From: Acidobacteriota bacterium
GTDB taxonomy: Bacteria; Acidobacteriota; Terriglobia; Acidiferrales; UBA7541
Direction: 5' to 3'
Length of the DNA: 35,972 nt
Assembly (NCBI GenBank): GCA_003225295.1
Contig: QHYZ01000096.1
Span: 1 to 35,972 of the forward strand
The notes beneath the pieces were generated by a model. That model had not been told where the DNA came from. It saw nothing but the letters and a program-made list of their open reading frames with translations, and ran no database searches. A program made the position numbers and the translations under genes. Positions 1-35,972 of the stretch are shown piece after piece (position 1 is the first letter of the stretch; the number at the start of each line of letters is the position of its first letter).

Positions 1-164
1 TCAAGCCGGAAGATGCCTGGGATCTGGTGCACTACCTGCGCACGCTGCAGGTGACTACCAAGAGTGCAGAGCTCGCCCTTTGGATGACTTCCAAAGAAGG
101 CGCTGAAATCGTTAAGGCCCAGAAAATCACCGGCACATCCACGGGTGCCGGTATCAAACAATAA
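1..164 (+). CDS. Cytochrome c family protein, C-terminal fragment
   Basis: Only the last 53 or so codons are in the window; the reading frame enters from the left edge (first full codon at position 3) and stops at TAA 162-164. The residues near the edge, PEDAWDLVHYLRTLQ, match the C-terminal helix of class I cytochrome c domains, where a PEDxWxLVxYxRxL pattern packs against the haem. The CXXCH haem site must lie upstream and is not visible. A tail of about 37 residues follows the helix, longer than in a minimal cytochrome c. The likely role is periplasmic electron transfer; the partner cannot be told from here. Confidence is moderate because only the end is seen. Confidence 0.6.
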   Translation, partial: KPEDAWDLVHYLRTLQVTTKSAELALWMTSKEGAEIVKAQKITGTSTGAGIKQ

Positions 165-416
165 TTTGGAAAAGTAAGGATACGGTAGGCTTATCAGCAT
201 GCCGCAGGGGCCGGCTACCAAGTCAAGTTTCGCAAGCGAAGGAGCTCACACTTTTCCATTTCCGTCGCCGGCAGCGAGAGCCGACGACGACAAGGAAACC
301 GAACCGGCCACGAAGCCGGAAACAGTGGATACAGACAAGGGACACCTACATCGCGCCGGTCTCTCTTCTACTGACAGCGTCGCGCCCTTAGTCCTTTACT
401 CTGGCACCTGAGGAGC

Positions 417-1271
417 CTAGACTGCGCGCTGGGCCGCAGCTTTCCCAAGAAAGTTCACCAGCTCAGCGTTCACTTCGTCCGCGTGTGTCCAGGTTATGCA
501 GTGCGGTCCGTCCCTCACCACCGATAGGCGCGCTTTCTTGATCTGCTTTGCGGTCCGCATCCCCGAAGCAGTAATCGGCAGGATCCTGTCTGCGTCCCCA
601 TGAATGATCAGCGCCGGTGCATCAATTTTGCTCAGGTCCTTTCGGAAGTCTTCATGCCAAGTTGGCACGCAAGCGAGACTGGCGCTAGCTGAAGCGCCGG
701 CCGCTAGGTTCCAGCTTGCCTGCACCGCCTGTTCGCTGACCCGCTTGTTGAGGAGGAGGTCAGTGTTGTAGAAATTCTTGAAAAACTCCGTGAAGAACGC
801 GTAACGATCGGCGGCGACGGCTTTCTGTATCCCCTCGAAGACACTGCCGTCGAGTCCCTCCGGATTGTCTGGCGTCTTCAGTAGAAACGGCGGAACTCCG
901 GAAATGATGACCGCCTTGCTCACGCCCTTTGAACCGTATTTCCCCAGGTAGCGCGCCACTTCGCCGCCACCCATGGAGAAACCAACCAGCGCAACTTCAC
1001 GTAATTCGAGATGTGTTATCAGTTTGCGCAGGTCCTCGGCGAAGATGTCGTAGTTGTAGCCCGTGGTTGGCTGGCTGGATTTCCCGAACCCTCGGCGGTC
1101 ATAGGTGATGACGCGGTGTCCTGCGTTCAAAAGAGCCGGCACCTGTTTCTCCCACGAGGCTCCGCTCAGCGGATATCCGTGAATCAAGACAACCGGCTGA
1201 CCAGAGCCGTGATCCTCATAGTAGAGATCGATTTTGCTGGAATTTTCCTTGCCGACAGTAACGTAGGGCAT
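417..1271 (-). CDS. Alpha/beta hydrolase, cofactor-free haloperoxidase (chloroperoxidase) type
   Basis: A 284-residue alpha/beta hydrolase. The nucleophile is Ser99 in GFSMGG, the acid is Asp228 in HGDADRILP and the base is His257 in GPHCITWTH. These positions almost coincide with the Ser98/Asp228/His257 triad of Streptomyces non-haem chloroperoxidases. The oxyanion-hole segment HGYPLSGASWE is at 31-41, and YDRRGFGKSSQP at 57-68 is characteristic of the subfamily. Such enzymes hydrolyse esters and can form peracids from organic acids and peroxide; the natural substrate is generally unknown. There is no signal peptide, so it is probably cytosolic. The ATG is preceded by a clear AAAGGAG ribosome site. 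It stands alone, with non-coding sequence on both sides. Confidence 0.88.
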   Translation of the reverse strand: MPYVTVGKENSSKIDLYYEDHGSGQPVVLIHGYPLSGASWEKQVPALLNAGHRVITYDRRGFGKSSQPTTGYNYDIFAEDLRKLITHLELREVALVGFSMGGGEVARYLGKYGSKGVSKAVIISGVPPFLLKTPDNPEGLDGSVFEGIQKAVAADRYAFFTEFFKNFYNTDLLLNKRVSEQAVQASWNLAAGASASASLACVPTWHEDFRKDLSKIDAPALIIHGDADRILPITASGMRTAKQIKKARLSVVRDGPHCITWTHADEVNAELVNFLGKAAAQRAV

Positions 1272-1857
1272 TGAACTTCTCCTTTCTCTTTCGTTTCAGG
1301 TTGATAGTGTTTTGGTGTTGATAGTTATTTGACTGAGTGTCGCAGCATCGAGGGCGGCGCGGATGGTGGCGACACTTTCGGCGCGGTCCGCCACCGAGCC
1401 CGATGCTCGAAACCGTTGGGCCGTATTTCCCGAGAGCGCACTTTGTAACAGCGCGTTTCACAGTGACCTTTTGGTGCAAGTGCGCTGAGGCATTGGTCCT
1501 TTGCAAAATCGCTGATTCACTGAACCGGATCGAGAGTTTATACCACGGACACAGGTGGCTCGTGCAGCGTTCCGACTTGGCTTTGTACGACAATTCCGCT
1601 AAGGCAGGTCTCCAACTCTGAAACTATCCGGCGTTTGCCCTCGTGCTCGAAATCGTCGTCCCCTTCAGGGGGATGGACTCCTACGATTTCCACTTCAAAC
1701 TTTGTTTGTTGCTTGCCTCTCCGCAGTTGGGTTGCTATGAGAAGGTCGATTCAGGCGGGCGTGGCGACAAGTCTCTGACCACGATAGGCGCTAGATGCAC
1801 CATCCTCCGGCCATAAAAAAATAGTACCGCAATGTGAAATCTCTAGCACTCGCGCGC
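1272..1857. other. Intergenic region without recognised gene
   Basis: About 590 bases between the divergently read hydrolase and padR genes. Short open frames exist on both strands, but their translations are Arg/Cys-rich, match no family known to me and lack ribosome sites. I see no tRNA, hairpin with a T run or repeat. An A/T-rich stretch around 1816-1823 may belong to the padR promoter region. Confidence 0.4.
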
Positions 1858-1890
1858 GTACTGATATACGGGAGTGACATATATGGGTAC
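1858..1890. promoter_or_regulatory. Imperfect inverted repeat over the padR start, possible PadR operator
   Basis: Two arms, GTACTGATATAC (from 1858) and ACATATATGGGTAC (to 1890), share GTAC and ATATA elements in opposite orientation. They cover the padR ribosome site and start codon. PadR proteins bind imperfect ATAT-containing palindromes in their own promoters, so autorepression is plausible. The match is short and was found by eye. Confidence 0.25.
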
Positions 1891-2224
1891 GACCCTGGAC
1901 CAGGAATGGAAGAAAGGCAGCGCTGAACTACTGATACTCGCCCTGCTCGAGGATCAGCCTCGCCACGGCTACGACATCGGAAAGCTCATCGAACGCCTCT
2001 CTGGCGGCATGCTGCGCTTCCACATCGCCTCGCTGTATCCGTTGCTTTACCGGCTCGAAAATCGCGGCCTGATTCACGGGCGCTGGGTCGAAAAGCCCAA
2101 TCAAAGAAGGCGGCGTTACTACCGTCTGACAACGCAAGGTCAAATAACTCTCGCTCGGCAGCGCCAGAGCTGGCGGGAATTTGTCAGCGCAGTCGGCCGC
2201 ATCACAGGAGAGGAACATGCGTGA
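1883..2224 (+). CDS. PadR family transcriptional regulator
   Basis: A 113-residue winged-helix protein of the short PadR subfamily. Diagnostic stretches are [22 protein letters not shown] near the N-terminus, [14 protein letters not shown] in the recognition region and [11 protein letters not shown] in the wing. PadR proteins are dimeric repressors that often sense small ligands. I place the start at ATG 1883 because GGGAG at 1870-1874 lies 8 nt upstream; an in-frame GTG at 1874 would overlap that site. The stop codon overlaps the ATG of the next gene by 8 nt, so the two are translationally coupled. In acidobacteria this pairing with a large orphan permease is recurrent, and the regulator presumably controls the permease. 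Confidence 0.93.
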
Positions 2225-4949
2225 GTGGAACGACGAGATCAGAAAACAATTGACGGGATTGAATCTTCCGCCCGCCCGGGAAGAGGAAATCATCGAGGAA
2301 CTCTTAAATCATCTCGAGAATTTATATGAAGAATTACTGGCCGGGGGAGCGGCACCGGAAAAGGCCCATCGCGAAGTTCTCGCTAGCCTAAGCCAGAGCG
2401 ATCTCCTGGTGGAATTGCGTGCCACTGAACGCACGGCTGGCCCAGATCCAATCCCCGAGGGGATTGCGAATTCAGGCCATCTCCTCGCGGATCTTTGGCA
2501 GGACCTCCGTTACGCGGCCCGCATGCTGCGCAAGACCCCTGGTTTCACGGCTGTCGCCGCACTCACTCTCGCACTTGGCATCGGCGCGAACACCGCCGTC
2601 TTCACCATCATCAACACTCTCCTCTTCAGTCCGCTTCCAGTAGAAAAGATTTCCGAACTCGCCGCGATCAATGCAACGCAAGCAAAAATGACCCCACAAT
2701 CGGGCGAACTCCAACTCATGTCCTTCCTGAATTTCAAGGATCTCAGAGAAAGAACTCATTCCTTCACCAGCTTGGCTGCTCATTCGAACCCCATGGCGAT
2801 CACCATGACCGATACGGCTGAGCCACGCCGTATTTTCGCGGAAGGCGTAACCGCCAATTACTTCGACACACTAGGCATTCACCCCTCCATGGGCCGGTTC
2901 TTCCTTCCGGCCGAGGACACCACGCCAGGCGCGGCGCCCGTCGCCGTACTCGGCTATGCGGCTTGGCAAGGTCGCTTTGGCGGCGCCCCGGACATTCTTG
3001 GGCGAACGATCAAGCTCAATAGCACCCCTTTCACCATTATCGGTATCGGGCCCAAAGGTTTTAAAGGTGTCTATGCGGTTTTTGGCCCCGATGTGTGGGT
3101 CCCTTCGACGATGGCGGAGCAGATCTTCCCGGCGCAGCAGCGGAATGCATTGAGCGACCGCGCGATCACTCTTTTCACGGGTATTGGCCGGCTGCGGGAG
3201 GGTCTTACGCTTGCCCAGGCTCGGGCCGAGTTGAGCATCGTCGCAGCCTCTCTCGAAAAAGAGTTCCCGGACACCAACCAGGGCCAAGCTGTGGTCCTCC
3301 GGCTCTTGACCGAAGCTGCTTACGGCCCCGAACGGCAGCCGCTGATGTTCGGAAGCACACTGCTGATGGCTATCGTAGGGCTTGTCCTATTAATCGCCTG
3401 TTCCAACGTCGCCAATTTGCTGCTCTCTCGCGCCACCGTGCGCCGGCAGGAGGTAGCCGTTCGCATTGCGCTTGGCGCCGGACGCAGCCGCTTGATTCGT
3501 CAATTGCTGACCGAAAGCGTTTTACTCGGCCTCCTTGGCGGCGTTCTCGGGTTGCTGCTCGGTTATGGAGGATGCCAGTTTCTGTGGTCTTTTCGACCCG
3601 CGGAATTTGCTCAGAACTTGGCTGATCTACGCATCAACGCGAGCGTGTTCGGTTTTGCGTTTGCAGTGTCCGCCGTGACCGGACTGCTATTCGGCATCGT
3701 GCCTGCTCTGCGGACTTCGCGCACGTCTGTCTCCGAAGTGCTCAAGGAAGAAACACGCGCCATGGGCCGGAGCCGCAACCGTATCAGCTTGGCGAACACA
3801 CTTCTCACCGGGCAGGTCGCGATTTCCCTCGTTTTGCTGGTCGTGGCCGCATTGGTTCTCCGCAGCATCCAGAGCGAATACACCATCGATCCTGGCTTTG
3901 AGACAAATCACTTGGCACTTTTCATGCTCTATCCCGGCCAAGCCGGCTACGATCAGACTAGGACGGAACAGTTTTACAAGCAGTCGCGTGACCGCATCGG
4001 CGGCATACCCGGCATCTCGTCTCTCTCTTGGGCATCGAATCTGCCGCTTTGGGGGCGTAAGGAGACCGGCGTGGTGATCGAGGGGCAAGAGCAGCGCAAG
4101 AAATCGGAAGCCATCTCGGCGGTCGTAAACACCATTGATCTTAACTATTTTTCAACCCTGGGTATCCCGTTTGTTGAGGGCCGGGACTTCACCCAAGACG
4201 ATCGCGACCTTTCGACTCCCATCGCCATCATCAATGACACGATGGCTGCCAAGTATTGGCCGAACCACGACGAGCTTGGCAAACGGCTGCAGTTGCCCAG
4301 GCGCAAGGATTTCCTGCAAATCGTCGGCGTTGTGAAGACCGCCAACTATCAAACTCTTGGCGAAGCTCCCCAGTCGTCTGTCTACATCCCGCTGCGGCAG
4401 AACTACTCCGATGCCATGATTCTGTACGTCCGGACCGAACGTGATCCATCCGCAACCCTTGCTGCCGTCCAAAGCGAAATTCGCACCCTCGACCCAGTGC
4501 TGCCTGTGGACGACATCCGCACGGGAACCAAGGTCATTGATCAGGCGCTGTGGGGAGCGAAAATCGGTGTTGGCCTGCTTGGAGTATTTGGACTGTTGGC
4601 GCTGAGCCTCGCGGCCGTCGGCTTGTACGGCATCATGGCATACTCCGTGAATCAGCGGCGCCGGGAAATAGGGGTGCGCATGGCTTTGGGAGCCAGCGAA
4701 GGAAGCGTCTCGTTGTTAGTCCTTCGGCAAGGAATGACGGTAGTACTCAGCGGCGTGGCACTGGGCGAAGGGTTGGCCGTCTTGGCTGGACGCGCCCTCT
4801 CGCGATTTCTCTATGGCGTTGCCGGCAGCGATTTCCTCAGCCTCGGAGCTGCCTCTCTCCTCCTTCTCGTTGTAGCGTTCCTTGCATGCTATCTGCCGGC
4901 ACGCAGCGCCAGCCGCGTGGATCCCCTCGTGGCACTACACGAGAGCTGA
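2217..4949 (+). CDS. Acidobacterial duplicated orphan permease (ADOP), MacB/FtsX-type ABC permease
   Basis: A 910-residue membrane protein built from two MacB/FtsX-like permease halves. Residues 1-60 form a charged helical prefix domain found in this acidobacterial family. A first membrane anchor follows ([14 protein letters not shown] and the hydrophobic stretch after it), then a MacB-type periplasmic core domain, a three-helix FtsX domain with [20 protein letters not shown], a second periplasmic domain, and a C-terminal FtsX domain with [12 protein letters not shown]. Usual MacB proteins have one such unit fused to an ATPase; here the unit is doubled and no ATPase is adjacent, hence orphan. 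The start is ATG 2217, with GGAGAGG just upstream, overlapping padR. The family's substrate is unknown; export or envelope mechanotransmission is the usual guess. Confidence 0.93.
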
Positions 4950-4997
4950 AAACTCGGTGTTCTTCAGCGTCAAACAAAATCGTCAAGTCAAGCAAGC

Positions 4998-5031
4998 AAC
5001 GCGGGGTAAGGCCAGGTAGCCTTGCCGCGTT
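4998..5031. terminator. Strong stem-loop between convergent genes, probable bidirectional terminator
   Basis: AACGCGG (4998-5004) pairs with CCGCGTT (5025-5031). After a two-base GG bulge, TAAGGC (5007-5012) pairs with GCCTTG (5019-5024), including one T-G wobble. That makes 13 pairs around a six-base loop. It lies 48 bases after the permease stop and 35 bases after the stop of the convergent gene, the expected place for a shared terminator. There is no clear T run on either side, so it may act by blocking or protecting ends rather than as a classical intrinsic terminator. Confidence 0.5.
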
Positions 5032-5066
5032 CGAGATCGTAAGCGAAGTCAATGTGGATGTTCAAA

Positions 5067-6488
5067 TCAGCGATCTGCGAGTTGCAGCGGATTGACTGCC
5101 TGGACTCCCATCAGGTACCAGGAAGTGGCTCCGATGTGAAAGTATGGGAAGTAGTTGAAGCCGAATCCAGTATTCAGAACGCTGGTAGACGCAGTAAGGC
5201 CTTGGCCCACCACCAACGGCTGACCATTTACCGTCTGTCCGCCGCCTAGGCTATTCTGTGCGACCTGCACATGCTCAATAAGGGAGCCAGCAAGACTTAC
5301 ATCCCCATGGAAACTAGGAATGTCATCCTTGGCGGGCAACCGGCGGGATAAAAGTGCTGCGATCAGATGGCCGGTACCTTCTAGCCAAACTGCGTCCGCA
5401 TCCACTGTATTGTCTCCGAGCACGGTGCCAAGCTTGCTCAGGCTGGCGAACGTGACGCCGGAGACGCGCAACCTCAGGCCTCCGTTCGAGCCCCAGCCGT
5501 TGTTGAAAGCAAAGCTTGTATCGGTAGTTGCCAGATTGGTTTTGACCCAATCGATAGACGCCGCAAAATTTTGGTCCTGGAACGCCAGATACGACCAGCT
5601 CTGAACATCCTCGGGACTGTTATTGTAGAAAATGTGGGTAGGATCAGACGTGCCCGTCCAGAAATGGCCTGAAGGGCTGTCGAACATCGCTTCCACGAAT
5701 GCTTTGGCATGTTGCGCGCCGTCTAGCCAAGAGCCGTTGCCAGTCAGCTTGGCCAGCATCGTGAATAGGGCATAAACGTCAATGTTGTGTTCGGTGGATT
5801 TGTTGGTCTGGCCGTTACCGAAATAGTAGCCACCTGGCGGAACATTCACTTTATCGCGGGCAGTGGTCTCGATGAAGCTAGCAGCCCTGACGGCGCCCTC
5901 CAAGTACGCTCTCAAACCGGTACGCGCATAGAGCTGTGCGAGCGCGATTCCGGGCCAGGCCACATCACCAACTGCGCTCCCTTGAAAAAACGGAAGGCCA
6001 CGTGTGACAAAGATTTCGTGGCTGTCCGGTGCGCCCGCAAAGTAGGCCTGGCGGAAGCGTCCATCGGACACGGAATCATTCTGCTGTGCGTAAAGCAAGG
6101 CGTCGCCGATCACCTTGGCGCGCTGGATGTCACTTGTCCGTGCGCGGGCGAGATAAGCGAGAACGAGCAGCGCATTGTCATAAACGAACGCGGTGCTGTA
6201 GAACGTGCCGCCCGCAATCTGATCGCAATAGCTCTGGCATAGACGAACCGTGGTGCCTTGAGCGTACGCATCCATCATCTGGTCAAGAAACAAATAAGCA
6301 TTGTTAATGGAAAGTTCAAGAGACTTATTGTCTGCTGCAAAGTCAGGACCAGAATCCACTCTGGCCGGGGTCCTGCTCGAGGCATGAGCCAAGGTGCCAC
6401 CCGTAACTGAAGCCAGAGCTGAAGCTGCGGCAGTACTGATCCCCATCTGCATCAGCAGGCGCCGCGACAGTTCTTTTTCTGTCACCAT
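5067..6488 (-). CDS. Tat-exported (alpha/alpha)6-barrel protein, glycoside-hydrolase-like, function unknown
   Basis: A 473-residue protein whose N-terminus, with Arg9-Arg10 in LSRRLLMQMG followed by an Ala-rich hydrophobic stretch and AHASS, looks like a twin-arginine signal peptide; it is probably periplasmic or extracellular. The mature part repeats helical hairpins with aromatic/Asp-rich turns (FVYDNALLVLAYL, WPGIALAQLYARTG, EHNIDVYALFTMLAKLTG), as in six-hairpin glycosidase folds. The C-terminus (GATSWYLMGVQAVNPLQL) resembles the end of secreted barrel proteins of this kind. I cannot name a catalytic pair or substrate, so a sugar-active role is inference from fold. The start is ATG with AGAGGAGAA upstream. 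A 6-bp palindrome lies 30-43 bases before the start codon. Confidence 0.72.
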   Translation of the reverse strand: MVTEKELSRRLLMQMGISTAAASALASVTGGTLAHASSRTPARVDSGPDFAADNKSLELSINNAYLFLDQMMDAYAQGTTVRLCQSYCDQIAGGTFYSTAFVYDNALLVLAYLARARTSDIQRAKVIGDALLYAQQNDSVSDGRFRQAYFAGAPDSHEIFVTRGLPFFQGSAVGDVAWPGIALAQLYARTGLRAYLEGAVRAASFIETTARDKVNVPPGGYYFGNGQTNKSTEHNIDVYALFTMLAKLTGNGSWLDGAQHAKAFVEAMFDSPSGHFWTGTSDPTHIFYNNSPEDVQSWSYLAFQDQNFAASIDWVKTNLATTDTSFAFNNGWGSNGGLRLRVSGVTFASLSKLGTVLGDNTVDADAVWLEGTGHLIAALLSRRLPAKDDIPSFHGDVSLAGSLIEHVQVAQNSLGGGQTVNGQPLVVGQGLTASTSVLNTGFGFNYFPYFHIGATSWYLMGVQAVNPLQLADR

Positions 6489-6517
6489 AATTCTCCTCTG
6501 GACTTAGGATTTCTATG

Positions 6518-6531
6518 CATCGAACTCGATG
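6518..6531. promoter_or_regulatory. Perfect 6-bp palindrome upstream of the Tat-exported barrel gene
   Basis: CATCGA-AC-TCGATG is a perfect inverted repeat with a 2-base spacer. It sits about 30 bases upstream of the start codon at 6488, a place fitting an operator close to the promoter. No regulator is encoded next to it, so assignment to a protein is not possible. Confidence 0.25.
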
Positions 6532-7008
6532 ACAAAATTGCCGGGTAGCCTTGAGAGCCCGGTGCATTTGGTTGGGACAGTTAAAGGATGCTACAGGGGG
6601 ACGCCCGAAGAGGTCAATGGAATAACGATATGCTTCCGCCACTCCCTTTACAGCAAAATGAGTCGCTGTACTCAGTATTTGGATGCGAACCGCCAGGCGA
6701 TAACTCCCGGATCGTCGTGAACCGGAAACCATGCCAGCGCCTAGCAGTTACTCTTCTGAGGGTAGCGGTCAGTTGGAAGTCGCATCATCGACGCTGGCCA
6801 GAAACGTCGTAGGAAATAGTGCACCCGTGCAAGTGCCAAAAGCATGGGGCACACCTGGGGAACAAGCAGAGGAAATGGCTTGGTCGGTAAGCGACGCCAA
6901 AACAGGGCTTACGGTGTTCAGCTGTGCCGCTAACAGCCACTCACTCTGTTTGATCACGATTTGCCGGAGCGGGGTTTTCGGGGGTGCGAGTTGCGATAAA
7001 ATAAAACC
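6532..7008. other. Intergenic region without recognised gene
   Basis: About 480 bases between two divergently read genes. Several short open frames occur on both strands, but none has a convincing ribosome site, domain or codon usage like the neighbours. I see no RNA gene or repeat. The end near 6998-7006 is A-rich and lies just before the DUF1801 start. Confidence 0.4.
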
Positions 7009-7389
7009 ATGAGTCCCAAAAAAGCGCGATCTAAAAGCATCACCGAGTACATCCATGCCGCCCCCAAAGAGGCTCAGAAGAAACTGCGTGAAATGTGTGC
7101 GTGTATTCGTACCGCTGCACCCGGGGCCAAGGAAAGCCTGAAGTGGGGGATGCCCGCCTTTTCCTATCGGAGGATACTGGTCACCTTCGCCGCGCACAAA
7201 CATCACATTGGCTTCTATCCCACGCCGCCAGCAGTGAGAGCCTTCGCGAAGGACCTTTCGAAATTTGCCACGGCTAGAGGGTCGATCCAGTTTCCACTCG
7301 AAAAGCCGCTACCTCTACCACTGATCCGCAAGATCACCGCGTTCCGTGTTCGCGAGAGTATCGAGCAAGACAGGAAATGGAAAACGTGA
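7009..7389 (+). CDS. DUF1801 (YdhG-like) family protein
   Basis: A 126-residue small soluble protein with the DUF1801 layout. It opens with a short Lys-rich segment and SITEYIHAAPKEAQKKLREMCACIRTAAPGAKESLKWGMPAFSY in two pieces, where the ESxKWGMPxF element is the family signature. It continues with a beta-rich middle (LVTFAAHKHHIGFYP) and SIQFPLEKPLPLPLIRKITAFRV near the end. The family is widespread in bacteria; its biochemical role is not established, and stress or iron-related roles have been suggested for relatives. The ATG follows an A-rich leader without a strong ribosome site. It appears to be a single-gene unit. Confidence 0.87.
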   Translation: MSPKKARSKSITEYIHAAPKEAQKKLREMCACIRTAAPGAKESLKWGMPAFSYRRILVTFAAHKHHIGFYPTPPAVRAFAKDLSKFATARGSIQFPLEKPLPLPLIRKITAFRVRESIEQDRKWKT

Positions 7390-7560
7390 CGGAGGACCAC
7401 TCCCTACCGTTCACGGGATAACCTCAGCGAGGGAGGCAGACGCGTTTTCAAGCGAACCACTGCGCCTACAATAGGGCGTTTTCTTGCTCACGCGGGTCAA
7501 CGCCATCAGGCATCAATTCATGGAGCTGTTAGAACCCGTTTGCCAAAGGGCATGTAAGCC

Positions 7561-7980
7561 TTACTCTGGCGCCACGTCCTCGACGCGCTCGCTGACTCGA
7601 AACACGTGCCCGTCCGGGTGCCGCACGTGCATCTCGCGGACGTTCCACGGCATGTCGGTCGGCGGGAAAGTGACCTCCAGCTCGGCGGCCAAGCACTGTT
7701 TGTGGACCTCCTCAACGTCGTCCACCCAGACCGACATCCAGGCGCCCTTGTCGGCCGTTTCGTCCCCCTGTGGTCCAAACGTGGAGGCATTCGCTCCCCG
7801 GCCTCGGCTCCCCTGGCCCCCCTGGCAAAGAAAGATCTCGCATTCGCCCGACCCGACCGCCCCGAAAGTCGGAGGCGTTCCCCAGTCCCAGCACTTCCTC
7901 CAGCCCCACTTCTCGAACCACACGAAGCTCTTGGAGATGTCGGATACGTTCAATATCGGCGTTATGTGTTTCGCATTCAT
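7561..7980 (-). CDS. VOC-fold protein (glyoxalase/bleomycin resistance superfamily)
   Basis: A 139-residue vicinal-oxygen-chelate protein. It opens with HITPILNVSDISKSFVWFEK, the first beta-alpha-beta module with a candidate metal-binding His, and ends with VREMHVRHPDGHVFRVSE, which supplies the usual C-terminal Glu ligand. The middle GAWMSVWVDDVEEVHKQC is the second module. VOC members include glyoxalase I, fosfomycin or bleomycin resistance proteins and dioxygenases; the sequence does not decide which. I use ATG 7980 because the homologous part begins there. An in-frame start at 8016 would add 12 residues without family features. Neither has a clear ribosome site. No partner gene is adjacent. 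Confidence 0.85.
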   Translation of the reverse strand: MNAKHITPILNVSDISKSFVWFEKWGWRKCWDWGTPPTFGAVGSGECEIFLCQGGQGSRGRGANASTFGPQGDETADKGAWMSVWVDDVEEVHKQCLAAELEVTFPPTDMPWNVREMHVRHPDGHVFRVSERVEDVAPE

Positions 7981-8205
7981 GCTGCGGAAGGATAACACGG
8001 CCAGGTTCCGCGGCAATCAACCCGTTCGATCCTGCCAGATTAGTTGGCCAACCCGGGACATGGAGCGCGTTGTCGGTTCGGCGTTACGTGCCTAAATCAC
8101 GGAGCCCGGAGATTTTTAATAGTTCATACGCATCCCTCGCGGCGCGGCCACCTGGCGTCCGCGCTGTGATCTCCTAGAATCCCGTTCTGGACTCCTGCTG
8201 TCTCA
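7981..8205. other. Intergenic region, nothing recognised
   Basis: With the hairpin at 8206-8232 and the following 99 bases, this makes a gap of about 350 bases between the VOC gene and the end of the ABC permease gene. Apart from the hairpin I see no gene, repeat or RNA in it. Confidence 0.4.
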
Positions 8206-8232
8206 CCGACTAAGCGGCCAAGTGGCCGTCGG
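8206..8232. terminator. Stem-loop downstream of the sigma/ABC operon, possible terminator
   Basis: CGGCCA (8215-8220) pairs perfectly with TGGCCG (8223-8228). An outer CCGAC (8206-8210) can pair with GTCGG (8228-8232) around a small bulge, the shared G belonging to one or the other. It lies about 100 bases beyond the stop of the last gene of the minus-strand operon. There is no T run, so termination is only a suggestion. Confidence 0.3.
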
Positions 8233-8331
8233 AGTTGTACACGCTACGGCATTTGCTGCGGGTATTGTCGAGGACGAGTGCGTGCGATGAAATCTTCCAC
8301 GCGCCAACGGGAGTTACACGCGTAGGGCGTT

Positions 8332-9162
8332 TTACAGATCTCGCTGCTGAAAAAGATAGATGGCCACGATCAGCGCTACGAGCAAATAGACGACGGCGTA
8401 ACCCAGCATGGCAATGCTCGGCGCGGAAGCATTCGAAAACGGACTAAATTGGAGAGACCGAGTGAAGGAAGACTGCATTTCGAACGAAGCCCGTCGCCAA
8501 ATGGACTCGGTGGGCATGATGAGGCTAGACACAACGCCGACGGTGACAAGACGCGGGCTGTCGGTCATGGCACCGATCTGTTCGATCCAGCCGCCAATGA
8601 AGGCCAGTCCGTGAAGGCCCAGGACAATGACACCGTTGGTGAGTGTGGAAAACCTCGTGCCACATACGAAGGTGACGGTCAAAACCAGCAAGCATTCCAA
8701 GAAGACCAGAAGTGCGCCGCTGAGGGTATGGTGCGGAAGCACACCTCCGATGAAATACCCCACGGCCGTGACGCCGCCGAACATGGCGGCCACATATGCG
8801 GCGACCATGCCGGCGAAACCCATCCACTTACCCAGCAAAATCTGCCAGCGAGAGATTGGCTTTGTAGCGATGGCTTGGATGGTGCCGGAAGCCATCTCAC
8901 CCGAGAGCGTATCCACGGAAGTTAGGATCGTCATGACCACGGCCAGTAGATCGACGGCGTAGAACCCCACTTGCAGCATAGCAGCTTCCAGTTGATAGCG
9001 AATAAAGGGCGGCAAAGAATGGCGCGTGATGTCTTTCAACTGAAAGTGCATCCCGGTGCCGAAAAGCGCAAGAAACGCTGAGCCTGCGAGGACCGCGGTC
9101 CAAAGGATCTTCTTGCGCCCGGCCTCGCGAAAGGTAACGCCTGCCATGATCCAGGCGCCCAT
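8332..9162 (-). CDS. ABC-2 type transporter permease
   Basis: A 276-residue integral membrane protein with about six predicted membrane segments. Its first segment follows TFREAGRKKILWTAVL, the entry sequence typical of ABC-2 permeases of the NatB/NosY type. The stretch SGEMASGTIQAIATKPISRWQILLGKWMGF is the conserved cytoplasmic loop that contacts the ATPase, and FQQRDL closes the protein. The start ATG 9162-9160 overlaps the stop of the ATPase gene as TGATG, with a G-rich ribosome site just upstream, so the two are translated together. With the ATPase it would form a homodimeric exporter; the cargo is unknown. It is the last gene of a four-gene unit headed by a sigma factor. Confidence 0.9.
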   Translation of the reverse strand: MGAWIMAGVTFREAGRKKILWTAVLAGSAFLALFGTGMHFQLKDITRHSLPPFIRYQLEAAMLQVGFYAVDLLAVVMTILTSVDTLSGEMASGTIQAIATKPISRWQILLGKWMGFAGMVAAYVAAMFGGVTAVGYFIGGVLPHHTLSGALLVFLECLLVLTVTFVCGTRFSTLTNGVIVLGLHGLAFIGGWIEQIGAMTDSPRLVTVGVVSSLIMPTESIWRRASFEMQSSFTRSLQFSPFSNASAPSIAMLGYAVVYLLVALIVAIYLFQQRDL

Positions 9163-10088
9163 CAAAGCCCCCGATCCTCGCCCATGATTTTGAGGAAAAG
9201 GTCTTCCAGCGAGAGCCGCTGAGGCGTGAATTCAAAGATATCGCTTCCCGATGCCGTCAGATAGCGGAGGATGTCGGGCAGAACAGAGGTCGAGTGAGTG
9301 GTAAGCGTTAGGCGCTCGCCGTCGAGCCGTGCAGACGTGCTCCATTGGGAGAGCCCCGCAACTGTTTGCGCGGAGAGATTGCGCGCGCGGGCGACGACGC
9401 CGACTTCAGCGTCGGGAAACGCTCGCAGGTCGCGGCTAGCAACGACCTCACCCTCCTTGATGAAGACTACTCGGTCGCAAGTGATTTCAATTTCGCTTAG
9501 GATGTGAGAATTCAAAAAGACGGTGGCTCCGCGGTCACGCTGGACGCGAATCACGTCGCGGACGAGCCGCCGACCCATGGGATCGAGGCCCGAGGTCGGC
9601 TCGTCGAGAAAGATCAGCTCCGGCTCGTGAATCAAAGCTTGAGCCAAGCCGATACGCTGGAGCATGCCCTTGGAGAAATCGCGCAGGCGCTTTTCCCGGT
9701 GAGGACTCAGCCCGACCAGATCGAGAAGGGCAGGAACACGTTCGCGGAGCAGTGAGGCAGGCATCCCGCAGAGCCGTCCGTGGAGTTTCAGAAGTTCGGA
9801 TGCGGTCAGCCAGGTGTAGAAACGAAAATCCTCCGGGAGAAATCCGATCTTGGCGCGCACATCTATGTCGTCCGAGGGCACTCCGAGAACGAACGCTTGA
9901 CCGCTGCTGGGCTTCACGAGTCCCAGCAGCATCTTAATAGAGGTGCTTTTCCCCGCTCCGTTCGGGCCCAGGAACCCGAAGACTTCGCCACGACGCACTG
10001 TCAGAGAAAGATTGCTTACGGCAATCTTAGTCCCAAACATCTTGCGCAAGTCCAGCGTTTGAATCGCAAGGCCGCCCGGTTGATCCAG
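9162..10088 (-). CDS. ABC transporter ATP-binding protein with apparent CTG start
   Basis: A 308-residue ATPase of the ABC-2 drug/sodium exporter class. Walker A is GPNGAGKST at about 41-49, the signature is the variant SKGM at 139-142, and Walker B ends in LDEP with Asp162 and Glu163, followed by TSGLDP. A NSHILSE switch histidine follows. The C-terminal 90 residues form the accessory domain common in this class. No ATG or GTG lies at a sensible place: the frame opens with TTG 10187 inside the anti-sigma gene without a ribosome site. CTG at 10088-10086 is preceded by GGAGG with 5-nt spacing and lies just after the anti-sigma stop. I therefore choose CTG. The partner is the overlapping permease. 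Confidence 0.85.
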   Translation of the reverse strand: MDQPGGLAIQTLDLRKMFGTKIAVSNLSLTVRRGEVFGFLGPNGAGKSTSIKMLLGLVKPSSGQAFVLGVPSDDIDVRAKIGFLPEDFRFYTWLTASELLKLHGRLCGMPASLLRERVPALLDLVGLSPHREKRLRDFSKGMLQRIGLAQALIHEPELIFLDEPTSGLDPMGRRLVRDVIRVQRDRGATVFLNSHILSEIEITCDRVVFIKEGEVVASRDLRAFPDAEVGVVARARNLSAQTVAGLSQWSTSARLDGERLTLTTHSTSVLPDILRYLTASGSDIFEFTPQRLSLEDLFLKIMGEDRGL

Positions 10089-10102
10089 GTGTTCCTCCGG
10101 TG

Positions 10103-11269
10103 TCAGTCGAGTGAATTCGCCAGCGTCACGGCTTTGCTGGAGTCTCCCTGACCGGCAAGACAATAGATGATGCCATTCTTCACCCAAATCAACACATAGT
10201 CAGGTCCCCGACGCCCGGAACCCTTGATGAGCGTACCCTGCGCGCCGTTCACTTCTACTAGGCTGTAAGAGCCGACGAAGCGCGGAATCGGGAGAACAAG
10301 GGTCGACTTCCAATCGATGGTTTGGCAGAGCTCACGGGCCTGCGTGGCGCTCATTCCTGCAAGTTGAAAACCAATTTCCGCGAACTGCTGGATGTTGAGA
10401 TCGGACGGGAGGTTGACGAGCGGGCTCGGGGCTTCTTCCAGAGCCAAGCAATTACTCCATCCTGTCAATTCATGCTGCGCGTCCTGTTCTCCTCCGACCC
10501 CATGCCCGCAATTGCCATACTCCAACCGAACGGAACGTGGAATCTGGACGGAAACCACGGAGCCTTCTAGCGTCGCGGGCAAGAGGAGGTCCGGGCGGCC
10601 AGATTGGTCGAAGATCTCTTGTAACCGAGCACGGTCAATCGTCATGTGGAAGGAGTGTTGTCCCTCCACGGTGAATGCGGGCGCGTCCGCGCGTGCACCA
10701 AGGAGACGCACTTCAAACCCGGCTAGCTGGCTTGCATCTGCCGCAGTCGCGAAATGTTGTGGCTTTTCATCCACGGTGACTACGACTTTGTCCGAGATCA
10801 TCTGACTGAGCATTTGCTGCAACGGGCGATTGCCGTCCAGGGAAGTAAGATCCAAACGGACGGGCTGTACTCTCTCTATGCGCAGGGTAGCGAGAAGCCG
10901 CTGAGCCAAGCTGCGCCCGGAGGGGAGCGCCACGCTACAGAGAACGAATACAGCCGCGAGCGCGCAGACCCAAGCAGGGCGCCAGCGCCTGGCTAAGAGA
11001 GCTGCGATAAAGGGAGCATGTTCTTCCTCGGCACCGTGCCGCGCTTTGAAACGCGAAAGGGCAGTCTGCGGATCGACGTTCATTTCGGAAGTGGAAGCGT
11101 CGAGTGAGAGAAGATGTCCCTGTACGCGTCCGGACGCAGCGGCGATTTCCTGAAGGCGATTCCCGCACTGCGCACAAGTCGCGACGTGCTTCTCGATTTC
11201 CGGACGCTCAAGTCGATCCAACTCACCATCGTGATAAGCGCGCAACACACTTTCCGAAACACAATTCAT
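10103..11269 (-). CDS. Membrane-anchored zinc-binding anti-sigma factor
   Basis: A 388-residue protein. The N-terminal 50 residues form an anti-sigma zinc-finger domain with His28, Cys32 and Cys35 in the HxxxCxxC pattern, preceded by Cys3; together these can hold one zinc. A single membrane segment lies around residues 93-115 (PAWVCALAAVFVLCSVAL). The remaining 270 residues would be periplasmic, beta-rich and of unknown family, probably the sensor part. The ATG overlaps the sigma stop as ATGA and is preceded by GAGGAGG. By family it binds the ECF sigma factor at the membrane and releases it on an envelope signal. Redox sensing through the Cys/His cluster is possible but not shown. Confidence 0.87.
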   Translation of the reverse strand: MNCVSESVLRAYHDGELDRLERPEIEKHVATCAQCGNRLQEIAAASGRVQGHLLSLDASTSEMNVDPQTALSRFKARHGAEEEHAPFIAALLARRWRPAWVCALAAVFVLCSVALPSGRSLAQRLLATLRIERVQPVRLDLTSLDGNRPLQQMLSQMISDKVVVTVDEKPQHFATAADASQLAGFEVRLLGARADAPAFTVEGQHSFHMTIDRARLQEIFDQSGRPDLLLPATLEGSVVSVQIPRSVRLEYGNCGHGVGGEQDAQHELTGWSNCLALEEAPSPLVNLPSDLNIQQFAEIGFQLAGMSATQARELCQTIDWKSTLVLPIPRFVGSYSLVEVNGAQGTLIKGSGRRGPDYVLIWVKNGIIYCLAGQGDSSKAVTLANSLD

Positions 11270-11862
11270 AAACCCTCCTCTCGACCATAAAGTTCCCGAT
11301 AACGCTGCTCGAATGCCGCCTCTGCGCGAACCAAGAGCGTTCCCACTGAACCCGGCTCGATGGCCAATGAGTCCGCCAACTCCTTGTAGGTGTGGCCGGA
11401 TGCCCGCAAAAGCAACAGTTGCGCTTGTACTGGTTTCAGCTCTGCGAGCACTGCGCGGACCCGCAGCCGCCTTTCCGTTCTTAAAGCCTGATCGAATGCA
11501 TTCTCAGTAGTGCAGTTCTTGCTTTGGGCTTGGGCGGCCGCCTGTTCGTAGCGGCTCCTCCGAGCCAGGCAGCGTAGGGCGTCAATGCCGAGGTTGGTCG
11601 CGGTGCGGTAGAGCCAGCCGGGCACATTGCCACCAGATTCCTGCAATAAAGGGCGTCGGTAGAGCTTCAGAAAGACCTCGTTAGCCAGATCTTCAGCGCG
11701 AGCATGGTCTCCGAGGATACGCCGAAGAATAGCGACGAGGCGGGCGTAATGCGCCAGGAAGAGATCGTCGAAGTGTTCGCGTGTGGAACTCCTACCGGTC
11801 ACATCGGGCTCCCGAGCTTTCCGCCTCGTTGCACCAAACCCTTCTATCACGTCCTGAAGCAA
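11266..11862 (-). CDS. ECF-type RNA polymerase sigma factor
   Basis: A 198-residue sigma factor. Region 2 holds FDDLFLAHYARLVAILRRIL and the conserved ARAEDLANEVFLKLYR. A Gln-rich linker follows, then region 4 with ELKPVQAQLLLLRASGHTYKELADSLAIEPGSVGTLLVRAE split over a helix-turn-helix. I use TTG 11862 as start because GGGAGG (11869-11874) sits 6 nt upstream and a candidate promoter at 11889-11915 would lie inside any longer frame. An upstream in-frame TTG at 11931 would add 23 residues without homology. It directs polymerase to envelope or redox stress promoters in general; here the nearest candidate target is its own operon with the anti-sigma factor and an ABC exporter. Confidence 0.88.
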   Translation of the reverse strand: MLQDVIEGFGATRRKAREPDVTGRSSTREHFDDLFLAHYARLVAILRRILGDHARAEDLANEVFLKLYRRPLLQESGGNVPGWLYRTATNLGIDALRCLARRSRYEQAAAQAQSKNCTTENAFDQALRTERRLRVRAVLAELKPVQAQLLLLRASGHTYKELADSLAIEPGSVGTLLVRAEAAFEQRYRELYGREEGL

Positions 11863-11888
11863 GGCCGGCCTCCCACTTCTACTGGTTA

Positions 11889-11915
11889 AACGTTTCTCGT
11901 CTCCAAAATGTGACA
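11889..11915 (-). promoter_or_regulatory. Candidate ECF autoregulatory promoter
   Basis: On the minus strand TGTCACA (11915-11909) is followed after exactly 16 bases by CGTT (11892-11889). The motif TGTCACA-N16-CGT resembles published promoters of the ECF41 type. Transcription would start near 11880, leaving a leader of about 18 nt that contains the GGGAGG ribosome site of the sigma gene. The match was made by eye and the recognising sigma group is inferred. Confidence 0.5.
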
Positions 11916-12243
11916 AGCAGTGTGTGCACAAGCCAGACGCAGGCAGAAGTCTGGAGATTGGCTCGTAGCGTCCCCTGGTAGCACGGTGCCTGCCCGCGAA
12001 GGCAATCCCCGGCCACTCGCCAAAAGTCGCCTAACCAAGGTGCTTCGGTATATACGGCCTATTACGCGCTAGGCATTCTGTCGGTTCGGTGACCCGCCGA
12101 TTTGTTCAAGTATTTTCGCGCGGGACTCGAAGAAGTGGGAGTCAAACCGGAGAAGGCAGGGTAGCCATTCTACATCCGTCAGAGCCGTCACCCACGTCAC
12201 ACGCTATTGGGACTGGCCTTTTTCTGGTCGGAAACCCGCCGTA
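11916..12243. other. Intergenic region upstream of the sigma operon
   Basis: About 330 bases with no gene I can support. Short open frames on the plus strand are not backed by ribosome sites or domains. It contains only the upstream part of the sigma-operon control region. Confidence 0.4.
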
Positions 12244-12474
12244 CTACTCCATGGTTTGCTTCGCGGCTTCCGGGCGCGCGGGGGCTGATTCGGCCGGCAC
12301 CGCCTGTTCCAGCACGCGAAGATATTCGGGACGGGTATGCCGGTAATGGTCAGCCGGCGCTTTGCCTGTCAGCCAGGCAAGATCCATCGGATAGACCAGC
12401 GGGTCGAAAATCACCATGTAGAAGTGCCAGAGCAAAATCGAAAACGTTGCTGGGCGGTACAGGACAACAAAATT
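12244..12474 (-). pseudogene. C-terminal remnant resembling a membrane cytochrome b subunit
   Basis: The minus-strand frame reads FSILLWHFYMVIFDPLVYPM, then DLAWLTG, HYRHTRPEYLRVLE and an Ala/Pro/Glu tail to TAG 12244. Codons have the high GC third positions of real genes here. The pattern of a membrane helix with a His, followed by FDPxVYPMDxAWLTGK, reminds me of the last helix of di-haem cytochrome b561-like subunits. No ATG is available; the frame is closed by TGA at 12495, and no upstream part of such a protein is seen in any frame. A TTG at 12435 could start a 63-residue protein. I favour a decayed gene end; the identity is from memory and uncertain. Confidence 0.35.
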
Positions 12475-12814
12475 ACATCGAATATGCGTTTGTCAAATAA
12501 ACGCCGCTCATTAATAAGAAATCAGGGGCCGGACGCTAGAGAACCCTTTCGGAGATGCCAAACCAAATTGGGGTGAATTTCGTTCCATTCTGGATTTGGA
12601 GGCCACGGTTCGCTGGCAGCGGTAAGCCACGAAGTGGCCCGTCTGTGGAGGGCATCGTTTTTTCGAACTCCCGCAACCATTCACGATCGGACTACGCTGG
12701 CTGTGACGTGCCTCACCGAGGACCGTGACCCATATCACTGCGGCAATTGTGCCTTCCGGGGCAGACTTAGGGCAGCTAAGAAAGGTCCGATTGGGACCCG
12801 CGGAGGTAATTCCC
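12475..12814. other. Intergenic region upstream of tonB
   Basis: About 340 bases without a gene I can support. A frame running through it on the plus strand joins the tonB frame from GTG 12725, but the good ribosome site at 12802-12807 argues that translation begins at 12815. The minus-strand frame here overlaps tonB and looks like a shadow. Confidence 0.4.
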
Positions 12815-13684
12815 ATGGCACCGTCCGCCATCGCAGAAGTCAAAGAAACCCATCCACAAGTTACCGGCCCGACCCTGCGCTCCACTCCACGGCCGCCAAG
12901 CTCCGGCGTTGAGGGTGGACCCGCACTCGCCAGAGCACTCTTCAATGATGCGCTCATCGAGAACCATCGCTTCAAGAGCAGTTCCAAGACCTTGGATTTC
13001 CTGGTTGCGTTGCTGTTCCACGTCGCGGTGATTGGTGGTCCGATTTTCGCAGGACTGTATTACACGGACACTCTCAATTTGAAGGCGTTTGCGACGACGC
13101 TCTTGGTTGCGCCACCACCACCCCCGCCTCCCGCCCCCGCAGCCGCTATCGTCAAGGCGCATGCACCGAAGCGCGTCTTCATGACGGACGGGAAACTCGT
13201 CGCGCCGACCGTAATTCCCAGGGAAATCGCAGACATCAAGGAAGCGCCACTGGAGCCGGATAATCTCGGCGGGGCAGCCGGCGGTGTGCCTGGTGGAGTG
13301 CCTGGCGGGCAGATGGGTGGAGTGCTTGGCGGCGTGATCGGCGGCGTGTTGAATACCGCTGCGAAACCGGTTTCCCCGCCAGCGGGAAGAGGAGCGCCGG
13401 TGCGTGTGGGCGGACGCGTGCGGCCGCCGAAGGCGATTGTGCAGACCCACCCCCAGTACCCGACGCTCGCTCGCCAGGCGCACATTCAGGGCCAAGTACA
13501 GATCGACGCAATCTTGGATGAGCAAGGAAATGTTATCGACATGAAGGTGGTCTCCGGACCTCCGCTGCTGTACCAGGCTGCGCTGGATGCCTTGAAAAAA
13601 TGGAGGTATGAACCGACGTACTTGAACGATCAACCGATTGCCGTCGAGATGATGGTGATGATCTCGTTCCAGTTGGGACAATAA
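12815..13684 (+). CDS. TonB-family energy transducer
   Basis: A 289-residue protein with a cytoplasmic N-terminal segment of about 60 residues, one membrane helix around 62-82, a Pro-rich run from about 100, and a Gly-rich linker with repeated GGVPGG/GGVLGG units near 173-196. The C-terminal TonB domain contains HPQYPTLARQAHIQGQV and LDALKKWRYEP. In the family this domain touches the TonB box of outer-membrane receptors and transmits force from ExbB/ExbD. ATG 12815 is chosen because GGAGGT lies 7 nt upstream. The 60-residue cytoplasmic extension is longer than in E. coli TonB. No exbB, exbD or receptor gene is adjacent, so its partners are elsewhere. Confidence 0.88.
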   Translation: MAPSAIAEVKETHPQVTGPTLRSTPRPPSSGVEGGPALARALFNDALIENHRFKSSSKTLDFLVALLFHVAVIGGPIFAGLYYTDTLNLKAFATTLLVAPPPPPPPAPAAAIVKAHAPKRVFMTDGKLVAPTVIPREIADIKEAPLEPDNLGGAAGGVPGGVPGGQMGGVLGGVIGGVLNTAAKPVSPPAGRGAPVRVGGRVRPPKAIVQTHPQYPTLARQAHIQGQVQIDAILDEQGNVIDMKVVSGPPLLYQAALDALKKWRYEPTYLNDQPIAVEMMVMISFQLGQ

Positions 13685-13841
13685 CAAGCAGAAGCTTGGA
13701 CGGAGAGGACCGAGCCTCGCGCGCTTGGATGCTACGTGCTCTGTTTGACGCTTCACCCATGCTTCACGTCGCGCCGCGTGCAGCGAGCCTTAACCACGGG
13801 ATTCATGGACACCTACGACTCTCCTCAGTTGTCTAATCTGT

Positions 13842-13857
13842 TGTGACCAGGGTCACC
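13842..13857. promoter_or_regulatory. CRP/FNR-like palindrome upstream of nifJ
   Basis: TGTGA-N6-TCACC, containing the perfect palindrome GTGACC-AG-GGTCAC (13843-13856), lies 73-88 bases upstream of the nifJ start. It differs by one base from the CRP-family consensus TGTGA-N6-TCACA. A second GGTCACC occurs at 13873-13879, 22 bases after the first, about two helical turns. A regulator of the CRP/FNR superfamily could act here; which one is unknown. Confidence 0.4.
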
Positions 13858-13929
13858 ACCAATTGTGTCGACGGTCACCGGCATCCTAGCGGCATGTCCG
13901 ATATCCTGGCGATCGTGCAGGAGGGTACG

Positions 13930-17540
<3,611 letters not shown>

Positions 17541-17544
<4 letters not shown>

Positions 17545-18545
17545 TCGACCTCACCACGCAGTACATGAGCCTGGCGCTCAAGAATCCACTCGTCGCTTCC
17601 GCGTCTCCGCTCACCGAATCCATGGACAATCTACGCCGTCTGGAAGACTCCGGCATCGCCGCCGTTGTCCTGCCCTCGCTGTTCGAAGAACAGCTCGCCC
17701 TCGAGAGCGTGCTAATCGATCGCGACCTCTCCCGTGGCGCCGATGAATTCGCCGAGGCCATCACCTATCTCCCCAATGTGGAGTCCTACAACACTGGGCC
17801 GGAAGGCTACTTGGAGCTGATTCATCGGGCAAAAAAGGCCGTCGTCATTCCCGTTATCGCCAGTTTGAACGGCACGACACCCGGCGGCTGGGTTCGCTAT
17901 GCCCGCGAAATGGAACAAGCCGGCGCCGATGCCATCGAGCTCAACCTCTACTCGATCGAAACCGATCCGCGCAAAAGCGGCGACACCGTCGAGGACCGCT
18001 ACTGCGAACTCGTGCACCAAGTGAAAGCCGGCTTGCAAATCCCCGTTGCCGTCAAGCTATCCCCATTCTTCAGTTCTATGGCCCACATGGCCAGGCGTCT
18101 CGACGACGCTGGTGCCGACGCCCTCGTGCTGTTCAACCGTTTCTATCAAGCCGATTTCGATATTGAAAACCTCGAGGCCGCGCCGCATCTAGTCCTCAGC
18201 GATCCCTGTGAGCTCCCATTGCGCCTGCATTGGGTCGCGATTCTCTGCGGTTCCGTCCGGCCGAGCTTGGCCATTACCGGCGGCGTCCATCGCGCCGAAG
18301 ACGTTGTGAAGTGCATGATGGCCGGGGCAGAAGTCGCCATGATGACTTCGGCGCTCATTCAAAACGGTGTTCGATACCCACACCGCATCCTGGACGATCT
18401 CGTCCTCTGGATGACCGAACATGAGTACGAATCGATTGAACAAATGCACGGCAGCATGAGCTACCGCGCAGCCCCCAATCCCGGTGCCTTCGAGCGCAGC
18501 AATTACATGAAGATGCTCAGTTCTTACGCCCTGCGCATGCGCTGA
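17541..18545 (+). CDS. Dihydroorotate-dehydrogenase-like flavoprotein
   Basis: A 334-residue TIM-barrel protein of the DHOD-like family. LKNPLVASASPLTESMDNLRRLEDSGIAAVV in pieces is the N-terminal FMN-binding strand, followed by VIASLNGTTPGGWVRYAREMEQAGADAIELN, PVAVKLSPFF, and GGVHRAEDVVKCMMAGAEVAMMTSALI, the phosphate-binding end of the barrel. The usual DHOD active-site loop is not obvious, so pyrimidine synthesis is doubtful. The GTG start overlaps the nifJ stop as GTGA, with AAGGAGG 6 nt before it, so it is co-translated with nifJ. This pairing recurs next to pyruvate:ferredoxin oxidoreductase genes, which suggests an accessory electron-transfer or pyruvate-linked role rather than pyrimidine synthesis; that is inference. 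Confidence 0.88.
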
Positions 18546-18656
18546 ACCTGAAAGAGTGCAGCCGCTATTGGACCACCGGATGCGCAAAACCGGGCCACAA
18601 GTCTAATTGGATTCGGAAGCAAGTCGCTGGCGCTATATCATCGTTTCCGAACAACC

Positions 18657-20549
18657 ATGAGGAAGGCTCGAGTGACGCAAGCAGTGGCCACAGCTCGCGT
18701 GGAAAAGCCCAGGGTGCCTACTCTGTGGACGAGGCCGAACAGCATTGCGCTTCTGACAATCACAGGCATTCTTCTTCATCTATTTCTTCGATATCTTCTC
18801 AGTACTCCCCGAATCGCCTGGCAAGTTCCCCTTTTCGTGGTCTTGATCATCGGCGGCGTATTTCTCCTTGTGCCGTTGACGCAAAAACTTTTTGCGCGGG
18901 AATTTGGATCGGATCACCTCGCTGGAATCTCGATCATCACCTCGGTAATTCTAGGCGAATATCTTGTCGCTGCGATCGTAATCTTGATGCTCTCAGGGGG
19001 AACGGCCCTTGAACAATACGCTAGCCGCCGTGCTTCCTCGGTGCTTGATGCGCTTGCTAAGCGGATGCCGCAAGTCGCCCACCGAAAATACGCAAGCGCT
19101 CTATCGGATGTAGAACTCAAGGACATAGCTATAGGAGACACCCTGGTCATATTTCCGCACGAAATCTGTCCCGTCGATGGAGTGGTCATCGAGGGCCACG
19201 GAAAGATGAATGAAGCCTATCTCACGGGTGAACCATTCGAGATCGCCAAAACACCAGGCTCGGAAGTGCTTTCGGGCTCCATAAATGGCGATGCTGCCTT
19301 GCACATTCGTGCCGGAAAGCTGGCACTAGATTCGCGTTACGCGAGAATTATGCGCGTGATGCAGGACGCAGAACAGCGTCGCCCCCGCATCCGCCGGCTC
19401 GGAGACGCCCTTGGCGCCTGGTATACACCTGTGGCGCTCTTGCTGGCAGGAATCGCTTGGGCAGCCAGCGGCGAATCCCACCGTTTCCTGGCCGTGCTTG
19501 TCGTAGCAACACCCTGCCCACTGCTAATTTCCATCCCCGTGGCGGTGATGGGCGCAATTTCCTTGTCCGCGAGACGCGGGATCATCATAAAGAATCCAGC
19601 CGTGCTCGAGCAGATCGACCGTTGCCGCACCCTTATCTTCGACAAGACTGGAACGCTGACATACGGTAAACCTTCGTTGTCCGAGATCCTTTGTGCTCCC
19701 GGATTTGCAAAGGATGAGGTTCTCCGCGTTACTGCAAGCCTGGAGCATTATTCAAAGCATCCCCTTTCCCGGGCGATTCTTGAGGCCGCTCAAAGCGCAA
19801 ACCTTCCCGCAGAACTTGTTTCGGAAATCAGCGAGCGTCCCGGTGAGGGGCTAAGAGGAAAGGTTAACCGGCACAGTGTTTGGATTACAAACCGCAAGAA
19901 GGTAGTCGAACGACAACTTGCGCTACCACCGGTCGCTCCGGGGTTGGAATGCCTGCTCTTTGTCGACGACGTATATGCCGCCAGTTTTCGTTTCCATGAC
20001 ATGCCTCGCGCGGAAGGGCGTACGTTTATTAAGCATCTGAGACCGCGCCATGCCGTCAACCATATCTTACTCGTTTCTGGCGATCGCGACCAGGAAGTGC
20101 GGCATCTGGCCAAACAAGTTGGAATCACGGAACTTTATTCCGCCAAGAGTCCGGAGGACAAGGTTGCTATCGTCCGCCAGGAGGCGGCGCAGGCCCCTAC
20201 GCTGTTCCTTGGGGATGGCATTAACGATGCGCCGGCAATGCAAGCGGCAACGGTCGGCGTTGCCTTTGGAGCGCAAAGCGACATTACTTCCGAGGCCGCC
20301 GATGCAGTTATCCTTGAGACTTCCCTGGGTCGAGTGGACGAACTGATGCATATCGCGCGGCGCATGCGTCACATTGCTCTTCAATCCGCCATCGGCGGGA
20401 TAGCATTGAGTATTTTAGGAATGTTTGCTGCCGCGTTCGGATACCTGCCGCCAATCGGAGGAGCCATCGCGCAGGAAATCATCGACCTCGCCGCAGTCCT
20501 GAACGCTGTGCGAGTTGCCTTGCCCACACATTCGCTGACTGATTTCTGA
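18657..20549 (+). CDS. P1B-type heavy-metal-translocating P-type ATPase, TPCP variant
   Basis: A 630-residue metal ATPase without an N-terminal metal-binding domain. TGEP is at 190-193, the phosphorylated Asp329 is in DKTGTLT, the HP motif lies in SLEHYSKHPLS, and GDGINDAP starts at 519. The membrane metal site reads TPCP (285-288) instead of CPC or SPC, and the last helix carries QEIID and LNAVR (606-619). This combination belongs to a less-studied P1B group, and the transported ion cannot be read from it. The start could be ATG 18657 or, with a better AGGAAGG ribosome site, GTG 18672. It lies 111 bases after the nifJ unit on the same strand and may share its expression. Confidence 0.9.
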   Translation: MRKARVTQAVATARVEKPRVPTLWTRPNSIALLTITGILLHLFLRYLLSTPRIAWQVPLFVVLIIGGVFLLVPLTQKLFAREFGSDHLAGISIITSVILGEYLVAAIVILMLSGGTALEQYASRRASSVLDALAKRMPQVAHRKYASALSDVELKDIAIGDTLVIFPHEICPVDGVVIEGHGKMNEAYLTGEPFEIAKTPGSEVLSGSINGDAALHIRAGKLALDSRYARIMRVMQDAEQRRPRIRRLGDALGAWYTPVALLLAGIAWAASGESHRFLAVLVVATPCPLLISIPVAVMGAISLSARRGIIIKNPAVLEQIDRCRTLIFDKTGTLTYGKPSLSEILCAPGFAKDEVLRVTASLEHYSKHPLSRAILEAAQSANLPAELVSEISERPGEGLRGKVNRHSVWITNRKKVVERQLALPPVAPGLECLLFVDDVYAASFRFHDMPRAEGRTFIKHLRPRHAVNHILLVSGDRDQEVRHLAKQVGITELYSAKSPEDKVAIVRQEAAQAPTLFLGDGINDAPAMQAATVGVAFGAQSDITSEAADAVILETSLGRVDELMHIARRMRHIALQSAIGGIALSILGMFAAAFGYLPPIGGAIAQEIIDLAAVLNAVRVALPTHSLTDF

Positions 20550-20640
20550 CCCGCACTTCCTTCACGCCATGGGAGTTGTTCGTCACCGGCCCCCGCCTAT
20601 TTCCAGCTACTTCGCTCGCTCTAACTAACGACGATAACAC

Positions 20641-20655
20641 CGGTAGAAATTACCG
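20641..20655. other. Small hairpin between convergent genes
   Basis: CGGTA (20641-20645) and TACCG (20651-20655) pair around a GAAAT loop, between the end of the P-type ATPase and the end of the minus-strand small membrane gene. It is short and lacks a T run, so it is at best a weak terminator. Confidence 0.2.
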
Positions 20656-20681
20656 TCAGTTCACCGCGAAATGGTGTTCTT

Positions 20682-20876
20682 TCAGCGTGAGAACGGATAC
20701 ATCGCCCATCCGATTCCCACGCCGATCAAGAGAAAGAGAAACAGCGACCACACGATGTATTTCACGCGGTCGATCGGCCGCCGCCGGCTCAGGAAGCCAA
20801 AGGCGATGGAAATCAGCAGTGCGAAGAGCATCATGGATTGCAGATGACTAAGCTTGAATCCTATTCCGAAGTTCAT
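20682..20876 (-). CDS. Small two-helix membrane protein, function unknown
   Basis: A 64-residue hydrophobic protein with two predicted membrane segments (LQSMMLFALLISIAFGFL and IVWSLFLFLLIGVGIGWAMY) joined by a short basic loop SRRRPIDRVK; basic residues suggest the loop is cytoplasmic. I do not recognise a family. The ATG overlaps the stop of the upstream DUF6677 gene as ATGA, so it is made together with that protein and may be its partner. It is the last gene of a minus-strand run that begins with yggS. Confidence 0.7.
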   Translation of the reverse strand: MNFGIGFKLSHLQSMMLFALLISIAFGFLSRRRPIDRVKYIVWSLFLFLLIGVGIGWAMYPFSR

Positions 20877-21289
20877 GCTTTGCGTCCTCGCGCTGCTTCA
20901 TAAGCATGCAGTGCTGCGAGAAGATTCAGCACACCTGCGGCGGCGAGGAACCGTGTCCCATAATCGCCGCCCGCATGCGAGACGTCCGGGCCCTTCGTTT
21001 CGAGCGACCGGGCCACGAAATAAAACGTTCCCGTGCCCAGATCTGCCAAATAGCCCAGCGAATCGAAAGCATCGCTTCCGCTTGAACTGAAAACGTTGCC
21101 CCGCATCGCCGTGCCAAGAATCACCAGAATGCCTACCGTCAGAAAACACGCCGCCGCACGGCCCCACATCTTCATGAGAACATGACCTAATCCAGGCACG
21201 AGCCATCCTGCCGCGCCGATGACGAAAGCTATCGTCTCGCTTCTGGAATCCTGGGGTGGAGCCGCCAGTGTTGCTGTCTCGTCTGCCAT
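20873..21289 (-). CDS. DUF6677-type membrane protein
   Basis: A 138-residue protein with about three membrane segments. FVIGAAGWLVPGLGHVLMKMWGRAAACFLTVGILVILGTAM, read in pieces, is the N-terminal half and contains the GWLVPGLGH element of this family, which I associate with acidobacteria. A soluble loop with SLGYLADLGTGTFYFVAR follows, then LAAAGVLNLLAALHAYEAA. The function is unknown. The ATG is preceded by GAGGAAG. The gene lies 26 bases after the M24 peptidase stop and overlaps the next small membrane gene, so it is probably co-expressed with both. Confidence 0.8.
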   Translation of the reverse strand: MADETATLAAPPQDSRSETIAFVIGAAGWLVPGLGHVLMKMWGRAAACFLTVGILVILGTAMRGNVFSSSGSDAFDSLGYLADLGTGTFYFVARSLETKGPDVSHAGGDYGTRFLAAAGVLNLLAALHAYEAARGRKA

Positions 21290-21315
21290 CCATCTTCCTC
21301 TTGCTGATTGCTGGC

Positions 21316-22494
21316 TTATGCCAGTAACGCCAGAATTTCGTTCTGAATCGACCCCGTCACGCGGGCTTCATCATCGCCGATATACACATTTACTTCGCTG
21401 CGCACGCCGAATTCCGGCAGATAAATTCCTGGCTCGATTGAATTGCACGTGCGCGCGATCAAGTGCCTAACGTCATGTGTCTCCAGCCCGTCCATGTTCA
21501 CGCCGTTGCCGTGCACTCTTTCTCCAATGCTGTGACCGGTGCGGTGGAAGAAATACTCCCCATAACCCGCTTTTTCAATCACGCGGCGCGACGCTCTGTC
21601 CACTTGCCATCCCTGCAGCGGCTTCCCGGCGGCAATGTGTTTGCGAATCAATTCGGTCGCCGTATCACGCGCCTCGCGCACCACCTCGAACACCTTCGCA
21701 AATTTCTCCGGCACTTTTGCGCCCAGGTAACCCATCCAGGTGACGTCATAATAAACGCTCCCGGGCGTCTTCTTCTTCCCCCAAACATCCATCAAAAGCA
21801 GGTCGCCCTCGCGAACCGGCGAGGCGGACTCCGCCGTAGGGCCATAGTGAGGATCACTGGCATGGGCATTGACCGCGATGTCCGGCCCTTCCTCGGCCCA
21901 AATTCCCGCCGCATCGAATTCCTTCAGTATCCAGTTCTTCAAATCAAATTCCGTCAATGCTTTTTTCTCGCGCACACTCCTTGCGGCAAGCTGAAAAGCT
22001 TTGCGCACAATCCCATCGATGGCCACTCCGGCCGACAGATGCGATTCGAGCTGCTCGGCGCTCCAGCACGCTTCGTATTTCTGCACCAGGTCCGCCGAAC
22101 TGACCACCTTGGGGCCCGAACTGCGCACGAGTTCAATCGTGCCCGCATCCACCATGGCCACATAGGGGATTGCGTTTTTTGGCGAATATTGCATCGCCAC
22201 GTTCTTCGCGCGGCCAAACATTTTTTTAAGGTTCTTTCGCAGTTCATCCTGGGCCGAGTAATACAGCGTCTCCCCGGGCAACGTTGCCAGCGACTGCGTC
22301 TCAATCTTGTGCACCAGCTTCTTTGGCGTTCCCTTCGCCGGAATGAAATAAAACCACCTTCGCGTCCTCATTCCCTGGGGCAGACTAAGGATGTGCTGCG
22401 CGATGGGATCGCGTCCGCGAAAATCATAGAAGAGCCAGCCATCGATCTTGGCGGCCCGCAAATCGCTCTGGATGCCTTGAATATCTGCGCTCAT
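21316..22494 (-). CDS. M24 family metallopeptidase (Xaa-Pro aminopeptidase/prolidase-like)
   Basis: A 392-residue pita-bread-fold peptidase. The N-terminal domain (residues 1-150) is the creatinase-like domain. The catalytic domain has all five metal ligands: Asp236 in LLLMDVW, Asp250 in VYYDVTW, His321 in HRTGHSIG, Glu354 in NSIEPGIY and Glu367 in VRSEVNVYI. It should remove N-terminal residues before proline or cleave X-Pro dipeptides using two metal ions, in the cytosol. ATG 22494 is chosen; an in-frame TTG at 22536 would overlap the upstream gene. The ribosome site is weak. It stands between the DUF167 gene and the DUF6677 gene in a minus-strand run. Confidence 0.9.
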   Translation of the reverse strand: MSADIQGIQSDLRAAKIDGWLFYDFRGRDPIAQHILSLPQGMRTRRWFYFIPAKGTPKKLVHKIETQSLATLPGETLYYSAQDELRKNLKKMFGRAKNVAMQYSPKNAIPYVAMVDAGTIELVRSSGPKVVSSADLVQKYEACWSAEQLESHLSAGVAIDGIVRKAFQLAARSVREKKALTEFDLKNWILKEFDAAGIWAEEGPDIAVNAHASDPHYGPTAESASPVREGDLLLMDVWGKKKTPGSVYYDVTWMGYLGAKVPEKFAKVFEVVREARDTATELIRKHIAAGKPLQGWQVDRASRRVIEKAGYGEYFFHRTGHSIGERVHGNGVNMDGLETHDVRHLIARTCNSIEPGIYLPEFGVRSEVNVYIGDDEARVTGSIQNEILALLA

Positions 22495-22532
22495 CGGGGA
22501 AGCAGCTCCATCACTCGGCCATGATTCAAGCC

Positions 22533-22826
22533 TCAAGCGTCCTGCACCACCAGCAAGAGGATCTGCTGCTGGGTCACGCCTCGGATTTCCAAGCGTTTCG
22601 TGCGGCTTCTTTCGCCGCCCAGAATTCTAACAGCCGACCTGGGTGTTTTCAAAAGTTGCGCCAGGAATTCCACCAGCGCCTCGTTCGCGCGGTCCTCAAC
22701 CGCCGGCGCTCGCAGCCGCACTTTTAATGCTCCGCCCATTTCCCCAGCAATTTCGTCCTTGCTCGCTCGCGGCTGCACCCTCACCGAAAAAATCACCTTT
22801 CCTTCCCGCTCTTGGACCTCCAGCAT
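22533..22826 (-). CDS. DUF167 (YggU) family protein
   Basis: A 97-residue protein with the DUF167 pattern: VIFSVRVQPRASKDEIAGEM, LKVRLRAPAVEDRANEALVEFLAQ and AVRILGGERSRTKRLEI. The role of this family is unresolved, but its gene often follows yggS, as here (18 bases separate it from the yggS stop if ATG 22826 is used). GTG 22838 is an alternative start with a ribosome site that is too close; AGGAG also precedes the ATG. The common third member of the cluster, yggT, is absent. Confidence 0.87.
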   Translation of the reverse strand: MLEVQEREGKVIFSVRVQPRASKDEIAGEMGGALKVRLRAPAVEDRANEALVEFLAQLLKTPRSAVRILGGERSRTKRLEIRGVTQQQILLLVVQDA

Positions 22827-22844
22827 CGGACTCCTCACGACTCC

Positions 22845-23549
22845 TTAGGTGATGTCACGTGCTCCAAAAAGCGCGGTACCCACGCGCACTTCGGTCGCAC
22901 CTTCTTCGATCGCTACTTCAAAATCGTGGGACATTCCCATCGACACAACGGGTAGGGCCAAACCCAATGTTGCCGCTAGTTCGTCGCGCAGATCTTTCAG
23001 TCGTCTAAAATAGGGCCGGACTTGCTCGGCCTTTTCCAGAAAGGGAGGAATACACATCAACCCGGCAAGCTGCAACCGGGGCAGATCCGCTATTTTCTTC
23101 GCCGCAGCGGAAAGCTCCTCAATCCCCATGCCGCTCTTGGTCTCTTCCTTGGCCACTCGCACTTCGATTAGAACACGCAATTTGCCGCTGATACCTGTCT
23201 CGGCTCGCGCGCGGTCCAGCCGCTCGGCGATCGCAAGATCATCGACGGAGTCTATGCTGTGAAAAAGCCGCGCGGCCCGGGCCGTTTTATTGCTTTGCAA
23301 ATGACCGATCAGGTGCCACGTCGCGTCCAAGCCTTCCGTTCCAGCGCGCTTCCCTTCCCACTCTTGGATGCGGTTTTCGCCAAAGTGCCTGATCCCTGCT
23401 TCATACGCTTCGCGGATTGCACTCACGGGGTGGGTCTTCGACACGCCGATCAAGGTGATCTCCTCCGCCGGCCGCCCCGAGCGCGCCACCGCGCCGGCGA
23501 TCCTCTCCTGAATTCGCAGCAAATTTTCCCGCACCGAAGTTTGCGTCAT
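22845..23549 (-). CDS. yggS: YggS family pyridoxal phosphate homeostasis protein
   Basis: A 234-residue PLP-binding protein with the fold of alanine racemase domain I. Lys38 in LIGVSKTHP is the cofactor lysine; HFGENRIQEW, WHLIGHLQSNK, SIDSVDDLAIAERL, GLMCIPPF and LPVVSMGMSHDFEVAIEEGATEVRVGTALFG (in pieces) are the remaining family blocks. It binds PLP and buffers free cofactor and amino-acid pools in the cytosol without a known catalytic reaction. The ATG lacks a strong ribosome site. It is the first gene of the minus-strand run down to 20682 and is divergent from tmk with a 91-base gap. Confidence 0.95.
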   Translation of the reverse strand: MTQTSVRENLLRIQERIAGAVARSGRPAEEITLIGVSKTHPVSAIREAYEAGIRHFGENRIQEWEGKRAGTEGLDATWHLIGHLQSNKTARAARLFHSIDSVDDLAIAERLDRARAETGISGKLRVLIEVRVAKEETKSGMGIEELSAAAKKIADLPRLQLAGLMCIPPFLEKAEQVRPYFRRLKDLRDELAATLGLALPVVSMGMSHDFEVAIEEGATEVRVGTALFGARDIT

Positions 23550-23640
23550 GTTCGAGTCCGAATCCTAGCACGCGCGGCATTGCAGCGCAGACTCTCCGCG
23601 GTTAGACTGGCGTTCGGCCGCTGATGGATGCGCGGTCACA

Positions 23641-24351
23641 ATGAAAATGACCGCTCCGGGAAAACTTATCGCCATCGAAGGCATCGATGGAAGTGGCAAG
23701 CGCACGCAGGTTGATCTACTGACACTTACCCTCAAGGCTCGCGGCCACTCCGTCTATTCCACTGGCTTTCCTCAATATGATTCCTGGTTCGGCAAAATGG
23801 TCGGCAAATTTCTGAATGGAGAGCTGGGCTCGCTGGAAAGTGTCGATCCCCACTTTACCACTCTGCTCTATGCCGGTGACCGTTTCGAAGCCAAGCATAA
23901 ACTTACGGCGGCGCTGGGCAACGGCCAAATTGTTCTTGTGGACCGGTACATCGGTTCCAACCTCGCTCACCAGACCGCTCGCGTCCCTCCGGCGATGCGC
24001 TCCGAATTCCTGGAATGGATCGAGCATCTGGAGTACAGCATCTACGGCCTTCCCCGCGAGAGCCTCATCCTCTACCTGCGCGTGCCACCTCAAGAAGCGC
24101 AGCGACTGGTGGAACGCAAATCTGCGCGCAGCTACACCTCCGCTCCGAAAGACTTGCTGGAGGCCAGCCTGCGGCACCTGGAAGACGCCGCGGAGATGTA
24201 CGACTCGCTCTCCCGCCGCGCGCCCTGGGCCACGATTCAATGTTTTGATGCCGCGCTCAACACCATGCGCGAACCGGAAGAAATTGCCAACGACGTCCTA
24301 GCCGCCATCGAAGGAGTGCTTTCATCGGCTTCCTCGGGTGAGGAGCGCTAG
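23641..24351 (+). CDS. tmk: Thymidylate (dTMP) kinase, GKRTQ variant
   Basis: A 236-residue P-loop kinase that phosphorylates dTMP to dTDP. The P-loop is GIDGSGKRT at 14-22, where most enzymes read GKS/TT. The substrate block FPQYDSWFGKMVGKFLNGELG follows in two pieces, then YAGDRF at 77-82 and DRY at 101-103. The FPxYxSxxGxxVxxxLNGE pattern belongs to a divergent group of thymidylate kinases, so nucleotide preference could differ. The lid region ERKSARSYTSAPKDLLE is Arg/Lys-bearing. It is followed after 3 bases by holB, a common pairing in bacteria, and the two are surely co-transcribed. Confidence 0.9.
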   Translation: MKMTAPGKLIAIEGIDGSGKRTQVDLLTLTLKARGHSVYSTGFPQYDSWFGKMVGKFLNGELGSLESVDPHFTTLLYAGDRFEAKHKLTAALGNGQIVLVDRYIGSNLAHQTARVPPAMRSEFLEWIEHLEYSIYGLPRESLILYLRVPPQEAQRLVERKSARSYTSAPKDLLEASLRHLEDAAEMYDSLSRRAPWATIQCFDAALNTMREPEEIANDVLAAIEGVLSSASSGEER

Positions 24352-24354
24352 CGT

Positions 24355-25482
24355 ATGGGTTTTTCCGAGTTTCTCGGGAACCAGCGCATTGTAACGGCGC
24401 TCCGCGGGACCCTGCGCAGTAAACGCGTCCCCCACTCGTTGCTCTTCACGGGGCCACGGGGCGTGGGCAAATTCACTCTCGCGCGTATGTTTTCACAGGC
24501 CGCGAATTGCGAGCGCCTTACGGACGATTTCTGCGGGAAGTGCGCCACTTGTCAGCGCATCTCCCAGCTCGCCGATCCGCAAACACTGCTCGAACAGGGA
24601 CTCGTCGAGCGGGGCGAGAGCGCCGACGCGGCCACGGTCGAGCGTGTGCCTCTGATCCTGCAGTCGCACCCAGATGTGTGGGCCCTCGTGCCCGATCCTG
24701 TCCGTCTGAAGAGTCCCGTCGCGCGCCCCATGCTGCGCGTGGGCCAGCTGCGCGCTGTTCAGCGCGCGGCCTACTTTCAACCCATGGGCCGGCGCCGCGT
24801 CTTCATCCTCGATGGCGCGGAGACCATGCGCTGGGACGTCGCCAACGTGTTCCTGAAAATGCTCGAGGAGCCTCCCGGTTCGGCGACGCTCATCCTCACC
24901 GCGCCCTCGCCCTATGCGCTTCTGCCGACCATCGTTTCTCGCTGCCTCCAATTTCATTTTGCGCCGCTGCCGCAGTCGGCCGTGGAGAAGATCCTGAAAG
25001 AAAAGACCCATCGCCAACCCGTGGAAATTAAACTCGCCGCGCAACTCGCGGAGGGCAGCCCGGGCCTGGCCATGGAAATGGATATTGATGCGGCCGCCCA
25101 GCACCGTAGGAACGCACTGCGTATCCTCGAACGGGCCGCACAAGGCCAGGGTTTCGCCGAGCTATTCTCTGCTACATCGGCACTCGCCAAGGACCGCAAT
25201 TCTACCTTCGAGGATCAGATCGGCGTTTTCTACGGCTTGCTCACCGATCTCCTTGAACTTACGTCGAAACTGAAAGAGCCGGTCTTGCGCAATGCACCGC
25301 TGGCGAAGGAATTGGAGTCACTCGGCAAATCCGTCGATTCTGCCTGGGTTCTCCGCGCCATCGCCGGCTTTGACGAACTTCACGCAGGTGCGCGCCGCAA
25401 TTTAAACCGCCAACTCGGCCTCGACGCCCTGGCCACCTCTCTTGCGCCTGTGCTTTCGTGGGCTTCCGAGCCCCGCCGCTAA
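24355..25482 (+). CDS. holB: DNA polymerase III clamp-loader delta' subunit
   Basis: A 375-residue AAA+ protein. The Walker A element is GPRGVGKFT (33-41); a zinc module uses Cys52, Cys60, Cys63 and Cys66; HPD is at 105-107; ILDGAETM at 151-158 replaces Walker B; FLKMLEEPP and SRC (195-197) complete the sensor region. In the clamp loader delta' carries the SRC arginine that acts on the neighbouring subunit and usually does not hydrolyse ATP. Between the zinc module and HPD there is an insertion of about 30 residues, which are normally nearly adjacent. It is located right after tmk. Confidence 0.9.
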   Translation: MGFSEFLGNQRIVTALRGTLRSKRVPHSLLFTGPRGVGKFTLARMFSQAANCERLTDDFCGKCATCQRISQLADPQTLLEQGLVERGESADAATVERVPLILQSHPDVWALVPDPVRLKSPVARPMLRVGQLRAVQRAAYFQPMGRRRVFILDGAETMRWDVANVFLKMLEEPPGSATLILTAPSPYALLPTIVSRCLQFHFAPLPQSAVEKILKEKTHRQPVEIKLAAQLAEGSPGLAMEMDIDAAAQHRRNALRILERAAQGQGFAELFSATSALAKDRNSTFEDQIGVFYGLLTDLLELTSKLKEPVLRNAPLAKELESLGKSVDSAWVLRAIAGFDELHAGARRNLNRQLGLDALATSLAPVLSWASEPRR

Positions 25483-25597
25483 TCAGCTGTGCCAAATATT
25501 CGCCATTGCAAAATAAAGTGGCTAGACTGTAACCGGCAGGCTTCCACACGCATCATAGGGAACAGATAGTCCACCCCGTAGGTTAGAAGGAGCAGTC

Positions 25598-25933
25598 ATG
25601 GTGAATCGCCGTATGTTTCGTCCGGGCTTCCCGGACGTCAAAGAGCCGAGCGCACCCCGCCCACAACACAACGGTCCTATCCCGAACAAAAAGCCCGCGC
25701 CGCCGGAAACAACCCACGCCGAGAACTTCTACTGGGTCAAGCAGATGCAGTCCCATACTCCGATGGCCGTCGTTCTCGAGGATGGCGAAGTGCTTCGCGG
25801 CACGGTTGAATGGTACGACCGCGATTGCATCAAGCTCACGCGCCAGGGCAGTCCCAACTTGCTCATCTTCAAGCGCGTGATCAAGTACGTCCACAAGGAT
25901 GGAGAAGAATCATCCCAGGGCGGCGAGGAGTAA
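25598..25933 (+). CDS. Hfq/Sm-like RNA-binding protein, divergent
   Basis: A 111-residue protein. The first 40 residues are Pro-rich and probably disordered. Residues 42-100 fit an Sm fold: [18 protein letters not shown] as helix and first strand, then [20 protein letters not shown] with the conserved Gly68 and Asp74 of the Sm1 motif, and [14 protein letters not shown] as Sm2. In Hfq the last motif reads YKHAISTI; here it is FKRVIKYV, so the nucleobase-binding His of the proximal face is replaced by Arg. The charged tail is Glu-rich. GAAGGAG precedes the ATG. It is likely a riboregulatory chaperone, but the binding specificity may differ from that of classical Hfq. Confidence 0.75.
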
Positions 25934-25947
25934 GTTCTCTGAAGCAT

Positions 25948-26427
25948 CTACTTGTAAAGAGAATGCCCGGCGGTTGCTCCGAAGGTGAGTAGTGCCTTGG
26001 CGGCCAGCGACCCGCTCTCGTTGAAGATTTCGCACTCGGTTACAACAAAATTCCTGCCGGCGCGCAGCACGCGCGCATCCGCTTTGATGCGCCCGCCCGA
26101 CACCGGCTCAAGATAATTGATGTTTAGCTCCACGGTAGCGATCTCCGTCCCCTTTGGTATCGCCGTATAGGCCGCGATCGCTGCCGTAGTGTCCGCCAGT
26201 GCCGCCAGAATCCCTCCGTGCACCACGCCATGAATCTGTTTGTGGTTTGGCCGCACGTCCAGCCGGAAAATGGCCCGCCCCGCGTGCACACTTTCCACAT
26301 CGAATCCCAGGAGCTCCGTCGAGCGGCTTTCTTTCATCCGCTGCCGCACGAGTTCGGTGACCCGTTTCTCCTCTTTCGACATTTTCTTGGTCATCAAGTT
26401 TCGTCGCTTGCGAGCGCGTCCCTCCAT
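25948..26427 (-). CDS. PaaI-type hotdog-fold acyl-CoA thioesterase
   Basis: A 159-residue hotdog protein. IHGVVHGGILAALADTTAAIAA around 65-85 (in pieces) holds the HGG motif (70-72) and catalytic Asp79 of PaaI-type thioesterases; VELNINYLEPV and AKALLTFGAT are the following strands. It should hydrolyse acyl- or aryl-CoA thioesters in the cytosol. The N-terminus is rich in Lys/Arg. ATG 26427 has AGGA upstream; a second ATG at 26394 is possible. It is convergent with the Hfq-like gene, only 14 bases away, and followed upstream by an SDR gene on the same strand. Confidence 0.9.
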   Translation of the reverse strand: MEGRARKRRNLMTKKMSKEEKRVTELVRQRMKESRSTELLGFDVESVHAGRAIFRLDVRPNHKQIHGVVHGGILAALADTTAAIAAYTAIPKGTEIATVELNINYLEPVSGGRIKADARVLRAGRNFVVTECEIFNESGSLAAKALLTFGATAGHSLYK

Positions 26428-26489
26428 GGCTTCCTGTCCATCACTGGTCTCCGCTTGGCACTAAAAAAAGATACTAAGAAGCGTAAGAC

Positions 26490-27332
26490 TCAGTATGCCG
26501 TTACACCTCCATCTAGTGGAATCGCCGTTCCTGTGAGCCACGACGATTCTTCCGAAGCCAGGAACACAGCCATCTCCGCCACATCGACGGGCTGCCCGAT
26601 ACGTCCCAGAGGAATGGTCGCAACGCGCGCCTTACGCAATGCCTGTCCTTGTTCACTCTGGTCAAATACCCCCTTCACCAATTCTGTCTCCACGATCGAA
26701 GGGCAGATGCAGTTCACGCGAATATTTTCATGCGCATGATCAAGCGCCATCGCCTTCGTCAGCATGGTCACGCCGCCTTTCGACGCACAATACGCCGCGC
26801 GGTCCTTCACCGCTACTAGTCCAAGCACCGAGCCAAGGTTCACGATGACTCCCCCGCCACACTTTCGAAACTCCGGCAACACCGCCCTGGACATCAGAAA
26901 CGGTCCTTTTACATTGACGGTCATCACCCGATCCCACTCTTCCTCGCTGATCCCCTCCACCGTCGATACATGCAGCGTTCCCGCATTGTTCACCAGCACA
27001 TTCACCCGGCCGAATCGCTCCACAGTCCCTTTCACCGCTCGTTCGACGTCCCGCGCGCGGCTCACATCGCACTCCATCGCCAACCCGGCGCCGTCCTGCT
27101 TGTGGACTTCGTTGATCACCTGTCGAAGCTTTTCCAGGCGTCGTCCCGCCACGGCCACGCTGGCACCTTCCCGCGCAAACGCCAGAGCGATCGCTCGACC
27201 AATCCCCGTACCTCCGCCCGTGATGAGCGCCACCTTGCCGGAAAGTCGTGTCACGGAATTCCCTGTCCCCGCGTCTAATAGGGGCGTCACATGGCTGCTC
27301 GGTGCCCCAGGCGGTGGGCGCGACTCTAGCAT
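26490..27332 (-). CDS. SDR family oxidoreductase (3-oxoacyl-ACP reductase-like)
   Basis: A 280-residue short-chain dehydrogenase. TGGGTGIG at 38-45 binds the dinucleotide, NNAG is at 115-118, and the catalytic Ser168, Tyr181 and Lys185 lie in GSV and YCASK. GRR at 63-65 after the second strand suggests NADPH. The substrate cannot be told; FabG-like 3-ketoacyl or alcohol substrates are typical. The 26 residues before VTRLSGKVALITGG have no family counterpart, and GTG 27254 with AGGGAA upstream would give a normal 254-residue enzyme; ATG 27332 also has GGGAG before it. It lies 62 bases upstream of the thioesterase gene, perhaps a lipid-related pair. Confidence 0.9.
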   Translation of the reverse strand: MLESRPPPGAPSSHVTPLLDAGTGNSVTRLSGKVALITGGGTGIGRAIALAFAREGASVAVAGRRLEKLRQVINEVHKQDGAGLAMECDVSRARDVERAVKGTVERFGRVNVLVNNAGTLHVSTVEGISEEEWDRVMTVNVKGPFLMSRAVLPEFRKCGGGVIVNLGSVLGLVAVKDRAAYCASKGGVTMLTKAMALDHAHENIRVNCICPSIVETELVKGVFDQSEQGQALRKARVATIPLGRIGQPVDVAEMAVFLASEESSWLTGTAIPLDGGVTAY

Positions 27333-27404
27333 TCGGCTCCCTGCCCCGGCAAGCCACTATCGCAGCCTGGCGGAATTCATCCCCTGTGCGTCGGCAGCCC
27401 GGCA

Positions 27405-27480
27405 GTGGTAGAGGCAGGCCTGGAACCTGTCAGGAGCGCAACCGAAGGAGACCCCCGTTCTTATGTCTTGCAGCTACCAC
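27405..27480. other. Inverted repeat in the bshA leader, possible structured RNA
   Basis: GTGGTAG (27405-27411) is perfectly complementary to CTACCAC (27474-27480), 62 bases apart. Inside, GCAGG (27414-27418) can pair with CCTGT (27426-27430) around a seven-base loop. The region lies 66 bases before the bshA start. I cannot match it to a known riboswitch or RNA family. Confidence 0.25.
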
Positions 27481-27545
27481 CCGCTGAAGTTGAATCTGTC
27501 GCATCTTAGCGGCTCCCGTTAACGCGAGGGAGACTCGGATATCCT

Positions 27546-28670
27546 ATGCGCATCGGTATCACTTGCTATCCCACGTACGGCGGCTCTGGCGTCGTGGCCA
27601 CCGAGCTCGGCATGGAGCTCGCCGCGCGTGGCCATGAAATTCATTTCATCAGCTACGCTCCTCCGATCCGCATGAATCCCAACGATCCACGCATCCGTTT
27701 CCACGAAGTGGAGGTGGTCTCCTATCCGCTCTTTGACCATCCGCCGTACACGCTGGCGCTCGCCACTAAAATGCTCGAAGTTTTCGAATCCGCATCGCTC
27801 GACCTGCTGCACGTCCACTACGCCATTCCGCATTCCGTCAGCGCCATGCTGGCGCGCTCGATGGCCGCGCCGCGACGGCTCCCTTTCGTCACCACTCTCC
27901 ACGGCACGGATATTACCCTGGTCGGGAGCAACCGCAGCTATCTCCCGATCACGCGCTTTTCGATCGCACAGAGCGACGGTGTCACCGCCATCTCACGCTA
28001 CTTGCTCAATCAAACCATCAAAGAGTTCGATATCAAGCGCCCCATCGAAGTCATTCCTAATTTCGTGAACTGCGAACTCTACAATCGCACCGCCGACAAG
28101 GGTTTTGCGTCCCAATGGGCTCCCTATGGCGAACCCATCCTCATGCATCTCTCGAATTTCCGCCCCGTCAAACGCCTCCCGGATGTCATCGAAGTTTTTG
28201 CCATTGTCCGTGCCAAGATGCCGGCCAAGCTGGTCCTTATCGGAGACGGTCCGGACCGTGGAGCGGCGGAATACCTGGTACGCAAGTACAGTCTTCAGAA
28301 AGACGTTTTCTTCCTTGGCAAACAGGACAACGTCTACGAAAAGCTCGCCGCTGCCGATCTTTTTCTGCTTCCCTCTCAGCTTGAATCCTTCGGCCTGGCC
28401 GCCCTCGAAGCTATGGCCTGCGAAGTTCCCATCATCGCCACAAACGTCGGCGGCGTGCCCGAAGTCGTCGAGCATGGTGTGGATGGATTTTTGGTGGAAC
28501 CCGGTGACGTGAAGGAAGCCGCGCGCTACGCCATCGAAATCTTGTCCCGCGCCGACCGGGGCCGCGAAATGGGCAAAATCGCCCGCATCAGCGCCAAGAA
28601 AAAATTCTGCGCCAACGACGTCATACCCGCCTACGAGAGCTATTACAAACGTGTCCTCGACAAATCCTGA
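27546..28670 (+). CDS. bshA: N-acetyl-alpha-D-glucosaminyl L-malate synthase (bacillithiol biosynthesis)
   Basis: A 374-residue GT-B glycosyltransferase of family GT4. The N-terminus [21 protein letters not shown] is the BshA start block with the glycine loop that binds UDP-GlcNAc. [52 protein letters not shown] and [13 protein letters not shown] follow. The EX7E motif is Glu280-Glu288 in ESFGLAALE. BshA joins GlcNAc from UDP-GlcNAc to L-malate, the first step of bacillithiol synthesis; bshB and bshC are not in the window. GAGGGAG lies rather far (about 14 nt) from ATG. An upstream inverted repeat may be part of its leader. Confidence 0.92.
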
Positions 28671-28720
28671 TGTTCGTACCTTGGGATCTTTCTCCGCGTC
28701 CTCTTTGTCGAAGCCGTTCC

Positions 28721-30118
28721 TCAATCGACGGAAGCCTCGGCCGTGGCTCGCATATGTTCCAGCACCCTCAAATGAATCCGATGAATGATGTAATCCGACC
28801 ATAAGTGCCAGTATGCCGCCGGCCACATGGTGTGCTGATACCACGTTGTTCCTTCTAAGCGGGTCCGTCCTCCGGGTAGCGCCCTCAGCAAGAACTGCCC
28901 TTGCTTCGAAACGAAGTACCCGTGCAAATGCGGCGGCTGAATATTCCCGTACGGACTGAGCTCGTTCAATGGAGCCGGATTCGCGGTCACGCCAAACCTC
29001 AAAAGCCGCGGTTCATCCCACACTTCGATAGGTTCCGTAAATGGTCCCGTCGAGAAGATGCAATGACGCACGGCGCCAACTCCGTGGCCGGAAATTTCCG
29101 CGCGAATCGGATAAGCAATTCCCGCTCGAAACAACAATTCTTTCGGCGGCGGTATCTCCGCGAACGCCACCACCTGATTCCACACTTTCTCCGGTGGCGC
29201 GTGCACCTCAATCGCCGTGCGCACCTCGAACGTCTCTGCCGGCGGTGTCACCCAACGCTCCGCTCCCTGGAAGGCGGGCGTAAACAACAAGATGATCGAC
29301 AGCATTACCGGAGTATCTTTATTCAGCCAATACCCCGCCTGAATCGCGTACCCCAGCATTCCGCCCAGCGCTGCAAGCCCCAGCGCAAACGGCGCGGCCA
29401 TCAAAATACAGACCAGCCCCTCGATCATGACCAGGATCAGCACGGCGCCAAGCAACGCCATGGGTACCAGCGAAACGCTCATGCAACTGCTATACGACCG
29501 TGGCTCGTGGTAGCTGTATACCAGCACCGAAAACAACCCAAGACAAAACGGCAACGCCACAAACAACCCCCACCCGTAGGACCGAAGCACCTCCGTGCCC
29601 AATACTGTAAACATTGAACCAATCGCAATGGTCATCCCGATTGACGTGGCCGCTGCCGCCATGGCGCCCCGTGGAATCCAACGATCCAGCTTGCGCGTCT
29701 CCGGCCACGGCATTGCTGCACGTTGCGCGGTGACCGAATGCGATCCCATCGCGCAGAGCAAAAGAAAGAACAAAATGTTGATCACCGGAACAAAAAAAAA
29801 CACCACCAGCCAGAGCGGTTTCCCGGCATCTCGAAGTCGCTGGACCGTCAATGTCACGCCCAACCAGATGAACGGCAGCGACAAAACTAGCAGCGCGCCC
29901 ACAAACGCACGAGTGTCAGAGGGAATGGCCTTCAGGCGCGCATCCGGCCCCAAGGGCCGCCAGTAACTCCACAAAAACCACGGCCGGTCAAACACCGCGA
30001 ACGCCACAAACTTGTCGAGGAAGTATTTCAGGATAAACGCGCTGCCACCGGCAACTGCATACGTCCGGCGATCGATCGCCCCCTGCCACCGCCACATCTC
30101 AACAACACGGCTCGCCAC
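28721..30118 (-). CDS. DUF805-SRPBCC fusion membrane protein
   Basis: A 465-residue protein in two parts. Residues 10-125 match DUF805: RRTYAVAGGSAFI, FIWLGVTLTVQRLRDAGKPLW and a helix ending in a CAMGS element. More membrane segments, about eight in all, follow to 280. From about 298 a soluble START-like SRPBCC domain begins with EVRTAIEVHAPPEKVWNQVVAF (in pieces) and ends in a long helix SDYIIHRIHLRVLEHMR; such domains bind hydrophobic ligands in a deep pocket. The ligand and the side of the membrane are not known. It follows the DCC gene by 9 bases and is the last gene of a GbsR-led minus-strand group. Confidence 0.8.
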   Translation of the reverse strand: MASRVVEMWRWQGAIDRRTYAVAGGSAFILKYFLDKFVAFAVFDRPWFLWSYWRPLGPDARLKAIPSDTRAFVGALLVLSLPFIWLGVTLTVQRLRDAGKPLWLVVFFFVPVINILFFLLLCAMGSHSVTAQRAAMPWPETRKLDRWIPRGAMAAAATSIGMTIAIGSMFTVLGTEVLRSYGWGLFVALPFCLGLFSVLVYSYHEPRSYSSCMSVSLVPMALLGAVLILVMIEGLVCILMAAPFALGLAALGGMLGYAIQAGYWLNKDTPVMLSIILLFTPAFQGAERWVTPPAETFEVRTAIEVHAPPEKVWNQVVAFAEIPPPKELLFRAGIAYPIRAEISGHGVGAVRHCIFSTGPFTEPIEVWDEPRLLRFGVTANPAPLNELSPYGNIQPPHLHGYFVSKQGQFLLRALPGGRTRLEGTTWYQHTMWPAAYWHLWSDYIIHRIHLRVLEHMRATAEASVD

Positions 30119-30127
30119 AATATCTCC

Positions 30128-30532
30128 TCACCGCTCAGTCGGGCAAGAAACCGCGACGCAACTCCTCCGCCCCGCAATCCATCGATATCCTTTGCGCAGA
30201 ATTCCCATCATCCCCGGAATCTTCGAAATCCATAACAGCGGCCGGCCCCACCAAATCTCACGCGCCAGTGCAACGGCCGCGTCCGCCCCGCCGTAGCGGT
30301 TCCCCTCGCTCAGAACGAACTGCATTTCTCGCATCAGTGCGTCGCGCGACAATCCCAGCAACGCCCCCACGCGTGGATCCTGCAACGGCGCCAACGCCAT
30401 CCCGCGTCGCTCCAGAATTGGCGCCAGCCACTTTGCGATTCGCGTGCAGAACCGGCACTCTGCGTCAAAAAACAGCCATCCCCGCGCGTGCCGACCCTTC
30501 CCGTCCGTGTACTCACTCACCAGCGAAATCAT
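30128..30532 (-). CDS. DCC family (DUF393) thiol-disulfide oxidoreductase
   Basis: A 134-residue thioredoxin-related protein. [18 protein letters not shown] carries the DxxCxxC signature with Asp23, Cys26 and Cys29; common members read YDGxCxxC. Further family blocks are [38 protein letters not shown] (in pieces) and a C-terminal basic helix with [11 protein letters not shown]. The two cysteines could exchange disulfides, but the reaction in this family is mostly unproven. The stop is 9 bases from the start of the DUF805-SRPBCC gene, and a GbsR-like regulator lies 131 bases upstream on the same strand. Confidence 0.85.
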
Positions 30533-30663
30533 CGTTTCTTCTCTTTCATAGTTCTCTGCGTGCCGCCTGCGCTCTCCAGCGCCCTGGCATTATTTCTTCT
30601 CTTCCTGGGGGTTCTCTGTTTTAGACCTCTTCTGCCTTTTCCGAGACTTGCAACTCTAGACGG

Positions 30664-31221
30664 TCAACTATTAACCGCCTTTTTCCCCAGCAGCGTAATG
30701 ACCTTCCCCCGCAGCTTCACCACGCCCTTTAATGCCCCCGTCGGCATGCGAATGATTTCTTCGAATAAACCGGTCATGGCCGTCAAAAACTCCAGCATGC
30801 TCTCCAGCCGTTCCCGCGTGTACGCATCTCCCTGCGGATTGGACTTGACCTCGCGTACGCACTCCGCCAGCACATTCAGCGTCGGATCGATCTCCCGCCG
30901 CTTTCGCTCTTCCGAGACGATCCGGAATATTTCCCACACGTCCTTGATCGATTCAAAATGGTCCCGCCGGTCCCCCAAGACGTGCACCACGCGCACGATC
31001 CGCCACCCTTGCAGCTCACGCAGGCTGGTGCTCACGTTCGAACGAGCCACCGCCAGCGTGTCGGAAATCTCGTCCGCGGGCAGCGGCTGCGGCGACAGGA
31101 AAAGCAGCGCGTGTACCTGCGCCACCGTACGGTTGATGCCCCAGCGCGTGCCCATCTCTCCCCAGTGCAAAATGAACTTTTGCGCCACGGGCGTTAAGCG
31201 GTTCTTTGTCGGTTCTCGCAT
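30664..31221 (-). CDS. GbsR/MarR family transcriptional regulator
   Basis: A 185-residue winged-helix regulator. The N-terminal part LTPVAQKFILHWGEMGTRWGINRTVAQVHALLF (in pieces) is the GbsR-like entry helix pair. PLPADEISDTLAVARSNVSTSLRELQGWRIVRVV holds the helix-turn-helix, and HVLGDRRDHFESIKDVWEIF is the wing and dimer region. GbsR relatives respond to choline or glycine betaine in Bacillus, but many homologues have other ligands. A promoter with near-consensus elements and overlapping repeats precedes it at 31266-31316, which fits autoregulation. The following minus-strand genes encode a DCC protein and a DUF805-SRPBCC fusion, its likely targets if transcription reads through. Confidence 0.9.
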   Translation of the reverse strand: MREPTKNRLTPVAQKFILHWGEMGTRWGINRTVAQVHALLFLSPQPLPADEISDTLAVARSNVSTSLRELQGWRIVRVVHVLGDRRDHFESIKDVWEIFRIVSEERKRREIDPTLNVLAECVREVKSNPQGDAYTRERLESMLEFLTAMTGLFEEIIRMPTGALKGVVKLRGKVITLLGKKAVNS

Positions 31222-31265
31222 TTTGCCCTTCCCTGCTTGGCAGGCTTGGTGTTGCTTTCGTTATG

Positions 31266-31316
31266 TCTGTTGTTTCTGTTGTTACAGAACATACAGTTAT
31301 TTCCGCTCTCTGTCAA
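31266..31316 (-). promoter_or_regulatory. Sigma-70-type promoter with overlapping repeats before the GbsR-like gene
   Basis: On the minus strand TTGACA (31316-31311) and TATGTT (31293-31288) are separated by 17 bases, nearly ideal for the housekeeping sigma factor. Transcription would start near 31281, about 60 bases before the gene. Read on the plus strand, TCTGTTGTT occurs twice in tandem (31266-31274 and 31275-31283), and TTCTGT (31274-31279) forms a palindrome with ACAGAA (31284-31289). These repeats cover the -10 box and start site, the expected position for a repressor site. Confidence 0.6.
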
Positions 31317-31419
31317 CTCCTATTTACCTGTCCCTTTTCTGGCCTTCCCCACCTCTCCCCACGCTGCTACCTTCCTATTCATCGCCCCACAAGGGCCTGG
31401 GAAAAACTCTTTGCCACGA

Positions 31420-32259
31420 ATGCGGCGGAACACCGGGAGTAGCGCTTACTGGGTGGTAGATTTTCTGGCTTGTCTACTATGCTGCGTGGCGGCTCGTCCG
31501 GCGTCCAAGGACCTTGCTAACGACGCCGCTCTTTCCGCTGCGGTCTGCTCGATCGTTTATCAGCTTGACCAATCTCCATCCTCGCGCGGTTACCACTACA
31601 GTTTCTTCGGCAATGCCTTTTTCATTAACGAACAGGGCTATCTCCTTACGGCCGCCCATGTCCTGGAGACTTTCAAGGACGGCGGCCAGCCCTACATCCT
31701 GATCAGCCGCCCCAATCGTCCGCCTCGCCTGCTCCCAGCCGCAGTCATAGCCGTGGACTCAGAACACGACGTTGCCGTTCTCCTCGCTACCCCAAATCCC
31801 TTCGCCGGCAACCACAAAGTGACCTTCCTGGCGCTTGCTCATGATCCAGCCTTCCGCGGCCAACCGGTTATCGCCCTTTCGCTTCATCCTTCAAAGCTAC
31901 AGAATGCTCATACCTTCGAAGCCCCTCAAGAAGACCGCTCTTCCGGCCAAGTTCTTTCCTACGAATCCACCCAACTCGAAAAATCCGCTGCCCCGACCGA
32001 AGTTTTCCTCCTCAGCCATGCCGTAACTCGCGGCCAGAGTGGCTCCCCGGTTCTCGCCCTCGACTCAAGCGCCGTAGTCGGTCTTGTGGAAGGCCGCTGG
32101 CTGCGCGCCCCCGCCGTTTCCGTCGCCAAACCCTCGTCTCTGTCCGCTTCCGTTCCAGGAGCCGCCATCCCTATTCGCTATGCGATCGCTCTGCTCCAGC
32201 GCCAATCGATCTCCTGGCACACACCTCAATCTTTGCCGGCTGCCTTGCCCGCACGGTGA
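31420..32259 (+). CDS. Secreted trypsin-like serine protease
   Basis: A 279-residue protein. The N-terminus is a signal peptide (WVVDFLACLLCCVAARPAS). The chymotrypsin-fold triad is His80 in LLTAAHVL, Asp117 in SEHDVAVLLA and Ser207 in TRGQSGSPVL. The spacing is that of DegP/HtrA-type or S1 domains; no PDZ domain follows. It should act outside the cytoplasm. I choose ATG 31420 because the signal peptide follows it and the upstream in-frame ATG 31237 would read through the GbsR promoter region; the ribosome site is weak. The gene is divergent from the GbsR-like gene. Confidence 0.82.
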   Translation: MRRNTGSSAYWVVDFLACLLCCVAARPASKDLANDAALSAAVCSIVYQLDQSPSSRGYHYSFFGNAFFINEQGYLLTAAHVLETFKDGGQPYILISRPNRPPRLLPAAVIAVDSEHDVAVLLATPNPFAGNHKVTFLALAHDPAFRGQPVIALSLHPSKLQNAHTFEAPQEDRSSGQVLSYESTQLEKSAAPTEVFLLSHAVTRGQSGSPVLALDSSAVVGLVEGRWLRAPAVSVAKPSSLSASVPGAAIPIRYAIALLQRQSISWHTPQSLPAALPAR

Positions 32260-32621
32260 CCAAGAATCCTGATCAGATTCTCTTCCTTTCCGCAAACTTG
32301 GAGTCGTTGGACTCCCCCTCGGTTCCTTCCCGAGCTGACCTCGCCGCTTGCAAGACTCTATCCAGTGGTAGTATGCCCATCTGCGCCCGCCATTCACCAA
32401 TGCTCAAGGGTTGTCCACAAAAGTCGCCGTTGACTTTGCAGAAGGCAAGAAGCGTTCGAGCTGGATCCATGTGTGACAACGTCGTTGCGTTTGCGAAAAG
32501 CAGATCCGCGCCTCGAACTAAACCGCGCTCTGAAGATGGCTCTTGATCTGTGAGGGGGGGAGGTTCGCTTGCTGGCCCATTATGCTATCGTGCCCATCTT
32601 CCGCCCGCTGGAGACGCGTTC
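32260..32621. other. Intergenic region without recognised gene
   Basis: About 360 bases after the protease gene. A minus-strand frame at 32273-32479 could encode a small protein beginning with MDPARTLL, but it uses rare codons and has no ribosome site. A run of seven G at 32554-32560 stands out. No hairpin with a T run was seen. Confidence 0.35.
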
Positions 32622-32966
32622 ATGATTCCCAACGACTTTCGCCGCCTGGCCCTGAGCTTCCCCGAAACGGAGGAGAGCGCGCACATGGAGCATCCCGATT
32701 TTCGCGTCGCTGGAAAGATCTTCGCAACGCTCGGCTACCCCGAGGATGGCTGGGCCATGGTGAAACTCACGCCCCTTGAGCAGCAGATGTTCATCAAAGC
32801 ACAACCCACGGTCTTCCACCCCTGCACGGGTGCTTGGGGACGCCGCGGCGCCACCAGCATTCGCCTAAAGACCGCCCGGAAGCCCACCTTGCGCCGTGCT
32901 CTCGAGGCAGCCTGGCGCCTCGCCGCACCCGAGCACGTGGTTCAATATTTTGACCGAGACCGCTAG
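32622..32966 (+). CDS. MmcQ/YjbR family protein
   Basis: A 114-residue protein of the YjbR-like fold (double-wing DNA-binding fold related to MotA). IPNDFRRLALSFPETEESAHMEHPDFRVAGKIFATL, read in pieces, contains the family's FPxxxE and HPxFRVxGKIFA elements; WAMVKLTPLEQQMFI and the C-terminal LEAAWRLAAPEHVVQ follow. The function is unproven; members are small cytosolic proteins with possible nucleic-acid contact. ATG 32622 has GGAG 9 nt upstream; an in-frame ATG at 32550 would add 24 residues without family match. It looks like a single gene. Confidence 0.85.
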   Translation: MIPNDFRRLALSFPETEESAHMEHPDFRVAGKIFATLGYPEDGWAMVKLTPLEQQMFIKAQPTVFHPCTGAWGRRGATSIRLKTARKPTLRRALEAAWRLAAPEHVVQYFDRDR

Positions 32967-33118
32967 TTCTCCACTTCGCAACCCCACCGATCGGCGCTAT
33001 CCCTCAATTTGTGTTCGACGCGTTTCGTTTTTGCTGTCCAGCGGAAACAACCGGCCTGTCGAGAAGTCTAATCACGGCTAGGAGTCGTAGCTTGGTTTTC
33101 GTTGTTCGGGCACCTGTC

Positions 33119-33154
33119 GAGTCAGCCAATCGTGGTTGGCGATTGCCCCGACTC
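33119..33154. terminator. Stem-loop after the small Cys/His gene
   Basis: CAATCG (33127-33132) pairs with CGATTG (33140-33145) around a seven-base loop, and outside it GAGTC (33119-33123) pairs with GACTC (33150-33154). It begins 19 bases beyond the stop of the minus-strand small gene. There is no strong T run, so termination is a suggestion. Confidence 0.35.
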
Positions 33155-33172
33155 TTCTCCCCTGAGGATTCG

Positions 33173-33316
33173 CTATGAGGAGCGAGCTTTATTCCCTCGC
33201 CATTCCTTCGCTGAAATGAAGCGCATGCACGGGCAGAAGCCTTTGCGGTCGCCGGGGGCCTGGCACGAATACTTGAGCGCGGCGTGGCTGCTGGCTCGGT
33301 GCCCGCACGTGCACAT
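33173..33316 (-). CDS. Small Cys/His-rich protein, probable zinc binder
   Basis: A 47-residue protein with Cys2, Cys4, His6, His11, Cys18, Cys28 and Cys30 in the order C-x-C-G-H-x4-H-x6-C-x9-C-x-C-x2-F. This CxCGH...H...C...CxC pattern recurs in small uncharacterised bacterial proteins as far as I recall, and the seven ligands could hold one or two zinc ions. Codons from ATG 33316 to TAG have high-GC third positions, while the 40 in-frame codons before that ATG use AGA, TTA and ACA and look non-coding, so I start there. The ribosome site (GAGAG directly before ATG) is weak. No function can be assigned. Confidence 0.5.
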   Translation of the reverse strand: MCTCGHRASSHAALKYSCQAPGDRKGFCPCMRFISAKEWRGNKARSS

Positions 33317-33710
33317 CTCTCGTGCAAGTTCCGGCGAAGAGGCAGCTGGGCGGCCGCGCACACCGGCCACCTGTTTTCGGTTTGGTAAATTCTTACTGGC
33401 CACTGTTCCTCTCTCTTGGTGTGCCCTAGGTGCCATCCTTGCGCCCGGGGTCTCGTTCCTCTTAGTCTCGCACCTGCACGGGCGAATATCAAAGCGCCCA
33501 GCCCTCGAGGGGACTCGGATTTCTGAGGTCGCTCTTTGAGAGGGATGAATCTACCCTAGTCTCCACCTATGTTGCCGTAACTACAACCCAATCCAGCCGC
33601 AAATGATGCCGCGCATTTTTGTCAACCAGACAGGCGACGAGACATGTCTATCCCTCCTTCCTTGAGCCTCGAGCTAGCATCGAGGCCGAGGGACCGCTTA
33701 GCCGCCTTGT
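33317..33710. other. Intergenic region without recognised gene
   Basis: About 390 bases between the small Cys/His gene and the end of the sensor kinase gene. Open frames on the plus strand overlap the small gene in antisense and have no domain or ribosome site. I see no RNA gene. Confidence 0.35.
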
Positions 33711-35033
33711 TCACCTCACTTCCTGTATCGTCGACACTAACTCCGGAATCTCGATGCGGATCACCGTTCCCTCCCCCGGCCGGCTCTGGATGTCCAAGTG
33801 AAAGTCCGCCCCGTACAGCACGCGCAACCGCTCGCGCACGTTGCTCAGGCCGATTCCCTCCACGTACACGTGCGGCATCTTCTCTTCCGAAATGCCCACC
33901 CCATTGTCTTCAATCTCAATGCGCAGGCGCCCTTCGTGGCTTGTCGTTCTCAATTCGATTTTTCCCCCGCCTAGTTTCGGCGCCAGACCATGCTTCAGGC
34001 AATTCTCCACCATCGGCTGGAGCAGCATGCTCGGCACAAACGCTTCCAGCGCCGCATCGTCAATCTGTTTCACGATGTCCAGATTGTCTTTTCCGAATCG
34101 CGCCACCTCGATGTCCAGATAATCGTCGATAAATTGCAGCTCCTCGCGCAGCGGCACAAACGTTTCATGCTTGCGCAGCAGCCGCCGCAGAATGTTGCTC
34201 AGCTTTAGCACCACGCCGCGCGCCGAATCCGGATCAAAGCGAATCAGCGCCGACACGGTATTCAATGTGTTAAAAAGAAAATGCGGATTAATCTGGCTGG
34301 AGAGCGCATCCATGCGCGCTTTCAAGAGCAGTTGCTGGTGACGCTCCAAGTTCATCTCGACACGCGTGTTGTTCCAGATTTTCAGCGGTGACGCCACCGA
34401 CATCAGCGTCGCGATCACCGTCAGTCCCAGCCACCAGTCCCAGTGCGCGTCGATCGCGAAGAGCCACTTCGGTTTTGTCGCCTCGACCAGCGCCACACGC
34501 CCCAGCTCCAGGCCGATGCACGTCGTCAGCGGCGCCATCTCCCACGACAATTCCGCCTTGCGCAGCAGCTTCACCGTCGCTTTGGGGATGTTCAAGAAGG
34601 TGAACGGCCCGAAATTCCAGAGATCCTCCTTGTTGGGAATCGCTTGCCGGATCAATCCCCCGAGCAGCCCCGCTGTGGAGGCCGCGGGCATGGCCAGCCA
34701 TTCGCGCGAGATCAGCGCTGGAATCGTGATGAGCGCTCCGCCGATCGGCCCCACCACGCGCCCGCCAAGAAGTCCCATCAGAAAAGCGCCCTCCAGCGAC
34801 AAATCGGCAAAGGCGTAGGAAGGCCCTCCCACCAGCCGCAGCGTCACCCCCACGATCAGCGCCGGCGTCATGAACAGCATCAGCTTCAGTTTTTGGTCGG
34901 GATCTCGTTCTTCGGTGAAGAGCACGCGCCGAAAGGCGTTCCACCGCGCCAGCAGCGCGGCAATGGACGACGCCACGCCCACCTTCAGCAGCAGGGTGAA
35001 CAGTAGGTCACGAATCGGTGTGGCTGTCTCCAT
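33711..35033 (-). CDS. LytS-like sensor histidine kinase with 5TMR domain
   Basis: A 440-residue membrane kinase. About six membrane segments cover residues 8-215, including the 5TM-LYT element GPSYAFADLSLEGAFLMGLLGGRVVG (in pieces). The phosphoacceptor is His251 in INPHFLFNTLN, the N box Asn344 is in MVENCLKHG, and the ATP lid has DNGVGI (from 376) and EGIGLSN (392-398). This is the LytS/YehU class, which signals to LytTR-type regulators. No response regulator gene is in the window. ATG 35033 is chosen since the first membrane helix follows directly; an in-frame start at 35192 would add 53 poorly conserved residues and leave 6 bases to ribA. The ribosome site is weak. Confidence 0.9.
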   Translation of the reverse strand: METATPIRDLLFTLLLKVGVASSIAALLARWNAFRRVLFTEERDPDQKLKLMLFMTPALIVGVTLRLVGGPSYAFADLSLEGAFLMGLLGGRVVGPIGGALITIPALISREWLAMPAASTAGLLGGLIRQAIPNKEDLWNFGPFTFLNIPKATVKLLRKAELSWEMAPLTTCIGLELGRVALVEATKPKWLFAIDAHWDWWLGLTVIATLMSVASPLKIWNNTRVEMNLERHQQLLLKARMDALSSQINPHFLFNTLNTVSALIRFDPDSARGVVLKLSNILRRLLRKHETFVPLREELQFIDDYLDIEVARFGKDNLDIVKQIDDAALEAFVPSMLLQPMVENCLKHGLAPKLGGGKIELRTTSHEGRLRIEIEDNGVGISEEKMPHVYVEGIGLSNVRERLRVLYGADFHLDIQSRPGEGTVIRIEIPELVSTIQEVR

Positions 35034-35180
35034 TTTTGCCCGGCGTCTCAGGCTAAAGCTAATCAATCCGCCGCTCGATGTAAAGCCAGTAGCGTTGGTA
35101 GCCGCCCGCGCATCAAATATCAGACGCGGAATCAACAGCTGGCAACGCGACCTGAAATCGGTGAGAAACAAAGTCCCTGC

Positions 35181-35186
35181 TATACT
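35181..35186 (+). promoter_or_regulatory. -10 element close to the ribA start
   Basis: TATACT ends 12 bases before the ribA ATG. If used, transcription would start about 6 bases before the start codon, leaving no room for a ribosome site; none is seen. The -35 hexamer at the matching distance is poor. No FMN riboswitch is present in the 165-base gap. Confidence 0.35.
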
Positions 35187-35198
35187 TCTCATTTCTCC

Positions 35199-35837
35199 AT
35201 GAGCGCAAAATCACCGCAAAGCAAGAAATCCAATGGAAGAGTCGCCGACCTGCAGATGGTCGCGCATGCCGCTCTTCCGACGCGTTACGGGCGCTTCACC
35301 ATTTATGGCTTCAAGGGCTGTGGCCCTCTCGAAGAGGCAGTCGCTCTGGTGCGCGGCAAATTGCACGGAAAGGCCGCACCGCTGGTGCGCGTCCACTCGC
35401 AGTGTCTGACCGGCGACGTTCTCACATCGCTCCGGTGTGACTGCCGCGCGCAGCTTGAATTGTCACTGAAAAAAATCGGCCAGGCATCCTCGGGAATTCT
35501 GCTCTATCTACCTCAAGAAGGCCGGGGCATCGGGCTGATGAACAAACTGCGGGCCTACGAACTGCAGGACGGGGGCATGGATACGGTGGAAGCAAATGAA
35601 ACCCTGGGTTTCGCGGCTGACGCGCGCGATTACGAGTTCTCCGCGCAAATTCTGAGAAAACTTGGCGCAACGAGAATTCGCTTGCTTTCCAATAACCCGG
35701 AAAAAGTTCGCCAGCTCGAAAGCTCGGGTATTCGCGTCGTCGAGCGCGTACCGTGCCAGCCTCGTATTTCCAAGATGTCCCGCGCCTACCTGAAAACAAA
35801 AAAACGCAAGATGGGGCACCTGCTCGAAGGTATATGA
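35199..35837 (+). CDS. ribA: GTP cyclohydrolase II
   Basis: A 212-residue enzyme for the first step of riboflavin synthesis: GTP to 2,5-diamino-6-ribosylamino-4-pyrimidinone 5'-phosphate, formate and pyrophosphate. Zinc is held by Cys69, Cys80 and Cys82 in SQCLTGDVLTSLRCDC. YLPQEGRGIGLMNKLRAYEL and TVEANETLGFAADARDY (with the catalytic Arg143) align with E. coli RibA. LLSNNPEK and the C-terminal YLKTKKRKMGHLL complete the family. It is a stand-alone RibA without a fused RibB domain. The first 25 residues are a Lys/Ser-rich extension. It is divergent from the sensor kinase gene. Confidence 0.95.
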   Translation: MSAKSPQSKKSNGRVADLQMVAHAALPTRYGRFTIYGFKGCGPLEEAVALVRGKLHGKAAPLVRVHSQCLTGDVLTSLRCDCRAQLELSLKKIGQASSGILLYLPQEGRGIGLMNKLRAYELQDGGMDTVEANETLGFAADARDYEFSAQILRKLGATRIRLLSNNPEKVRQLESSGIRVVERVPCQPRISKMSRAYLKTKKRKMGHLLEGI

Positions 35838-35972
35838 GAGTTGAAGATCGACACTGGCGATCTCAACGAGCATCAGGAGGCTACGCCGACCGATTCAACC
35901 TAACCTATGCACGAAATTCGGGCTTTTGTGAGGCCGTCTGCTGAATTCTGGTCCTCATCTTTTCTGCTTCTT

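Follow-up and report, generated by a model that had tools for sequence, protein, structure and literature searches.

Classical Hfq (PF17209, TIGR02383) has the Sm fold, built as an N-terminal helix and five strands; it forms a homohexamer that binds sRNA and mRNA and accelerates their annealing. According to the available part of one account (PMC5379935), its proximal pocket consists of Q8, F/Y42, K56, and H57 and its lateral rim of N13, R16, R17, S38, and F39. The classical gene has miaA, hflX, hflK, hflC, mutL, or mutS as neighbors, as stated in the available portion of the FlgV paper (PMC10802407). That portion, together with an excerpt of PMC11607428, divides prokaryotic Hfq into a classical and a mobile clade, the latter including the cyanobacterial type. 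Cyanobacterial Hfq is described in the excerpt available (PMC10989914) as having very low affinity for RNA and as acting in pilus biogenesis with PilB and EbsA. Where do the Acidobacteriota stand among these groups? The word stem "acidobacteri" is absent from the available text of the FlgV paper (PMC10802407). Searches of the literature for Hfq with acidobacterial terms or for Hfq-like proteins, which covered few subscription papers, gave no account of an acidobacterial Hfq in the titles and abstract openings of the matches listed.

We analyzed a stretch of 35,972 nucleotides (the window; contig QHYZ01000096.1) from an acidobacterial genome of 8.13 Mb that is 96% complete. The initial annotation had placed here a divergent Hfq/Sm-like protein with a proline-rich N-terminal extension and an acidic tail, encoded behind tmk and holB rather than beside miaA. 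All of these features were recovered: the extension covers residues 1 to 38, the tail is acidic, and the gene follows tmk-holB on the same strand, away from miaA and hflX. We use the name HfqL for the orthologue family of this protein and hfqL for its gene (Table 1). Against eight hand-chosen relatives of equal length, codon differences in hfqL fell mainly at third positions, and synonymous differences outnumbered nonsynonymous ones in all eight comparisons (4:1, 23:2, 26:6, 33:10, 42:24, 42:25, 40:17, and 42:21). This excess indicates a real gene under purifying selection. A promoter scan returned 0 sites and an Rfam scan 0 families.

Table 1. Coordinates of hfqL, its parts, and its upstream neighbors in the window.
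Feature	Position	Strand	Basis
hfqL, Hfq-related Sm-like protein, 111 aa	25598..25933	+	Open reading frame; PF21979 over cut-off; fold of model; purifying selection
Shine-Dalgarno-like AGAAGGAG, with AAGGAG at 25587-25592	25585..25592	+	5 nt before ATG; read from sequence
N-terminal arm motif VNRRMFRP, residues 2-9 (consensus VNRKLF/IRP)	25601..25624	+	Conservation over 109 sequences
Basic/Pro linker and N-terminal helix, residues 31-50 (helix 40-51)	25688..25747	+	Conservation and model
Sm/Hfq core, residues 39-100, alpha and five beta strands	25712..25897	+	pLDDT; alignment to E. coli Hfq
FKR, residues 91-93, at the Hfq YKH position, K invariant	25868..25876	+	Profile and structure alignments
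Acidic C-terminal tail of 11 residues (101-111), net charge -5	25898..25930	+	Charge count
tmk, dTMP kinase	23641..24351	+	PF02223, 70.7 bits; conserved synteny upstream of hfqL
holB, DNA polymerase III delta'	24355..25482	+	PF13177, 120.2 bits; conserved neighbor directly upstream of hfqL
holB-hfqL spacer, 115 nt; site of the PSP1 gene (ricT) in many other acidobacterial families	25483..25597	+	Synteny

The Sm core named in the initial annotation is recognizable by profile. HfqL scores 33.7 bits against PF21979 (Hfq_1, "Hfq related"), above the Pfam cut-off of 27, and 22.7 bits against PF17209 (Hfq), below its cut-off of 27. Its score with the classical Hfq model TIGR02383 is 21.1 bits, below the NCBIfam cut-off of 61.7; the best NCBIfam model is the cyanobacterial Hfq-related NF047718. 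At E ≤ 0.001, PF21979 and PF17209 each match all 53 rows of A1, our more divergent HfqL alignment. Conservation was read from A1 and from a set of 109 sequences, both of which include the protein of the window. T39, E42, Y45, K48, Q49, G63, G68, W72, Y73, D74, I78, K79, K92, Y97, and K100 are identical in all 109 sequences, and P35, E42, Y45, G68, Y73, D74, K92, and Y97 remain identical throughout A1. Within the arm (consensus V-N-R-K-L-F/I-R-P), R4 is identical in 105, R8 in 106, and P9 in 103 of the 109, and some rows of A1 carry short arms. Net charge averaged over the rows of A1 rises from -2.6 in the tail through +1.9 in the core to +4.2 in the arm; 44 of the 53 tails are acidic, 6 are basic, and 3 carry no net charge. 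A pattern scan of genome contigs with the one protein found 75 loci, whose titles all name acidobacterial lineages, the nearest being gp2, Acidiferrum, and Acidoferrales. Judged by sequence, HfqL is a distinct orthologue family in which the N-terminal arm and helix are conserved.

The structure model built from A1 has a pLDDT of 94 to 97 for residues 41 to 100, with a helix at 40 to 51 followed by five strands; confidence falls at the ends (57 to 60 in the first three arm blocks, <50 at residues 108 to 111). In a Foldseek search of the PDB, the best 50 rows were all Hfq. VIA-align placed model residues 39 to 101 on residues 5 to 65 of E. coli Hfq (Z 11.6, root mean square deviation 0.9 Å, 61 residues), tied with Synechocystis Hfq (Z 11.7, 2.7 Å, 66 residues). 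The A1 profile matched Caulobacter Hfq in the PDB at E = 5e-9, and against a profile of ten classical Hfq proteins from acidobacteria it gave a probability of 94%, with 29% identity over 48 columns. A tree of 57 columns, whose bootstrap had not settled, contains a 95/90 branch that splits HfqL and the archaeal MJ1435 from cyanobacterial Hfq and from classical Hfq of acidobacteria and other bacteria; it holds only two cyanobacterial rows, and MJ1435 sits on a very long branch and its place is unsure. The best profile and fold matches of HfqL are thus to Hfq, and no non-Sm family matched better. Profile and predicted fold, supported by this tree of few columns, assign HfqL to the Hfq branch of the Sm proteins as an acidobacterial subfamily.

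Three other assignments were rejected. A non-Sm fold conflicts with the confident Sm model and with Foldseek and structure alignments that all point to Hfq. An archaeal-type Lsm was discarded because the closest profile is Hfq and the first archaeal Sm protein (1i4k) appears only at E = 0.97. Descent from a recent duplication of the classical Hfq of acidobacteria was set aside because HfqL lies across the 95/90 branch of the 57-column tree, together with the long-branched MJ1435. MJ1435 (PDB 2qtx) itself resembles HfqL in an F-K-H-x-I-x-Y-I segment and a GEVL motif; it differs in the weakness of its match (E = 0.0025) and in its very long tree branch.

How far does HfqL retain the RNA-binding residues of Hfq? 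From the structure ranges and profile alignments we infer that residue n of E. coli Hfq corresponds to n+34 of HfqL before the loop and to n+36 after it; the loop, which precedes FKR, is two residues longer in HfqL than in classical Hfq, and the 38-residue arm is likewise a difference. In the proximal pocket, Q8 is replaced by E in all 53 rows of A1 and F42 by D or N in 43, whereas K56 remains K in all 53 and H57 remains H in 26. The H57 position is R in the protein of the window and H, R, Q, or S across HfqL. On the rim, N13 has become V, L, or I (47/53), R16 M (50/53), R17 Q (32/53), S38 W (52/53), and F39 Y (53/53). Y25 and I30, which we take to be distal-face residues, are changed as well, Y25 mostly to V and I30 to E64 in 49 of 53 rows. 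HfqL keeps K92, equivalent to the pore residue K56, along with Y73 (the aromatic residue at F39) and D74 (D40) in all 53 rows and R or K at 75 in 50. The ten aligned classical acidobacterial proteins keep Q8, N13, R16, K or R at 17, an aromatic residue at 42, and F-K-H. Because Q8, R16/R17, F42, and I30 are replaced, it is doubtful that HfqL binds U-rich or A-rich RNA with high affinity.

The initial annotation had rested its claim of altered RNA-binding residues on FKR in place of the YKH motif. Profile and structure alignments do place FKR there, and the claim of a divergent Hfq-branch Sm protein stands; as a distinguishing mark, FKR fails. Over the 109 sequences, the first position of the motif is Y in 51, F in 43, P in 9, and L in 6, and the third is H in 52, R in 33, and Q in 15, with 9 others; the K between them never varies. 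Classical hfq loci of acidobacteria themselves read FKH in all 31 that were read. By these alignments, FKR is a lineage variant and the least telling of the changes; the telling ones are Q8 to E, R16 to M, F42 mostly to D or N, and I30 to E.

In the host genome, PF17209 has no match over its cut-off, consistent with the absence of a canonical hfq elsewhere, and five other weak ones (E of 0.003 to 0.19, in frames of 46 to 481 aa). Hfq_1 has a single match over cut-off, which is hfqL, and two weaker ones. In the host family, the A1 profile detected HfqL in 78 of 89 genomes; among the 50 with completeness of 90% or more and contamination of 5% or less, it did so in 44. PF17209 exceeds its cut-off in 45 of the 89, and only one match, in G429, has a classical score (95.5 bits); the others score 27 to 42 bits and start at profile position 11 or 12, which is the HfqL pattern. 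By profile alone, HfqL genomes can be counted as lacking Hfq or, wrongly, as having an ordinary one. The classical hfq of G429 (L144/L172, G429:C118:69-251) lies close to one end of a contig of 11.8 kb and groups with hfq of another family (L059); it may represent contamination or transfer.

Across the phylum, we compared 80 hand-picked genomes, one per family (79 families, f2 twice), with completeness of at least 90% preferred. HfqL was detected in 65 and classical Hfq in 44; 35 have both, 30 HfqL alone (the host genome included), 9 classical Hfq alone, and 6 neither. In families f48, f49, and f54, a genome with an Hfq_1 or Hfq match was chosen over one without; families f3, f15, f32, f66, f76, and f81 and those unlisted were omitted, and the listed f32 genomes matched neither model. 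Such hand-picking can raise the HfqL and Hfq counts. In a less selected sample of 396 genomes spread evenly over the phylum, 257 exceeded the Hfq_1 cut-off and 266 the Hfq cut-off, each model also matching the other protein. HfqL was called with A1 at E ≤ 0.001, which gave 66 genomes and, once G200 had been dropped and counted as classical Hfq, 65; classical Hfq was called at a PF17209 E ≤ 1e-13, the next weaker row among the 80 being 2.4e-9. The six genomes with neither protein by these thresholds (G001, G011, G014, G041, G067, and G077) are 95 to 99% complete. On sequence grounds, HfqL is no peculiarity of the host genome: its orthologues occur in most acidobacterial families sampled, and the place behind tmk-holB is conserved. 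The remark in the initial annotation that Hfq riboregulation is poorly known in acidobacteria agrees with our literature searches, yet classical Hfq is common in the phylum, often alongside HfqL.

Several of these genomes show unusual Sm-type matches. G011 has a weak PF17209 match (8.6e-5). The single match in G200 (family f70) reaches 2.7e-14 with PF17209, 5.4e-7 with Hfq_1, and 23.8 bits with the HfqL profile, and the protein may be intermediate between classical Hfq and HfqL. A second, weaker HfqL match of 47 to 95 bits occurs in 13 of the 80. Divergent HfqL paralogues were seen at L154 (G121:C16, 66 bits), L155 (G210:C3, 58 bits), and L173 (G289:C1, 35 bits); all three adjoin a gene of one cluster, identified in L154 as inositol monophosphatase.

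The order tmk-holB-hfqL of the host, with all genes on the same strand, is extended elsewhere, often by ricT-hfqL and hfqL-pdxA. In 71 of the 75 genome-contig loci, holB lies near hfqL on the same strand (exceptions: L139, L140, L141, and L143). The flanking genes in other families encode a PSP1 protein (PF04468, 79.6 bits in L140), which we take to belong to the RicT/YaaT family, and PdxA (PF04166, 301.5 bits in L019). The pdxA gene follows hfqL in 18 of the 30 loci L009 to L038, which are best Hfq_1 matches rather than a random draw. Of the 39 genomes with both HfqL and PSP1, 21 have the PSP1 gene immediately upstream of hfqL and in the same orientation; in 17 others the two genes occupy separate contigs, and in 1 they lie at a distance of 137 kb. 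These conserved flanks suggest an ancestral tmk-holB-ricT-hfqL-pdxA cluster. A holB-ricT neighborhood is common in bacteria. At L055, the only classical hfq locus of acidobacteria whose neighborhood was inspected, hfq adjoins, by contrast with the tmk-holB or PSP1/pdxA setting of hfqL, the gene of an HflX-type GTPase, which we take to be HflX.

In B. subtilis, RicT acts with RNase Y as a complex, according to the part of PMC10470536 available. The two also occur together among the 80 acidobacterial genomes, with RNase Y in 44 of 45 RicT genomes (p = 1e-9; exception G140). The absence of PSP1 from all 89 host-family genomes and of RNase Y from all 21 searched (the host and 20 relatives) suggests that RicT and RNase Y were lost jointly in this family; an RNase E/G match lies in a 1054-aa open frame of the host genome. 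HfqL was present in 39 of 45 genomes with RicT versus 26 of 35 without (p = 0.25) and in 49 of 57 with RNase Y versus 16 of 23 without (p = 0.12). RNase E/G was present in 52 of 65 HfqL genomes versus all 15 without HfqL (p = 0.11), and in these 80 genomes HfqL showed no significant association with classical Hfq (p = 0.78). A strict dependence of HfqL on RicT, RNase Y, RNase E/G, or classical Hfq was rejected on these values; the link to ricT is one of gene order, with at most a weak trend in co-occurrence. Classical Hfq does go with RNase E/G, which was present in 42 of the 44 genomes that have Hfq and in 25 of the 36 that lack it (Fisher p = 0.002).

The account that we favor, at about even confidence, is that HfqL is an Sm ring that binds RNA with altered specificity and with basic arms. 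HfqL would assemble into a hexameric ring of the Hfq type that still binds RNA by means other than the classical base-reading pockets, the pocket for U-rich 3' ends (Q8, F42, and often H57) and the arginine rim (R16 and R17) having been replaced. RNA contacts would come from the pore lysine K92 and from R/K75, plus the conserved basic residues K48, K79, R82, and K100. Six basic N-terminal arms (VNRKLIRP ... KKPAPP) would reach over the ring face, either to hold RNA by its backbone or to serve as the docking site for a partner in RNA metabolism. RicT, the specificity factor of RNase Y, would be the likely ancestral partner where the two genes sit side by side; in the host family, where RicT was not found and RNase Y was not found in the relatives searched, HfqL may act alone or with RNase E. 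The basic arm and the invariant K92 suit RNA.

Could HfqL instead bind protein? A ring with little RNA affinity, serving as a scaffold much as cyanobacterial Hfq does on the type IV pilus motor PilB, is possible though we hold it with less confidence; the arm and helix would then be a docking surface. Strand 2 of both HfqL and cyanobacterial Hfq (NF047718; PDB 3hfn and 3hfo) carries W-x-D instead of S-F-D; the two also share a T or D at position 42 and the loss of the classical RNA residues, and the available part of PMC10989914 describes a cyanobacterial Hfq without key RNA residues that acts via PilB and EbsA. The near-constancy of R4, R8, P9, T39, E42, Y45, K48, and Q49 would suit a docking surface, whereas the basic character of the arm and the invariance of K92 speak against a ring indifferent to RNA. 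NF047718 is the top NCBIfam model, but at 27.9 bits it misses its cut-off of 52, and HfqL lies across the 95/90 branch from cyanobacterial Hfq (57 columns and two cyanobacterial rows only, bootstrap not settled) and has its own conserved arm. No pilus gene is among the identified conserved neighbors (replication genes, PSP1, and pdxA), many neighbor clusters being unannotated. Hfq_1 also has matches in the control genome Synechococcus elongatus, reported there without their cut-off status.

HfqL resembles the mobile Hfq clade, as far as that clade is described in the available text of PMC10802407, in being a nonclassical Hfq. It differs in its conserved gene order, which suggests vertical descent, and in that no relative was confirmed in viral contigs or plasmids, a comparison made without the clade's own profile. 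A pattern search of 2.9 million viral contigs gave 71 matches, none of which was confirmed as a relative, and 72,556 plasmids contained no match to the protein of the window. With no relative confirmed in either collection, a mobile hfqL appears unlikely.

It is improbable that HfqL took over the classical task of matching sRNA to mRNA via the proximal, rim, and distal faces. The fold is the same, 30 of the 80 genomes yielded no Hfq-type protein other than HfqL, and its tail, acidic in most relatives, is like the self-inhibiting tails reported for E. coli and Caulobacter Hfq in sources available in part; yet few or none of the 53 relatives retain the U-tail readers Q8 and F42, the rim arginines, or the distal residues, and the 35 genomes that keep both proteins argue for different jobs. 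We give practically no credence to a spurious or decaying frame, or to a non-Sm protein mistaken for Hfq as was Borrelia BB0268 (FlgV) according to the available text of PMC10802407, since the scores below the classical Hfq cut-offs that would allow such a mistake are countered by the confident Sm core of the model, purifying selection, and orthologues in most families sampled.

An RNA-binding HfqL could also be placed in a broader scheme, which we regard as speculative and rather doubtful. Next to the classical and the mobile/cyanobacterial types, HfqL would form a third branch of Hfq, passed on vertically and already present early in the Acidobacteriota within a tmk-holB-ricT-hfqL-pdxA cluster. 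It would be the main RNA-binding Sm ring of many lineages, with six basic arms replacing the U-tail pocket. In the host family and others that had lost classical Hfq (and RicT with RNase Y), it would have stayed on as the sole global Sm-type RNA regulator and would work by nonclassical rules.

Acidobacteriota are abundant soil bacteria, and HfqL may be key to RNA handling in them. On present comparisons, its fold is a known one, and it appears to be an Hfq variant without an earlier description among the literature matches listed. An Hfq-branch protein that occurs in most families sampled and lacks the RNA-pocket residues of Hfq raises the question of what an Hfq-like ring does without reading U-tails.

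Two further observations concern the window. Downstream of hfqL, bshA (27546-28670, +) encodes the bacillithiol glycosyltransferase (TIGR03999, 531.9 bits), and members of its cluster lie close to hfqL at 64 of 115 loci. The stretch 13843-20549 (+) encodes, in this order, a pyruvate:ferredoxin oxidoreductase of 1233 aa, a dihydroorotate-dehydrogenase-like protein, and a P-type ATPase.
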